A DNA stretch of 64,000 bases, from contig NZ_JAKZLA010000002.1 in assembly GCF_022808775.1 (NCBI RefSeq), positions 434,001 to 498,000 on the forward strand, read 5' to 3'. The notes beneath the pieces are model-generated. The model searched no databases. It was given only the letters and a program-made list of their open reading frames with translations, and was not told where the DNA came from. Made by a program: the position numbers and the translations under genes. Positions within the stretch are counted from its first letter, which is position 1. The number at the start of each line of letters is the position of its first letter. Below are positions 1 through 64,000 of this stretch, piece after piece. This DNA comes from Geothrix terrae (lineage in GTDB: Bacteria > Acidobacteriota > Holophagae > Holophagales > Holophagaceae).

Positions 1-1187
1 TCGAAGCGGAAGCCGTCTACCTTGTACTCGCGCACCCAGTAGGCGATGGAGTCCACGATGAGCTTCCGCACCATCTTGGCCTCGGAGCGCACATCCTGGC
101 TGCCCGCGCCGTTCCGGCTGGTGCTGCGGTAGTAGTAGCCCTGGAGGCCCGAGTCCGCCAGCACGGCGTTGTTGGCCGTGTGGTTGTAGACCACATCCAG
201 GATCACGCCCATGCCCCGCTTGTGGATCTCGTTGACCAGCGTCTTCAGCTCGTTGACGCGGGCCGCGGGATCGCCCGGGGCCGCCGAGTACATGCCGGTG
301 GGCGTGAAGTAGTTCTGGGGATCGTAGCCCCAGTTGTAGTTGGCGCCGGAGGTCTGGCTGATGGTCAGCTCCCGGGTGCCGATCTTGGTCTGGTCGTAGG
401 TGTAGTTCTCCAGGGGGCAGAGCAGCTGCACGTGGGTGACGCCCAGCTTCTGGATGTGGGGCAGCAGGTCCACCAGGCCCTTGAACGTGCCCCAGGGGTG
501 CCCTGCGGCGAAGCCGCTGAGGTCGGGATCCACCGTGAGGTCGCGCACGCCGGCCTCGTAGATGATGGCGTCCCTGTTCGAGGCGTAGGCGTAGGGGGCC
601 GCCGTCGCGCCGTCCGGGCCCTTCATGGCCGATCCGTCGAAGTAGTAGGAGGACCCGGCGTAGGGTGTCCAGCCGCCATCGGGGCCGACGGCCGAGGGAT
701 CCACGATGGCGCCCTTGCCGATGCTGTCGCCCGGGATCGAGGCGCTGGGCGTGCGGACCCACTGGGCCATGGACTTGGCGTAGGGGTCCAGCACGTACTC
801 GCCGCCGACCTTGAAGACATAGAAGCTCTGGGCGGGGAGCGCGATGGCTCCGGTGCTCCAGACGCCGCCGGAGCCCCGGGTCATGGCCACGGTGGCCGCA
901 GGGGCGTTCAGGGCGTCGTTCCAGTGGGCGTAGAGGCAGAGCCCGACGGTGCTGGCGTTGGCGTTCCAGTAGTTGAAGGTGACCGTGCCGGGGCCGAACA
1001 CCGGCCCCAGGGCGGTACTGGGGACCTTGAAGTACGAAACGTCCGCCGGCGGCGTGGCGTTCGGATCCGCGTCCAGGGCCGCGGCGGTGTACCCGGAGCC
1101 GCCGGTACCGCCGCCTCCGCCACCCCCACCACAGGCGAGCAGGAGGAGCAGGCTGGCGGCCAGGGGGAACAGGGCGGCTCGGGACAT
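1..1187 (-). CDS. pulA: Type I pullulanase, lipoprotein (partial)
   Basis: Debranching enzyme that would hydrolyse alpha-1,6 bonds of pullulan or branched maltodextrins at the cell surface. The start at 1187 has an AGGAGGT Shine-Dalgarno 3 bases upstream. The N-terminus is a lipoprotein signal (LLLLLAC) followed by a glycine run. A CBM48-like region precedes the GH13 barrel, in which YNWGYDP, the type I pullulanase signature, and DVVYNH (region I) are visible. The window edge falls inside the Asp codon after GFRF, the expected catalytic nucleophile, so about 395 residues are present and the C-terminal half is missing. It lies 19 bp after glgP and is the last visible gene of the glucan operon. 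Family assignment is firm; exact substrate is inferred. Confidence 0.9.
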   Translation of the reverse strand, partial: MSRAALFPLAASLLLLLACGGGGGGGGTGGSGYTAAALDADPNATPPADVSYFKVPSTALGPVFGPGTVTFNYWNANASTVGLCLYAHWNDALNAPAATVAMTRGSGGVWSTGAIALPAQSFYVFKVGGEYVLDPYAKSMAQWVRTPSASIPGDSIGKGAIVDPSAVGPDGGWTPYAGSSYYFDGSAMKGPDGATAAPYAYASNRDAIIYEAGVRDLTVDPDLSGFAAGHPWGTFKGLVDLLPHIQKLGVTHVQLLCPLENYTYDQTKIGTRELTISQTSGANYNWGYDPQNYFTPTGMYSAAPGDPAARVNELKTLVNEIHKRGMGVILDVVYNHTANNAVLADSGLQGYYYRSTSRNGAGSQDVRSEAKMVRKLIVDSIAYWVREYKVDGFRF

Positions 1188-1206
1188 GGGACCTCCTGCG
1201 GAGGGA

Positions 1207-2859
1207 CTAGCGGGAGGCCCGCTTGTACATCCGGCTGTAGTACTCGTCGAGCATGCGCTCGACGCCGAAGGCATCACGGGTGCTCCGGATCGAGGCGGCC
1301 ATCATGTCCACCCAGGCGTCGTGGCGATCGTAGTAGGTGAGCAGAACTTCGTCGGACAGCACCTTCTTGAAGGCCTTGAAGTCGTGCTTGTCCAGCACCG
1401 CCTCATCCTCGCTCTCGAACCCGTCGCCGAACTGCCAGCCGTTCACGCCGTGTTCGCACGCCTCGGGCCACCAGCCATCCAGGATCGACAGGTTCAGGAC
1501 GCCGTTCATGGCGGCCTTCATGCCGGAGGTGCCAGAGGCCTCCTTGGGCCGCCGCGGGTTGTTCAGCCACACGTCGGAGCCGCGGGTGAGCATGCGGCCG
1601 ATCTCCATGTCGTAGTTCTCGAGGAACACCACGCTCTCGGGGTACCGCTTCGTCATCTCCAGGATGTTCTCGACGATCTTCTTGCCGTTGTCATCCAGGG
1701 GGTGGGCCTTGCCGGAGAAGACGATCTGGAGCCGGCCGCTCTTGAGCAGGGGCTCGATGAACTTGCGGTCGGTGAAGATGAAGTTGGAGCGCTTGTAGGG
1801 CGCGGCGCGGCGCGAAAACCCGATGAGCAGCTTGTCTGCGTCGAGCTTCACGCCCGTGCGGGTCTCCACGAAGGCGATGAGCTTCTTCTTGTTGTCCAGG
1901 TGCGCCTTCCAGAGCGCATCCTTGGCCTTCTTCGTGCCGTCGAAGGCCGCGGCCAGGTCGAGCATCCGGGTGTCCACCCAGGTGGGGCGGTGGATGGCGT
2001 TGGTGATGCCAATGATCTCGCTCCGACCCTCAATGTGCTTCCACATCTTGTTGGAGGTGGCGCGGTGCAGATCGGCCACGGCGTTGGAGATGCGGGACAA
2101 GCGCAGAGCCCCCACCGTCATGTTGAAGGGGCTGCCGCCGAGCTGCTTGAGCTGGGCCTTCGTCATGCCGAGGTTGGCGCCCAGGTAGAGGAAGCGGTCG
2201 AGGGGATGGGATTCGTTGCCCTGCAGGATGGGGGTGTGGGTGGTGAAGACGACTTCCTCGCGGGTCTTGGCCCAGGCGGCCTCGAAGGTGGCGCCCTTGG
2301 CCATGCGCTGGTGCATCAGCTCGAAGCCCGCGAACAGGGCGTGGCCCTCGTTGAAGTGGTAGACGTCCGGCTTGATGCGCAGGGCCTGGAGGGCGCGGAC
2401 GCCGCCGATGCCCAGCACCATCTCCTGGGCCACGCGCTCCTCGCCGAACCAGCCGTAGAGCTGGCCCGTGATCCAGCGGGCCTCGCCATCGTTCTCCTCG
2501 AGGTCCGTGTCCAGGAGGTAGAGGGAATCCACGCCGTAGCTGTTCACGCGCCAGACCTTGATCTTCACCGGCCGGGCCTTGATCTCCACCTCGACGGTGA
2601 CGCCGGTGTCCTCCAGGAACTCGTGGCTGGCGTTCTTGTAGGCGTCGAAGACCCTGCCCGTCGCCGGGTCCACCATCTGCTCGCCGTAGCCCTGCTTCCA
2701 GCGGATGCCGATGCCCACCATGGGGTAGCCATGGTCCTTCACGCCCTTCAGGTAGTCGCCGGCGAGGATGCCCAGGCCGCCGGAATAGATCTTGAACGAG
2801 CTATCGAGGGCGTATTCCATGCAGAAATACGCGACCCGGGGCAGCTTCTTGGTGGTCAT
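1207..2859 (-). CDS. glgP: Alpha-glucan phosphorylase (short form)
   Basis: GT35 phosphorylase of 550 residues that releases glucose-1-phosphate from linear alpha-glucans or maltodextrins in the cytoplasm. YSGGLGILAGDYLKG near residues 25-39 and GTSGMKAAMNG near 443-453 are seen; Lys448 is the expected PLP lysine. The protein is much shorter than the roughly 800-residue E. coli MalP type and fits the distant, short bacterial branch of the family. It lies between the MalS-like amylase and the pullulanase, so it probably feeds imported maltodextrins into phosphorolysis alongside the hydrolytic enzymes. An AAGGAGCC Shine-Dalgarno precedes the ATG. Confidence 0.93.
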   Translation of the reverse strand: MTTKKLPRVAYFCMEYALDSSFKIYSGGLGILAGDYLKGVKDHGYPMVGIGIRWKQGYGEQMVDPATGRVFDAYKNASHEFLEDTGVTVEVEIKARPVKIKVWRVNSYGVDSLYLLDTDLEENDGEARWITGQLYGWFGEERVAQEMVLGIGGVRALQALRIKPDVYHFNEGHALFAGFELMHQRMAKGATFEAAWAKTREEVVFTTHTPILQGNESHPLDRFLYLGANLGMTKAQLKQLGGSPFNMTVGALRLSRISNAVADLHRATSNKMWKHIEGRSEIIGITNAIHRPTWVDTRMLDLAAAFDGTKKAKDALWKAHLDNKKKLIAFVETRTGVKLDADKLLIGFSRRAAPYKRSNFIFTDRKFIEPLLKSGRLQIVFSGKAHPLDDNGKKIVENILEMTKRYPESVVFLENYDMEIGRMLTRGSDVWLNNPRRPKEASGTSGMKAAMNGVLNLSILDGWWPEACEHGVNGWQFGDGFESEDEAVLDKHDFKAFKKVLSDEVLLTYYDRHDAWVDMMAASIRSTRDAFGVERMLDEYYSRMYKRASR

Positions 2860-2930
2860 GCAGGCTCCTTCGTTCCCGATTCATGCGGTGTTCAGCGCGC
2901 CATTGGTGCCGAATGGCGCGGGTGGCAATG

Positions 2931-4646
<1,716 letters not shown>

Positions 4647-4719
4647 GGGCGTCTCGTCAGGGTTCAAAGGGAGCCAGGGCCGGGCGTGGCCCGACCCTGG
4701 CGCCGGGGCTGTCATCCCC

Positions 4720-5151
4720 CTACTTCTTGCAGACGTGGTCCTTCAGGGCCTCTTCCTTGGAGAAGTAGATGGTGCGGTCGCCGTTGACCACCCAGATCTC
4801 CTTGTGGGCACGGCCGTCAAAGGCCATATCCTTGGCGCCCTGCTCCTTGATGTCGCCCTTGTGGATGATGTAGTTCACCTGGGACTTGGAGCCGGTGTTG
4901 AACTCCTCGAGGTCCACCTGCCAGAAGACGCCGAAGTCGGTCTTCCCGGTGGGCATCATGGGGTTGGGCCACTCGATATCGGGCAGGGGCATGTTGGGGC
5001 TCTTCCAGAGGTGCACGCCCCAGCGCTCGTACTTGCCGTCGCAGCGGTGGTAGTTGATCTGGATCTTGCCCTCGGGCGGCGCGGCGAGGGCGGGGGTGAT
5101 GATCAGGGCGATCACGGCGATCGCCTTGAGGAAGGTCGTGCGGAGGCTCAT
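4720..5151 (-). CDS. Secreted single-domain CBM41 (PUD) protein
   Basis: A 143-residue exported protein: signal peptide of about 23 residues (FLKAIAVIALIITPALA), then essentially one domain. KIQINYHRCDGKYERWGVHL and the later QVDLEEF region match the pullulanase-associated PUD/CBM41 fold that binds alpha-glucans. CBM41 is usually an N-terminal module of pullulanases; here it stands alone, with no catalytic domain. Cysteines at HRCDGK and DHVCKK could pair. It lies between malG and the MalS-like amylase, so a role in capturing or presenting glucan in the periplasm is a reasonable inference. The fold assignment is from sequence motifs only. Confidence 0.8.
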   Translation of the reverse strand: MSLRTTFLKAIAVIALIITPALAAPPEGKIQINYHRCDGKYERWGVHLWKSPNMPLPDIEWPNPMMPTGKTDFGVFWQVDLEEFNTGSKSQVNYIIHKGDIKEQGAKDMAFDGRAHKEIWVVNGDRTIYFSKEEALKDHVCKK

Positions 5152-5202
5152 GCGTGACTCCTTGGGGGAAGGGAGGGCTCAGCCCTCGGGTTGGAAAGCG
5201 GA

Positions 5203-6093
5203 TCAGCCCTTGTTGGCCCCGGCGGTGAGGCCGGAGATCATCCAGCGCTGGACGAGGATGAAGACGACGGCGATGGGCAGGCCGGAGAGGATGGCCGCGG
5301 CCGCGAAATCGCCCCAGAGGTACTTCTGCTGGTAGAGGAACTGCTTCATGCCGGCGGCCATGGTGAGCTGGTCCTGGCTGCGGAGCAGGATGGAGGCCAC
5401 GGGGTACTCGTTCACCGCGCCGATGAAGGCCAGCAGGAAGATGACCATGATGATGGGCAGGGCCATGGGCAGGAGGACCCGCCAGAAGGCCTGCCACGGC
5501 GTGGCGCCATCCACCGTGGCGGCCTCTTCGATCTCGGACGGGATGGTCTCGTAGAAGCCCTTGATGGTCCAGATGTGCAGGGCGATGCCGCCGGAATAGG
5601 CGAGGACCAGCGCCCAGGGGCTGTCGATGCCGAAGGCGGGGAAGGTGTGCCCGAGGCGGGAGAAGATCGAGTGGATGGCGATGAGAGCCAGGATCGTGGG
5701 GAACATCTGCATCAGCATCAGGCCCACGAGCGAGGCCTTCTTCCCGGCGAACTTCATGCGGGCGAAGGCGTAGGCGGCGGTCGTGGAGAGCAGCACCGCC
5801 GTGGTGGCCGAGAGGGTGGCCACCTTCACCGAGTTCCACAGCCAGCGCAGCACGGGCAGGTCGGGCAGGATCACCCGGCCGTCCGCGTTGGTCACCGGGA
5901 GGCCCAGGGCGAAGCGCCAGTGCTCGAGGCTGATGGTCGTGGGGATGAGACTCCCAGAGGCGAAGTTTCCTGGACGGAGCGAGATGGAAACCACCATCAG
6001 CAGCGGGAAGATGACGAGGGCGCAGAGGCAGATCAGGAACACGTGGGCGGCGACGACGCGCCAGCGCTGGGATTTGTCGATGACGATGGCCAT
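5203..6093 (-). CDS. malG: Maltose ABC transporter permease MalG
   Basis: Inner-membrane permease of 296 residues with six predicted membrane segments. The cytoplasmic EAA loop that docks on MalK is at about residues 190-203 (EAATVDGATPWQAF). Length and sequence match proteobacterial MalG (296 residues in E. coli). It follows malF by 11 bp and precedes the CBM41 gene, so it is translated as part of the maltose import unit. Start is supported by an AGGAGA Shine-Dalgarno a few bases upstream of the ATG. Confidence 0.95.
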   Translation of the reverse strand: MAIVIDKSQRWRVVAAHVFLICLCALVIFPLLMVVSISLRPGNFASGSLIPTTISLEHWRFALGLPVTNADGRVILPDLPVLRWLWNSVKVATLSATTAVLLSTTAAYAFARMKFAGKKASLVGLMLMQMFPTILALIAIHSIFSRLGHTFPAFGIDSPWALVLAYSGGIALHIWTIKGFYETIPSEIEEAATVDGATPWQAFWRVLLPMALPIIMVIFLLAFIGAVNEYPVASILLRSQDQLTMAAGMKQFLYQQKYLWGDFAAAAILSGLPIAVVFILVQRWMISGLTAGANKG

Positions 6094-6104
6094 GGCGTCT
6101 CCTC

Positions 6105-7637
6105 TCAGCGCTTGGTGTCTTCGGCGATCCGGGTGGACCGGATCTGGATCAGGGAGATCACGGCGACCATCAGGAACACCACGGTGGAGATGGCGGCGCC
6201 CAGGCCGAACTTTTGGCCCGAGTCCTGGAAGGCCATGCGGTAGGTGTAGGACACGAGAATGTCCGTGGTGCCCGCCGGCGTGGAGGTGTTGAGGAAGTCC
6301 GGCAACCCGCCCGTCAGGAGGTTGATGAGCACGAAGTTGTTGAAGTTGAAGGCGAAGGAGGAGATGAGCAGCGGCGTCAGGGGCTTGAGGATCAGCGGCA
6401 TCGTGATCCTGAAGAAGTTGGTGATCGGCCCCGCGCCCGCCACCGCCGAGGCCTCGTAGAGGTCCTGGGGGATCGCCTTGATGAGGCCCATGCAGACCAC
6501 CATCATGTAGGGGAAGCCCAGCCAGGTGTTGACGATGAGGATCATCGTCTTGGCCAGGAAGGGATCCGAGAACCAGGTGGGCTTGATGCCGAAGAGGCCG
6601 TTCAGCACCAGGTTGATCTCACCGAAGTTGTTGTTGAAGAGGCCCTTGAACACCAGGATGGAGATGAAGCCGGGCACCGCGTAGGGCAGGAAGAGCAGCA
6701 GCCGGTACATGCCCCGGAACCGCAGGTTCTCCCAGCTGAGCAGCACCGCCAGCACCATGCCGAGGGTGGTGCAGAAGACCACCGTCAAGGTGGAGAAGAC
6801 GATCGTCCAGATGAAGATCCGCCACAGCGGCTCGCGCAGGGAGGTGTCCGTGAAGATCTGGACGTAGTTCTTCCAGCCGATGTCCACCTGGAAGCCCGGT
6901 GTCACCTGGTCGCCGTCGGCGGTCTCGTAGAAGCCGGTCTTGTGGTTGGGCCGGATGACGCTGTGGTCCTGGTTGTTCGTGAGACTGCCGTCGGGGTTGC
7001 GGGTGTACTGGGGCCGGCTGGGCGCGAACTCGCGCAGGCCGGTCATGCGCACCTGGCCGCCATCGGGCATGACCACCGTGATGCCCTTGAGGAAGGGCTG
7101 GCGGTCGATCAGGTCCTTGAGGGGCATCTCGTCACCCGGGAGCGGCCCGGTGGCGGGCTGGGCCTTCAGGGTGAGGTGCGTCCCCTCGGCGCCCAGGGCG
7201 AGGGGTTCCGTCACGAAGGCTGCGCCGCTGTCGGCGTCTTCCAGGCGGATCCGCCAGCGGCTGCCGTCCGCATGAAGCTCGGAGTTGTAGGTGGCGCCAT
7301 CGGCCCGGTAGGTTTCCTCCAGCAGGTACTGGGTGGCCCGCTTGAAGGTCAGGAGGTTCGTGGAGCTGTAGTTGGTGAACCCGATGCGGATGGTGTAGAG
7401 CATCGGGAAGACGACGAAGATCAGCGCCGCGCCGATGCCCGGGAAGAGGTAGCGGTACGCGTAGGTCTTCTTCGAGGTGTAGATCCACACGAAACAGACC
7501 AGGGTCACGAGCATGACGCCCGCCAGCAGGGTCTCACCGGTGGCGTAGACCACGGTGACGACGTACAGTCCGGCCAGTCCCAGGAGGACCATCAGGATGG
7601 GCGGCAGGAGGCGTTTGAGGACCGGTGGCATGGGCAT
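6105..7637 (-). CDS. malF: Maltose ABC transporter permease MalF
   Basis: Inner-membrane permease of 510 residues. After the first three hydrophobic segments there is a long polar insert (about residues 95-265) equivalent to the large periplasmic P2 loop that contacts maltose-binding protein in enteric MalF; most other sugar permeases lack it. The EAA motif (LYEASAVAGAG) is near residue 395. It forms the channel with MalG. Two start codons, MPMPP, are two residues apart and cannot be separated here. The retained P2 loop argues for a full enteric-type MalFGK2 rather than a generic sugar permease. Confidence 0.94.
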   Translation of the reverse strand: MPMPPVLKRLLPPILMVLLGLAGLYVVTVVYATGETLLAGVMLVTLVCFVWIYTSKKTYAYRYLFPGIGAALIFVVFPMLYTIRIGFTNYSSTNLLTFKRATQYLLEETYRADGATYNSELHADGSRWRIRLEDADSGAAFVTEPLALGAEGTHLTLKAQPATGPLPGDEMPLKDLIDRQPFLKGITVVMPDGGQVRMTGLREFAPSRPQYTRNPDGSLTNNQDHSVIRPNHKTGFYETADGDQVTPGFQVDIGWKNYVQIFTDTSLREPLWRIFIWTIVFSTLTVVFCTTLGMVLAVLLSWENLRFRGMYRLLLFLPYAVPGFISILVFKGLFNNNFGEINLVLNGLFGIKPTWFSDPFLAKTMILIVNTWLGFPYMMVVCMGLIKAIPQDLYEASAVAGAGPITNFFRITMPLILKPLTPLLISSFAFNFNNFVLINLLTGGLPDFLNTSTPAGTTDILVSYTYRMAFQDSGQKFGLGAAISTVVFLMVAVISLIQIRSTRIAEDTKR

Positions 7638-7712
7638 GGGTGGATCCGGATGGTGAGGAGGGCTCCGGGGGCGGAGCGGGCCCGGAGGTCCGCCCCGCGC
7701 CGGGAGGAACAG

Positions 7713-8918
7713 CTACTTGAGGATCCGCTTGGCGGCGGCGTCCAGGGCTTCCTTCGGGGTCTGGCGGCCTTCGGTCATGTTGTTCAGGGCGGAGACCATG
7801 GCGGCCCAGAAGCGGCCCATGCGGGGGTTGTTCGGCATGACGACGCCATCGGTGGCGCTGGCCATGGAGACCTGGATGAAGGGATCGTTCTTCATCTTGG
7901 CGTAGGCGGCCTTGTTGGCCGGGGCGCCGATGGCCACGTCGGCGTTGATGGTCTCGAGACCTTTCAGCGTCAGCATGTTGTTCTCGATGAACTCGCGGGC
8001 GATGTCCACGTTCCCGGCCGAGGAGGCGGCCTTGGTGATCATGGCGCCCATGTAGCCCACGAAGGGCTTGGCGGGCTTGCCCGCCACGCTGGGGAGCTTG
8101 GCCACGCCGAAGTTGATCTTGGCCTTCTTGAGGTTGTCCCAGGCCCAGGGGCCGCTGATCATCATGGCGAGCTTGCCCTGGGCCATCTGGGCTTCCATGT
8201 CGGCATAGGTGGCGCCCTTGGGCATCACGCCCTCCTTCACCATCTTCGTGAGCAGCTCGGCGCCGATGACGGCCCCGGCGTTGTTCACGCCCGTGTCCTT
8301 CTGGTCATAGGTGCCGTCGGCGTTCATCTTGAAGGCGTAGCCGCCGTTGGCCGCCAGCATGGGCATGGTGAAGTAGGTGTTCGTGTAGTCCCACAGGATG
8401 GCCTTCTTGCCCTGGGCCGCGAACTTCTTGTCGAGGGCGAAGATCTCCTCGAAGGTCTTGGGCGGGGTCTTGATCAGGTTCTTGTTGTAGATGAGGGAGA
8501 CCGCCTCGATGGCCACGGGGTAGGCCCACACCTTGCCCTTGATGGTGAAGGCCTGCCAGGCCTTCTCGTCGATCTGGTCCTTGATCTTCTTGCCGGGGGT
8601 CACGGCGTTGATGACGCCGCTGTCGGCCCACTCGCCCACGCGGTCATGGGCCCAGATCCAGATGTCGGGCCCCTTGCCCTCTTCGGCGGCCGCCTGGAAC
8701 TTGCCGGGGGCGTCCTCGGGGTGCTCGACGACGACCTTCACGCCGGTCTTCTTGGTGAACTCGTCGCCCACCTTCTGGAGGCCGTTGTAGCCCTTGTCAC
8801 CGTTGATCCAGACGAGGAGCTTGCCCTTCTCGGCGGCCTGGGCCACGGTCAGGGCGCCGGCGACGAGCAGGGTGGCGGTGGTGGCCGCCAGTTTGCGGAG
8901 GGTGGATGGATGACTCAC
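7713..8918 (-). CDS. malE: Periplasmic maltose-binding protein MalE
   Basis: Exported solute-binding protein of 401 residues that delivers maltose and maltodextrins to MalFGK2. Signal peptide ends near VAQAAEKG. The mature N-terminus ([15 protein letters not shown]), [19 protein letters not shown] and [11 protein letters not shown] closely follow E. coli MalE, including positions that line the sugar site. The start has a GGAGAC Shine-Dalgarno. It lies between malK and malF. Very high resemblance to enteric MalE, together with MalF P2 and LamB, suggests the import set shares ancestry with proteobacterial mal operons. Confidence 0.96.
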
Positions 8919-8963
8919 GACAGTCTCCTTGGGTTGGGCCGGAGGGTCCGGTAGATGGGAACG

Positions 8964-10061
<1,098 letters not shown>

Positions 10062-10125
10062 GGGGATTCCGGATGAGACGAAGGTGGAGCCAGATGGATA
10101 GGGCCGCAGAGGCCCGCAGGCAAGG

Positions 10126-11814
10126 TCAGGGCAAGTCGCCGTGGAGGGTGCCCTGGAAGCCTGTGCCCGCCACGTAGAGCACGCGGACACCGTAGGGGGG
10201 CAGGTTGGCTGCGGCATAGGCGTCGCCGCTTAGGGCGCCGACGCCCTTCAGGTCGCCCAGGATGGCCTGCACGGGACCGGAGGCGGGCACGCCGAGGGCC
10301 GTCAGTCCGGAGACCGTGACGGTCTGGGCCGTGCCCGTGAGATTCGCCACCACGAGCACCCGCTCGGTGCCCGCGTCCCGCAGGTAGGCCAGGGCCTTGC
10401 CGGTGCCCACGTCGGTGGCGAGGGTGGCGTAGCCGCCGCGCAGGGCCGGGTAGGTCTTCCGGGCCTGGATGAGGTACCTGCACCAGCTCAGGATGGAATC
10501 AGGCTGGGCCGTCTGCGCCGTCACCGCCGCCCAGTCCATGGGTTGGCGGAGGTTGATGTCGGCTCCGGACTGGCCGGTCATGCCGACTTCATTTCCGTAG
10601 TAGAGGATGGGTGTGCCGGGGGAGAGGAGGTTCAGGGCCTCGGCCAGGATGATCTTGGCCTTGCTGCCGCCGTACTGGGTTCCGGGCCGCGAGATCAGGT
10701 TGTCGTGGTTCGAGTCGAAGGTGGCCGAGCGGTAGCCCGCCGGGTAGGTGCGCTGCTCGTACTCCCAGAGGGAGGTCAGCTGCGTGGCATCCCCCCGGCT
10801 GATGGTGTTGTAGATGGCCCAGGGCGCGCTGAAGTCCAGGCACATGTGGAACTCGTTCGTGCCGTTGCCGTAATAGGGCGTCACGCCCGAGGCATCGTTG
10901 GTCCAGGCCTCGGCGATCATCGCCTTGCTGCTGTGCTTCGCCGGGTCGCCGCCCGGATGGGGATGGAGGTCGCCGCTGTCATACTCGTCCAGCAGCGCGC
11001 GGAAGGCCTGGAGCCGCGCGTGGGTGTCCGGCTGGTCCGCCTGCTGGCCGGGGCCGGTCTCGCAGAGGTAGCGCACCGCGTCCACCCGCATGCCGTCGAA
11101 GCCGCGATCCAGCCAGAAGGTCTGGACCTTCCGCATCTCGGCCTGGACGGCCGGATTGTAGAAGTTCAGGTCCGCCAGAGTGTCCGTGGCGAAGGAGGTG
11201 TAGAAGTACCCGGAGGCGCCGGATTTCCAGACATCCTGGGGCGTGCCGCCGCCCCAGGGGAGGCCCCAGCCCGCAGGCTGGCCGGCGCTCCAGAGGTACC
11301 AGCTGTCCCGCGTGGCGGCGTTCGTGAACCAGGGATGCTTCGTGGAGGTGTGGTTCGGCACGAAGTCGAAGAGGATCCGCATGCCCCGGCCGTGGACGGC
11401 GTCGAGGAGGTTCTTGAGGTCCGCGCGGGTGCCGAAGCGGTCGTTCACGGCGTAGTAGTCCGTCGTGTCGTACCCGTGCATGTTGTCGCCCTTGTAGGCG
11501 CACTCGAAGATCGGTGACAGCCAGATCGTGTTCACGCCCAGGGACTGGAGGTAGTCCAGCTTGCCCTGGAGGCCGGGAAGGTCGCCGATGCCGTCCTGGT
11601 AGGCGCCATCGGCGAAGGCCTTCACCCAGACGTGATAGACCACCGCGTCCCGGTACCAGCCGGGCGCGTTCTCCAGCTGCTGGCCGGGGGCGATGGTGGT
11701 CGTGTCCACCGGATAGCGGCTGGCGTCGCTCGATTTGGGGCCGACGCAGGCCATCCCACCCACCAGGAGGTAGGCGAGCAGGGCCGTGGCCGTCATCAGG
11801 CGGGGGATCTTCAC
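10126..11814 (-). CDS. Lipoprotein alpha-amylase (GH13)
   Basis: GH13 enzyme of 562 residues with a lipoprotein signal (VGGMAC, Cys23), so anchored to a membrane, probably the outer one. Catalytic residues by motif are Asp245 ([10 protein letters not shown]), Glu302 (AMIAEAW) and Asp371 (FDSNHD); region I is DFVPNH. The domain layout is a plain barrel with a C-terminal beta domain ending near RVLYVAGTG. It likely cuts starch or maltodextrins before LamB-mediated uptake. It lies between lamB and malK. Alpha-amylase versus maltogenic or oligosaccharide-specific enzyme cannot be decided from sequence alone. Confidence 0.9.
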
Positions 11815-11884
11815 ATCCGTTCCTTTGCGTCAGGAGTGAGGAAACGGCCCGCCCCGGAGGACGGGCCGCTTCGTCAGCCGGCCA

Positions 11885-13243
11885 TTACCACCAGGCCTCG
11901 ACCTGGGCGCCGAACGTCATGCCCTGGAGGGCGGTGCCGAACTGGCCTTCGCCGATCAGGTTCCAGTTGTTGGCGTTCTTGTTCCAGTCCGCGCGGGTGG
12001 CGAACAGGCGGATCACCGGGCGGCTCCACCAGGAGGCCTGGGGGCTCCACTGCAGCGCGATGGTGTTCTTGAGGAGCTTGCGGGCTTCGCTCTCGTTGTC
12101 GAACTTGAGCTTGTCCAAGCCGACTTCATAGGCCACGGAGAAGTGCTTGGTGAAGAAGTAGGTGGGACGCACGCCGACGGAGGTCCAGGCGTTCGTGGTG
12201 CTTTCCATGGTGCCCTTGCCGTTCTGCTTCCGGTACTGCACCACGCCCTGCATTTCGAGGTTGGCCACCGGCTTGATGTAGAAGATGTCCATGACGTGCC
12301 ACCAGTTGTTCTCGGTCTTCACGTCGGGGTTGTACCAGTTCCAGTAGGTGGAGCCGTTGCCCCACGTCGCGTAGACGCGGTTGTCGCCGCCGAGGACGCC
12401 CGACTGGTTGACGATCAGGTTGTACTGGATGCCGTTGTTCTTGTTGCCGTCGTTCTCGTAGCCGGTCTTCGTGCGGGCATCGTTGAACTGCACGCCGAAG
12501 GTCAGCGATCCGCCTTCCCAAAGCTTGATGTCGGACACACGCAGGTCGTGGGAGCCCACGATCGTGTGGCCGCCGCCGCCCACCCACTGGCTGTAGGGAT
12601 TCACGGTGCCCATGATGGCGCCATTGTTCCAATCGCTGCCCATGTTGCCGGTGTCGTGCTGGATGTAGGCGTAGTGGAGCTTGAGGGCGCCGAAGTCGAT
12701 GTTCTCGATGCCCACGCCGTCGCCGCTGTTGTTCCAGTACCACTGGTCCCGCAGGTGGAGGTCCTGGCGCATGTAGAAGCGCCGGCCGGCCCACAGGGAG
12801 GCGTCCTTGAAGGGGCCGCTGTTGCCGAAGATGCCCGTGGCCTCGCCCCAGGTCTCACGGAGGTAGACCATCTGGTTGGGGTTGGCGACCTTGCTGTTGT
12901 CCACGTTGCCGCCCGCGTCGGTCGACGCGTCGCGCACCTGGTAGTACTGGCGGAATGTCGGGCGGAAGTGCAGCTTGAAGGTGGTGTTGCCCTTCTCGTA
13001 GGCCTTCACGTCCACGGCCAGCTCGAGGTAGTTGTCGGTCTCGTTGCCGAGACGGTAGCCGGGGCCGTTGGTGGGGGCGCCACCGGTGTTGGCCATGAAG
13101 AACGACACCTGCTCACCGCCGTTCGACGACCGGCCGACGCCCATGCGGGTGTAGCCGTGGATTTCGACCACGTCCTGCGCGAGGAGCGGTCCGCAGGCCA
13201 GCGCCAAGGGCAGCGCGGCCTTGATGAGGGAGAGAGACTTCAT
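11885..13243 (-). CDS. lamB: Maltoporin LamB
   Basis: Outer-membrane maltodextrin porin of 452 residues. Signal peptide MKSLSLIKAALPLALACGPL, cut after LLAQ; mature start VEIHGYTRMGVGRSSNGG matches the LamB family, and YRLGNETDNYLEL and the terminal VEAWW fit an 18-strand barrel ending in an aromatic residue. A GGAGG Shine-Dalgarno lies 8 bases before the ATG at 13243; the frame upstream of this is non-coding in character. It is second in the operon, after the alpha-glucosidase, and supplies the outer-membrane route for the MalEFGK importer. Confidence 0.95.
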   Translation of the reverse strand: MKSLSLIKAALPLALACGPLLAQDVVEIHGYTRMGVGRSSNGGEQVSFFMANTGGAPTNGPGYRLGNETDNYLELAVDVKAYEKGNTTFKLHFRPTFRQYYQVRDASTDAGGNVDNSKVANPNQMVYLRETWGEATGIFGNSGPFKDASLWAGRRFYMRQDLHLRDQWYWNNSGDGVGIENIDFGALKLHYAYIQHDTGNMGSDWNNGAIMGTVNPYSQWVGGGGHTIVGSHDLRVSDIKLWEGGSLTFGVQFNDARTKTGYENDGNKNNGIQYNLIVNQSGVLGGDNRVYATWGNGSTYWNWYNPDVKTENNWWHVMDIFYIKPVANLEMQGVVQYRKQNGKGTMESTTNAWTSVGVRPTYFFTKHFSVAYEVGLDKLKFDNESEARKLLKNTIALQWSPQASWWSRPVIRLFATRADWNKNANNWNLIGEGQFGTALQGMTFGAQVEAWW

Positions 13244-13322
13244 GGTCTTGCCTCCAGTGGGAGAAGCCGCGGGGGCGGCGGGTTGGGTGGGAAGCTTGCG
13301 GAGGGAGGGCCGGCGCATGGGG

Positions 13323-14972
13323 TCAGGCCATGCGGCCGAAGAACCCTCCCCAAGGGGGAAGGTGGAGGGTCCGGCCTTCGAGGCGGCAGGCCGGGAGGCC
13401 ATGCCCATCGAGGGGCTGGACGGAACGGGGAACCTTGTGGCTGATGGGGCCGGGGCTCAGGTTGAAGGCCGCCAGGATGCACTCGTCCCCGGCTTCGCGG
13501 CGGAAGGCCAGGAGGGGCTCGGAGGTGCGCTGGAACCGGATGGTCCCGCGCCGGAGGGACTCGAAGCCTTTCCGCCAGGCGAGGAAGCGCTGATAGAAGC
13601 CCAGCACCGAATCGGGGTCGGAAGCCTGGGCCGCCACGGAACGGCGCAGGTGATCCGGGAACATGGGCAGCCAGGGTTCCACGGTTGAGAACCCGCCCCG
13701 CGGCGCCTCGCTGGTCCAGGGCATGGGCGTGCGGCAGCCATCCCGGCCCTTGAAGTCGGGCCAGAAGGTAATGCCGTACGGGTCGATGAGGCGGTCGAAG
13801 GGCACTTCGGCCTCCGGGAGGCCCAGCTCCTCGCCCTGGTAGATGCAGAAGCTCCCCCGTAGCGCGCCCAGCACCGCCAGCAGCAACTTCGGGAAGGCGG
13901 GATCATCCACGCCCTTGCCCCAGCGGGTGACCACCCGGACGCTGTCGTGGTTGGAGAGCGACCAGCAGCCCCACCCGCCGCCGCGACGGACGCGGCGCTC
14001 GAACTCCTCCACCACGGATCGGATGCGCCCGGCGCTGAACTCGTCCGTGAAGAGGCTGAAGCCATAGGCCATGTGCAGCTTGTCGCCATCTGCGGTGTAC
14101 TCGGCCATGGTGGTGAGGGCCCCTTCATCCCCGATCTCGCCCACGCTCATGGCCCCGTACTGGTCCAGCAGCGTCCGGAGGCGCTTCAGGAACCCCAGGT
14201 TCTCCGGCTGGGTCTTGTCGTAGCGGTGGATCTGCCGCCCGTAGGGGTTGCCCTCCTGGACGGAGGTGAGCTCCACCGATCCGGGCCGGGCCGCCGGGTT
14301 GTTCCGCAGCCGCTGGTCGTGGAAGTGGAAGTTGCAGGCGTCGAAGCGGAAGCCGTCCACGCCGCGTTCCATCCAGAAGCGCACTTCCTCGAGCAGCTGA
14401 GCCTGCACGGGCTCATGGTGGAAGTTCAGGTCCGGCTGAGACTCCAGGAAGTTGTGGAGGTAGTACTGCCGCCGACGGGGCTCCCAGGTCCAGGCGGAAC
14501 CGCCGAAGACCGACTGCCAGTTGTTGGGCGGCGTGCCGTCCGCCTTGGCCTCGGCCCAGACGTACCAATCCGCCTTGGGATTGGCGCGGCTGGCGCGGCT
14601 CTCCTTGAACCATGCGTGCTGGTCGGAGGAATGGGACAGCACCTGGTCGATGAGCACCTTCAGGCCCAGGTGGTGCGCCTCGGCCACCAGCCGGTCGAAG
14701 TCCGCCAGCGTGCCGAAGGTGGGATCCACGTCCCGGTAGTTCGACACGTCGTAGCCGAAGTCCTTCATGGGGGACGTGAAGAAGGGCGAGATCCAGATGG
14801 CGTCCACACCCAGGCCGGCCACATGGGCCAGGTGGGCGGTGATGCCCGGAAGGTCGCCGATGCCATCCCCGTTCGTGTCCTGGAAGCTCCGGGGGTAGAT
14901 CTGGTAGACCGCCGCCCCGCGCCACCATTCGGTGCCTGGGATCGGGGGGGCGACGGTATCCCGGACGGGCAT
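13323..14972 (-). CDS. Alpha-glucosidase (GH13, oligo-1,6-glucosidase type)
   Basis: Cytoplasmic GH13 glucosidase of 549 residues, no signal peptide. AAVYQIYPRSFQDTNGDG, the DQVLSHSSDQHAWF region, Asp211 (GFRFDACNF), Glu279 (SVGEIG) and Asp343 (SNHDSVR) mark the catalytic barrel; a C-terminal beta domain follows. It would release glucose from maltose or maltodextrins brought in by MalEFGK, feeding the divergent glucokinase. The start at 14972 has AAAGGA upstream; the open frame continues 10 codons further. It is the first gene of the operon, behind the palindromic operators. Alpha-1,4 versus alpha-1,6 preference cannot be fixed here. Confidence 0.92.
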   Translation of the reverse strand: MPVRDTVAPPIPGTEWWRGAAVYQIYPRSFQDTNGDGIGDLPGITAHLAHVAGLGVDAIWISPFFTSPMKDFGYDVSNYRDVDPTFGTLADFDRLVAEAHHLGLKVLIDQVLSHSSDQHAWFKESRASRANPKADWYVWAEAKADGTPPNNWQSVFGGSAWTWEPRRRQYYLHNFLESQPDLNFHHEPVQAQLLEEVRFWMERGVDGFRFDACNFHFHDQRLRNNPAARPGSVELTSVQEGNPYGRQIHRYDKTQPENLGFLKRLRTLLDQYGAMSVGEIGDEGALTTMAEYTADGDKLHMAYGFSLFTDEFSAGRIRSVVEEFERRVRRGGGWGCWSLSNHDSVRVVTRWGKGVDDPAFPKLLLAVLGALRGSFCIYQGEELGLPEAEVPFDRLIDPYGITFWPDFKGRDGCRTPMPWTSEAPRGGFSTVEPWLPMFPDHLRRSVAAQASDPDSVLGFYQRFLAWRKGFESLRRGTIRFQRTSEPLLAFRREAGDECILAAFNLSPGPISHKVPRSVQPLDGHGLPACRLEGRTLHLPPWGGFFGRMA

Positions 14973-15025
14973 GGTCTGAGTTCCTTTCTGGATTGAGGAC
15001 AAGGCGGGTGGCTGGCTGAACTCGA

Positions 15026-15039
15026 TGTAACCGGTTACA
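15026..15039. promoter_or_regulatory. LacI-family operator O2 (perfect palindrome)
   Basis: TGTAACCGGTTACA is a perfect 14-bp palindrome with the central CG step typical of LacI-family sites. It lies in the leader of the glucan operon, 54 bases before the alpha-glucosidase start, and a second near-identical site lies 92 bp away. The obvious ligand is the LacI-type protein encoded at 16511. Confidence 0.8.
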
Positions 15040-15117
15040 AATCGATATCCGTGGTGTGCTTTTCCTGGGTAACTGGGGGAAACATGGATGGGGACAGGGG
15101 TGGGGCGTCGAGGTGTG

Positions 15118-15131
15118 TGTAAACGGTTACA
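15118..15131. promoter_or_regulatory. LacI-family operator O1
   Basis: TGTAAACGGTTACA differs from the perfect site at 15026 by one base. It sits just downstream of a candidate minus-strand promoter (15143-15174), where a bound repressor would block initiation. Centre-to-centre distance to the other site is 92 bp, close to nine helical turns, so looping is possible. Confidence 0.78.
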
Positions 15132-15142
15132 AGGAAGTCGCA

Positions 15143-15174
15143 GGTATGGTCGACTGGTGTCATGGGCGTGTCAA
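15143..15174 (-). promoter_or_regulatory. Candidate promoter of the glucan operon
   Basis: On the minus strand a perfect -35 box TTGACA (15174-15169) is followed after 17 to 20 bases by weak -10 candidates (GACCAT at 15151-15146 or CATACC at 15148-15143). The operator at 15118-15131 would fall at about +8 to +20. The -35 is convincing; the -10 is not, so the exact start is uncertain. The 15003-15403 gap holds this promoter and both operators, and no credible gene. Confidence 0.5.
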
Positions 15175-15403
15175 GAAAGGAATTCAGGGGAGGGGGAACT
15201 TTTTGACGACTCGCATGCAACGCAGCATCCAGGCTGGTTTCGATCACCATCGCGCACCTGGGGGCCATCCCGATCCGTCCGGGCCATCTCATGGGATCCA
15301 GTGGACGCCCCGCCTGGGAGGGGACAATCTGATCCTGGCCGGCCGCCATGGCGTAAAGGGGCGGTCCTGTCTCCACTCTTGGGACCTGCTGAGGTGATAT
15401 TCA

Positions 15404-16438
15404 GTGGATGCAACCGTTGACAACCTCATCCTGGTGGCGGACGTGGGCGGCACCAACCTCAGCCTGGCCCTGCTGGCGCCCGGTGGATCCGGCTACCGCC
15501 TCCACCGGAAGGAACGCTTCAGCACCCAGGACGAGCCATCCATCCTCGGCCCCATCCGGCGGTTCCTCGCCTCCGAGCCGGCCGTCCGCCCAGTCCGGGC
15601 GTGCCTGTCCGGGGCAGGCCCGGTCCTCGATCGCCGCATCCACCTCACCAATGCCCCCTGGGACATGGACGGCGTCGAGCTGGAACAGGCGCTGGGCATC
15701 CCGGTCCGCCTGATCAACGACTTCACCGCCCTGTCCTGCGGCGTGCTCGAGCTGGACCTCTCGGACGCCGGCCAGGTCCTCCCCCTTCCCCACGGCGACG
15801 GCAGCCTCCCCAAGGCGGACCCCCGAGGCCTCGCCTTGGTGGTGGGCGCCGGCACGGGCCTCGGCGTGGGCTTCATCCTGCGGACGCCCCAGGGCGCGCG
15901 GGCCTATCCCAGCGAAGGGGGGCACATCGGCCTGCCTGTGTTCGACGAGGACTCCCTGGCCCTCTGGAAGCACCTGGCCGACGGCTTGCCTGGCCCACCG
16001 GGCGCCGAGCTGGCCGTCTCCGGACAAGGCCTGGCGCGCATCCTCCGCTTCCTCCTCGACTCCGGGCGCGCGACGGAGACGGCTGGAACCGCCGGCCTGC
16101 TGGACCTTCCCCCTGCAGACCGGCCCGCGGCCATCTCCGCCCGCGCCGGCTCGGATCCGGCCTGCGCCCGCGCCATGGCGATGTTCGTGGACCTCTATGC
16201 CCGGGTCTGCGCCGAGCTCTGCGCCGCGTTCCTGCCCACGGGGGGGCTCTTCCTGGCCGGGGGCATCGCCGCCAAGAACCTGGACCGGTTCTTGGAGGGT
16301 GGCCGCTTCATGGCCCGGTTCGAGCGGAACTACCGCCCGCACATCGACGCCCTCGCCCGGGAAACACCGGTCTTCATCACCCGGAACTACGACCTGAGCC
16401 TCTACGGCGCGGCCCGCGCCTTGGACTGCCTGGATTGA
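15404..16438 (+). CDS. glk: Glucokinase
   Basis: ATP-dependent glucokinase of 344 residues (Glk family). LVADVGGTNLSLALL at the N-terminus is the phosphate-binding motif, NDFTALSCG and GAGTGLGVGF are the sugar and adenosine loops, and EGGHIGLP is also conserved. It phosphorylates the glucose released by the divergent alpha-glucosidase. It shares the 400-bp regulatory gap with the glucan operon and is followed 72 bp later by the LacI-type regulator, which suggests co-transcription. The start has GAGGTG upstream. Confidence 0.93.
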   Translation: MDATVDNLILVADVGGTNLSLALLAPGGSGYRLHRKERFSTQDEPSILGPIRRFLASEPAVRPVRACLSGAGPVLDRRIHLTNAPWDMDGVELEQALGIPVRLINDFTALSCGVLELDLSDAGQVLPLPHGDGSLPKADPRGLALVVGAGTGLGVGFILRTPQGARAYPSEGGHIGLPVFDEDSLALWKHLADGLPGPPGAELAVSGQGLARILRFLLDSGRATETAGTAGLLDLPPADRPAAISARAGSDPACARAMAMFVDLYARVCAELCAAFLPTGGLFLAGGIAAKNLDRFLEGGRFMARFERNYRPHIDALARETPVFITRNYDLSLYGAARALDCLD

Positions 16439-16510
16439 CGCCTGGATGACCGAACGCTATTCATGGGTGGTCCCTTCCCTTCTCATGCGCTCCTTCCCCG
16501 GCGGCCCTCC

Positions 16511-17479
16511 ATGAAGATCACCATCGGTGAGATCGCCCGCCAGGCCGGTGTTTCCACGGGCACGGTGAGCCGCGTCATCAACGGCAAGCCCACCGTGGCC
16601 GCCGAAACGCGGGAAACAGTCCTCGCCGTGATGAAGAAGCTCGGCTACGAGCCGGATCCCGTGGCCCGGGAGCTGTCGCGGCGCAGCAAGCACACCCTCG
16701 GCATCTGGGTGGGCGCCGGCGAGAACCGGCTGTCGCCCTACTTCAACGTCATCTGGCGCGCCCTGCTGCGGGAGATGCAGATGCACGCCACCCAGTTCAT
16801 CGAGCTCCCGGTGGACATCACCCCCGTGCGGCGGCGGCTGGACGCGGTGCTGATGTTCCATTGCACCGATATCGACCAGCGGCTGGCGACCCTCTGGCGG
16901 CGCGGGGTTCCGGGCGCGCTCATCGGCCACCACCCGGGCGTGTCCTGCGTGGCGCCCGACGACATCGGCGGCGGCCGCCTCGCCGCCATGCGCCTCCTCG
17001 CCCTGGGTCACCGCGATCTGCTGCACCTCACGGTGGCCGATGAGCACCAGTGGGCCGTGGATCGCGCGGCCGGCTTCACCGCCGCCCTGGCCGAGCACGG
17101 CGGCCAGTCCCTGGCCCCCGTCATCCTGCGGGGAGGGGGCTCGGTGCTTGGCGGCTACCGGCTCATGCGGGATGCCTGGCAGCAGGGCCACCGCCCGACC
17201 GGCATCTTTTGCGCGACGGACGAGATGGCCGTGGGGGCCCTCGGTGCCCTGGCCGACCTGTCCGTGGCCGTCCCCGAGCAAGTCTCCGTGCTGGGCTTTG
17301 ACGGCCTGGTGGACCTCTATCCGGGGCTCGCCTCCGTGGCCCAGGACATCCCCGCCATCGCCCACGAGGCCGTCGCGCTGGCCCTCGGGGCCATCGAGCG
17401 CGACGCCATCCGGCACGTGGTGGTCCCGGTGAAGATCGTCGAGGGGTCCACGCTGGGGCCCGCCCCGAGGAAAAGCTGA
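16511..17479 (+). CDS. LacI-family transcriptional repressor of the glucan locus
   Basis: DNA-binding regulator of 322 residues. The helix-turn-helix is at residues 3-24 (ITIGEIARQAGVSTGTVSRV, then INGK), followed by the hinge and a periplasmic-binding-like ligand domain (GADDxG-like stretches PDDIGGGRLA and ATDEMAVGAL). I chose the Met at 16511 because LacI proteins begin directly at the helix-turn-helix; the frame is open from 16463. It is expected to bind the two TGTAA-NNNN-TTACA palindromes at 15026 and 15118 and release them with a maltose- or glucose-derived ligand. This is a different control logic from MalT activation in enterics. Confidence 0.9.
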   Translation: MKITIGEIARQAGVSTGTVSRVINGKPTVAAETRETVLAVMKKLGYEPDPVARELSRRSKHTLGIWVGAGENRLSPYFNVIWRALLREMQMHATQFIELPVDITPVRRRLDAVLMFHCTDIDQRLATLWRRGVPGALIGHHPGVSCVAPDDIGGGRLAAMRLLALGHRDLLHLTVADEHQWAVDRAAGFTAALAEHGGQSLAPVILRGGGSVLGGYRLMRDAWQQGHRPTGIFCATDEMAVGALGALADLSVAVPEQVSVLGFDGLVDLYPGLASVAQDIPAIAHEAVALALGAIERDAIRHVVVPVKIVEGSTLGPAPRKS

Positions 17480-17594
17480 GGTCTGACCGCCCCGGCCGGG
17501 ACCGGGACAAGCCCTGGTGACTAAACGCCCCCGAGGCATTACCGTGAACTTCACATCCAGGCCCGCCCTGGTTCTTTCCTCCACGGAAGCCGCC

Positions 17595-18497
17595 ATGACC
17601 GTCTCCAGCCGTTGGATCCCCCTGTTCCTGGTCGGGAGCGCCCTGCTGGCCCAGGCTCCCCCTCCGCCGCCACCGCCCCCCCCGCCGGCGCCCCCGGCTC
17701 CGATGATCGGGGTGGACGTGCCCTCCGGCTCGCGCACGGAGCAGCGCACGGAGAAGCTCGCCTACGGGTCGAAGCTCTGGGTGAAGAACCGCAACGGCGG
17801 CATCCGGGTGACCGGCTGGGACAAGGAGGAGGTCGCCCTCACGGCCCAGATCCGCGATAGCGAGAAGCGCCGGGTGGAGCTGGTGCTCCAGCGGAAGGGA
17901 CCGGACCTGGACATCGAGGCGATGTTCCAGCAGCCCTCCTGGAGCTTCGGCGTCTACATCAGCCCCCGCTGCGAGATGACGCTCCAGGTGCCCCGTCGGG
18001 TCCTGGGCTATTTCCGCACCACCAACGGCACCGTGGCCGTGGAGCACCTCGAGGGCTACGCCCGCTGCGAGGCCACCAACGGTGCCATCCTGGTCGCGGA
18101 CGTGCGGGGCGAGGTCCAGGCGGACACCACCAACGGCCCCATCGAGGCCCGGAACCTGGCGGCCCGGATCAAGGGCGGCACCACCAACGGGCGCATCGTC
18201 CTCGAGGACGTGGCCGGCGGCATCCGCCTGGAAACCACCAACGGCAGCGTCCGGGCCCGGAACCTGGACGGCTGGGGCGAAGGCATCTACCTGGAATCCA
18301 CCAACGGCAGCATCGAGGTGGAGCTGGGCAAAGCCACGGGCGAGCTGATGGCCGAGAACAGCAACGGCTCCATGGACGTCAAGGTCCCGGGCGCGCAGAT
18401 CGTCGAGGTCACCAAGCACAGCGCCCACGTGAAGGTGCCCGGCCGGGCGCAGCAGATCCGGCTCGAAACCACCAACGGCAGCATCCGGGTGAAGTAG
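17595..18497 (+). CDS. Exported DUF4097-type repeat protein
   Basis: Secreted or periplasmic protein of 300 residues. A signal peptide (WIPLFLVGSALLAQA) is followed by a proline run and then a repeat domain: about eight copies of a (T/S)NG turn spaced roughly 18-21 residues apart (TTNGTVAVE, ATNGAILVA, TTNGPIEAR, TTNGRIVLE, TTNGSVRAR, STNGSIEVE, SNGSMDVK, TTNGSIRVK). This spacing fits the DUF4097 beta-helix fold. No catalytic motif is seen. Function is unknown. A GGA-containing Shine-Dalgarno precedes the Met at 17595; the M16-like genes follow 13 bp later on the same strand. Confidence 0.82.
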   Translation: MTVSSRWIPLFLVGSALLAQAPPPPPPPPPPAPPAPMIGVDVPSGSRTEQRTEKLAYGSKLWVKNRNGGIRVTGWDKEEVALTAQIRDSEKRRVELVLQRKGPDLDIEAMFQQPSWSFGVYISPRCEMTLQVPRRVLGYFRTTNGTVAVEHLEGYARCEATNGAILVADVRGEVQADTTNGPIEARNLAARIKGGTTNGRIVLEDVAGGIRLETTNGSVRARNLDGWGEGIYLESTNGSIEVELGKATGELMAENSNGSMDVKVPGAQIVEVTKHSAHVKVPGRAQQIRLETTNGSIRVK

Positions 18498-18510
18498 TAC
18501 CCTGGGGGCC

Positions 18511-20190
18511 ATGCGACGCCTGGTCCTGCCCCTTCTTGCCGTCCTCGGCCTGAGCGCCCAGGCGCCCCTCCTCGACCCCCACACGGAGGACGTGCAGGAG
18601 CGGCGCCTGGCGAACGGCGTCCGGCTCCTGGTGGTGGAGCGGCGGGCCGTGACCGCCTTCCATGCGGCCCTGGTCTTCCGGGGCGGCCGGGCGGAGGAAC
18701 CCCCGCCGTTGGCGGGCGCCACGGATCTGCTGGCCCGGGCCCTCTACGGCGCCACCTGGCCCGAGGACCTGGACCCGGCCAAGGGGGGCGGTTCGCTCGA
18801 CGCCCTGCTCAAGGAGGAGGAGGGCCTGCTGGAGGCCCTGCGGCTGGAGCGGCTCCATCAGCGGAAGGCCCCCGAAGCCGCGACCCAGGCGCAGGCCCTG
18901 GGAGCCAGCCTCTGGACCCTGCACCAGGCCGTTCGGGCCCGCTACTCCACCTCGCCCCTCGCGGATCTCTACGCAGCCCGCGGCGGACACCAGACGGCCA
19001 CCGCCGGGGCCGATGCCCTGCTGGTCCAGGCTGAACTCCCCGCCGCGGACTTCGAGTTCTGGTGCCGCACCGAGGCCCAGCGGCTGACGGTCCTCCAACT
19101 CAGCCGGTTCTCCGAGGCCCGCGCCGCCCTGGCGGCGGAGCTGCGGTCCCGGGGCCCCCAGGGCCTGCCGATGATCCAGGGCGCCGCCCTGCCCGGCCAC
19201 CCGTACGGCCGCGACCTGGCGGACCACCTTCCCGCCCTGGAGGCCATGCGCCGCTCGGACCTCCAGGCCTGGGCCCGTCGCGCCTGCCGGCCGGATCAGC
19301 TCACGGTGGTGCTGGTGGGCGGCCTCAGCATGGACACGGTCCTGCCCCTCGTGGAGCGGACCTTCGGAACCCTGCCCGCCGGCGCGGCCAGCGCCTCCAC
19401 GGAGGATCCCCTCCTGCCGGAAATCCCCGCGGACCTCGGCGACCGGCGCATCCAGGCCAGCCTGGGCGGGACCCCCGCCCTGCTGGTGGGCTGGCGCATC
19501 CCGGCGCGCCCGCATCGGGACCACCTGGCCCTGCGCATGGCCGCTCGCCTCCTGGAGGGGCCCTCGGGCCGCCTGGCCCAGCGGCTGGTGCGCCAGAAGG
19601 CCGTGGCCCAGTCCGCCGAGGTCTGGATGGATGTTCCGGGGGGCCGCCTGCCCGGCCTGCTGGTGGTCCGCGCCGTGCCATCGGAAGGCCACAGCCTCGC
19701 GGAGCTCGAAGGCGCCCTGCACACGGAGATCCTGCGGCTCCAGCAGGAACCCATCCCCACGGACGAGTGGCAGCGTGCCTTGACCCAGATCGACGTGGAG
19801 CAGCTCCGGATCCAGGACGAGCCGGGAGCCCTCGCCCGGACCCTGGCGCGCGCCTGGGTGGAGGCCGGGGACTGGCGGCAGGCGGAGCAGGAGGTCCAGC
19901 GCCTGCGGAACCTGGGGCCGGAGACGGTCCAGCTGGCCACCCGGACTTGGCTGAACCCGAGCCACCGGACCACCCTCTGGCTGCAGTCGGGCACGGACGA
20001 GAGCCAGGATCCCCTGGAGGCAGAGACGGCGCGGGTGCTGAAGGCCCTCGCGGCCACCCGCATCGAAGACCTGGCTCAGCGGGAACACCTGGTCTCGGAG
20101 GGGCTCCGCCAGCTCCGCATGCTCAGCCTCGACGAGCGCCGCCGGACCCTCAAGCTCCTGGAAGCCCAGCTCACACCGGAGAAGCGATGA
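18511..20190 (+). CDS. M16-family protein lacking the zinc motif (subunit 1)
   Basis: Exported M16 (pitrilysin-like) homologue of 559 residues with a signal peptide ending near GLSAQA. ERRLANGVRLLVVERR and VFRGGRAEEPPPLAGATDLL match the N-terminal M16 domain, and the central RVFGTLPAG-like stretch (ERTFGTLPAG) the family fold. At the active site, where the family has HxxEH (AHLLEH), this protein has ATDLLAR: all three key residues are changed. It is therefore probably not a zinc peptidase. The next gene overlaps by 4 bases (ATGA) and is a second M16-like protein, so the two likely form one complex. Confidence 0.85.
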   Translation: MRRLVLPLLAVLGLSAQAPLLDPHTEDVQERRLANGVRLLVVERRAVTAFHAALVFRGGRAEEPPPLAGATDLLARALYGATWPEDLDPAKGGGSLDALLKEEEGLLEALRLERLHQRKAPEAATQAQALGASLWTLHQAVRARYSTSPLADLYAARGGHQTATAGADALLVQAELPAADFEFWCRTEAQRLTVLQLSRFSEARAALAAELRSRGPQGLPMIQGAALPGHPYGRDLADHLPALEAMRRSDLQAWARRACRPDQLTVVLVGGLSMDTVLPLVERTFGTLPAGAASASTEDPLLPEIPADLGDRRIQASLGGTPALLVGWRIPARPHRDHLALRMAARLLEGPSGRLAQRLVRQKAVAQSAEVWMDVPGGRLPGLLVVRAVPSEGHSLAELEGALHTEILRLQQEPIPTDEWQRALTQIDVEQLRIQDEPGALARTLARAWVEAGDWRQAEQEVQRLRNLGPETVQLATRTWLNPSHRTTLWLQSGTDESQDPLEAETARVLKALAATRIEDLAQREHLVSEGLRQLRMLSLDERRRTLKLLEAQLTPEKR

Positions 20191-21476
20191 GACCCCTGGC
20201 GGCCCTGGCCGCGATCACCCTCACCCTCCCGGGGCAGGCCCAGACCTCGATCCGGCCTCAGACCTTCAGCCTGCCCAACGGGATGCGCGTGGTCCTTCTG
20301 GAGGACCACGAGCGCCCCCTGGTCCGGGCCCGCCTGAACGTACTCCTGAGCCGCGACCTGGAGACAGTCCACCCGGGCCTGGCCGCCCTGGCCCTGCGCG
20401 TCCTGGGGCATTCGGACGCAGGCGCCTTCGGCGTCGACGAGTTCGAGCAGCTCCTGGCCGGGGCTGGCATCGAGCTGGTTCCCGCCCTCCGGGCGGACGG
20501 GCTCTCTTGGAACCTTCTGGCCCGGAGCCGCGATCAGGACCTGGCCCTGGGCCTGCTGGCCGATCGCGCCTTCCGCTCGGTGGCCACTTCCCTCACCCTC
20601 GAGACCGACCGCCTCGCCAGCTGGCGAGAGACGGAGCGCCTGGAGGCCTCTCCCCGGGCCAAGCTGCGCCTGCTGCTGGAACCGGACTGGACCCTCCAGG
20701 CCCCCACGCTTGACCACCTGAGCGCCATCAACCACCCGGACCTGCTGGCCTTCTACGCCCGCGCGCTGAGGCCCGATCGGGCGGTGCTGATCCTCCAGGG
20801 CGACCTCGGCCTGGAGCAGGCCAAGCGCCTCGTGCTCCTCAGCTTCGGCACCTGGACGGTCCAGGCGCCGCCGCCGGTCCCCGCCACCGCCCAGGCCACC
20901 GCCAAGACGACCGCCGACGCCCAGACCCCCACCCAAACCCCCACCCAGGCCGCCACCGCATCGGCCTCCGCTCCCGCGGCCCCGCAAGCTCCCCGGATCC
21001 TGGTCCGGAGCCCTCGGCCCGCCCTCCTGGCCATGGCGGTGGCGGCCCAACCGGAGGACCTGGATCCGGAATCGGCGGCGCTTCTCGCCCTGCTCCTCCC
21101 CGGAGACCCGGCCCTGGCTCCTGCGCAGCTCCGATTGGAGAGCCGGAATCTGGTGGGCGAGCTGGAGGCGGACCCCTCCGGATCCGCGGCCAGCGCCGAG
21201 ACTTCCATGCTGGAGCGCCTCCAGGCCATCCGTCAGCGCGGTTTCACTGAGGCGGACCTCCACCGCGCCCAGGCCGCCTGGTCCGAAAGCCGCGCCCTCA
21301 TCACCCTCCACCCGGAAGCCCAGGTGGCGGAGGCCCTAGCCGAGGCGCGGGGAGGGTCGGTCTCCCCCGCGCGCGTGCAGGCGCTCTCGGTCGAGACCCT
21401 GAACCAGGGGCTCCGCCGGTGGCTGGACCCGGCCCGCATCCGGACCGGAGTCCTCGCGGGCCCGGTCGGACCCTGA
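20187..21476 (+). CDS. M16-family protein lacking the zinc motif (subunit 2)
   Basis: Exported M16-like protein of 429 residues starting at the ATG that overlaps the stop of the preceding gene. Signal peptide MRPLAALAAITLTLPGQAQT; TFSLPNGMRVVLLEDHERPL is the family N-terminus. In the place of HxxEH it has LAALALRVLGHSD, so no zinc site. A low-complexity linker rich in Thr, Ala, Gln and Pro (about residues 235-270) separates the two halves. It resembles the non-catalytic partner of bacterial M16 pairs, but here the partner is also non-catalytic. It ends 1 bp before the convergent purC stop. Confidence 0.82.
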   Translation: MRPLAALAAITLTLPGQAQTSIRPQTFSLPNGMRVVLLEDHERPLVRARLNVLLSRDLETVHPGLAALALRVLGHSDAGAFGVDEFEQLLAGAGIELVPALRADGLSWNLLARSRDQDLALGLLADRAFRSVATSLTLETDRLASWRETERLEASPRAKLRLLLEPDWTLQAPTLDHLSAINHPDLLAFYARALRPDRAVLILQGDLGLEQAKRLVLLSFGTWTVQAPPPVPATAQATAKTTADAQTPTQTPTQAATASASAPAAPQAPRILVRSPRPALLAMAVAAQPEDLDPESAALLALLLPGDPALAPAQLRLESRNLVGELEADPSGSAASAETSMLERLQAIRQRGFTEADLHRAQAAWSESRALITLHPEAQVAEALAEARGGSVSPARVQALSVETLNQGLRRWLDPARIRTGVLAGPVGP

Positions 21477-22355
21477 TCAGACCTGCACGCCGAACCGGGC
21501 CGCCAAGTCCAGATATCGGGCCCGGATGCCTTCGATGATCTCGGCCGGCAAGTGGGGTGCAGGCGGCTGCTTGTCCCAGCCCGGAAGCGTCTCCAGGTAA
21601 TCCCGCAGGAACTGCTTGTCCAGGCTGGGCGGGTTCTTCCCCGGCGCCCAGGTGTCCGCCAGCCAGTAGCGGCTGCTGTCCGGCGTGAGGGCCTCGTCGA
21701 TGAGGATCAGCTCGCCGCCCTCGCTCAGCCCAAACTCGAATTTCGTATCCGCCAGCAGGATGCCCTTCTGGGCCGCCAGCTCCGCGCCGCGCCGGTAGAG
21801 GGCCAGGCTCAGGTCCCGCAGCCGTGCTGCCAGCTCCGCGCCCACGATCTCCGCCATGCGCTCGAAGCTGATGTTCTCGTCGTGCCCTTCCTCCTCCTTG
21901 GTGGCGGGCGTGAAGATGGGCTCGGGCAGGCGATCCGCCAGGCGCAGGCCCGCCGGCAGCGGCACGCCGCAGACGGACTGGCCGCTCTGGTATTCCTTCC
22001 AGCCGCTGCCCGCCAGGTAGCCGCGCACCACGCACTCCACGGGCATGGGCCGCGTCTTCTCCACCACCACGGCACGGCCGGCCAGGGCCTCGCGGTAGGG
22101 TTCCAGGGCCGCCGGCCAGGCGGGATTGCCGCGGAAGTGGTTGGGCACCAGGTCCCCGGTGGCCTCGAACCAGTAGGCCGCCACCGCCGTGAGGATGCGC
22201 CCCTTGTCCGGGATGCCCTCGGGCATCACGCAGTCAAAGGCGCTGATGCGGTCCGTGGCCACGATGAGCAGCTGATTGCCCAGGTCATACACGTCCCGGA
22301 CCTTGCCCCGGCGGAAGACGGGAAAGGGGAGATCGGTGCTCAACACGACGGCCAT
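21477..22355 (-). CDS. purC: SAICAR synthase
   Basis: Phosphoribosylaminoimidazole-succinocarboxamide synthase of 292 residues, the ATP-dependent step joining CAIR and aspartate in purine synthesis. RRGKVRDVYDLGNQLLIVATDRISAFDCVMPEGIP is split here: GKVRDVYD and TDRISAFD are the nucleotide-binding motifs; RPMPVECVVRGYLAGSGW and DTKFEFGL are the other signatures. Cytoplasmic. It is an isolated purine gene in this window, convergent with the M16 pair. Confidence 0.96.
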   Translation of the reverse strand: MAVVLSTDLPFPVFRRGKVRDVYDLGNQLLIVATDRISAFDCVMPEGIPDKGRILTAVAAYWFEATGDLVPNHFRGNPAWPAALEPYREALAGRAVVVEKTRPMPVECVVRGYLAGSGWKEYQSGQSVCGVPLPAGLRLADRLPEPIFTPATKEEEGHDENISFERMAEIVGAELAARLRDLSLALYRRGAELAAQKGILLADTKFEFGLSEGGELILIDEALTPDSSRYWLADTWAPGKNPPSLDKQFLRDYLETLPGWDKQPPAPHLPAEIIEGIRARYLDLAARFGVQV

Positions 22356-22427
22356 GAAGCCTCCAGAGTCGAAACGCCCATCTTAGCGGTCCGCCGTCAC
22401 CGGTCCGTCACTGACAGCTGGCAACGC

Positions 22428-23471
22428 CTAGACCAGGTCGGGCAGGCGCCTGGGCGTGGGGGCCGACCAGTTGAGGCCTCCGGGCAGCAGGGCGTAGCGG
22501 TTCATCACGCCCACCCACCGGGCCAGCTCCGATTCGCGCACCGTGCTCTCGGGCCCCGTGAGGGGCAGGCCCAGGAACTGGAGGAAGTCCTGGACCTCGG
22601 CGCCGGACACGCCGAGAAGGGGCGGCAGGGCATCCAGGGGATGGGCCCGGTCCCCGGCCGGGGGCTCCAGCAGCCGGTAGTCGAAGGTCTCCCGCAGCAC
22701 CGAAGCCGTGGCGGCGGGATCCAGCTCCTGGGCCGCGTCCAGGTGCGGGAAGGGATTGCCCCCCAGCATTCCAAGGGCCTGGGCCATGCCGAGGTGGCCC
22801 AGCAGGTGGACCGGCTGGGCTTTCAAGACGGCCTCGAAGGCCGCCCGGGCCTCCCGCGCGCGCCCCAGGCGCAGGTGGGCCTCACCCAGACGGAGCTGGG
22901 CCTCCAGGCGCCCGGGCTCGGCCTTGACCCACCGCTCGGCCACGGCCGCCATCTCCTCCGCCATGCCCTGGTCGCGGAAGAAGGTGGTCAGGTAGGAGAG
23001 GCTGGCGACATCCTTGGGCGCGAGGAGCAGCAGGCGATCCAGGACCTCGGCGGCCCGGAGGGCCTGGCCCTCCTGGTCCAGACGATTCGCCCAGTCCCGC
23101 AGGATCTCCACCTGGCGGGCCACGGGATGGTTCGGCGTGGAACGCGCCGCCTCGGCCGGATGGAGCAGCTGGGTCCTCACCCATAGGTAGCGCAGGGGAT
23201 TGCGTCCCTCGGCCCCGGGCAGCTCCTCCTCGATGGCGTGGATGATGGTCTTGAGGCCGTGTTCCCAGAGGGGGGGCACCGGCATCTGCACGTGCGTCCG
23301 CAGCTGGCGGCTCAGGGGGTCCAGCGCGTTGCCGGCCCTGCCCAGGTGCAGGTGCAGGCGGATCAGGTCCATGCCGGGCTCCGGTCCGGACTGGAAGGCT
23401 ACCCGCAGGGCGAGTTCGCCCGTATCGGGGTCGAAGCCGTCCAGGATCAGGAAGCGAAGGTGGGCCCGCAT
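22428..23471 (-). CDS. TPR-containing protein of unknown function
   Basis: A 347-residue protein with no signal peptide. The N-terminal 100 residues (FLILDGFDPDTGELALRVAF) are not recognised. Residues about 130-235 look like three or four tetratricopeptide-type helical pairs (LRAAEVLDRLLLLAPKD, MAAVAERWVKAEPGRLEAQL, REARAAFEAVLKAQPVHLLG). The C-terminal part (VRESELARWVGVMNRYALLP) is helical. TPR folds mediate protein contacts, but no partner is evident from the neighbours. It is divergent from the outer-membrane protein gene at 23564. The gene itself looks real from length, codon pattern and start. Confidence 0.7.
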   Translation of the reverse strand: MRAHLRFLILDGFDPDTGELALRVAFQSGPEPGMDLIRLHLHLGRAGNALDPLSRQLRTHVQMPVPPLWEHGLKTIIHAIEEELPGAEGRNPLRYLWVRTQLLHPAEAARSTPNHPVARQVEILRDWANRLDQEGQALRAAEVLDRLLLLAPKDVASLSYLTTFFRDQGMAEEMAAVAERWVKAEPGRLEAQLRLGEAHLRLGRAREARAAFEAVLKAQPVHLLGHLGMAQALGMLGGNPFPHLDAAQELDPAATASVLRETFDYRLLEPPAGDRAHPLDALPPLLGVSGAEVQDFLQFLGLPLTGPESTVRESELARWVGVMNRYALLPGGLNWSAPTPRRLPDLV

Positions 23472-23563
23472 GACCTGAGGTTAACAAGATGCCGGGACCG
23501 GCGGAGGTTGACCACAGCCACCGAAGGCCCGATGATGCCATATCTGCCGGATTGGGGGACCCT

Positions 23564-24160
23564 ATGCGCAGGCAACTGCTTTCACTCGCGGCGCTGGCCG
23601 CCATGACCGCCCTCCCGGCCTCCGCCGGCGAGGTCGGCGTGCTGCTGGACAAGCAGGTGGGCAAGGCCCAGGCCGCTTCCTTCGGCACGGGCCAGAAGTA
23701 CGATGCCGTGAGCCCCACGGGCTTCGCCATTCGCGGCGGCTTCGACATCGTGGACCTGAAGGTGGCCGCCCTCCAGCTGAACGCCACCTGGCACAACAAG
23801 ACCACCGGCGATCTGACCTACGGCGGCACCAAGTACGGCGAGTTGGAGAACCAGTACTGGGCCGTGGGCGCCATGGTGAACTGGAAGCTCCTGGTGAACG
23901 TGGGCGCCGGCGTGGAATACCGGTCCGAGAGCCTCACCTTCCGCCCCACCGCGGGCGCCAGCACAGACAGCACCCTGGGCCGCCCCTGGGCCCGCGTGAA
24001 CGTGGGCTTCAGCATCCCGACCCCCATCGTCAGCCCCTTCTTCACGCTGGAAGTGGCCGCGCCCCTCACCAAGAAGGACACCACGGCCACCTACAAGGAC
24101 CTGAGCGAGGCCCTGGCTCCGCAGGTGCAGATCGGCATCTACGGCGGCATCCGCTTCTAG
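23564..24160 (+). CDS. Small outer-membrane beta-barrel protein
   Basis: A 198-residue exported protein: signal peptide MRRQLLSLAALAAMTALPAS, then alternating strands (FAIRGGFDIVDLKVAALQLN, AVGAMVNWKLLVNVGAGVEY, ARVNVGFSIPT) and a C-terminal Phe (GIYGGIRF), the hallmark of an outer-membrane barrel of about eight strands. GGGGGA precedes the ATG. No known family could be assigned. It is monocistronic, with a good terminator directly after it. Confidence 0.78.
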   Translation: MRRQLLSLAALAAMTALPASAGEVGVLLDKQVGKAQAASFGTGQKYDAVSPTGFAIRGGFDIVDLKVAALQLNATWHNKTTGDLTYGGTKYGELENQYWAVGAMVNWKLLVNVGAGVEYRSESLTFRPTAGASTDSTLGRPWARVNVGFSIPTPIVSPFFTLEVAAPLTKKDTTATYKDLSEALAPQVQIGIYGGIRF

Positions 24161-24177
24161 CACCGGCCTCCGCGACG

Positions 24178-24206
24178 AAAAAGGGGCGCCTCCGGCGTCC
24201 CTTTTT
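24178..24206 (+). terminator. Rho-independent terminator after the OMP gene
   Basis: Stem AAAAAGGGGCGCC, loop TCC, and GGCGTCCCTTTTT: thirteen pairs with one G-T wobble and a T-run. It separates the outer-membrane protein gene from the MBL-fold gene starting 32 bases later. Confidence 0.88.
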
Positions 24207-24237
24207 CGTATGATGAGTCCACTTACACCGAGGGGCG

Positions 24238-24999
24238 ATGGAACTCAGGGTCCTGGGCTGCAGCGGCGGAGAGGTCGAGGGTGAGCGCCTCACGGGCCTG
24301 CTCGTCAACGGCTGCGTGGCCATCGATGCCGGCTCGCTGACCGCGGCCCTCACGGTGGCCGAGCAGGTGGCCATCCAGCATGTGTTCCTCAGCCACTCGC
24401 ACCTGGACCACATCTGCACCCTGCCCTTCTTCACCAAGAACATCTTCGGGCACACCCACGAGGCCGTGGAGATCCACGCCCTGCCGGAGACCCTCGACGT
24501 GCTGCGGCGCCACCTCTTCAATGACGAGCTGTGGCCCGACTTCAGCGTGATCCCCAGCCCCAACGATCCCACCATCCGCTACACGGAGATCGAGCCGGAA
24601 CGCACCTACCGCGTCTGCGGCCTGGCCATCACGCCCATCCGCGTGAACCACCTGGTCCCCTGCGTCGGCTACAAAGTCGACGACGGGAAGGATGCCTTCA
24701 TCTTCACCAGCGACACCGCGAGGACGGATCGCATCTGGGCGGAAGCCAACGCCACGACCAACCTGCGCATGGTCATCACGGAAGCCAGCTTCCCCAACGA
24801 GCAGACAGGACTTGCCGAAGCCTCCAAGCACCTGACCCCCGCCATGCTCGGAACCGAGCTCCGGAAACTCACCCGCGACGTGCCCGTGAGGATCTACCAC
24901 CTCACCCCCGGCGACAAGGCCACCATGCTGCCTCAGCTCCAGGCCCTGGGCGACCACCGGGTCAGCCTGCTGGCCCAGGACGAGCGGCTGGTCTGGTAG
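24238..24999 (+). CDS. MBL-fold hydrolase, class II cyclic-nucleotide phosphodiesterase-like
   Basis: Cytoplasmic metallo-beta-lactamase-fold protein of 253 residues. HSHLDH at residues 53-58 is the metal motif; FTSDTA near residue 160 and a late His (RIYHLTPGDK) complete the usual ligand set. The arrangement (VFLSHSHLDHICTLPFFTKN) is like the class II cAMP phosphodiesterase branch found in bacteria. The substrate could be a cyclic nucleotide or a related phosphoester; this is inferred from the family only. AGGGGCG just before the ATG may serve as Shine-Dalgarno. The convergent Hpt gene starts 8 bases after it ends. Confidence 0.82.
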   Translation: MELRVLGCSGGEVEGERLTGLLVNGCVAIDAGSLTAALTVAEQVAIQHVFLSHSHLDHICTLPFFTKNIFGHTHEAVEIHALPETLDVLRRHLFNDELWPDFSVIPSPNDPTIRYTEIEPERTYRVCGLAITPIRVNHLVPCVGYKVDDGKDAFIFTSDTARTDRIWAEANATTNLRMVITEASFPNEQTGLAEASKHLTPAMLGTELRKLTRDVPVRIYHLTPGDKATMLPQLQALGDHRVSLLAQDERLVW

Positions 25000-25007
25000 A
25001 GGGACGG

Positions 25008-25367
25008 TCAGGCTTCCGGAAAGGCCGCCCGGATCGCGGCCAGCGCTTCCCCGTAAGCGTCGGGGAACGCCTCCAGGAGGTTCCGCGCGGCCTCCCACTC
25101 ACCAGCGCGGAGGTGCTCCTCCATCCGGTGGCCCAGCTCGGCGAAGCGCTGGAACCCCATGGTCCCCAAAGCTCCCTTCAGCTGGTGGGCCTCCGGGATC
25201 GCGGCGTCGCCGTCCTCGCGCTCCAGGGCTTTCCGCAGGGCGCCTATCCGGGCGGGGACATCCGCCTCCAGCAGCCCGATCAGCTCCGTCACCAGGCCCG
25301 GTTCCGCCCCCATCTCCAGGAGGTCCCGGAGGGGACGGGGATCGAGGATGGGCAGAAGGTCCGGCAA
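25008..25367 (-). CDS. Stand-alone Hpt phosphotransfer protein
   Basis: A 119-residue all-helical protein. AHQLKGALGTMGF near residues 60-72 is the Hpt motif; the His in AHQLKG is the expected phosphorylation site. Hpt proteins pass phosphate between receiver domains in phosphorelays. No histidine kinase or receiver gene adjoins it; the closest lone receiver in the window is at 51380, too far away to pair on position. Partner therefore unknown. Confidence 0.87.
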   Translation of the reverse strand: MPDLLPILDPRPLRDLLEMGAEPGLVTELIGLLEADVPARIGALRKALEREDGDAAIPEAHQLKGALGTMGFQRFAELGHRMEEHLRAGEWEAARNLLEAFPDAYGEALAAIRAAFPEA

Positions 25368-25389
25368 GGCGGCTCCGACAGGAAGACTT

Positions 25390-25435
25390 CACCCGCCCTC
25401 ATCGGCCCCGGATGGCGGGTCCATGAGGACGGGTG
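25390..25435. terminator. Inverted repeat between the Hpt gene and the ATP operon
   Basis: Thirteen-base arms at 25390-25402 and 25423-25435 pair on the minus strand with one G-U wobble. It lies just after atpC on the transcribed strand. There is no T-run, so it is a candidate 3' stabilising or weak termination hairpin rather than a classic terminator. Confidence 0.4.
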
Positions 25436-25461
25436 GAAGACGCCGGTGGGCGAAGACGCGA

Positions 25462-25884
25462 TCAGAATCCGTGGCCGGCCGGGTGACCCGCGGCCTGGAG
25501 GCGGATGAGGCTGGCGTCGAGGGCGGCCTGGGCGGAGGCCAGGTCATGCTCGGTCTGGGCCTCCTTGAGGAGCTTCAGGGCGTGCTGACGATCCGCCTCG
25601 ACGCGCTCCAGATCGATCATGTCCACGGTCTCGCTCTCACGGGCCAGGATGGTGACGCGATCGGGGCCCACTTCCGCGAAGCCCCCGAACACCGTCAACC
25701 AGTGCTTCTGGCCGTCCTGCACGTAGTAGAGCAGGCCGTCACCCACCGCGGTCATCAGGGGCGTGTGGCCCGGCAGGATGCCGTAGTAGCCGCGGGAAGC
25801 CGTGGGGAACTGCACCTCGGCCACCTCGGCCGAGAAGACAGGCCGCTCCGGGGTCACCACTTCCAGTTTGATGGTTTGGGACAT
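25462..25884 (-). CDS. atpC: ATP synthase epsilon subunit
   Basis: F1 epsilon subunit of 140 residues, part of the central stalk. The N-terminal beta sandwich (IKLEVVTPERPVFSAEVAEV, PGHTPLMTAVGDG) and two C-terminal helices are evident, with the usual length of the family. Last gene of the ATP synthase operon, 62 bp after atpD. The VTPERPVFSAEV and GHTPLM motifs leave little doubt. Confidence 0.95.
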   Translation of the reverse strand: MSQTIKLEVVTPERPVFSAEVAEVQFPTASRGYYGILPGHTPLMTAVGDGLLYYVQDGQKHWLTVFGGFAEVGPDRVTILARESETVDMIDLERVEADRQHALKLLKEAQTEHDLASAQAALDASLIRLQAAGHPAGHGF

Positions 25885-25946
25885 GGCAGGCTCTTTTCAA
25901 GGCTCGGAATCCGCTTGCGCAGATTCCGAGTTGGAGAAAGACAAGG

Positions 25947-28281
<2,335 letters not shown>

Positions 28282-28285
28282 CGGA

Positions 28286-30445
<2,160 letters not shown>

Positions 30446-30449
<4 letters not shown>

Positions 30450-31240
30450 TGGACACCCCCGGGCTGCTGGCCGATCTGCTGGATGGCGCGGTCGATGGTC
30501 TTGGCGGCGTCAGGCCCCGCCAGCTTGGCCTCCAGGCGCTTGGCGGCGCCTTCGACGGCCAGCTCGGCCACGAGGGCGCGCAGCTCCTGCTCCGCCTGCC
30601 GCTTCTGGAACCCGATCTCCGCTTGGGCCTGGGCCAGGATCTGGGCGGCCTCGGCTTTCGCCGCCTCCAGCACGCGCTGCTTCTCGGACTCGGCATCGGT
30701 CTCGGCCTTGGCCAGGATGCCGGCCAGCTCGCCTTCGAGCCCGGCCATCTTGGCTTCCATTTCCTTCATCTGCGCCTCGCCCTCGGCCTTGTCCCGCTCC
30801 GCCTGGGCTAGCATCGTTTCCAGCTCCTCCTTGCGGGACTTGAACATGGCGGACAGGGCACCCTTCAGCAGGAAGAAGAGGGCCCCTGCGTAGATGGCGA
30901 AGTTCAACAGCTGAACGAGAAAGGCACCCAGGTTGCCGTAGGCCTTGCCGAAGAGCTTCATGGCCGGGCCGTGGTGGGCGCCACCATGGGTCTCGTGGCC
31001 GGCGGCCTCATGTCCGGCCGCTTCCGTCGCATGGCCTTCCGCGGGCTGGGCCTCGTGCCCCGTGGACTGGGCTTCGTGGGACTGGGCTTCGTGCGCCGCA
31101 GGTTGGGCGCCGTGGCCGGCCGCAGGCGCCTCGTGTGCCTCGGCGGCGGGGGCCGCATGGGTGTCATGGGCCTGGGCCGACAGCCCAAGGGGGCTGAGCG
31201 TCAGGGCAGCGGCGAGGGAGAGTCGGGTCAGCGTCTTCAT
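30446..31240 (-). CDS. atpF: ATP synthase b subunit with His-rich N-terminal extension
   Basis: Peripheral stalk subunit of 264 residues, about 100 longer than the usual b. Residues 1-24 look like a signal peptide (LAAALTLSPLGLSAQA). Residues 25-93 are a low-complexity Ala/His/Glu/Gly tract with 13 histidines. The membrane helix is near 102-125 (AFLVQLLNFAIYAGALFFLL), followed by the long charged coiled coil that contacts F1 and delta. The first part would be periplasmic. Whether the leader is removed or forms an extra membrane anchor is open. 2 bp separate it from the upstream b' gene. Confidence 0.9.
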
Positions 31241-31242
31241 GC

Positions 31243-31755
31243 TCAGGCCTGCTTCAGGAGGGTCTGGGCCATGGTCTCGGACAGGGCGTCCACCTGGGCC
31301 AGCAGGTTCTGCTTGGCCTCGGCCTGCTGGGCCTTGAGGGCAGCCACCGCCGATTGGCGCTCGGCCAGGGCCTTGGTCCGGGCCTCGTCAAGCAGCTGCT
31401 GCTTGTCCTTGCCGGCGGCATCCGCCAGGGCCTTGCGCCGCTCGAAGGCCTGGGCGCGGAGATCCTTCAGGCGACCCTGGTAATCCTTCTGGCGGGCTTC
31501 CAGCTGCGCCGCGGCCTCGGCCTTGGCGTCCCCGCCGGCGCTCAGGTCCCGCTCCCGGTCGTCCATGACCTGGGTGATGGGCTTGAAGAACACCACCTTG
31601 AGGTAGATGTAGAGCACCACGAGCAGGACGATCACGAACAGGATGGCCGGCAGGTCCGGGCGCATGGGATCCGGCATCTGAGCCAGGATGCGCGCGACGG
31701 GGCCGTCCCCTTCCGGTGATCGGAGCGTCAGATTCGCCAGTTCCAGCAGCGCCAC
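31243..31755 (-). CDS. atpF: ATP synthase second b-type subunit (b')
   Basis: Second peripheral stalk subunit, 170 residues from a GTG start at 31755 that has GGAGG 8 bases upstream; the open frame runs further but without a better start. A membrane helix (AILFVIVLLVVLYIYLKVVF) precedes FFKPITQVMDDRERDL and a long Ala/Lys/Glu coiled coil. Bacteria with two unequal b genes build a b-b' heterodimer; this protein lacks the His-rich extension of its partner. It is the first gene of the operon; no atpB, atpE or atpI precedes it. Confidence 0.9.
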   Translation of the reverse strand: MALLELANLTLRSPEGDGPVARILAQMPDPMRPDLPAILFVIVLLVVLYIYLKVVFFKPITQVMDDRERDLSAGGDAKAEAAAQLEARQKDYQGRLKDLRAQAFERRKALADAAGKDKQQLLDEARTKALAERQSAVAALKAQQAEAKQNLLAQVDALSETMAQTLLKQA

Positions 31756-31861
31756 AGGCCACCCTCCAGAAACGTCCCAAGGCCACGGCCGAAGGGATCG
31801 GCCAGGGTCACACCGACACCAGCGAAAGGTCCCCGGGAACCCCTGGCACGGAAGTCTGAAA

Positions 31862-31890
31862 ACCTTACCAGATCTGGAGGAAACCCTCAA
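31862..31890 (-). promoter_or_regulatory. Candidate promoter of the ATP synthase operon
   Basis: Minus strand TTGAGG (31890-31885), 17-base spacer, TAAGGT (31867-31862). It lies about 107 bases upstream of the GTG start of the b' gene. The match is moderate (only three -10 positions) but it is the best in the gap. Confidence 0.4.
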
Positions 31891-31905
31891 CGCAGACCTT
31901 TGGCC

Positions 31906-31934
31906 TTGACCCTTCCTGCCTCCTGTGTGAGCAT
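31906..31934 (+). promoter_or_regulatory. Candidate promoter of the tRNA pair
   Basis: TTGACC at 31906-31911, 17-base spacer, GAGCAT at 31929-31934, placing the start about 10 bases before the tRNA-Val gene. The -35 is good and the -10 poor. Confidence 0.35.
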
Positions 31935-31950
31935 CATGGTTCGGCGATTC

Positions 31951-32026
31951 GGGCGATTAGCTCAGTCGGTAGAGCAGCTGCCTTACACGCAGCATGTCGG
32001 CGGTTCGAGCCCGTCATCGCCCACCA
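31951..32026 (+). tRNA. tRNA-Val (UAC anticodon)
   Basis: 76 bases including an encoded CCA. Acceptor GGGCGAT pairs with ATCGCCC; D-arm TAGCTCAGTCGGTAGAGCA; anticodon stem GCTGC/GCAGC with loop CTTACAC, giving anticodon UAC for Val; T-arm contains GGTTCGAGCC. Followed 22 bases later by tRNA-Asp. Confidence 0.97.
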
Positions 32027-32048
32027 GATTCATCTGGTGAAAAAGCAA

Positions 32049-32125
32049 GGGGTTGTAGCTCAGTCGGTTAGAGTGCCGGCCTGTCACGCCGGAGGTCGCG
32101 GGTTCGAGCCCCGTCAGCCCCGCCA
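32049..32125 (+). tRNA. tRNA-Asp (GUC anticodon)
   Basis: 77 bases including CCA. Acceptor GGGGTTG pairs with CAGCCCC; discriminator G as expected for Asp; anticodon stem CCGGC/GCCGG with loop CTGTCAC, giving GUC. T-arm CGGGTTCGAGCCCCG. Its 3' end is copied in inverted orientation in the repeats that follow. Confidence 0.97.
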
Positions 32126-32150
32126 AAAAGCGCCCAACAGGGCGCTTTTT
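32125..32150 (+). terminator. Terminator of the tRNA pair
   Basis: Perfect 11-bp stem AAAAAGCGCCC / GGGCGCTTTTT around an AACA loop, starting at the last base of the tRNA-Asp CCA. T-run of five. Overlap of the CCA with the stem means tRNA processing and termination share bases. Confidence 0.92.
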
Positions 32151-32157
32151 CGCGTTT

Positions 32158-32328
32158 GGGGCTGACGGGGCTCGGACCCGCGAGTGGGCTGGTCATCCCG
32201 TCGTGGAGGCCCTCCAGTGGAGGGCCGGAACAGGGATGGCCAGACCGGCAGACGCAAGCCCGAAGGGCGCCGCGGCTGCGTTCGAGCTCCGTGACCGAAT
32301 GGGTCGACACGAGAGAGGGGAGAACGGC
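32158..32328. repeat. tRNA-derived repeat unit 1 (171 bp)
   Basis: Starts with an inverted copy of the tRNA-Asp 3' end: 25 of 26 bases match 32096-32121 in reverse complement. Then comes the common body, which contains a perfect hairpin (GGCCCTCC/GGAGGGCC, about 32209-32227) and ends in AGAACGGC. It lacks the 35-bp palindromic insert present in units 2 and 3. Confidence 0.85.
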
Positions 32329-32534
32329 GGGGCCGACGGGACTCGAACCCGCCCCGGCCGCGCATGCGCGGCCGGGATCCAGCGTCGGGTGGGCTGGTCA
32401 TGCCCGTCGTGGAGGCCCTCCAGTGGAGGGCCGGAACAGGGAAGGCCAGACCGGCAAACGCAAGCCCGAAGGGCGCCGCGGTTGCGTTCGAGCTCCGTGA
32501 CCGAATGGGTCGACACGAGAGAGGGGAGAACGGC
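32329..32534. repeat. tRNA-derived repeat unit 2 (206 bp)
   Basis: Begins with GGGGCCGACGGGACTCGAAC, the reverse complement of a tRNA T-arm and acceptor with two differences from tRNA-Asp. A 24-bp perfect palindrome centred on GCGCATGCGC follows, then the common body. Period to unit 3 is exactly 206 bp and identity is very high (only a few substitutions visible). Confidence 0.87.
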
Positions 32535-32681
32535 GGGGCCGACGGGACTCGAACCCGCCCCGGCCGCGCATGCGCGGCCAGGATCCAGCGTCGAGTGGGC
32601 TGGTCATGCCCGTCGTGGAGGCCCTCCAGTGGAGGGCCGGAACAGGGATGGCCAGACCGGCAAACGCAAGCCCGAAGGGCG
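32535..32681. repeat. tRNA-derived repeat unit 3 (truncated, 147 bp)
   Basis: Same order as unit 2, with one mismatch in the palindrome, ending abruptly after CCGAAGGGCG where the other units continue with CCGCGG. The sequence after it (32682-32857) is unique and holds no supported gene; I see only a few short inverted repeats there. Confidence 0.85.
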
Positions 32682-32857
32682 ACGGGGAGCGTGTTGCGGA
32701 CTCGGGCTCCGCCCTCGCCCTCCGGGCGGCCATGACCTGCGATCATGCCGTCCTATTTTCCTTCCGCTCCGCTTCAGTCGAATGATCGAGCCCGTAATGG
32801 CGTGGGTTCGCCGCGAAGGGAGGAGAGCGGCGATTTGGCGTGACCTGGGGAGGCCCC

Positions 32858-33202
32858 CTACCTCATCTCACTCTTGAACGCCGCGATCTCCCTCCTCAGG
32901 ATCGTGGCCCGGTTCTTGGCTTCAGTCGACTTCAGCTGGGGCGTCAGATCCGCCAGTTCCTGGTCGAGGCGATCCAAGGTCGCCAGCGGGGCCTCGATCT
33001 GGCTGGAGGCATCCACCCCCAGGGCCTGGGTCCGACCGGCCGCCTGCCACTGCTGGCGGGCCCGCTGGAACTCCTCTCCCAGGGCGATCACCTGCTGCTC
33101 CTCCTGGGAGAGCGCCACCCACGGAAGACGGCCTGTCGTGAAGTAGTAGGCTCCGGTGAACAGCCCCGCCACGACCAGGAATACCGTCAGAATCCTCTTC
33201 AT
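32858..33202 (-). CDS. Small membrane-anchored coiled-coil protein
   Basis: A 114-residue protein starting at the ATG at 33202, which has GAGG 7 bases upstream; the TTG codon just before it is an alternative. One N-terminal membrane segment (ILTVFLVVAGLFTGAYYF) is followed by about 85 charged, Gln/Glu/Leu-rich residues likely to form helices. No family recognised. It is divergent from der. It could be a cleaved secreted protein, though no clear signal-peptidase site is seen. Confidence 0.7.
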   Translation of the reverse strand: MKRILTVFLVVAGLFTGAYYFTTGRLPWVALSQEEQQVIALGEEFQRARQQWQAAGRTQALGVDASSQIEAPLATLDRLDQELADLTPQLKSTEAKNRATILRREIAAFKSEMR

Positions 33203-33317
33203 CAACGCACCTCGTCGGGTTTATCCACCCCAGCTTACGGCGAATTGATGGGACCGCTGCCATTCCGTCCCTGTCTTTTCCCGGCCGAACCGATAGACTG
33301 AAGGGCTTGGAACAGAT

Positions 33318-34892
33318 ATGAAACTGCCCCTCGTCGCCCTCTGCGGACGCCCCAATGTGGGCAAGTCCACTCTCTTCAATCGGCTCACCCGCAGCCGGGC
33401 GGCGTTGGTCCACGACCTGCCGGGCATGACCCGGGACCGCAGCTACGGCCGTGTCACCTGCCTCGACGACGACGGGGTGGGCGAGGAGGTCTTCGAGCTG
33501 GTGGACACCGGCGGCCTGGATTTCGAAGGCGACGATGTCATCACCCAGGGCATCACGCGCATGGCCGAAGCGGCCCTGGGCGAGGCTCACGTAGCCATCC
33601 TCCTGGTGGACGGTCACGACGGCCTCACTGCCGGGGATGAGGAGATCGCCGCACGCCTCCGCCGCCAGGGCAAGCCCATCCTGCTGGTCATCAACAAGCT
33701 GGATGGCATGAAGGGCGGGGCTCCCGATGCCGGCTTCTACGGCCTTGGCTTCGACGAAGTGCTGGCCATCTCGGCCGCCCACGGCTCCGGCGTTCCCGAG
33801 CTGATCGACGCCATCCGCGCCCGGCTGCCCTTCCACCGCACCCCCGAGGAAGCGGCCATCCACAACCTCTCGGACGAGCTGCGCTTCGCCCTCATCGGCC
33901 GCCCTAACGTCGGCAAGTCCTCCCTCACGAACCGCCTGCTGGGCTATGAGCGCAGCCTCGTGAGCGAGGTGGCCGGCACCACGCGGGACACGGTGGACAC
34001 GGTCTTCCACGTGAAGGGGAAGGTCTACCGGATGATCGACACGGCCGGGATCCGCAAGAAGGGCAAGACCCACGAGGGCGCCGAGAAGCTCAGCATCCTC
34101 AAGGCCAAGCAGGCCATGGCCCGGGCCGATGTCAGCCTCCTGCTGCTGGACGCCGTGGAGGGCGCCACCCACCAGGACGCCGTCATCGCCGGCTACGCGC
34201 AGGAGGCCGGCGCCGCCGTCATCCTTGTGGTGAACAAGTGGGACTTGGTGGAGAAGGACACGCACACCATCTACGGTGCCGAGGAGGACCTCCGCCGCAG
34301 CCTGGGCTTCCTGCACCACGCGCCCATGATCTTCCTCTCGGCGCTCACCGGACAGCGGGTGTCCAAGCTGTTCGGCATGATCGACGAGCTGGCCGAGGCC
34401 CACGCCCGGCGCATCCCCACGGGCGAGCTGAACCGCTTCCTGCGCGAATCCGTGGCGGCCATGAGCCCCCACGCCGTGGACGGCAAGCTGCCCAAGCTCT
34501 ACTTCATGACCCAGGTGGGCGTGCGGCCTCCCAGCTTCGTGGTGAAGGCCAACACGGACCGCGGCCTCCACTTCAGCTACGTGCGCTACCTGGAGAACCG
34601 GCTGCGGGAGCAGTTCGGCCTGGCGGGGGTGCCCCTGCGCCTCAGCGTCCAGAAGAAGCAGAAGGGCGAGGGGGAGGAGGCCGAGGTGGCCCCCGTGCGC
34701 CGCATCCTCGATCCCGGCGAGGGCCTCAAGCCCTCCCGCAGCAACGAGTCCCTCCAGGCCCAGCGGGCGGACAAGGTGAAGGCCCGGCCCAAGCCCAAGA
34801 AAAAAGAAGGCCCCCGGCCGGCGGCCAAGCAGGCCCCCCGCAAAGGCGTCGGCCCGAAGCGCGTCCGCCAGAAATCCACCAAGCGGCCGTAA
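33318..34892 (+). CDS. der: Ribosome-assembly GTPase Der (EngA)
   Basis: Double-GTPase of 524 residues needed for 50S subunit maturation. First G domain: GRPNVGKST at 10-18, DTGG near 63, NKLD at 126-129. Second: GRPNVGKSS at 194-202, DTAG, NKWD near 305. The KH-like domain follows (HAVDGKLPKLYFMTQVG). The last about 70 residues are a Lys/Arg/Pro-rich basic tail that most Der proteins (about 440-490 residues) lack; an RNA-binding role is inferred. Its start lies 116 bases from the divergent small protein gene. Confidence 0.96.
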   Translation: MKLPLVALCGRPNVGKSTLFNRLTRSRAALVHDLPGMTRDRSYGRVTCLDDDGVGEEVFELVDTGGLDFEGDDVITQGITRMAEAALGEAHVAILLVDGHDGLTAGDEEIAARLRRQGKPILLVINKLDGMKGGAPDAGFYGLGFDEVLAISAAHGSGVPELIDAIRARLPFHRTPEEAAIHNLSDELRFALIGRPNVGKSSLTNRLLGYERSLVSEVAGTTRDTVDTVFHVKGKVYRMIDTAGIRKKGKTHEGAEKLSILKAKQAMARADVSLLLLDAVEGATHQDAVIAGYAQEAGAAVILVVNKWDLVEKDTHTIYGAEEDLRRSLGFLHHAPMIFLSALTGQRVSKLFGMIDELAEAHARRIPTGELNRFLRESVAAMSPHAVDGKLPKLYFMTQVGVRPPSFVVKANTDRGLHFSYVRYLENRLREQFGLAGVPLRLSVQKKQKGEGEEAEVAPVRRILDPGEGLKPSRSNESLQAQRADKVKARPKPKKKEGPRPAAKQAPRKGVGPKRVRQKSTKRP

Positions 34893-34965
34893 GCTCCGGA
34901 TCCGATCCCGAGGTTCCGGAAGGGTGCGATCCCCTCGGGGCCTTGGCTCAAAATGATCAAACACG

Positions 34966-34993
34966 ATCAATGGATTGATTATCAACCATTGAT
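34966..34993. promoter_or_regulatory. Nested dyad in the AT-rich leader of the M4 protease
   Basis: Eight-base arms ATCAATGG (34966-34973) and CCATTGAT (34986-34993) flank a spacer that itself contains TTGAT/ATCAA symmetry. It lies in an island of about 110 bases (34950-35060) that is very A+T-rich in an otherwise G+C-rich window, 190 bases upstream of the protease. A regulator-binding site or promoter region is likely; the regulator is unknown. The remaining part of the 34893-35185 gap holds nothing I can name. Confidence 0.5.
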
Positions 34994-35185
34994 ATAAATT
35001 ATTTTATAGCGTCTATTTTTTAATAGAAATGATTCTCAAGAAAATTAACAAGCCTTAACTTGAGGGGTTGACGAGCGGTAGGGACTCTGGTTCCGACTTT
35101 CCGATCTTTCCCCCCACCGAGCCTCCGTCCTCGCTTCGGCGAAGCGGGCAGGCCTCTCTCCCCCCCCCCAAGTCAAGGAGCCCTC

Positions 35186-37609
35186 ATGGCGATCTCCACG
35201 GGCCGTATGGCCCTGTCCTTCCTCACCGCGGCCCTCGCCGCCGGTTCCCTCAGCGCTCGGCTCCCGCAGGATTCCCCGCGCGCCGATGCGGCCGCCCAGC
35301 ACCTGCTGGCCAGCCGCGCGCAGCTGGGATTGAATGCGGACCACGCGTTCCTGCTCCGCGGCGCCCATGCCGACCAGCTCGGCCAGTCCCATGCGCACTT
35401 CCAGCAGACCTACAAGGGCGTGAAGGTGTGGGGCGGCGACGTCATCACCCACACCGCCAAGAACGGCTCGGAGCTGCCCCTCACGAACGCCCTGCTCAAG
35501 GGCATCCAGCTGAACGTGACTCCCTCCCTCGACGCCGCGGAGGCCCTGGCCGTCGTCCAGAGTGACCTGGCCCCCAAGGGCGCCTATGCCTACGCCCCGA
35601 CCACCGAGCTGGTGGTCTACCCCGAGATGGCCGAGGTCGTCCGCCCCGGTCGCGCCGCCGCGGACCTGAACGCCGAGGACGTGTCCCGCGAAGTGCTCCG
35701 CTACACCCTGGCCTACCACGTCCACACCGAGCTGGAGAACGACCAGGACGGCATCAAGCACACCGACTACCTGGTGGACGCCCGCAACGGCGCCATCCTG
35801 AAGTCCTGGAACACCCTCCACACCACCGCCGCCACCGGCACCGGCAACAGCCAGTACAACGGCACGGTCTCCCTGCCCACGAACTACACCGGCAGCACCT
35901 ACGAGCTGCGGGACATGACCCGCGGCAGCGGCGGCTCCTTCGGCAACAACGTGGTCACCAACATGGCCCACGCCTCCACCAGCAGCACGGCCACGGGCAC
36001 GCTCTACACCGACGCCGACAACACCTGGGGTGACGGCGCCAACTATGTCGAAGGCGGCTCCACCACCGCCGCCAACGGCGAGACGGCGGCCGTGGACGCC
36101 ATGTTCGGCATGATCAAGAGCTGGGATTTCTACAAGAACGTCTTCGGCCGCAACGGCATCGACGGCGCCGGCACGGCCACCTACAGCCGAGTCCACATCG
36201 GCAACGGCTACGACAACGCCTTCTGGTCCGACAGCTGCTTCTGCATGACCTACGGCGACGGCACCAGCTTCACCACGCTCACCGCCCTGGACGTGGCCGG
36301 CCACGAGATGAGCCACGGCGTCTGCGCCCGCACCGCCAACCTCACCTACTCCGGCGAGTCGGGCGGCCTGAACGAGTCGAACTCGGACATCTTCGGCACC
36401 ATGATCGAGTTCTACGCCCGCGGCGGATCGGGTTCCACCATCGGCAGCACCGGCGGCAACTGGACCATCGGCGAGCAGCTGGCCACCAACCCCCTGCGCT
36501 GGATGTACAAGCCCAGCCTCGACGGCTCCAGCCCCGACGCCTGGTCCTCCACCATCGGCAGCCTGGACGTGCACTACTCCAGCGGCCCCATGAACCGCTG
36601 CTTCTACTTCCTCAGCCAGGGCGCCACCACCAGCGGCAACACCAGCACCACCTACCTGCCCAACGGCATGACCGGCATCGGCAATGACAAGGCCGCGGCC
36701 ATCTGGTTCCGCGCCCTGACGGTCTACATGACCTCCAGCACGAACTACGCCGGGGCCCGCAGCGCCGCCATCAGCGCCGCCAAGGACCTCTACGGCGCCG
36801 GCGGTGCCGAGGAGCAGGCCGTGTGGAACGCCTTCCACGGCATCAACGTGGGCGCCGCCTGGACCAGCAGCACGGACACCACCGCCCCCACCGTCAGCGT
36901 CACCGAGAGCGGGACCTCCGGAACCATCACCTTCACCGCGACCGCCAGCGACAATGTGGGCGTCACCAAGGTGGAGTTCTACGTCGATGGCGCCTTGAAG
37001 GGCACCGACACGGCCACCCCCTGGACCCTGTCCTTCGACAGCACCACGCTGACCAACGGTTCCCACAACCTGGTCGCCAAGGCCTATGACGCGGCCGGCA
37101 ACGTGGGCACCAGCACCACCGTCAGCTTCTCCGTCTCCAACAGCACCTCCGGCACGGAGCTGGTCCTGAACGGCGGCTTCGAGAGCGGCGCCACCAGCTG
37201 GACCCAGACCACCGGCGTCATCGGGACCTACACCGGCGAGCCCGCCCACACCGGTTCCTACGATGCCTGGATGTGCGGCTACGGCTCTGCCCACACGGAC
37301 TACATCTACCAGCAGATCGCCATCCCCAGCACCGCCACCGGGACCCTGACCTTCTGGCTCCACGTCGACACGGCGGAGACCACCACCACCACCGCCTACG
37401 ACACCATGAAGGTGCAGGTCCTCAACACCTCCGGCACCGTGCTGGCCACCCTGGCCACCTACTCGAACCTGGACAAGGGCACGGGCTACACCCAGAAGTC
37501 GCTGAGCCTCAGCGCCTACAAGGGCCAGACCATCCGCCTGCGCTTCTACTCCGTGGAGGACAGCAGCCTCCAGACCTCCTTCGTCGTCGACGATGTGAGC
37601 GTCAAGTAG
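35186..37609 (+). CDS. Secreted M4 (thermolysin-like) metalloprotease
   Basis: Secreted zinc protease of 807 residues. Signal peptide to about residue 24; FTP-type propeptide to about 210; M4 catalytic domain about 215-560. HEMSH at 373-377 with Glu397 in GGLNESNSD gives the zinc ligands and catalytic Glu374. An Ig-like domain (about 570-655, TAPTVSVTESGTSGTITFTA) and a jelly-roll-like C-terminal domain beginning LVLNGGFESGATSW follow; the latter is of a type that often binds carbohydrate. AAGGAG precedes the ATG. It is a single-gene unit with its own AT-rich leader and terminator. Confidence 0.94.
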   Translation: MAISTGRMALSFLTAALAAGSLSARLPQDSPRADAAAQHLLASRAQLGLNADHAFLLRGAHADQLGQSHAHFQQTYKGVKVWGGDVITHTAKNGSELPLTNALLKGIQLNVTPSLDAAEALAVVQSDLAPKGAYAYAPTTELVVYPEMAEVVRPGRAAADLNAEDVSREVLRYTLAYHVHTELENDQDGIKHTDYLVDARNGAILKSWNTLHTTAATGTGNSQYNGTVSLPTNYTGSTYELRDMTRGSGGSFGNNVVTNMAHASTSSTATGTLYTDADNTWGDGANYVEGGSTTAANGETAAVDAMFGMIKSWDFYKNVFGRNGIDGAGTATYSRVHIGNGYDNAFWSDSCFCMTYGDGTSFTTLTALDVAGHEMSHGVCARTANLTYSGESGGLNESNSDIFGTMIEFYARGGSGSTIGSTGGNWTIGEQLATNPLRWMYKPSLDGSSPDAWSSTIGSLDVHYSSGPMNRCFYFLSQGATTSGNTSTTYLPNGMTGIGNDKAAAIWFRALTVYMTSSTNYAGARSAAISAAKDLYGAGGAEEQAVWNAFHGINVGAAWTSSTDTTAPTVSVTESGTSGTITFTATASDNVGVTKVEFYVDGALKGTDTATPWTLSFDSTTLTNGSHNLVAKAYDAAGNVGTSTTVSFSVSNSTSGTELVLNGGFESGATSWTQTTGVIGTYTGEPAHTGSYDAWMCGYGSAHTDYIYQQIAIPSTATGTLTFWLHVDTAETTTTTAYDTMKVQVLNTSGTVLATLATYSNLDKGTGYTQKSLSLSAYKGQTIRLRFYSVEDSSLQTSFVVDDVSVK

Positions 37610-37625
37610 TCGGAACGAACCACGG

Positions 37626-37653
37626 AAAGGGCCGCCTCCGGGCGGCCCTTTTT
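37626..37653. terminator. Bidirectional terminator between the M4 protease and recN
   Basis: Stem AAAGGGCCGCC / GGCGGCCCTTT with a TCCG loop and five T on the plus strand. It reaches the last base of the convergent recN stop codon, so it may serve both genes. Confidence 0.88.
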
Positions 37654-39335
37654 CATCCTTCGAGCAGCACCTTCGCGTGCTCCAGGGCTTCGGGGCGGTC
37701 GGGGTGACCCGAGAGGAGCCGGGCCAGCTCGCGGTTTCGAGTCTCGCCCGCCACCCAGCCCAGGGCACTGCGGGTGCGGCCGCCCTCGGTCTCCTTGTGC
37801 AGGCGCCCGTGCCGGTCGGCCCGAGCCGCCACCTGGGCCAGATGCGTCACCGCCAGCACCTGGTGGGCCTTCCCGAGTTCCGCCACGGCCTTGCCCACGG
37901 CCAGGGCCGTCTCGCCACCGAGGCCCGCGTCCACCTCGTCGAGCACCAGGGTGAGGCCGTCTTTCACGCCTGCTCCGAGAGCCAGGCCCGCACCCACCAG
38001 GGCCAGCATGAGGCGACTCAACTCGCCACCGGAGGCGATCTTGGCCAGGGGGCGGAAGCCCTCGCCGGGGTTCGGCTCGATCCAGATGGCCAGGGCCGAG
38101 AAGCCCTGCGCCGCCACGCGCACGGGCCGGCCGCTCTGCTGGACCGGACTGCCGGGTTCCTCCGCGAGGGCCAGCCGCAGCTGGAGCCGCGCGCCCTTCA
38201 TGCCCAGGCGACCCAGCCGCTTCTGGACCTCGGCTTCCAGTTTCGGGATGGCTTCAGACCGGCGGCCGTGCAGCGCTTCGGCCACCTGCCGGTAGGCCTC
38301 CGCGGCCTTCACCAGGGCCTTCTCCAGCTCCTTCACGGAGACATCGCCGGCCAGCAGGGCCCGCTGCTCGTCCTTGAGGGCCTGCTGGCGCGTGGCCAGA
38401 TCTTCGGGCTCGCAGCGGTGGCGGCGGGCCAGGCGTTCGTAGAGGGCGAGCCGGGCCTCCATGGCCTCGATGCGGTCGGCGCCGGCCTGGGACCAGCGCA
38501 GGGCCTGGTCCTGGGCCAGGGCCAGGAGGTCCTCCAACTCCAGCACCGCAGAGCGCAGGCGATCCTGCTCGGCCACGGCGTCCGGCCAGTGGGTCACGGC
38601 GCGCACCAGCGCCTTGTGGGCCAGCTCCACCTTGGGAATGCCCGCGTCCAGGGCCTCGGCGGCCTCCCGGAAGGCCTGTTCCAGGTGGACGGCATGCCGC
38701 AGGGGCTCGCGGTCAGCCTTGAGCTGGGTCCACTCGCCGGGCTTCGGCGCCAACTTCTCCAGGTCGGCCAGGGCCTCCGCGAGCTGCTCCAGCCGCTGCT
38801 CCCGCTCCGCCTCGCTGCGGCGCCGGGCCTTCAGCGCCGCCTCGGCCTCCCGCACGGCGACGGCCTGCGCCTCCAGACCCGGTTCGATCCCGAGCACCTC
38901 GTCGATGAGCGTCAGGTGCCGCTCCTCGCCCAGCAGCGACTGATGGTCGTGCTGGCTGGTGAGGCGCATCCAGAGCCGGCCGGCCTCCCGCAGATCCGCC
39001 AGAGCGCAGCTGGCGCCGTTGATCCAGGCCCGGCTCCGGCCCGGTCCGACTTCGCGGCGCAGCACCACCGGCTGTTCCTCCGGCAGCCCCCGCTCGGCCA
39101 GGAAGGCCCGCCAGGCCTCGAAGCGGCCCTCCACCACGGCCTCCACCGTGGCCCGCTCCGCGCTATGGCGCACCAGCTCCCCATCGCCGCGGGCGCCCAC
39201 CAGCAGCGAGAGCGCGTCCACCAGCAGGGACTTGCCCGCCCCTGTCTCGCCTGTCAGCACCGTGAAGCCCGGCCCCCAGTCCAGGGACAGGTCTTCCACC
39301 AGGGCCAGGTTCTGGATTCTGAGGGATGAGAGCAT
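37653..39335 (-). CDS. recN: DNA repair protein RecN
   Basis: SMC-like ATPase of 560 residues that acts in double-strand break repair. Walker A GETGAGKSLLVDALSLLVGA is near residues 29-48; the central region is a long coiled coil; the C-terminal half has SGGELSRLMLAL (ABC signature), LVLDEVDAGLGGETA (Walker B) and AVTHLAQVAARAD. Length is normal. Its 3' end is shared with the M4 gene terminator and the amidohydrolase gene lies 4 bp upstream, so the two may be co-transcribed. Confidence 0.97.
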   Translation of the reverse strand: MLSSLRIQNLALVEDLSLDWGPGFTVLTGETGAGKSLLVDALSLLVGARGDGELVRHSAERATVEAVVEGRFEAWRAFLAERGLPEEQPVVLRREVGPGRSRAWINGASCALADLREAGRLWMRLTSQHDHQSLLGEERHLTLIDEVLGIEPGLEAQAVAVREAEAALKARRRSEAEREQRLEQLAEALADLEKLAPKPGEWTQLKADREPLRHAVHLEQAFREAAEALDAGIPKVELAHKALVRAVTHWPDAVAEQDRLRSAVLELEDLLALAQDQALRWSQAGADRIEAMEARLALYERLARRHRCEPEDLATRQQALKDEQRALLAGDVSVKELEKALVKAAEAYRQVAEALHGRRSEAIPKLEAEVQKRLGRLGMKGARLQLRLALAEEPGSPVQQSGRPVRVAAQGFSALAIWIEPNPGEGFRPLAKIASGGELSRLMLALVGAGLALGAGVKDGLTLVLDEVDAGLGGETALAVGKAVAELGKAHQVLAVTHLAQVAARADRHGRLHKETEGGRTRSALGWVAGETRNRELARLLSGHPDRPEALEHAKVLLEG

Positions 39336-39339
39336 GGAA

Positions 39340-40572
39340 TCAGTCTATCGGAGGGCGGGGCCCGGCCACGGAGCCCGAGGGGAGGATTTGGACGCTCCGG
39401 GCCGCTTCGTCGATCCGGATCTCGCGCCAGGGGAGATCTCCGGACGCCAGTCCGTAGCCTGCCAGCAGCTCCTCCAGGCTCAGGCGCTGGCCCTCGAAGG
39501 GTGGGAAGAGGCTCCACTGGGCGGCGTAGGCCAGGCCGTGGGGCATGCCGTCCGAGCCGAAGATCAGGTCACGGCCCGGCCGGAACCCCACCCGGTCGAT
39601 GAGCGTCCGGAAGGGATTGTTCCGCGCCAGCGTGTCCGGGCCCAGACGGTCGGCGTAGTCCACGCTGTCGCTGGTGAAGTTGGGCTGCATGGAGAGCACC
39701 AGCCCCAGGTCCCGGGCCCGGCGGGCCTGGGCCTCGGTGATGAACTGGACGTGCTCCAGACGGACCTGGGGAAAGCGGAGGCCCTGCCGGTCCAGGTCCT
39801 CCAACGCCCCCAGCGCCTGGCCAATGGCCCGGTCCCCGATGGCGTGGACGGCCAGGGCCTTGCCGTGAGGATGGAGGGCGGCCAGGGCCTGCCGCAAGCC
39901 CTCGTCGGTGTGAAGCAGGAGGCCCGGGGCCCCGTCCAGGAAGGGCTCAGCCAGGGCCGCCGTGCGGCCGCCCAGGGCCCCGTCGGTGAAGACCTTCAAG
40001 CCTGCACATTCGGCTTGGGCCTCAGAAGGCAGGGCCTCGAAGAGGGCCGGGACCGTCCACCAGGGCATGCGATCCGCCCAGCGGGATGCCCGAATCACCC
40101 GCCAGGCCGCCTCGCCCGTGAGGAGCAGGTCCTCCACAGCCCCGGTGCCCGTGGCTTCGAGCCCCTGGATCCAGGCTTCCAGCTTGGCGGCCGTGAGGCC
40201 CGCCGTGCGGCCGTAGAGGACCAGGAGCCGATCCAGGTTCCGCTCGCACCAGGCGGGGTCGCCGTGGCGGGCCACCAGCTCCGGGTCCGTGTCCTGGAGC
40301 ATCTCGGCGGCTCCAGGGCTGAGGCGCAGGCCGTGGAGGCTGAAGTTCACCAGGAGCAGGGGCGGCAGGCCCGAGATGTCGGCTTCCGAAAGGGGCAGGC
40401 GCCCGCTATGCCAGCCCCGGACCAGGGAGAGCCAGCCCTCCGGCAGGGCCCGCATCAGGCGCAGCGCGGTGGCCGGGCTGGCGCAGGCCGAGAGATCCAG
40501 GCAGCCTTGCAGGGCCGCATAAAGGCTCACGTGGGAGTGGTGGTCGACGATGGGCGCGAAGCGGTGCGGCAT
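39340..40572 (-). CDS. Amidohydrolase family 3 (YtcJ-like) metal-dependent hydrolase
   Basis: Cytoplasmic amidohydrolase of 410 residues from the Met at 40572 (MPHRFAPIVDHHSHVSLY). DHHSH is the HxH metal motif of the TIM barrel; LAVHAIGDRAIGQAL, RLEHVQFI and IFGSDGMP carry the other metal and catalytic residues. A 28-residue in-frame extension upstream is not used here as it lacks homology. Relatives hydrolyse amides of varied substrates; the substrate is unknown. It is next to recN but the functional link is not evident. Confidence 0.83.
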   Translation of the reverse strand: MPHRFAPIVDHHSHVSLYAALQGCLDLSACASPATALRLMRALPEGWLSLVRGWHSGRLPLSEADISGLPPLLLVNFSLHGLRLSPGAAEMLQDTDPELVARHGDPAWCERNLDRLLVLYGRTAGLTAAKLEAWIQGLEATGTGAVEDLLLTGEAAWRVIRASRWADRMPWWTVPALFEALPSEAQAECAGLKVFTDGALGGRTAALAEPFLDGAPGLLLHTDEGLRQALAALHPHGKALAVHAIGDRAIGQALGALEDLDRQGLRFPQVRLEHVQFITEAQARRARDLGLVLSMQPNFTSDSVDYADRLGPDTLARNNPFRTLIDRVGFRPGRDLIFGSDGMPHGLAYAAQWSLFPPFEGQRLSLEELLAGYGLASGDLPWREIRIDEAARSVQILPSGSVAGPRPPID

Positions 40573-40754
40573 GGGACCTGTGGAGAGAGGTGGCTCCCCT
40601 GAGCCTGCCAGTGCCGGGGACCTCCTGCGTGCATTTTTCGCCGCGCCATGGGCCATCCAGGCCTCAGGCGGAGCGGGCCCTCAGGCCTCCTGGAGGACCG
40701 AACGCAGCCCCGGCGGCGGCTGAGGCGGCGAAAGGGGGGCCAGTCGACCTTCAG

Positions 40755-42230
40755 CTATTGAAGAATTTTCGCCAATCCCGCGACGCCTTGAAGGATCTGC
40801 GAGGGGGCCAACGCGGCGAAGCCGAGGACGAATCCATGGGCAGGCCTTTCTCTCAGATACATGCGCGAGAGCGTGGGCAGATCCAGCCCGAGCTTCTCGC
40901 CCTTTTTGGAAAGCGCGGTGTCGTCGGACCCTTGAGGGAGGAAGGCTGTCAGGTGGAACCCGCCCTCTCCTTCCATCACCCGGAGTTTCCCGGAAGTGCG
41001 GGCGGCGAGCGCTTCCAGAAGGATGGCCCTCCGCCCTTGGTAAAGGTTCTTCATTTTCCTTAAGTGGGTGGAGATGTGGCCGTCATGGAGGAAGTCCGCG
41101 AGCACGGCTTGGCTCAGGGACGGGGAATGACCGTCCTGCAAGGACCGAGCGCGGGTCATGGCCTCGGCGATGCGCTGCGGCGCGACGACGTAGGCGAGTC
41201 GAAGGCTCGGGAACAGCGCCTTGGTGAGGGTTCCGACATACACCACGGGGGCATCAGCCTCGAGACCCTGAATGGCTGGATGGGGCCTTCCGGTGTAGCG
41301 GAATTCACTGTCGTAGTCGTCCTCGATGATCCAGCTTCCGGTCCGCCGCGCCCACGTGAGGAGCGCCAGGCGCCGTTCCAGGCTGAGCGCCGGGCCCGTG
41401 GGGTACTGGTGGGAAGGCGTGACGTACGCCAGCTTTGCCCTGGGCGCCAGCGCGGTCCCCTGTTCCACATCCAGGCCCTGCTCATCCACGGGGACGGGTA
41501 CCAGATCCGCCCCTGCGTTCTGCAGCGCGACGCGGGCTCCGAGATATCCCGGATCTTCGATCCAGGCCTTGTCCCCTGGGTCCAGGAGCATCCTGCTGGC
41601 GAGGTCCAGAGCCTGCTGGGAGCTCGTGAGGATGAGCACTTGTTCGGGCGAGCACCTCACGCCGCGCGAGCTGATGAGGTATTCCGAGAGGGCCTCGCGC
41701 AGGGGGCCGTACCCGGCAGGGTCTCCGTAACCCAGAAGCGCCTGGCCGCTCGTTCTGGAACGGCGCAGCAGCAGGCGATGCCAGAGATCATAAGGAAAGG
41801 CCTCTGGAGCCGGGTGTCCGCCCGCGAACGGTCTGCAGTCGAGAGGCTCGACGCACCCGCGAGTCTCGGCCAGGTAGGTGCCACGTTCAGAGAGGCCCAG
41901 CCGAGGTCCGGGCGCGCCGGTGCGAGGTGTGGCGCCGGAGGTGGGACGGAAGGTCGCCGGCAGGTGCTCGCTGACGTAGGTTCCGTCACCCACCCTGCGG
42001 GTAAGGAAACCCTCTCCCTCCAGCTTGGCCAAGGCCTCTTCTGCGGTGGTCCGGGAGACACCCAGGTCCGCGGCCAGGGTCCGGCTGGAAGGCAGCCGTG
42101 TCCCGGGTTTGAGGCCCCCCGTCAGGATGGCTTCTCGGATCCGTTTGTATAGCCTCAGGTAGAGAGGCTCTGAACCCGGAGACGTGAGCGCGAGGGAAGG
42201 GAACAGAACACCGCCTTGCGTTTTGCTCAT
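40755..42230 (-). CDS. MocR-type GntR/aminotransferase regulator
   Basis: A 491-residue PLP-binding transcription factor. N-terminal winged helix (YKRIREAILTGGLKPGTRLP, SRTTAEEALAKLEGEG) is of GntR type; the C-terminal domain is an aspartate-aminotransferase fold with the PLP lysine at 337 (GTLTKALFPSLR) and Asp/Tyr contacts in IIEDDYDSEFRY. MocR regulators sense PLP or an amino compound bound to it. It is divergent from the rhodanese, ATP-grasp and PLP-decarboxylase genes across a 138-bp gap, so these are its likely targets. GGAGG precedes the ATG. Confidence 0.92.
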   Translation of the reverse strand: MSKTQGGVLFPSLALTSPGSEPLYLRLYKRIREAILTGGLKPGTRLPSSRTLAADLGVSRTTAEEALAKLEGEGFLTRRVGDGTYVSEHLPATFRPTSGATPRTGAPGPRLGLSERGTYLAETRGCVEPLDCRPFAGGHPAPEAFPYDLWHRLLLRRSRTSGQALLGYGDPAGYGPLREALSEYLISSRGVRCSPEQVLILTSSQQALDLASRMLLDPGDKAWIEDPGYLGARVALQNAGADLVPVPVDEQGLDVEQGTALAPRAKLAYVTPSHQYPTGPALSLERRLALLTWARRTGSWIIEDDYDSEFRYTGRPHPAIQGLEADAPVVYVGTLTKALFPSLRLAYVVAPQRIAEAMTRARSLQDGHSPSLSQAVLADFLHDGHISTHLRKMKNLYQGRRAILLEALAARTSGKLRVMEGEGGFHLTAFLPQGSDDTALSKKGEKLGLDLPTLSRMYLRERPAHGFVLGFAALAPSQILQGVAGLAKILQ

Positions 42231-42368
42231 GCGCAGCCTCCCGGAAGGATCAACATCCAGCCGGCAAATGGTCTTGTCAATCTTTCAATAATGGATATTT
42301 CGATCAAACCAAAATGCTCCACACTCCAGCTGTCGAAGCCACTAGGCCCTTCAACAAAGGAGATCCCC
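42231..42368. promoter_or_regulatory. Divergent regulatory gap of the MocR cluster
   Basis: The 138-bp gap separates mocR from the rhodanese gene. A candidate plus-strand promoter is TTGTCA (42274-42279) with TATTTC 16 bases later. The middle is A+T-rich relative to the surroundings. No clean operator repeat can be named, although MocR factors usually bind direct repeats in such gaps. Confidence 0.4.
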
Positions 42369-42845
42369 ATGAATCCTTCCAACCCTCCCGCCAGCGAGGT
42401 CATCCCGTCCCGGGTGTTGGAGTACCTTTCCGAAGCGTCCCCGGATTCGATGGCGGCCGGATTCCTGGCCAAACTGACCCACGCCACGGATCCTTCCGAT
42501 GTGGCCGTGGATCTGGAGAACGGCGTGAACGGGTTCATCGTCGTGGACGCCCGCACACCCGAGGCCTACTCCGGCGGCCATATTCCGGGGGCCATCAACT
42601 TCCCCCACCGCACCATGAATGCGGCATCCACGGCGCACCTTTCGAAGGAGCTGGTGTACGTCACCTACTGTGACGGCATCGGGTGCAACGCCTCCACCAA
42701 AGCTGCCTACAAGCTCGCCTCTATGGGGTTCAAGGTGAAGGAGATGCTGGGCGGGTTGGATTGGTGGATTCGAGATGGATATGCCGTGGAAGTCGGAGCC
42801 AAGCCGGCTCGCGTTTTGGGGGCCGGCATCCGATGCGGTTGCTGA
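42369..42845 (+). CDS. Single-domain rhodanese-like protein
   Basis: A 158-residue rhodanese fold: VVDARTPEAYSGGHIPGAIN and the active loop CDGIGC with catalytic Cys101. The substrate loop CDGIGCN is of the small rhodanese type. It ends in CGC, two more cysteines that could relay sulfur. An AAGGAGAT Shine-Dalgarno, very strong, precedes the Met at 42369; the open frame upstream runs through the regulatory gap. It is the first gene of the divergent cluster, which implies a persulfide-transfer or redox step in the pathway. Confidence 0.87.
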   Translation: MNPSNPPASEVIPSRVLEYLSEASPDSMAAGFLAKLTHATDPSDVAVDLENGVNGFIVVDARTPEAYSGGHIPGAINFPHRTMNAASTAHLSKELVYVTYCDGIGCNASTKAAYKLASMGFKVKEMLGGLDWWIRDGYAVEVGAKPARVLGAGIRCGC

Positions 42846-42869
42846 GTCGCCTCTCGAAAGGATAAATGC

Positions 42870-43793
42870 ATGGATATCGCGATGGCGACCTGCCGGGATT
42901 GGCCGGCCGGTCATCCCGAAGACCAGCTTCTGGTGTCGGCCTTGGCCCGCATCGGCCTTGAGGGGCAAGCTGTGGTCTGGGATGAAGTGGCACCCAGTAA
43001 CCCGCGCCATGGCTGGCTTCTGCGCAGCGTGTGGGATTACCACCTACGCCTGGAGGAATTCCTGAGGTGGGTCGACGTGCGATCAGCTGAAGGAGCCTTG
43101 TGGAATTCACGAGAGCTCATCCGGTGGAATGCCCACAAGAGGTACCTCAAGGACCTTCAGCTCCGGGGACTGCCCGTCATCCCGACGCTCTGGGTCCGGG
43201 GTGGTGATATCCAGGACATCGATCTCTTGGGCCGTGGCTGGAAGGATGTGGTGATCAAGCCGGCTGTTGGAGCCAGCGCACACCATGCCGTCAGGTTGCC
43301 CGCGCACGCCAAGGACGAGATCCGAGCCCACACCCAGGCCATCACGCGCTTCACGGAAGCGATGATTCAGCCGTATTTCCCCGAAGTGGAGAGCTACGGC
43401 GAGCGTTCCTTCTTCTTCATCGAGGGGGTTTTCACCCACGCGGTACGCCGCCCCCCAGCGTTGCAGGAAGGCGTGGATCAGGAGGTTCGGCTCGCCAGGG
43501 TCGAACCCACGGACGAGGAGCTGGCGATCGGCCGCAAGGTCATCGAGGCACTTCCTGAATTGCCGCTTTACGCTCGGATGGATCTTGTTCCCGATGGGAA
43601 CGGACGGCAGCACCTCATGGAGGTGGAACTCATCGAACCCCGCCTCTTTCTCCGGGAGAGCCCGGAAGCCGCGACCGCCCTGGCAGACGCCCTCGGTGGC
43701 CGCATCGCTGAAAGCCTGCGAGCGTCCACCCTCAAGGCCGCCGCCCGGGTCAAGGGGACCCGAATCCGCCCTTGTGAACAGGAGGACCTATGA
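42870..43793 (+). CDS. ATP-grasp ligase (DcsG/RimK-like)
   Basis: A 307-residue protein with an ATP-grasp fold. The N-terminal half (SVWDYHLRLEEFLRWVD) matches a family of peptide- or amine-ligases that includes DcsG. The ATP-binding part shows VVIKPAVGASAHHAVRLP, YGERSFFFIEG and a metal-binding end MEVELIEPRLFL. Such enzymes activate a carboxylate with ATP and join it to an amine or thiol. AAAGGA lies 7 bases before the ATG. It overlaps the PLP-decarboxylase start by 4 bases, so the two are likely translated together. Confidence 0.87.
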   Translation: MDIAMATCRDWPAGHPEDQLLVSALARIGLEGQAVVWDEVAPSNPRHGWLLRSVWDYHLRLEEFLRWVDVRSAEGALWNSRELIRWNAHKRYLKDLQLRGLPVIPTLWVRGGDIQDIDLLGRGWKDVVIKPAVGASAHHAVRLPAHAKDEIRAHTQAITRFTEAMIQPYFPEVESYGERSFFFIEGVFTHAVRRPPALQEGVDQEVRLARVEPTDEELAIGRKVIEALPELPLYARMDLVPDGNGRQHLMEVELIEPRLFLRESPEAATALADALGGRIAESLRASTLKAAARVKGTRIRPCEQEDL

Positions 43794-45226
43794 CGATGCA
43801 CAGCCCCCTCTCCAACAACAATCAGGGCGTGAGCCTTTCCCGGGACATCTGGGGGCGGTTCGCAGATCAAGCGGAACGTTTTCAAACCACCATGCGGGAC
43901 CGCAAGGTCCTTCCGGTCGCGGATCCGAATCAGCTCCGGGCGCGCATCGCTCAGACATATGATTTCCAATCGCCCATCGACGCCGGCTCCCTGCTGGACG
44001 ATGTGGGCGATCTATTGGCCAATGGCCTGGTCCACGTCACACATCCCCGGTACTTCGGTCTGTTCAACCCCAGCGTCCGGCCCATCAGCGTCTTGGGGGA
44101 CGCGCTGACCGCGCTGTATAACCCCCAACTGGCGGTATGGTCCCACGCTCCCGCGGCCTGTGAACTCGACCGCCGCGCCCTGGCCACGATGAAGGAACTG
44201 ATCGGCTGGGAGGAGGGCGAAGGGCTCAGCAGCTTCACCACAGGGGGAGCCGAATCCAATCTCTGTGCGGTCCTTTCCGCCCTGTCGAGGGCGTTCCCGG
44301 AATGGGACGAGAAGGGATTGGCGGAACTCAGGCTTCGCCCGGTCATGTACCTATCCGCTGATGGGCACCACTCATTCGTCAAGGCCGCGCGGATGGCGGG
44401 CCTGGGAACACATTCGGTCCGCGAGGTTCCGGTCGATTCAACAAGGAGGATCGACCTTGAGCAGCTTGAAAGGCTCATGGCCAAGGATCGGGCAGAGGGG
44501 TACCACCCCTTCCTGCTGGTTGGAACCGCCGGAGCCACTGGCACAGGCGTGATCGATCCGCTGGTCGAGCTCCGCGAGATCGCGGACCGCCATCAGCTCT
44601 GGCTTCATGCCGATGCGGCATGGGGCGGTTCTGCCCTCATGAGCACCACCCTGAGGGTCCATCTCAAAGGCATCGAACGAGCCGACTCCGTGAGCTGGGA
44701 TGCCCACAAATGGCTCTCTGTCCCCATGGGGGCAGGCATGTTCTTTTCCAGGCATGCAGAGGCCACCCATCGGGCTTTTTCGATCAACGCCACGTACATG
44801 CCTGTCGCGCAGGATGCCATCCCCCAGGATCCCTTCGCGACCACCCCTCAGTGGTCCCGCCGCGGCATCGGCCTGAAAGTGTTCATGGCCCTGGCCGAGC
44901 TCGGGCTTCCCGGGTACGCGCGCATCATCGACCATCAGGCCTGCATGGGAGATCTCCTTCGGGTGCGTCTTCTCGAGGATGGCTGGGACATCGTCAACCA
45001 GACACCTCTGCCCGTCGTCTGCTTCAACCGGCCTGGGGTGGATTCCGCGGCCACGATCGGACGGCTGCTCAACCGGCTATACGAGGATGGCCAGGTATGG
45101 ATCTCCGGGCTGGCGTTGGGGTCGGATGCCCATGTCCTCCGTGCTTGCATCACCAGCTACCACACGACCGAGGAGGATGTGGCCTTTCTCGTTTCAGCCC
45201 TCAATACCGCTGCATCCCGCCTCTAG
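43790..45226 (+). CDS. PLP-dependent group II decarboxylase
   Basis: A 478-residue enzyme of the aromatic-L-amino-acid/glutamate decarboxylase class. SVSWDAHKWLSVPMGAG carries the PLP lysine (307); His193 (SADGHHSF) and Asp275 (LHADAAWGG) are the other cofactor contacts; TTGGAESNLCA binds the phosphate. It would remove CO2 from an amino acid such as a 2,4-diaminobutyrate, aspartate or aromatic substrate; specificity is unknown. It shares an operon with the ATP-grasp gene, so the amine product may be the ligase substrate or the reverse. Confidence 0.9.
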   Translation: MTMHSPLSNNNQGVSLSRDIWGRFADQAERFQTTMRDRKVLPVADPNQLRARIAQTYDFQSPIDAGSLLDDVGDLLANGLVHVTHPRYFGLFNPSVRPISVLGDALTALYNPQLAVWSHAPAACELDRRALATMKELIGWEEGEGLSSFTTGGAESNLCAVLSALSRAFPEWDEKGLAELRLRPVMYLSADGHHSFVKAARMAGLGTHSVREVPVDSTRRIDLEQLERLMAKDRAEGYHPFLLVGTAGATGTGVIDPLVELREIADRHQLWLHADAAWGGSALMSTTLRVHLKGIERADSVSWDAHKWLSVPMGAGMFFSRHAEATHRAFSINATYMPVAQDAIPQDPFATTPQWSRRGIGLKVFMALAELGLPGYARIIDHQACMGDLLRVRLLEDGWDIVNQTPLPVVCFNRPGVDSAATIGRLLNRLYEDGQVWISGLALGSDAHVLRACITSYHTTEEDVAFLVSALNTAASRL

Positions 45227-45317
45227 GATGGTCAGAAACCCCTGCTCTTACAGGAGAAGGGGGCCAGGGGATCATGCGCGCAGCCGCCCCAGTCATACTG
45301 ACTTCCGGAGGATCCCC

Positions 45318-46316
45318 ATGCAGTACCGGAAGCCCTGCGGCAGTGTTCTGGAGGCCATCGGCAATACGCCGCTGGTGCGGCTGCGCCGCGTCGTGTCGGA
45401 TCTTCCGGCGGAGGTCTTCGCCAAGCTCGAGTTCCTCAACCCCATGGGCAGCAGCAAGGACCGCATCGCCAAGCACATGATCGAGGCGGCGGAGCGGGAC
45501 GGCCGCCTGAAGCCCGGCGACACCATCATCGAGAACTCCTCCGGCAACACGGCCATGGGCCTGGCCCTCATGGCCATCCAGAAGGGCTACAAGCTTGTCG
45601 TCGTGGTGCGCGACACCATCTCCCAGGAGAAGCTGAATCAGCTGCTGGCCCTGGGCGCTCAGATCCACAAGGTGGACACGAGCCTGCCCCCCGAGCACCC
45701 GGACAGCTACAACAACATCACGCCGCGCCTGGCGAAGGAACTGCCTAACTGCTTCTTCCCCGACCAGCACGGCAACCGGGAGAACAACGCCGCCCACTAC
45801 GCCGGCACAGGCCCCGAGATCTGGGAGCAGATGGAGGGCCGCATCGACGTCCTGGTGGCCGGCGCCGGCACCGGCGGCACCATCGGCGGCGTGGGCCGCT
45901 ATCTGAAAGAGAAGGATCCGAAGATCAAGATCGTGGCCGTGGATCCCGTAGGCTCCGTCTTCACGCCCCACTTCCGCGGCGAGAAGGAGCTGAAGGCGGG
46001 TCCCTACAAGATCGAGGGCCTGGGCGACGAGTTCCTCATCCCCACCATGGAGTTCGAGCTCATCGACGAGATGTTCCAGGTGACGGACCGCGACGCCTTC
46101 CACCACGCGCGGCGGCTGGTGAAGGAGGAGGGCGTCCTGGGCGGCGGCTCCAGCGGCGCGGCGCTGTGGGCGGTGCGGCAGGTGGCTTTGGGCCTGCCCC
46201 CCATGGGCCGCCCCGCGCGCATCGTCACCGTGTTCCCCGATGGCGCCGGCCGCTACCTCAGCAGCATCTTCAACGATGCGTGGCTGGCAGAGCGGGGCCT
46301 CCTGGAGGCGGAATGA
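45318..46316 (+). CDS. Cysteine synthase / cystathionine beta-synthase-like enzyme
   Basis: Type II PLP enzyme of 332 residues without CBS domains. NPMGSSKDRIAKHMI carries the PLP lysine (47); ENSSGNTAMGLAL and AGAGTGGTIGGVGRYLKEKD are the phosphate- and substrate-binding loops. It could make cysteine from O-acetylserine with sulfide or cystathionine from serine and homocysteine. GGAGG lies 7 bases before the Met at 45318; the open frame starts further upstream within the decarboxylase gene. Its stop overlaps the start of an E1-beta gene. A relation to the rhodanese cluster upstream is possible but a 91-bp gap separates them. Confidence 0.88.
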   Translation: MQYRKPCGSVLEAIGNTPLVRLRRVVSDLPAEVFAKLEFLNPMGSSKDRIAKHMIEAAERDGRLKPGDTIIENSSGNTAMGLALMAIQKGYKLVVVVRDTISQEKLNQLLALGAQIHKVDTSLPPEHPDSYNNITPRLAKELPNCFFPDQHGNRENNAAHYAGTGPEIWEQMEGRIDVLVAGAGTGGTIGGVGRYLKEKDPKIKIVAVDPVGSVFTPHFRGEKELKAGPYKIEGLGDEFLIPTMEFELIDEMFQVTDRDAFHHARRLVKEEGVLGGGSSGAALWAVRQVALGLPPMGRPARIVTVFPDGAGRYLSSIFNDAWLAERGLLEAE

Positions 46317-47275
46317 CGGCCTTCTCCGGCACCTACGTCGACGCCATCCGCCAGGCGCTGTTCGACGCCATGGAGGCCGATCCCCGGGTCTGCTGCCTGG
46401 GCGAGGACATCGGCACCTACGGCGGCGCCTTCCGGGCCACGGAGGGTCTGCTGGACCGCTTCGGCCCGAACCGGGTGATCGACACGCCCATCTCCGAGCA
46501 GGCCATCGCCGGCGCGGCCATCGGCGCGGCGCTCATGGGCCAGCGGCCCGTGGCGGAATTCCAGTTCATGGACTTCGCCCTCCTGGCGTCCGACCTCATG
46601 GTGAACTTCGCCGCCAAGGCCCACTGGCGCTGGGGGGCCACCGTGTCCGCCGTGTTCCGGGGGCCCTCCGGCGCCGGCAACGGCGGCGGGCCCTTCCACA
46701 GCCAGAACCCCGAGGGCCATTTCCTCGGCAGCCCCGGCCTCAAGGTCGTCGCCCCCGGCACGGTGCGCGACGCCTACGCCCTCCTGCGCGCGGCCATCGA
46801 CGACCCCGATCCTGTCTTGTTCTTCGAGCACAAGCACCTCTACCGCCGCCTCAAGGACCAGTGGGACGAGGCCCCCGCGGCCCGGCTCGGCGAGGCGGCT
46901 CTGCGCAAGGACGGCTCGAAGGCCTGCGTGATCACCTACGGGGCCGCCCAGCACGTGGCCCTGGAAGCCGCGGCGGGCCTGGACGTGGCCGTGCTGGACC
47001 TGCGCACCCTCTGGCCCCTGGACGACCAGGCCATCACCGAGCTCGCGAAGCGGACCCATCGCGTCCTGGTGCTCACCGAAGCCAGCCTCACCTACGGGCC
47101 CGGCGCCGAGCTGGCCGCCCGCATCGGCGAGACCTGCTTCGGCTGGCTGGATGCCCCGGTGCTGCGGGTGGGAGCCGCGGACACGCCGATCCCCGCCAGC
47201 CCCCCCCTGGAGGCCGCCCACCTGCCCGGGACGAAGGCGGTGCGATCCGCCCTGGACCGTCTCCTGGCCTGGTAG
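46313..47275 (+). CDS. 2-oxoacid dehydrogenase E1 component, beta subunit
   Basis: A 320-residue thiamine-diphosphate E1-beta subunit of the pyruvate or branched-chain dehydrogenase type. LGEDIGTYGGAFRATEGL, DTPISEQAIAGAAIGAALMG and the central GGGPFHSQNPEGHF are family signatures. A matching alpha subunit is expected but none lies beside it: the upstream overlapping gene is a cysteine-synthase-like PLP enzyme. The E1-alpha, E2 and E3 genes are outside the window or the beta subunit has been recruited for another use. ATGA overlap indicates coupling. Confidence 0.88.
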   Translation: MTAFSGTYVDAIRQALFDAMEADPRVCCLGEDIGTYGGAFRATEGLLDRFGPNRVIDTPISEQAIAGAAIGAALMGQRPVAEFQFMDFALLASDLMVNFAAKAHWRWGATVSAVFRGPSGAGNGGGPFHSQNPEGHFLGSPGLKVVAPGTVRDAYALLRAAIDDPDPVLFFEHKHLYRRLKDQWDEAPAARLGEAALRKDGSKACVITYGAAQHVALEAAAGLDVAVLDLRTLWPLDDQAITELAKRTHRVLVLTEASLTYGPGAELAARIGETCFGWLDAPVLRVGAADTPIPASPPLEAAHLPGTKAVRSALDRLLAW

Positions 47276-47352
47276 ATCCCACGGAGGGCCCGCCGTCTGG
47301 CCAAAGGCCCTGCCTGTGATTTTCTGCTCGCGAACGGTAAATTCCCGCTCTA

Positions 47353-49665
47353 ATGAAGCGGATGATTCGGCCTTTACCAGCCCTGAAGATGATTGGCCTC
47401 GCCCTTTCCCTGGGCCTCCCGGGGGGTCAGGTCCTCCTGTCGGCGCCCCCTCCCCGCCTTCGGGCCAACCCTCCGCGTCCGGCCCCCCGCCCCTCCCAGC
47501 TCCAGATCCCGGCGCGCGCCCACGACCGCCGGTTGGAGGTGGCGGATGGCGCGGGCGGCTGGCGGCCCTTCTATGTCAAAGGCGTGAACCTGGGCGCCGC
47601 CATTCCCGGCCGGCACCCCAGCGAGTTCCCGGACCGGGCCACCTACGACGGGTGGATCCGGGAGATGGCGGAGGCGGGCTTCAACACGATCCGCGTCTAC
47701 ACCATCCATCCGCCTGCGTTCTACGAGGCTCTGCGCGCCTACAACCTCGGCGCCCGGAAGCCCATGCGGCTCATCCACGGCGTCTGGACCGAGCTGCCCC
47801 CCGGCCACGACTTCCTGGATCCCGCCTGGCTCGCGGCCTGGCACCGGGAGATGCGGGACGTGACGGAGGTGCTTCACGGCCGCGCCCGCATCCCCGACCG
47901 CCCGGGCCACGCCAGCGGCACCTATGGCGCGGACGTCAGCCCCTGGACCCTGGCGGTCATCCTGGGCCGCGAATGGGAATCCTCCAGCGTGGTGGCCTTC
48001 AACCGCCAGCACCCCGGAGTCTCGACCTGGACCGGCCGCTTCGTCGCGGTGCGGGAGGCCCACGCCATGGAGCGGTTCCTCGCCCAGAGCATGGACCACT
48101 TCCTCGCCGGGGAATGGGACCGGTTCCAGGCCCAGCGGCCCATCGCCTTCACCAACTGGCCCACCCTGGACCCCCTCTCCCACATCACGGAATCCACGGA
48201 ACAGGAGGAACGCGCCCTCCGACAGAAGCTCGGCATGGCGGTCGAGGCCCCGAACCCGGATCCCGAGGATGAGGACGCCGCCAGTCTGGACATGGAGAAG
48301 TTCGAGGGCACGGCAGACCTCAGGGCCGGCCTCTTCGCCAGCTACCACGCCTATCCCTACTACCCCGACTTCATGAACCTGGATCCCGGCTACGCCCAGG
48401 CCCGGGATCACCTGGGCCCCAGCCATTACGCGGGGTACCTCGCCGACCTGGTGAGGCATCACGCCCACCATCCGGTGCTCATCGCGGAATTCGGCGTACC
48501 CTCCTCCCGCGTCGTCGCCCACTGGCAGCCCCAGGGCATGACCCACGGCGGCCAGGGCGAGCGCGAGCAGGGCGAGCAGGATGCCCGGCTCCAGCGGGAC
48601 ATCTACGACGCGGGCTGCGCCGGGGGTGTGCTCTTCGCCTGGATCGACGAGTGGTTCAAGAAGAACTGGCTCACCCTGCCCTTCGAGCGCCCCTTCGAGC
48701 GGAAGCCGCTCTGGTACAACGCCATGGACGCCGAGGAGAACTACGGGCTCATCGCCTACCGGCCCGGCGCCAAGGGACCGTCCATCCTGATCGACGGCAA
48801 GGCGGACGACTGGGCCCGGATTCCGGCGTACCTCGAAGGCCGCGGCCTCTCCCTGAAGGTCGCGGCGGACGAGGGCTGGCTCCACCTCGGCCTGTTCCTC
48901 CCGCGCCCCGTGGAATTCTCGAAGGAAGCGATCCTCCTGGGCCTCGACACCGTGGATCCCCGCCGGGGCGACCACCGGCTTCCCTGGGTGGCGGGCCCGC
49001 GCAGCGAAGCCGGCCTGGAGTTCGTGGTCCTCTTCCAGGGGCCGGATCACACGGGGGTGTTCGTGGATGCCCCCTACGCCATCCCCGGCTACCGGCCCCT
49101 GCCCCATCACCGCTACCAGAGCGTGGCCAACGAGGCGGGCCGCTTCCTCCTGCCCACGGCCAAGAGCAACCATCCCCGGATCGGCCGGGACGGAACGCGG
49201 TTTCCGGGCCACACCACGGAGATCGGCTGGCTCCGCGAGGGGACCCAGGACCGCGCCGATCCCGCCTTCGACTCCCGCGCCGAATGGCAGGCGGGCCGGA
49301 GCCCCGACGGCCGGGGGTTCATCGAGGCGCGCATCCCCTGGACGCTGCTCCAGGTCACGGACCCGAGCCAGCGGATGGTCCTGGATGATCCCGGGAGGAA
49401 ACCCGGCGGCCCTCTGGAATCTTCCAAGTCGACCGGCTTCAGATTCGTGTTGGCGATCGTGGATGCCGACAAACCGCTCGGGGAAGGTCCGAGCACCCTC
49501 CGCCTCACCCTCCCCGCCGCCGTCCACGGCGCCATCCCCGTGCCGCCGCTCTACGCATGGCCGGCCTGGAACCGGCCGACCTTCCATCGCTTCCGCAAGC
49601 TCTCCTTCGCCATCTACCAGAAAGCCCTGGCCGCCACTCCCGACGAACCGAGGTTGCCCCGATGA
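47353..49665 (+). CDS. Exported glycoside-hydrolase-like protein with C-terminal CBM9/DOMON-like domain
   Basis: A 770-residue exported protein; a hydrophobic N-terminus (MIGLALSLGLPGGQVLL) is followed by a Pro/Arg-rich stretch. Residues about 60-470 resemble a GH-A clan TIM barrel: FYVKGVNLGAAIPG, MAEAGFNTIRVYTIHPP, ILGREWES and VLIAEFGVPSSR, the last two holding candidate acid/base and nucleophile Glu residues. Residues about 485-740 (SILIDGKADDWARI, FIEARIPWTLLQV) look like a CBM9/DOMON sandwich. It overlaps the TPR-barrel gene by 4 bases. In a polysaccharide operon it could trim or anchor the polymer. Exact family is uncertain. Confidence 0.72.
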   Translation: MKRMIRPLPALKMIGLALSLGLPGGQVLLSAPPPRLRANPPRPAPRPSQLQIPARAHDRRLEVADGAGGWRPFYVKGVNLGAAIPGRHPSEFPDRATYDGWIREMAEAGFNTIRVYTIHPPAFYEALRAYNLGARKPMRLIHGVWTELPPGHDFLDPAWLAAWHREMRDVTEVLHGRARIPDRPGHASGTYGADVSPWTLAVILGREWESSSVVAFNRQHPGVSTWTGRFVAVREAHAMERFLAQSMDHFLAGEWDRFQAQRPIAFTNWPTLDPLSHITESTEQEERALRQKLGMAVEAPNPDPEDEDAASLDMEKFEGTADLRAGLFASYHAYPYYPDFMNLDPGYAQARDHLGPSHYAGYLADLVRHHAHHPVLIAEFGVPSSRVVAHWQPQGMTHGGQGEREQGEQDARLQRDIYDAGCAGGVLFAWIDEWFKKNWLTLPFERPFERKPLWYNAMDAEENYGLIAYRPGAKGPSILIDGKADDWARIPAYLEGRGLSLKVAADEGWLHLGLFLPRPVEFSKEAILLGLDTVDPRRGDHRLPWVAGPRSEAGLEFVVLFQGPDHTGVFVDAPYAIPGYRPLPHHRYQSVANEAGRFLLPTAKSNHPRIGRDGTRFPGHTTEIGWLREGTQDRADPAFDSRAEWQAGRSPDGRGFIEARIPWTLLQVTDPSQRMVLDDPGRKPGGPLESSKSTGFRFVLAIVDADKPLGEGPSTLRLTLPAAVHGAIPVPPLYAWPAWNRPTFHRFRKLSFAIYQKALAATPDEPRLPR

Positions 49666-51359
49666 TCCATCCCGCACCGCCCGCCATGCAGGAGCCCGCC
49701 CCGGCTCCGGATGCCGCCGCGCTCCTGAAGCAGGCCCGGGAGCTGCGCTCGCAGAAGCGGTTCCCCGAGGCCGTGGCGGTCTACACCCGGATGCTGGAGC
49801 TCTGGAAAGACCAGCCCGACGCCCTCCTGGAGCGGGCCCGGACCCTCAGCTGGATGAAGCGGTTTGACGAGGCCATCCGCGACCTGAAGCGGCGCCGGGA
49901 GGTCCATCCCGAGCTGGCGGCGGAATCCGAACCGGTGCTGGCCCGGGTCACCGCCTGGTCCGGACGGTTCGGCGAGGCCGAGGAGATCCTCCGGCCCTAC
50001 GTGGCCAAGGGCGACCGCCAGGCCACCCTGGACACGGCCACCTACCTGAGCTGGGACGGCCGCATGGACCAGAGCCTGGCCCTGACGGACGCCTGGCTGC
50101 AGGCCCATCCCGCCGACACGGACTTCCACCTGCTCCGGGGCCGGGTGCTCGGCTGGCGCGGGCGGCACGGGCAGGCCCGCCGGGCCTACCAGGAGGCCCT
50201 CACTCGGACGCCGGGGAACCGCCAGGCGATCCTGGGGCTGGCTCAGCTGGACCTCTGGGCGGGCGATCCCGAGGCGGCCGAGCGGCGCCTGGGCGGCCTC
50301 GGACCCGAGGATGCCCGGAGCCCCGAGGCGGAGCTCATCCAGGCGCAGATCGACCAGCGGATGGGCCGCCTCCGCCGGGCGCGGGCCCGCACCGGGGCCC
50401 TGCTGGACCAGCCGGACACGCGCGAGGACGCCCAGGCCCGGCTCCGCGGCCTGGCCGATGCCCAGGGCCCCTGGATCGAGCTCTCCCAGACCCGCACGGA
50501 TTCCAACGAGGGCCTGCGCGCCCAGTCCCAGCGGGTGGACGCGGCGATACCGTTCTTCGACGGGAGCCTCCGGGTCGGCGGCAGCTTCGACCTGCTCGAT
50601 CAGAGCGGCCAGGCGGAGCGCAAGCCTCATGAGTGGTTGCTGGGCCTCGCCCATCCGCTGGGGTCGCGCCTCACCGCCTCGGCCCAGGTGGGCCGGGTGG
50701 ATGACGTGGGCGGGGACGCCGCGGGCTTCCACAGCCTGGCCCTGGGCTGGCGCGCGGCGCCGGACCTGAACCTGGTCCTGTCCCACACCTTCGCGCCGAA
50801 CCTGGCCACCCCCCGGGCCGTGGACCTCCGCACCTACACCCGGACCTGGGGGCTGGGAGGGACCTGGGTCTTCAACCAGACCCTCGATCATGCGGCCCTG
50901 TCGCTGGAGCGGGCCTTCCTCTCCCCCGGCGCGGCCCGGACGGGCGTCCGGGCGGAGGCGGGGCATCGCTTCCCCTTCGAGTGGGGCGAGTGGCGCGCGG
51001 GGCTCGCCACCCGGTTCATCGACCAGGATCAGAGCCTCCGCATCGGGTTCTTCAACCCCGAGCGCTACCGCTACTACGGAGCCACCGCCGGCGTCTCGGT
51101 GCGGCGCGAGGAGCGCTGGGAGGTCGGCCTCGACGCGTGGGGCGGAAGCCAGGTGGTGAACCAGACCGCCAGCCAGTTCACCTGGGGCTACACCCTGGCG
51201 GGAACCTGGACGCCTGGGGGCTCCGCCGCCACCCTCTTCGCCTCCTGGAGCCAGAGCGTGGCCGGCCTCCCCATCGCGGATCCCACGGATCCCACCAGCT
51301 ACCGCGACCACACCCTCCGGTTCGGCATCCGGATCCGAGGGAATCGATGGATTTGGTAG
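49662..51359 (+). CDS. TPR-repeat outer-membrane beta-barrel protein (YaiO/PgaA-like layout)
   Basis: A 565-residue two-part protein. Residues 1-260 are TPR-type helices (AVAVYTRMLELWKDQPDALL, ILGLAQLDLWAGDPEAAERR). Residues about 270-565 are amphipathic strands ending in RFGIRIRGNRWIW, fitting an outer-membrane barrel. PgaA, BcsC and AlgK/E exporters combine TPR and barrel in the same order. Start at the overlapping ATG; no classical signal peptide follows it, which is odd for an outer-membrane protein, and no better start with a signal is visible upstream. It is the likely export pore of this operon. Confidence 0.75.
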   Translation: MIHPAPPAMQEPAPAPDAAALLKQARELRSQKRFPEAVAVYTRMLELWKDQPDALLERARTLSWMKRFDEAIRDLKRRREVHPELAAESEPVLARVTAWSGRFGEAEEILRPYVAKGDRQATLDTATYLSWDGRMDQSLALTDAWLQAHPADTDFHLLRGRVLGWRGRHGQARRAYQEALTRTPGNRQAILGLAQLDLWAGDPEAAERRLGGLGPEDARSPEAELIQAQIDQRMGRLRRARARTGALLDQPDTREDAQARLRGLADAQGPWIELSQTRTDSNEGLRAQSQRVDAAIPFFDGSLRVGGSFDLLDQSGQAERKPHEWLLGLAHPLGSRLTASAQVGRVDDVGGDAAGFHSLALGWRAAPDLNLVLSHTFAPNLATPRAVDLRTYTRTWGLGGTWVFNQTLDHAALSLERAFLSPGAARTGVRAEAGHRFPFEWGEWRAGLATRFIDQDQSLRIGFFNPERYRYYGATAGVSVRREERWEVGLDAWGGSQVVNQTASQFTWGYTLAGTWTPGGSAATLFASWSQSVAGLPIADPTDPTSYRDHTLRFGIRIRGNRWIW

Positions 51360-51379
51360 AAAGGGGTAGACTTTTTCCG

Positions 51380-51784
51380 ATGACCCGACGCTGGCCGGCC
51401 CAAACGACGATCCTGGTGGTCGAAGATGACCCTGCGACCGCGAAGATCATCCAGGTCCGCCTGGAGATGGAGGGGCTGACGGTGCTGGTGGCCGCCAACG
51501 GCATGGAGGCCCTCGAGATCCTCCACCGCGAGCAGGTGGACATGATCACCACCGACCTCATGATGCCCGCCATGAACGGGTTCCGGCTGGTGCAGGAGGT
51601 GCGGGATCTCGCGCCGCCCAAGGGCCGCATCCCCATCCTGCTCCTCTCCAGCAACCACAGCGAGCAGGACATGGTGCGCTGCCTGGCGGCCGGCGCGGAC
51701 GACTACATGGCGAAGCCGATCTCGGTGCAGGTGATGGTGGAGCGGCTCTGGCGGCTCTACGAACGATCCCACCGCGTGGGGTGA
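51380..51784 (+). CDS. Single-domain response regulator receiver
   Basis: A 134-residue CheY-like receiver. VVEDDPATAKII gives the acidic pocket, TTDLMMPAMNG the phospho-acceptor Asp, LLLSSNHSEQ the conserved Ser/Thr position and AKPIS the Lys. No output domain. It lies between the TPR-barrel and HEAT genes in one operon, so it probably signals to the polysaccharide machinery by protein contact, though its kinase is not in the window. Confidence 0.92.
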   Translation: MTRRWPAQTTILVVEDDPATAKIIQVRLEMEGLTVLVAANGMEALEILHREQVDMITTDLMMPAMNGFRLVQEVRDLAPPKGRIPILLLSSNHSEQDMVRCLAAGADDYMAKPISVQVMVERLWRLYERSHRVG

Positions 51785-51796
51785 GCCATCCTGTCC

Positions 51797-52948
51797 ATGC
51801 CCTTTCCCCACGGCCTCCTGCTGCCCATCCTCCGCTGGGCGACGCTCGGCCTGCTGGCCCTGACCGGCGGGCTGGTGCTGGTGGGCACCATCCTGCAGTA
51901 CCGCAAGGACCGCCAGAACCGGCATCGCATCGCCTGCTACCAGGCCTGGGAGACCCAGCTCACGGACTACCTGTTCAAGAAGGGCTACGAGCACGGATCC
52001 TTCGGGCCGGTCTCCTGGGCCGACCGGTGGCTGTTCAGGGACTTCCTCGCCCGCTACCAGTCCACCATCGCCGGGCAGGAGTTCGAGCTGCTCCGGGACC
52101 TCTACCTGGGCATGGGCCTCCACGCCTCCCTGCCCCAGCGGCTGAAGGACCGCGATCCCAACGTCCGGGCCCAGGCGGCCAAGGAGATCTCCGTCTTCCG
52201 CCTGGACGAACCGGCGGAGCACGCGCCGCCCCCGGTGACGGAGCGCCCCTGGCGCTGGAAGCCCGGAGTCCGCATGGAGGGCTACCTGGACCAGGTCCTG
52301 CCGCTGCTCGATGATCCGGTCCCCTTCGTGGCGCACACGGCGGCCCAGGCCCTGACCCACAGCCGGAGCCTGCGGTTCGCCGCGCCGGTGCTGACCTGGG
52401 TCATGCGGGAAGAGCTCTACCAGCGGGAGCGGCTCCTCCGGGTGCTCGAAGGGTTCGGGCCGGACCTGCTGCCCTGGATGAAGGAGAACCTGGAGTCGCC
52501 GAACCAGAACCCCGAACCCTGGATCCTCTATGCCCTGCTGGTGGGCTCCCACCGCCACCGCGAGTCCCTGCCGCGCCTGCTCTGGCTCCTGGACGTCCCG
52601 AGCGTGGACCTCCGGGCCTCCGTCCTCAAGGCCCTCATCATCCTGGCGGACCCGGAGGTCTACCCGCGGGTGCTGAGCTTCGCCGCCAGCCCGGCCTGGG
52701 AGATCCGCGCCCAGGTGGCCCGGGCCCTGGGCGTGCTGGGCGGCCCCTCGGCCGTTCCCGACCTGCTCCCGCTGATGACCGATCCCGTCTTCGAGGTCCG
52801 CCGCAACGCCGCCCAGAGCCTCGTGGACCTGGGCCACTCCGGCGTGTCCGCCCTGTCCTGGCTGGCGGACGATCCCGCCTCCGACCGCTTCGCCCGCGAC
52901 ATCGCCCGGGAACGGCTCGAGTGGGCCGATGAACGGGGGCACCTGTGA
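51797..52948 (+). CDS. Membrane-anchored HEAT-repeat protein
   Basis: A 383-residue protein with one N-terminal membrane helix (ATLGLLALTGGLVLVGTILQ) and a cytoplasmic or periplasmic alpha-solenoid. HEAT-type repeats are visible as DRDPNVRAQAAKEI, DDPVPFVAHTAAQAL, PAWEIRAQVARALG and TDPVFEVRRNAAQSLVDLG. Such solenoids scaffold other proteins. It overlaps the GT2 gene by 4 bases (GTGA) and follows the receiver by 12 bp, so it is a candidate adaptor between them. Confidence 0.85.
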   Translation: MPFPHGLLLPILRWATLGLLALTGGLVLVGTILQYRKDRQNRHRIACYQAWETQLTDYLFKKGYEHGSFGPVSWADRWLFRDFLARYQSTIAGQEFELLRDLYLGMGLHASLPQRLKDRDPNVRAQAAKEISVFRLDEPAEHAPPPVTERPWRWKPGVRMEGYLDQVLPLLDDPVPFVAHTAAQALTHSRSLRFAAPVLTWVMREELYQRERLLRVLEGFGPDLLPWMKENLESPNQNPEPWILYALLVGSHRHRESLPRLLWLLDVPSVDLRASVLKALIILADPEVYPRVLSFAASPAWEIRAQVARALGVLGGPSAVPDLLPLMTDPVFEVRRNAAQSLVDLGHSGVSALSWLADDPASDRFARDIARERLEWADERGHL

Positions 52949-54387
52949 CCTTCCGCGCCGTCATCCTGGCCTTCGCCGAGTGGGGCATCCTCCTCTACTA
53001 CCTGGCCATGCAGCTGACGAACCTGTCGCTGATCCTGCGGGCCTTCTTCTCCATCCGCAGCTACCTGGACGCCGTCAGGATCGACCGCCTCGACACGGCC
53101 TTCGAGACCAGCCACTACAAGCCCATCACGCTGATCTGCCCGGTCTACAACGAGGAGGCCGGCGCGGTGCCCAGCGTCAACAGCCTCATCAGCCTGCGCT
53201 ACCCCGAGTTCCAGGTGGTGGTGGTCAGCGACGGCAGCACGGACGCCACCCTCGAGCGCCTGGTCAAGGCCTTCAAGCTCCAGCCGAGCCAGCGCGTCGT
53301 GCGCCACCTGCTGCCCACCCAGGAGGTACGCGGCATCTACGAGAGCGCCTACGTGCCCAACCTGGTGGTGGTGGACAAGGCCAACGGCGGGAAGGCGGAC
53401 GCCCTGAACTGCGGCATCAACCTGGCTCGCTACCCGCTGGTCTGCTGCATGGACGGGGACAGCCTCCTGGAGAACGACGCCCTCCTCCGCATCGCCCGGC
53501 CCTTCATGGACCGCCCCGACATGGTGGCCTCCGGCGGCGTGGTGCGGCCCGTGAACGGCTGCAAGATCACCCCCATGGGCATCCGCGGCATCTTCCTGCC
53601 GGGATCCTGGCTGGCGCGCTTCCAGATCGTGGAGTACCTGCGGGCCTTCCTCTTCGCCCGCGTGGGCCTGGCCTCCCTGGACAGCATGTTCATCGTCAGC
53701 GGCGCCTTCGGTGTCTTCCGCAAGGACCTGGTGGTGGCCGCGGGGGGCTTCGAGACCGCCACCATCGGCGAGGACTTCGAGCTCGTCGTGCGCCTCCACC
53801 GCTGCCTGCGCGAGTGGAAGCGGCCCCATCACATCACCCTGGTGCCGGATCCGGTGTGCTGGACCGAGGTGCCCGAGGACTTCCGGGGCCTAGGCCGGCA
53901 GCGGAACCGCTGGCAACGCGGTCTGCTCGAGACCCTCTGGCGGCACCGGGCGATGTGCTTCAACCCGAAGTACGGGCGCATCGGCTTCTTCTCCATGCCC
54001 TACTTCATCTTTTTCGAGGCCCTGGCCCCCATCGTCGAGGTGGGCGGCTACCTCGTCTTCGCCTGGTCCGTCTGGACCCACTCCCTCAACACGCCCTTCG
54101 CGATCCTGTTCATCTACGTGGCCCTGCTCCTCGGAGTGCTGAACTCCGTGGTGGCCGTGGTGCTCCAGGAGATCAGCGGCCACCGCTACCAGGGCCTCAA
54201 GGCCTGGGCCCTGCTCCTGTTCGCGGCCGTGGCCGAGAACTTCGGCTATCGGCAGCTGACGCTGTGGTGGCGACTCCGGGGCACCTTCGACTGGATCCGC
54301 GGCAAGGACAGCTGGGGCCACCTGAAGCGCAAGGGCCTCACGGCCCATCCGGCCGCGGAAGGGGTCGCCCCACCGCCCCAGGCTTGA
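52945..54387 (+). CDS. Processive GT2 polysaccharide synthase
   Basis: A 480-residue membrane glycosyltransferase family 2 enzyme. N-terminal membrane helix, then LICPVYNEEAGAV, VVVSDGST, MDGDSL (metal-binding DxD), GEDFE and QRNRWQRG (the QxxRW motif of processive synthases), and two or more C-terminal membrane helices. Layout resembles PgaC, NodC or hyaluronan synthase, so it probably makes a beta-linked homopolymer across the inner membrane. The sugar is unknown. GTG start at 52945 with GGGGGC upstream. It is the last gene of the operon. Confidence 0.9.
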   Translation: MTFRAVILAFAEWGILLYYLAMQLTNLSLILRAFFSIRSYLDAVRIDRLDTAFETSHYKPITLICPVYNEEAGAVPSVNSLISLRYPEFQVVVVSDGSTDATLERLVKAFKLQPSQRVVRHLLPTQEVRGIYESAYVPNLVVVDKANGGKADALNCGINLARYPLVCCMDGDSLLENDALLRIARPFMDRPDMVASGGVVRPVNGCKITPMGIRGIFLPGSWLARFQIVEYLRAFLFARVGLASLDSMFIVSGAFGVFRKDLVVAAGGFETATIGEDFELVVRLHRCLREWKRPHHITLVPDPVCWTEVPEDFRGLGRQRNRWQRGLLETLWRHRAMCFNPKYGRIGFFSMPYFIFFEALAPIVEVGGYLVFAWSVWTHSLNTPFAILFIYVALLLGVLNSVVAVVLQEISGHRYQGLKAWALLLFAAVAENFGYRQLTLWWRLRGTFDWIRGKDSWGHLKRKGLTAHPAAEGVAPPPQA

Positions 54388-54412
54388 CGGACGGGCGTGG
54401 TCAGACCATGCT
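54384..54412 (+). promoter_or_regulatory. Candidate promoter of the HMT-MTHFR/ferredoxin/metH unit
   Basis: TTGACG (54384-54389) overlaps the stop codon of the GT2 gene; CATGCT follows after 17 bases at 54407-54412. This would start transcription a few tens of bases before the S-box. The -10 is weak. Confidence 0.4.
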
Positions 54413-54454
54413 GGTTCCTCGATCTTTGGCAGTCCCCATGGGTGCCCCTGGCAC

Positions 54455-54566
54455 TCCATAGCGCTATCCAGAAAGGTGGAGGGAAAGGCCCTGTGAAACC
54501 TTGGCAACCTGCGAACGCAAGGTGCCAATTCCTGCCCCCGGCGTATCCCGGGGGGAAGATACCGAA
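54455..54566 (+). promoter_or_regulatory. SAM-I (S-box) riboswitch upstream of HMT-MTHFR
   Basis: Conserved core is all present: AGAAAGGTGGAGGGA, GGCCCTGTGAAACC, TTGGCAACC, AAGGTGCCAATTCC and a late GAAGATA. A hairpin (CCCCCGG / CCGGGGG region, 54535-54554) forms P4. No terminator with a T-run follows. Instead TGGATGC (54591-54597) can pair with GCATCCA (54628-54634), which includes the first base of the start codon, so control at translation is likely. SAM binding would shut off methionine synthesis. Confidence 0.92.
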
Positions 54567-54633
54567 CGACCCGGACTGACCCGAGACCCCTGGATGCCGA
54601 TGAGGACCGCCCTGATCACCACCAGGCGCATCC

Positions 54634-56493
54634 ATGACCGAATCCACCTTCCGGCAGGCCCTCGACGAGGGCGAGTGTTTCCTCTTCGACGGAAGCACGG
54701 CCTCGGCCCTGCATGACCGCGGCATCACGCTGCAGCGGAGCTTCGAGGAGTGCAACCTCAAGACGCCGGACCTGCTGCTGGCCATCCACGGCGAGTTCCT
54801 CGCCGCGGGCGCGCAGGTGCTCACCACCAACACCTGGGGCGCCAACCGGCTGAAGCTCGCCGCCCGGGGCCTGGAGAGCCAGCTCGACGCCATCAACCGG
54901 GAGGGCGTGGCCCTGGCGAAGCAGGCCATCGCCCAGCAGCAGGCCCGCGCCTGGGTGGCGGGCTGCATCGGGCCCCTGGGTGTGCGCATCGAACCCTGGG
55001 GACCCACCTCCTTCGATGAGGCCCGGGCCCTCTTCCGCGAGCAGGCGGAGGCGCTCATCGGGGCCGGCTCCGACCTGATCGTGCTGGAGGGCTTCGAGGA
55101 TCTCAACGAGATCCACCAGGCCATCCTCGCCGTCCAGGAGGTCCGCGATCTGCCCCTGGCCGCCCTGATGACCACCAACGACGAGGGCCAGGCCCTCTTC
55201 GGCGCGGAACCGGAGTGGTTCATCAAGCAGCTCGACACCTGGGGCGCGGATCTGGTGGGCCTCATCGGCGGGAACGGCCCCGCGCCCCACCTGCGGCTGC
55301 TGGAGCACCTGAAGGGCGTCACCACCCGCCCCATCGTCCTGCTGCCCAACCCCGGCCTGCCGCACCTGGTGGATGGCCGCCTGATCTACGGGGCCAGTCC
55401 CGAGTACCTGGGCGCCTTCGCGGCCCGGGCCCTGGCCGGCGGCGCCCGCGCCGTGGGCGGCTGCAGCGGCACGACGGTTGCCCATATCCGCGCCATGCGG
55501 GGGGCCTTCCGCCAGGAGCGGGCCTTCGTCCAGGCCGGGGGGCGCTACGAGCTCAAGCCGCACGAGCAGCCGCAGCCCGAGGTGCCCTTCGCCTTCCGCA
55601 GCCGCTTCAGCCTCAAGCTCGCCCAGGGCGAGTTCACCCACACCGTGGAGCTGGTGCCGCCCAAGGGCATGGAGTACGACAAACTCCTGGCGAAGACCCG
55701 CCAGTGCCGGGCCCTGGGCGTGGACGCCATCAACGTGCCGGACGGCCCCCGGGCCATGGCCCGCATGTCCGCGCTGGCCACGGCCCTCATCATCGAGCAG
55801 CAGGTGGGCGTGGAGACCATCCTCCACTACGCCTGCCGCGACCGGAACCTGCTGGGTATGCAGAGCGACCTGCTGGGCGCGGCGGGCCTGGGCCTGCGCA
55901 ACATCCTGGCCGTCACCGGCGATCCCCCGAAGCTGGGCCCCTACCCCCAGGCCACGGCGGTCTTCGACGTGGACGCCATCGGCCTCGTGAACATGCTCAA
56001 GCGCCTGAACACCGGTCTAGACCTCGGCGGCGCCAGCATCGGCAAGCCCACCTCCTTCAGCGTGGGCGTGGGCGCCAATCCCGTGGCCCCGGACCTGGAG
56101 CGGGAGAAGACCCGGTTCCGCTACAAGGTCGAGGCCGGGGCCCAGTGGGCCATCACCCAGCCCGTCTTCGATCCGGACAGCCTCTTCCGCTTCCTGGACT
56201 TCGCGGAGGTCGTGGCCCCCGGCCTGCCCGTCATCGCCGGCATCTGGCCCTTCAAGAGCCTGCGCAACGCCGAGTTCATGGCCAACGAGGTGCCCGGCGT
56301 CCTCGTGCCGTCCGCCCTGCTCACCCGCATGGCCAGGTGGACCACTGCCGAGGACCAGGTCAAGGAGGGCCTCGCCATCGCCCAGGAAACCATCGCGGCC
56401 ATCCGCCCCCGCATCCGTGGCCTCCAGCTCAGCGCCCCCTTCGGCCAGGTCGAGCTCGTGGCGCCCCTGCTGCCGAAACGGGAGGTCGCATGA
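54634..56493 (+). CDS. Bifunctional HMT/MTHFR protein with degenerate HMT domain
   Basis: A 619-residue protein with the YitJ layout. The C-terminal domain (about 305-610, THTVELVPPKGMEYDKLL, ILAVTGDPPK, AQWAITQPVFD) is methylenetetrahydrofolate reductase, making methyl-THF for MetH. The N-terminal domain has the homocysteine methyltransferase fold, but the zinc cysteines are mostly lost: GLNC is GLIG (Gly212) and GGCCG is GGCSG (Cys277, Ser278), and DGAMGT is DGSTAS. It is therefore probably inactive as a methyltransferase. It follows an S-box leader and overlaps the ferredoxin gene by 4 bases. Confidence 0.9.
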   Translation: MTESTFRQALDEGECFLFDGSTASALHDRGITLQRSFEECNLKTPDLLLAIHGEFLAAGAQVLTTNTWGANRLKLAARGLESQLDAINREGVALAKQAIAQQQARAWVAGCIGPLGVRIEPWGPTSFDEARALFREQAEALIGAGSDLIVLEGFEDLNEIHQAILAVQEVRDLPLAALMTTNDEGQALFGAEPEWFIKQLDTWGADLVGLIGGNGPAPHLRLLEHLKGVTTRPIVLLPNPGLPHLVDGRLIYGASPEYLGAFAARALAGGARAVGGCSGTTVAHIRAMRGAFRQERAFVQAGGRYELKPHEQPQPEVPFAFRSRFSLKLAQGEFTHTVELVPPKGMEYDKLLAKTRQCRALGVDAINVPDGPRAMARMSALATALIIEQQVGVETILHYACRDRNLLGMQSDLLGAAGLGLRNILAVTGDPPKLGPYPQATAVFDVDAIGLVNMLKRLNTGLDLGGASIGKPTSFSVGVGANPVAPDLEREKTRFRYKVEAGAQWAITQPVFDPDSLFRFLDFAEVVAPGLPVIAGIWPFKSLRNAEFMANEVPGVLVPSALLTRMARWTTAEDQVKEGLAIAQETIAAIRPRIRGLQLSAPFGQVELVAPLLPKREVA

Positions 56494-56777
56494 ACGTGAA
56501 GGTCCACTTCCTTCTTGAGGACCTCCTGGTCGAAGCGCCCGCCGGCACGTCCTTGCAGCGCATCGCCGATGCCGCGGGGGCCGACATCACCTTCGGCTGC
56601 CGCACGGGCTCCTGCGGCACCTGCCGCGTCCGCGTGGCCGAAGGTCTGAGCCACTGCAGCGAGATGGGCCCGGAGGAGCGGGACTTCCTCAAGGGTCTGG
56701 ACGCGCCGGCCGACCAGCGACTCGCCTGCCAGGTGACCGTCCACGGAGACGTGGCCATCGACTACCTGGGACTGTGA
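56490..56777 (+). CDS. 2Fe-2S ferredoxin
   Basis: A 95-residue plant-type ferredoxin. Cluster ligands are Cys37, Cys42, Cys45 (GCRTGSCGTC) and Cys80 (RLACQV). GGGAGG precedes the ATG, which overlaps the stop of the HMT-MTHFR gene; metH starts 2 bases after it ends. Sandwiched there, it may supply electrons to the reductase domain or to the reductive reactivation of MetH cobalamin; this role is an inference from position. Confidence 0.9.
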   Translation: MNVKVHFLLEDLLVEAPAGTSLQRIADAAGADITFGCRTGSCGTCRVRVAEGLSHCSEMGPEERDFLKGLDAPADQRLACQVTVHGDVAIDYLGL

Positions 56778-56778
56778 C

Positions 56779-59700
56779 ATGACCACCCTCGACACGCTCC
56801 TCCGCGACAAGGTGCTGCTGCTGGACGGCGGCATGGGGACGCAGATCTTCGCCCGCACGCCCACGGTGGAGGACTATGGCGGTGCGACCCTGGAAGGCTG
56901 CGTGGACCTGCTGACGGAGCGACGGCCCCAGTGGATCCGCGAGATCCACGAGAGCTATTTCAACGCGGGGGCCGATGCGGTGGAGACCAACACCTTCGGC
57001 GCGAACCCGCTGGTGCTCGGCGAGTTCGGCCTGGCGGACAAGGCCTATGCGCTGAACGTGCAGGCGGCCTCTCTCGCGAAGGAGGTGGCCCGCAGCTTCG
57101 ACCGGTCCCGCTTCGTCATCGGCTCCGTGGGCCCCGGCACCAAGCTCATCACCCTGGGCCACGTGAGGTACGCCGACCTGCTGGCCTCGTACCGCGTGCA
57201 GATGGACGGCCTGCTGGACGGCGGTGCCGACGCCATCCTCATCGAGACCTGCCAGGACCTGGGCCAGATCAAGGTGGCCGTGCGCGCCGCCCGGGAAGCC
57301 ATGGCCGCGAAACAGCGGAAGGTCCCGCTCTGGGTCCAGGCCACCGTGGAGACCACGGGCACGCTGCTGGTGGGGTCTGACATCGCCGCCGTGCTCACCA
57401 GCGTGGAGCCCCTGGGCATCGACGTGCTGGGCCTCAACTGCGCGACGGGTCCCGATGAGATGCACCAGCACCTGCAGACCCTCTGCGAGGCCAGCCCCTT
57501 CCCCATCAGCTGCCTGCCCAACGCGGGCCTGCCGGAAAATGTGGCCGGCCAGGTGGTCTACCCGCTGGATCCGGCCGCCTTCGCCCCCAAGGTGCTGCAC
57601 GCCGCCTCGGAGTTCGGCCTCGCCATCCTGGGCGGCTGCTGCGGCACCACGCCGGACCACATCCGCGCCCTGGCGCCCGGCGTGGCGAAGCTGAACCCGC
57701 CGAAGCGCGCGCCGAAGCTCGAGCGCAGCGCCGCCAGCCTCTACCAGAGCGTGGCCCTCAAGCAGGAACCCGCGCCCCTCATCGTGGGCGAGCGCACCAA
57801 CGCGAACGGGTCGAAGAAGTTCCGCGACCTGCTGGCCGCCGAGGACTGGGACGGGATGATCGCCCTGGCCAAGGAGCAGCAGAAGGAGGGCGCCCACCTG
57901 CTGGACCTCTGCGTGGCCTACGTGGGCCGCGACGAGGTGCGCGACGCGGATGAGCTGCTGGGCCGCCTGGTCTCCCAGATCACCCTGCCCCTGGTCATCG
58001 ACAGCACCGAGGTTCCGGTCCTCGAGAAGGCCCTCCAGCGCAGCCCCGGCAAGTGCGTGGTGAACTCCATCAACTTCGAGGATGGCGAGGGCAAGGCCCG
58101 GAAGATCCTGGACCTGTGCAGGACCTACGGCGCGGCCGTGGTGGCGCTCACCATCGACGAGCGGGGCATGGCCAAGACCCGCGACGAGAAGCTCGAGGTG
58201 GCCAGGCGACTGCATGCCCTGGTGGTGGGCGAGTACGGGATGGATCCCGGCGACCTGATCATCGATCCGCTGACTTTCACCCTGGGCAGCGGCGACGAGA
58301 CCTTCCGGGGCTCCGCCGTGGAGACCCTGGAGGCCCTGCGGCTCATCAAGGCCGAGCTACCGGGCGTGATGACCATGCTCGGCGTGAGCAACGTGAGCTT
58401 CGGCCTGAATCCCGCGGCGCGCCACGTGCTCAACGCCCTCATGCTCTACCACGGCGTGAAGCACGGCCTGGACATGGCCATCTTCAACGCCTCGAAGGTG
58501 CTCCCCGTCGCGAAGATCGATCCCGAGGACCGCCGCATGGTCGAGGACCTGATCTTCGACCGGCGGCGCGAGGGTTACGACCCGCTCAAGGCCGTCCTGG
58601 CCCGCTTCTGCGACCGGAAGGCCACCCTTGCCGACGACCACCGGGCCGACCTGCCCGTGCTGGAGCGCCTGCACCGCGGCATCCTCGATGGCGAGAAGCA
58701 GGCCATCCTGGCGGACGTGGACGAGGCCCTGAAGGGCCACGATCCGCTGAAGCTCATCAACGAGGTGCTGCTGGGCGCCATGAAGGTGGTGGGCGAGCGC
58801 TTCGGCTCCGGCGAGATGCAGCTGCCCTTCGTGCTGGAGAGTGCCGAGGCCATGAAGGCCGCCATCAAGCGCATCGAACCGCACCTGCCCCGGGAGTCCA
58901 CCTACCAGAAGGGCCGCATCCTCCTGGCCACCGTGAAGGGCGACGTCCACGACATCGGTAAGAACCTGGTGGACATCATCCTCAGCAACAACGGCTTCGA
59001 GGTGAAGAACCTGGGGATCAAGCAGCCCATCGAGTCCATCCTCAAGGAGTTGGAGGCCTGGCCGGCGGACGCCATCGGCCTCTCGGGCCTGCTGGTGAAA
59101 TCCACCGTGATCATGAAGGAGAACCTGCACTTCCTGGAGGAGCAGGCGCAGCGCGTGCCCGTCATCCTGGGCGGCGCGGCCCTCACCCGCGACTACGTGG
59201 AAGGCGACTGCCGCCGGTCCTATTCCGGCGCAGTGCTCTACGCGGAGGACGCCTTCGAGGGCCTGCGGCACATGCAGGCGTTGGTTTCGGGTGATGCCAG
59301 CGTGCCGGCCCCTGCGCCAGCCGCGTCCGCGGCGGGCGATATCAAAATCCTGAAGCGAGGGGGCGCTGCGGTGCCGCTCACAGAAGCGAGCCAGAGCAGC
59401 TGGGTGCGCCATGACGCGCCCTCGCCGGAGCCGCCCTTCTGGGGCGTGCGGGAGATCGAGGACGCACCCGTGGACCTCTTCGAGCACCTGGACGAGTTCG
59501 CCCTGGTGCGGAACCGCTGGGGCTTCAGCCAGGGCAGCCAGGGTGACGAGGCCTTCGCGGCCGTGCTGCGGGACAAGGCCGAACCCCAGCTGGCGCGCTG
59601 GAAGGAGCGCCTTGCGGCCGACCCGGTCTTCCAGCCGAAGGCCCGCTACGGCTACTTCCCCGTGCGGGCCGAGGGCGACGCGCTGCGCGTGCTCGATCCC

Positions 59701-60201
59701 GCGGATGGGTCCCGCACCCTCGCCGTGCTCGGGTTCCCGCGCCAGAGCGCGGGCCGCCGCCTCTGCATCGCGGACTTCTTCCGGGCCGACGCCACCGACG
59801 TGCTGGCCCTCCAGCTCGTCACGCTGGGCCAGGCCGCCGCGGACCATGCGGCGAAGCTCTACCGGGAGGACGGCTATGCGGACTACTTCGCCTTCCACGG
59901 CCTCGCCACGGAGCTGACGGAGGCCTACGCCGAGCGCGTCCACGCCCGCATCCGCCGGGAGCTGGGCATCCACCACAAGGACCTTCCCGGCCGCGCCCTC
60001 TTCGCCCAGGGCTACCAGGGCTCCCGCTATTCCTACGGGTACCCGGCCTGCCCCGACCTGGAAGGCAACGGCCCCATCCTCGACCTGCTGCGTGGCGCCG
60101 AGATCGGCGTCCACCTCAGCGACAGCCACCAGATGGACCCCGAGTACAGCACCAGCGCCCTCGTGGCCTGGCATCCCCAGGCGCGGTACTTCTCGGTCTG
60201 A
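56779..60201 (+). CDS. metH: Cobalamin-dependent methionine synthase
   Basis: A 1140-residue four-module MetH. Homocysteine domain with Cys221 (GLNCATG) and Cys287-Cys288 (GGCCGTTPDHI) as zinc ligands; methyl-THF (pterin) domain about 330-600 (VGERTNANGSKKFRDLL); cobalamin domain with DVHDIGKNLV (the His that binds cobalt) near 720; and a C-terminal activation domain with RYSYGYPACPD near 1080 that binds SAM. It makes methionine in the cytoplasm from the methyl-THF produced two genes upstream, and is expected to be controlled by the same S-box. Confidence 0.97.
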   Translation: MTTLDTLLRDKVLLLDGGMGTQIFARTPTVEDYGGATLEGCVDLLTERRPQWIREIHESYFNAGADAVETNTFGANPLVLGEFGLADKAYALNVQAASLAKEVARSFDRSRFVIGSVGPGTKLITLGHVRYADLLASYRVQMDGLLDGGADAILIETCQDLGQIKVAVRAAREAMAAKQRKVPLWVQATVETTGTLLVGSDIAAVLTSVEPLGIDVLGLNCATGPDEMHQHLQTLCEASPFPISCLPNAGLPENVAGQVVYPLDPAAFAPKVLHAASEFGLAILGGCCGTTPDHIRALAPGVAKLNPPKRAPKLERSAASLYQSVALKQEPAPLIVGERTNANGSKKFRDLLAAEDWDGMIALAKEQQKEGAHLLDLCVAYVGRDEVRDADELLGRLVSQITLPLVIDSTEVPVLEKALQRSPGKCVVNSINFEDGEGKARKILDLCRTYGAAVVALTIDERGMAKTRDEKLEVARRLHALVVGEYGMDPGDLIIDPLTFTLGSGDETFRGSAVETLEALRLIKAELPGVMTMLGVSNVSFGLNPAARHVLNALMLYHGVKHGLDMAIFNASKVLPVAKIDPEDRRMVEDLIFDRRREGYDPLKAVLARFCDRKATLADDHRADLPVLERLHRGILDGEKQAILADVDEALKGHDPLKLINEVLLGAMKVVGERFGSGEMQLPFVLESAEAMKAAIKRIEPHLPRESTYQKGRILLATVKGDVHDIGKNLVDIILSNNGFEVKNLGIKQPIESILKELEAWPADAIGLSGLLVKSTVIMKENLHFLEEQAQRVPVILGGAALTRDYVEGDCRRSYSGAVLYAEDAFEGLRHMQALVSGDASVPAPAPAASAAGDIKILKRGGAAVPLTEASQSSWVRHDAPSPEPPFWGVREIEDAPVDLFEHLDEFALVRNRWGFSQGSQGDEAFAAVLRDKAEPQLARWKERLAADPVFQPKARYGYFPVRAEGDALRVLDPADGSRTLAVLGFPRQSAGRRLCIADFFRADATDVLALQLVTLGQAAADHAAKLYREDGYADYFAFHGLATELTEAYAERVHARIRRELGIHHKDLPGRALFAQGYQGSRYSYGYPACPDLEGNGPILDLLRGAEIGVHLSDSHQMDPEYSTSALVAWHPQARYFSV

Positions 60202-60233
60202 CCCCCACCCACCGATGGACCGGGGGCCAGTCC

Positions 60234-60740
60234 CTACTGGGCCCGCGCCTTGTCCATGACCTTCTGCCGAAGCTCCTGGAACTCCGCCTCGGAGATGAGT
60301 CCATCCTTTTTCAGCTTCTCCAATTTCTCCAGTTCGGTGCGCAGGTCGAATACGGGCGCGGCAGGCGAAGCCGCTCGCTCATCGGCGGCCACCTCACGCA
60401 CGTTCGGGCTGACCTTCACCCGCGTCTCCTGCGCCCTCGGGGAGGGCCGCCCGGCCTTCAGGTCTTCCAGGGTGCCGAAGGCGTCCACCCGGCCATTCAC
60501 GAGGCGGACGTACTGGGTTCGGCTGTTGATCTTGATGGCCCCGTACCGATCGTAGGCTTCGTACTCGAGCACTTCGGTGTCGTTGGTGACCGTCGTTCTG
60601 GAGGGCCCTCCCGCGCGCTCGAGCACCTCCTTCCTGGTCATCCCCACCCTGAGCTTCGTCACATCCAGATCCGGCTTGGTACAGCCCATGGAGACAACCG
60701 CGGGGAGGGCGATGATCAAAGCGGCGAGGCGGTGTTGCAT
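60234..60740 (-). CDS. Lipoprotein with SmpA/BamE-like fold and C-terminal SHOCT domain
   Basis: A 168-residue lipoprotein starting at 60740 (MQHRLAALIIALPAVVSMGC; Cys20 is the lipidated residue). DVTKLRVGMTRKEVLERAGG resembles the SmpA/BamE/OmlA motif of small outer-membrane-associated lipoproteins. The last about 35 residues (LEKLEKLKKDGLISEAEFQE) match the short SHOCT oligomerisation helix pair. The fusion is unusual. GGGAG lies 9 bases before the ATG; an open frame upstream covers the neighbouring gene in antisense and is not real. It is convergent with metH. Confidence 0.82.
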   Translation of the reverse strand: MQHRLAALIIALPAVVSMGCTKPDLDVTKLRVGMTRKEVLERAGGPSRTTVTNDTEVLEYEAYDRYGAIKINSRTQYVRLVNGRVDAFGTLEDLKAGRPSPRAQETRVKVSPNVREVAADERAASPAAPVFDLRTELEKLEKLKKDGLISEAEFQELRQKVMDKARAQ

Positions 60741-60938
60741 GGTGAGGATCTCCCATCCGGGGCAGGCGGCCCGCGCGGGGGGCGGGGCCCGGTAAGAAGA
60801 GCAGTGTGGCAGAGGTGACCCTTCCGGGCAGCGGCCGGGAGGAAGCGGGTGCCCGGGGAGGATGGCTCGGTCCACAGTCGTGGCTGGGCACGTCGGCCCA
60901 TGCTCTAATGGTCGAGTGACCATGCACAGGAGGCGCCC

Positions 60939-62126
60939 ATGAGGCTGGCTCTGATGGGCGGATGTCTGCTGCTGGTGGGTCGGATGCTCCCGGGGCAAGC
61001 CGTGGTGGCCCTGGCGGACCGCCAGGAAGTCCTCCTGGAAGGCCAGGTGCTGCGGCGGACCGCGGCGGAACCCAAGTTCACGGCGGTCCCGGACCTGCCG
61101 GACTTCTGGCCCGGCCTGAAGCCCCTTGGGCGCATGGAAGTGGCCTGGGACGGATCGAAGGCCTATCAGGTGGACTTCACGGAAGACCGCCACCCGGTGG
61201 CCTGTTCCGGAAGAGCCCTCTTCACCGCTGGGGGAGAGCGCCAATGGTTCTGGACAGAACCGAAGATCCTGCCCGTCAAAGAAGGGGAAAGCTGGAAGCT
61301 CCTGGGGGCCTGGGAAGACAGCCTCCTGTTCCTCCGGGTGAGCCGGGACACCAAGGCAAAGCCTCAATCAGCCTCGTCTTCCAAGGGCGGGGCCCTGTCC
61401 CAGTGCCTGGTCCGGGTGGACCTCCTGACCGGTGAGACCGCGCAGCTCATGGAGGTGCAGGTCGGAAGCGATGCGCGCATGACCGCCGCGTTTTCCCGCG
61501 ATGCCTTCTACCTGTTCACGGCCACAGGGAAGGCCGTCCGTGTGCGGGTGGGCACGGAACCCTGGTCCGTGGACTCGCTCCACGCCAATGTCTGGGGCGA
61601 GGCCGGCATCACCTTGTGCAAAGACACAGGGGAATTCCAGAATCCATCCCTGTTCGGCAAAGCCTTTCTCGATGGAGACGGATCCATCCTGGTCCCGGCC
61701 CAGGTGTTCCTGCCCCTGGACCGTGCGGACATCGACCTCGCCTGGTCCAAGCTTCCCCAGCTCCGGAAGGCGGAACTCATCCAATCCGGCTTCTGGCCGG
61801 TACCGGCCGACAAGGAAGTCGGCTGGAAGGATGATGTGCGCTTCCTGAGGTTTGATCCTTCCACCACCCGATTCACCCAGGTGGACCGTTCCCGTTTCGA
61901 TCACCTGGTGGTGGAAGAGGAGAAGCCTTTCACGACCCGCCGGTTCGAGGTGATGGAGCCCACCCGGGCCTTCACCTCCGAAGGAGGCAGGATCCTGCCG
62001 CTGGAGAAGGCCTTGAGAACGGCCGTCCCCACACCAGCGCCCAACACCAGGCCCGCCACGACGATCGATCCCGCCTCCCGGCCCGGTCCAGCCGCCGCAA
62101 AGCGGGAGGAGCCGGTTCCTCTGTGA
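60939..62126 (+). CDS. Exported protein of unknown function
   Basis: A 395-residue protein with a hydrophobic N-terminus (MRLALMGGCLLLVGRMLPGQ) suggesting export. The middle has beta-rich segments (LLGAWEDSLLFLRVSRDTKA, FYLFTATGKAVRVRVGTEPW) reminiscent of a propeller but without a recognisable repeat. The last 40 residues are Pro/Ala/Thr-rich. AGGAGG precedes the ATG. No family or motif known to me. It is divergent from the SHOCT lipoprotein gene over a 198-bp gap and followed by a terminator. Confidence 0.72.
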   Translation: MRLALMGGCLLLVGRMLPGQAVVALADRQEVLLEGQVLRRTAAEPKFTAVPDLPDFWPGLKPLGRMEVAWDGSKAYQVDFTEDRHPVACSGRALFTAGGERQWFWTEPKILPVKEGESWKLLGAWEDSLLFLRVSRDTKAKPQSASSSKGGALSQCLVRVDLLTGETAQLMEVQVGSDARMTAAFSRDAFYLFTATGKAVRVRVGTEPWSVDSLHANVWGEAGITLCKDTGEFQNPSLFGKAFLDGDGSILVPAQVFLPLDRADIDLAWSKLPQLRKAELIQSGFWPVPADKEVGWKDDVRFLRFDPSTTRFTQVDRSRFDHLVVEEEKPFTTRRFEVMEPTRAFTSEGGRILPLEKALRTAVPTPAPNTRPATTIDPASRPGPAAAKREEPVPL

Positions 62127-62177
62127 AGACAACGAAAGGGGTTGCCATCCAGGTTGCCTGGCGTTACTGTTCTTCAC

Positions 62178-62200
62178 CGGCCCTTCGGGGCCGTTCTCTT
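62178..62200 (+). terminator. Terminator after the unknown exported gene
   Basis: CGGCCC / GGGCCG stem capped with a stable TTCG tetraloop and followed by TTCTCTT. It isolates the exported gene from the S-box leader that starts about 20 bases later. Confidence 0.75.
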
Positions 62201-62218
62201 ACGAGATCCTTGTCAGTT

Positions 62219-62340
62219 CCATAGCGAGTTATCCAGAAAGGTGGAGGGACGGGCCCTGTGAAACCTTGGCAACCTGCGAAAGCAAGGTGCCAATTCCTGC
62301 CGCGATTGAGCGATCAAGCGCGGAGAGATGTCGAGCTGTG
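62219..62340 (+). promoter_or_regulatory. SAM-I (S-box) riboswitch upstream of metY
   Basis: Core identical to the leader at 54455 over most of its length (AGAAAGGTGGAGGGA, GGCCCTGTGAAACC, TTGGCAACC, AAGGTGCCAATTCCTGCC), then GCGATTGAGCGATCAAGCGC as P4 and GAGAGATG. A true terminator follows (62362-62390), so this copy is predicted to act by premature termination when SAM is bound. Confidence 0.93.
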
Positions 62341-62361
62341 TCGAGCTGACGCAATCATCGA

Positions 62362-62390
62362 AGGGGGCCCGAGAAATCGGGCCCCCTTTT
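62362..62390 (+). terminator. Riboswitch terminator before metY
   Basis: GGGGGCCCGA / TCGGGCCCCC around a GAAA loop, followed by TTTT. Ten GC-rich pairs. It lies 69 bases before the metY start and is the expected off-state structure of the S-box. Confidence 0.9.
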
Positions 62391-62458
62391 GCTTTTCCTG
62401 GACTTGCTTGGACAGACGGGGCCTCGGCCTTTTCAACTTTGCTTTTTCAGGAGACGCC

Positions 62459-63763
62459 ATGAGCGCCACCCCCACGCCCCGCTTCGAGACCCTCGCCCTC
62501 CACGGGGGCCACAGCCCGGATTCGGACACCAAGAGCCGGGCCGTGCCCATCTACCAGACCACGAGCTACGTGTTCGACAGCACGGAGCACGGCGCGGCCC
62601 TCTTCAACCTGGAGGTGCCGGGAAACATCTACACCCGGATCATGAACCCCACCACGGCCGTGCTGGAGCAACGCGTGGCCCAGCTGGAGGGCGGCATCGG
62701 CGCCCTGGCCACGGCCTCGGGCCAGGCGGCCATCACGCTCACGCTCACCACCCTGCTCCGCGGCGGCGACCACGTGGTGGCCGGGAACAACCTCTATGGC
62801 GGCACCTACAACCTGCTGAGCCACACCCTGCCGCGGGCGGGCATCACCACCACCTTCGTGGATTCCACCAAGCCCGAGGCCTTCCGCGCCGCCCTCCGGC
62901 CCGAGACCCGCGCCATCTACATCGAGGCCGTGGGCAACCCCAAGCTGGACGTGCCCGACTTCGAGGCCATCGCCGCCATCGCCCACACAGCGGGCATCCC
63001 CCTCATCGTGGACAACACCCTGCCCAGCCCCTACCTGCTGAACCCCTTCAAGCTGGGCGCGGACATCGTGGTCCACAGCGCCACCAAGTACCTGGGCGGG
63101 CACGGCACTTCGGTGGCGGGCCTCATCGTGGACGGCGGCACCTTCGACTGGAAGAGCGGCAAGTTCCCGGAGTTCACCGAGCCCTTCGCCGCCTACCATG
63201 GCGCCATCCTGGCCGACCTGGCGGGCCCCGCGGCCTTCATCACCAAGGCCCGCATCGAGGGCCTGCGCGACACCGGCGCGGCGCTCAGCCCCTTCAACGC
63301 CTTCCTCATCCTCCAGGGCATCGAGACGCTGCACCTCCGCGTGGAGCGCCACGGCGCGAACGCCCTGGCCCTGGCCCAGTGGCTGGGGACGCATCCCAAG
63401 GTGGCCTGGGTGAACTACCCCGGCCTGCCCACCAGCCCGAACCACGCCGCGGCGGCCCGCTACTTCCGCAAGGGCGCGGGCTTCGGCGGCATTCTCACCT
63501 TCGGCCTCAAGCCCTCAGCATCGGGGGGCGGGCTGAAGGCCGGCGGGGCCGTCATCGACGCGGTCCAGCTCTTCTCGCGCCTGGCCAACCTGGGCGACGC
63601 CAAGAGCCTCATCATCCACCCCGCCACCACCACCCACGCCCAGCTGGCCGCCGAGGAGCGCGCGGCGACGGGCGTCACCGACGACCTGGTCCGCCTCTCC
63701 GTGGGCCTCGAGCACATCGACGACCTCATCGAGGACCTGGACCAGGCCCTGGCGAAAGCCTAG
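62459..63763 (+). CDS. metY: O-acetylhomoserine sulfhydrylase
   Basis: PLP enzyme of 434 residues of the Cys/Met metabolism family that makes homocysteine from O-acylhomoserine and sulfide. [12 protein letters not shown] carries the PLP lysine (210); [20 protein letters not shown] and [12 protein letters not shown] are family motifs; the length and the [11 protein letters not shown] insert fit MetY rather than MetB or MetC. AGGAGA lies 4 bases before the ATG. It follows the S-box and precedes metA by 14 bases, so both are SAM-controlled. Confidence 0.94.
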
Positions 63764-63777
63764 GGGGAGTCCCGCCC

Positions 63778-64000
63778 ATGCCCGTCAAGGTTCCCGACAC
63801 CCTGCCCGCCCGCGGCGTCCTGGAGGCGGAGAATGTGTTCCTGATGGAAGAGCACCGCGCCCTCCAGCAGGACATCCGCCCCCTCCGCATCGCCATCCTC
63901 AACCTGATGCCCACGAAGATCGCCACGGAGACCCAGCTCCTGCGCCTGCTGGGCAACTCCCCCCTGCAGGTGGAGGTGACGCTGCTCCACATGGCCTCCC
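63778..64000 (+). CDS. metA: Homoserine O-acyltransferase MetA (partial)
   Basis: First 74 residues are present before the window ends. [51 protein letters not shown] and [17 protein letters not shown] closely match MetA. It acylates homoserine for the sulfhydrylase upstream. Whether it uses acetyl- or succinyl-CoA depends on a residue beyond the edge; pairing with MetY favours acetyl-CoA. Not truncated biologically as far as can be seen. Confidence 0.92.

Follow-up and report, generated by a model that had tools for sequence, protein, structure and literature searches.

The inserted cassette and its surroundings

The window, the whole stretch of 64,000 nucleotides of Geothrix terrae DNA that was analysed, contains an inserted cassette of four genes that spans ∼4.7 kb (40579–45285). 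A MocR-type regulator (P0001) is encoded on the minus strand at 40755–42230. It is divergent from three plus-strand genes, which code for a single-domain rhodanese (42369–42845), a predicted ATP-grasp ligase with a DcsG-type fold (P0003; 42870–43793) and a group II PLP-dependent amino-acid decarboxylase (P0004; 43790–45226). An earlier note on this DNA had described a MocR regulator divergent from three genes, the last two overlapping by 4 bases, and both the coordinates and the domains confirm this. The rhodanese gene has an AAGGAG just 5' of its ATG at 42369, with an upstream TTG (42216) as a possible alternative start. Only 24 bases separate it from the ATP-grasp gene, which in turn shares an ATGA (43790–43793) with the decarboxylase gene and carries an AGGAGG at 43780–43785. 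This overlap would vanish if translation of the decarboxylase began at the following ATG (43796). An amidohydrolase gene is the neighbour on the other side of MocR. The four-gene cassette encodes neither a transporter nor a carrier protein, nor a further tailoring enzyme.

The boundaries of the cassette, accurate to ∼10 bases, were set by blastn against sister loci and by a GC and GC3 content lower than that of the flanks. Positions 40578 and 45286 of the window lie only 66 bases apart in one sister locus (L098, genome G025), and positions 40578 and 45292 only 89 bases apart in another (L102, genome G032). The flanking genes adjoin directly, with no cassette between them, in 8 of 29 sister loci; the recN–CBS interval is variable within the genus. 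GC3 ranges from 0.744 to 0.780 in the four cassette genes, compared with 0.879 in the amidohydrolase gene, 0.907 in recN and 0.931 in the CBS-like gene, and the overall GC content of the cassette is likewise below that of its flanks. Since sister genomes lack the cassette, the flanks adjoin there and the lower GC3 is common to all four genes, the cassette is one horizontally acquired, compositionally foreign unit. The interval of the earlier note matches this discrete insertion almost exactly, and its genes are therefore not simply neighbours by chance.

The divergent intergenic region between the MocR and rhodanese genes (42231–42368) presumably holds the operator and promoter. It contains CAAATGGTC, which resembles AAATTGGTC upstream of two other members of the MocR clade described below, and which we treat as a lead only. 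As the best shared 9-mer upstream of the clade, the AAATTGGTC-like word was equalled in 1 of 60 shuffles; at lengths of 8, 10, 12 and 14, equally good words arose in 4, 2, 4 and 20 of 60 shuffles, respectively. With shuffle support weaker at lengths other than 9, we do not claim a shared operator motif. A promoter scan of 42231–42368 gave no sigma-70-like site, promoter and terminator scans were at or below chance, and Rfam returned no match within 37000–49000.

The three enzymes

The rhodanese (Pfam Rhodanese, E 1.6e-14) has a CDGIGCN loop and a C-terminal CGC. Its closest solved structure is BH2092 (3nhv; E 7.9e-31), and this match, together with C101 and C106, which are invariant in 9/9 alignment rows, places it with the BH2092 type. 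It is present in 2/47 genomes of the genus.

The ATP-grasp protein matches the DcsG model NF058666 (E 1.3e-44) at 152.6 bits, under the cut-off of 360. No other NCBIfam model matched it at E ≤ 0.001, Pfam GSH-S_ATP gave a sub-threshold match, and DcsG was the sole solved structure recovered by sequence search. An AlphaFold2 model (pLDDT 92.8) superimposes on DcsG (6jil) with a Z-score of 33.3 and an rmsd of 1.9 over 276 residues at 26% identity. RimK (Z 23.0), GshB (22.7) and Ddl (∼20) belong to the same superfamily and score clearly lower. As modelled, the protein thus has the DcsG fold, and the E-x-E of the MEVELIEP motif is retained. In the ATP-grasp tree, the partner of DcsG is a protein from locus L059 in genome G076 (100/98), and P0003 forms a lone long branch with weak support (78/87). 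The earlier assignment to a DcsG/RimK-like enzyme that joins carboxylates to amines is supported by the fold, which is nearest to DcsG; in the tree the protein does not group with DcsG. The proposed chemistry is in keeping with the superfamily, as ATP-grasp ligases commonly couple carboxylates to amines or thiols (PMC8141765). The gene occurs in 1/47 genomes of the genus, and DcsG-fold ATP-grasp ligases are scattered over 33 of the 297 sampled genomes of the phylum.

The decarboxylase (Pyridoxal_deC, PF00282, 2e-66) has its PLP lysine at K307; H306–K307, D275 and H193 are invariant in 20/20 aligned rows. By sequence, GADL1 is the best match (E 1.3e-51). By structure (model pLDDT 87.1), GAD65/67, GADL1, the lysine decarboxylase DfoJ and CSAD are tied at Z 50.2–51.1. 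As the structural matches do not separate acidic from basic or aromatic enzymes, a substrate reading from active-site residues was dropped. The protein scores under the cut-offs of the models for PanP (aspartate; 148.1 bits, cut-off 606.1), RhbB (diaminobutyrate; 137.1 bits, cut-off 900) and MfnA (tyrosine; 86 bits, cut-off 299.4). Its mobile loop has a Phe, shared by 2/14 relatives with the QWSRR motif, where 12/14 have a Tyr. In plant decarboxylases, a catalytic-loop change from Tyr to Phe yields aldehyde synthases (PMC11308512); the loop here is a low-confidence stretch of the model (343–357), and the Phe, which may not correspond to that Tyr, is a lead only. A scan for defence genes with PADLOC yielded only weak DndA/SspA cross-matches for the decarboxylase, by way of its PLP fold. 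The gene is found in 1/47 genomes of the genus and 2/93 of the class.

The MocR clade and gene neighbourhoods

The MocR protein comprises an N-terminal winged helix-turn-helix (GntR, PF00392, residues 23–86, 5.9e-20) and a fold-type I aminotransferase-like domain (Aminotran_1_2, PF00155, residues 159–442, 3.7e-28). Judged by eye, we take the lysine within GTLTKALFPSLRLAY to be the candidate PLP lysine. The protein exceeds the cut-off of the PdxR model NF052282 (415.3 bits against 320) and stays under that of the rhizopine MocR model (469 bits against 650). The PdxR model is broad, with matches at E ≤ 1e-20 in 14/14 control genomes and scores over the cut-off in 5/14. No PLP-synthesis genes adjoin the cassette MocR, whose neighbours are the rhodanese, ATP-grasp and decarboxylase genes and, on the other side, the amidohydrolase gene. 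Known MocR regulons include PLP enzymes, glutamate decarboxylase among them, as well as RimI/RimL acetyltransferases and OsmC (PMC5320631).

In a tree of 37 MocRs, P0001 falls into a five-member clade (support 98/95) with proteins from Serratia, Aeromonas, the congener G019 and G265, a genome of another family. Three loci did not enter this tree: L158 (361 aa) was passed over, L130 repeated the G265 row, and L187 was split between two frames. The clade MocRs of Serratia, Aeromonas and G019 are divergent from the same rhodanese type (51–59%), with OsmC between MocR and rhodanese in Aeromonas, and that of G265 is divergent from an ATP-grasp gene of 39% identity. MocRs beside pdx-type genes fall outside the clade (L134 and L136 in the tree, equal to wide loci L162 and L164, named by eye; L188/L190). 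A rhodanese or ATP-grasp gene adjoins 5/5 clade MocRs and 0/32 others, the latter covered by flanks of 1.0–5.0 kb per side; the Fisher value of 2.3e-6 is overstated because clade members were partly chosen through rhodanese and ATP-grasp searches, and because the neighbourhood of one of the 32 (L174) includes a protein, by eye of the MoeB/ThiF type, that matches the rhodanese domain weakly (28%, E 2.7e-7). Rough estimates that assume 6 MocR-like genes per genome, from control-genome counts, give 0.14 chance adjacencies to the ATP-grasp gene, against 2 observed in 41 loci, and 0.06 to the rhodanese gene, against 3 in 16. The cassette MocR thus belongs to a clade whose members repeatedly neighbour either this type of rhodanese or this type of ATP-grasp protein. 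A GNAT (N-acetyltransferase) gene lies 3' of the rhodanese in 4 of 16 rhodanese-family loci (L213, L039, L040 and L096), in the slot that the ATP-grasp gene holds in the cassette. In Gemmatirosa (L042), GNAT, MocR and ATP-grasp genes are consecutive, and this MocR is outside the clade.

The earlier note had itself named rare co-occurrence of the three enzymes, beforehand, as the finding to speak against a shared pathway, and rare is what we found: all three occur together in 1 of the 297 sampled genomes of the phylum, the cassette's own, and among the loci outside the window (41 for the ATP-grasp protein, 16 for the rhodanese and 16 for the decarboxylase) no two of them are adjacent. The complete four-gene set is absent from every other locus examined. 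Linkage of the decarboxylase to ATP-grasp, rhodanese or MocR was seen in 0/16 other loci; its neighbours vary and include an EamA transporter (L007), an Lrp/AsnC regulator (L111), a PaaI thioesterase (L108) and kinase genes. These genome counts refer to the phylum of the window; for other phyla, sampling was confined to PLSDB plasmids. There, matches comprised 353 records for MocR (60 listed, 4 taken by MocR match, with Serratia and Aeromonas reached via the rhodanese), 25 for the rhodanese (12 examined), 7 for the ATP-grasp protein (all 7 examined) and 11 for the decarboxylase (2 examined), for which 13 phylum loci were widened. A neighbourhood search in named genomes with P0003, of low sensitivity, recovered a single relative (L004, with 15 pattern matches). 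Our literature search found no publication on ATP-grasp, MocR and decarboxylase together and no description of MocR–rhodanese pairs; the supplementary regulon tables of PMC5320631 were outside its scope, so a published MocR–rhodanese regulon is possible.

A putative amine pathway and its known counterparts

Taken together, the probable role of the cassette is to produce or alter a small amine, and the overall interpretation of the earlier note is partly supported. Its shared small-molecule pathway agrees with one acquired unit and with a MocR clade tied to the rhodanese and ATP-grasp types; for the decarboxylase, no repeated association with any of the other three genes was seen. The explanation that we tentatively favour, and would not yet call probable, is that the cassette, gained by horizontal transfer and controlled by MocR, serves a small amino compound through a rhodanese and an amine-acylating ligase, with the decarboxylase supplying the amine. 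Here, the ligand of MocR would be PLP itself or, as a PLP external aldimine, an amino compound, and MocR would switch the divergent operon. The decarboxylase would convert an L-amino acid to an amine, to which the ATP-grasp enzyme would couple a carboxylate activated as acyl-phosphate. The ligase may replace the GNAT acetyltransferase found 3' of the rhodanese in related loci, and the rhodanese, as constant partner of the MocR clade, may lend persulfide or redox support. Both the order of decarboxylation and coupling and the sulfur role of the rhodanese are what we infer. The insertion as one unit, the rarity of its genes in the genus, the MocR clade link, the amine-acylation theme of the GNAT loci and of Gemmatirosa, the content of known MocR regulons, the control of an ATP-grasp enzyme by the MocR DdlR and the ATGA coupling of ligase and decarboxylase support this explanation. 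Against it count the single occurrence of the complete set, the lack of adjacency between any two of the enzymes outside the window, the presence of MocR at just 2/41 ATP-grasp loci, the variable decarboxylase neighbours, the lack of transporter, carrier-protein and further tailoring genes in the cassette, and the E-64 cluster, in which the PLP decarboxylase is dispensable in a heterologous host and a different enzyme adds the amine (PMC12568646).

It is possible, if doubtful, that the MocR–rhodanese pair, the ligase and the decarboxylase were gathered at a variable site and have unrelated jobs, with the decarboxylase alone making a biogenic amine or consuming acid. Serratia, Aeromonas and G019 have MocR and rhodanese without ATP-grasp or decarboxylase, G265 has MocR and ATP-grasp without rhodanese or decarboxylase, the decarboxylase is on its own in 16/16 other loci, and the recN–CBS interval is variable in the genus. 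The tight packing of the three plus-strand genes (24 bases and a 4-base overlap), their one composition and a MocR clade that ties both rhodanese and ATP-grasp argue against such a patchwork. A role in PLP or aldehyde homeostasis seems unlikely. In this scenario, MocR would be a PdxR/PdxW-like PLP sensor, the rhodanese, acetyltransferase, OsmC and ATP-grasp genes would be protective PLP-stress genes that modify surplus reactive amines, and the decarboxylase would be a PLP-consuming passenger. This would fit the PdxR score, the OsmC between MocR and rhodanese in Aeromonas, and the acetyltransferases, OsmC and cysteine desulfurase of the PdxW/PdxQ regulons (PMC5320631). However, the cassette has no pdxST/pdxO/pdxH-type gene, MocRs adjoining pdx-type genes fall outside the clade, and the PdxR model matches control genomes broadly.

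The sequence of steps could also be reversed. In butirosin biosynthesis, BtrJ and BtrK ligate first and decarboxylate after, and an ATP-grasp enzyme that loads or protects an amino acid, followed by a decarboxylase acting on the conjugate, would suit the translationally coupled order of ligase and decarboxylase genes. We regard this as improbable: gene order is weak evidence, the cassette has no carrier-protein gene, and BtrK belongs to a PLP fold other than that of the cassette decarboxylase. Very improbable is a sulfur–amine pathway in which a small amine, perhaps one with a sulfinate group, would be formed by a GADL1/CSAD-like decarboxylase, the rhodanese (rhodaneses can act on hypotaurine) would transfer sulfane sulfur onto the amine or the acyl-phosphate, and the ligase would conjugate it to a thiotaurine- or thioamide-like product, with the MocR clade sensing that sulfur amino compound. 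A D-cycloserine-type route with the ATP-grasp enzyme as DcsG is hardly credible. DcsG is the best fold match and NF058666 does match, but at 152.6 bits against 360; the tree pairs DcsG with the G076 protein and not with P0003, and we take no other cassette gene to be a cycloserine gene.

The MocR clade linking the DcsG fold, rhodanese and amine acyltransferases offers a handle, as the MocR effector is expected to match the substrate, exactly or nearly. If the coupling holds, one small operon would allow a genetically simple test of the function of these ligases and rhodaneses. The earlier statement that no described pathway has this gene set is too strong for the decarboxylase and ligase, a combination with precedents in MfnA/MfnD and in the E-64 cluster of fungi; the full set was seen in no other locus examined.

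The methanofuran pathway has, to our knowledge, neither a MocR nor a rhodanese, and the cassette has no furan genes. In this pathway, the group II PLP enzyme MfnA, a tyrosine decarboxylase, makes the amine that MfnD, an ATP-grasp tyramine:glutamate ligase, joins to a carboxylate (PMC8141765), the chemistry that we propose for the cassette. However, the cassette decarboxylase falls short of the MfnA model (86 against 299.4 bits), and its ATP-grasp protein matches no MfnD-type model. The fungal E-64 clusters cp1/cp2 likewise combine a PLP-dependent decarboxylase and an ATP-grasp enzyme in one small cluster and make an amide; unlike in our favoured explanation, it is an ANL enzyme that attaches the amine, and the ATP-grasp enzyme couples epoxysuccinate with an amino acid (PMC12568646). 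DcsG shares its fold with the cassette ATP-grasp model over 276 residues and the E-x-E, but P0003 misses the equivalog cut-off and differs in branch and gene context.

For DdlR–ddl of Brevibacillus, we know of no associated rhodanese or decarboxylase. Here, a MocR controls the ATP-grasp D-Ala-D-Ala ligase Ddl, a pairing of MocR and ATP-grasp as in the cassette (PMC6677901). Ddl is nevertheless of a different ATP-grasp family (Z ∼20 against the cassette model, compared with 33.3 for DcsG). The MocR–rhodanese(–GNAT) pairs of Serratia, Aeromonas and G019 have the same MocR clade, the same rhodanese family and the same divergent layout as the cassette, with a GNAT in G019 and OsmC in Aeromonas where the cassette has the ATP-grasp ligase and the decarboxylase.

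The cassette and its insertion site

The reported interval (40755-45226; whole insertion about 40579-45285) holds four genes, all intact: a MocR-type regulator (P0001) on the minus strand and, divergent from it on the plus strand, a single-domain rhodanese, an ATP-grasp enzyme (P0003) and a group II PLP decarboxylase (P0004; 43790-45226), whose start overlaps the end of the ATP-grasp gene by ATGA. The earlier note had described a MocR gene divergent from three genes of which the last two overlap, and we recovered the same four genes and the same overlap. The next gene, also on the plus strand (45318-46316), encodes a cystathionine beta-synthase/cysteine synthase-like PLP enzyme (CBS-like) and is found at E <= 1e-120 in 44/47 genomes of the genus. 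Since it lies 91 bases from the cassette and the near-identical stretch directly before it is kept in sister genomes, the CBS-like gene is a host gene outside the cassette.

Window DNA matches sister loci as far as 40578, and the match resumes at about 45283-45292; the ends of the matching window DNA are 66 bases apart in sister genome G025 and 89 bases apart in G032. In 8 of the 29 sister loci (L009-L037) the CBS-like gene is directly preceded by an amidohydrolase, in 7 by recN and in 14 by other genes, and none of the four cassette proteins occurs in the 1.5 kb examined of these loci. The interval from recN to the CBS-like gene (39335-45318) is therefore a variable site in the genus. GC3 is 0.764, 0.780, 0.744 and 0.756 in the four cassette genes and 0.879, 0.907 and 0.931 in the flanking amidohydrolase, recN and CBS-like genes, respectively; total GC is also lower across the cassette. 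The ATP-grasp gene is present in 1/47 genomes of the genus, the rhodanese in 2/47, and the decarboxylase in one, with 2/93 in the class (the second, in G092, is 64% identical). The simplest reading is that one block was inserted in this species, and we have almost no doubt that the cassette was acquired as a single unit.

Recurrence and the MocR clade

The earlier note had proposed a possible pathway, to be checked by gene neighbourhood; the set does not recur outside the window in samples of 297 genomes of the phylum and the sampled loci. The ATP-grasp was found in 33 of these genomes and the rhodanese in 4 (both E <= 1e-15), the decarboxylase in 19 (E <= 1e-60) and MocR in 40 (E <= 1e-75), and all three enzymes co-occur in the window's own genome only. 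Rhodanese and ATP-grasp are both present in G147 and G153, and ATP-grasp and decarboxylase in G140, G230 and G265, never adjacent. Neighbourhoods were examined at 41 loci of the ATP-grasp, 15 of the rhodanese and 16 of the decarboxylase, the window's own not counted; in none of them are two of the three enzymes adjacent, and no decarboxylase lies beside MocR, rhodanese or ATP-grasp. The isolation of the decarboxylase elsewhere speaks for the main rival reading, a patchwork cassette whose decarboxylase is unrelated to the other genes; against it, the decarboxylase gene in the window overlaps that of the ATP-grasp within a single inserted block.

MocR adjoins the ATP-grasp in 2/41 loci (G265, from another family, and Gemmatirosa) and the rhodanese in 2/15 (Serratia and Aeromonas). 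A sixteenth rhodanese locus, in the congener G019 (L213 2843-5324), has a divergent MocR (51%) and neither ATP-grasp nor decarboxylase. A 37-protein MocR tree places the window MocR in a clade with those of G265, Serratia, Aeromonas and G019 (support 98/95). The G265 MocR (50% identity) is divergent from an ATP-grasp gene (39% identity), and the divergent partner of the other three is the rhodanese; in Aeromonas an OsmC gene intervenes. The flanks examined of the other 32 MocRs hold no such rhodanese or ATP-grasp, except for a weak rhodanese-domain match in L174. The MocR of Gemmatirosa lies between a GNAT acetyltransferase and an ATP-grasp gene, yet far from the window clade. The clade thus appears to tie rhodanese and ATP-grasp together, which is good but not formal evidence because row selection was steered in part by the searches themselves. 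Given the divergent orientation and the recurrent linkage, MocR likely controls the cassette operon. Words resembling AAATTGGTC occur upstream of clade members (L075, L103, L213), and window 42231-42368 has CAAATGGTC; measured against shuffles, the recurrence of such words is not clearly above chance.

The ligase and the decarboxylase

The AlphaFold2 model of P0003 (pLDDT 92.8) matches D-cycloserine synthetase DcsG with Z 33.3, far above RimK (23.0) and GshB (22.7). DcsG is thus nearest in fold, but P0003 falls below the DcsG cut-off (152.6/360 bits) and does not group with DcsG, standing alone on a long, weakly placed branch of a 33-row tree. There, DcsG pairs with a protein of G076 (100/98; L059), a genome of the window's family. 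P0003 keeps family-invariant residues such as K130 and E251. The [F/Y/H]RVQ loop, present in 23/32 aligned relatives, is missing in P0003 and eight others, so P0003 may use a different acceptor from the main ATP-grasp group.

Profile and fold both mark P0004 as a plain group II decarboxylase. In an alignment of 20 rows, K307, H306, D275 and H193 are the same in all 20. No substrate-specific NCBIfam model reaches its cut-off on P0004. The nearest solved enzyme is GADL1 by sequence; by fold, GAD65/67, GADL1, DfoJ and CSAD are tied. The window's genome encodes two further family members (32% and 29%). In the mobile loop, around residue 350, P0004 has Phe, and 12/14 relatives with a QWSRR motif have Tyr. 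A Tyr-to-Phe change in the catalytic loop is described as turning plant decarboxylases into aldehyde synthases (PMC11308512); the P0004 position is only putatively equivalent.

A proposed series and its precedents

A GNAT follows the rhodanese in 4/16 rhodanese loci: G019, where the GNAT gene overlaps the end of the rhodanese gene, Streptomyces (L040), Methylobacterium (L039) and G147 (L096). These GNATs form one family, with 33-50% identity in matches. Amine acylation is common to GNATs and amide-forming ATP-grasps; the window cassette therefore looks like the same MocR switch, here combined with another kind of amine-acylating enzyme and with a decarboxylase that possibly supplies the amine. 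The regulator divergent from this rhodanese family varies by host (L038, L103, L039, L107, L193), being MocR in Serratia and Aeromonas and FtrA in Methylobacterium, Chimaeribacter and Pantoea. On a Xenorhabdus plasmid (L104), the same rhodanese family (52%) sits within what seems to be a cluster of the non-ribosomal peptide/siderophore type, where PvdA and EctB are annotated.

We propose that MocR would switch the divergent rhodanese-ATP-grasp-decarboxylase operon, and that the decarboxylase would supply an amine for acylation by the ligase. That the two enzymes work in series is a plausible guess by analogy. According to passages of PMC5320631, published MocR regulons include PLP enzymes such as glutamate decarboxylase, as well as RimI/RimL acetyltransferases and OsmC; the ATP-grasp Ddl is described as controlled by the MocR DdlR (excerpt of PMC6677901). 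Fungal E-64 clusters offer a precedent for a decarboxylase and a ligase in series, although there, in the portion of PMC12568646 cited, the decarboxylase is dispensable in a heterologous host and the amine is joined by another enzyme. A further precedent for such a series is the pair MfnA/MfnD (excerpt of PMC8141765).
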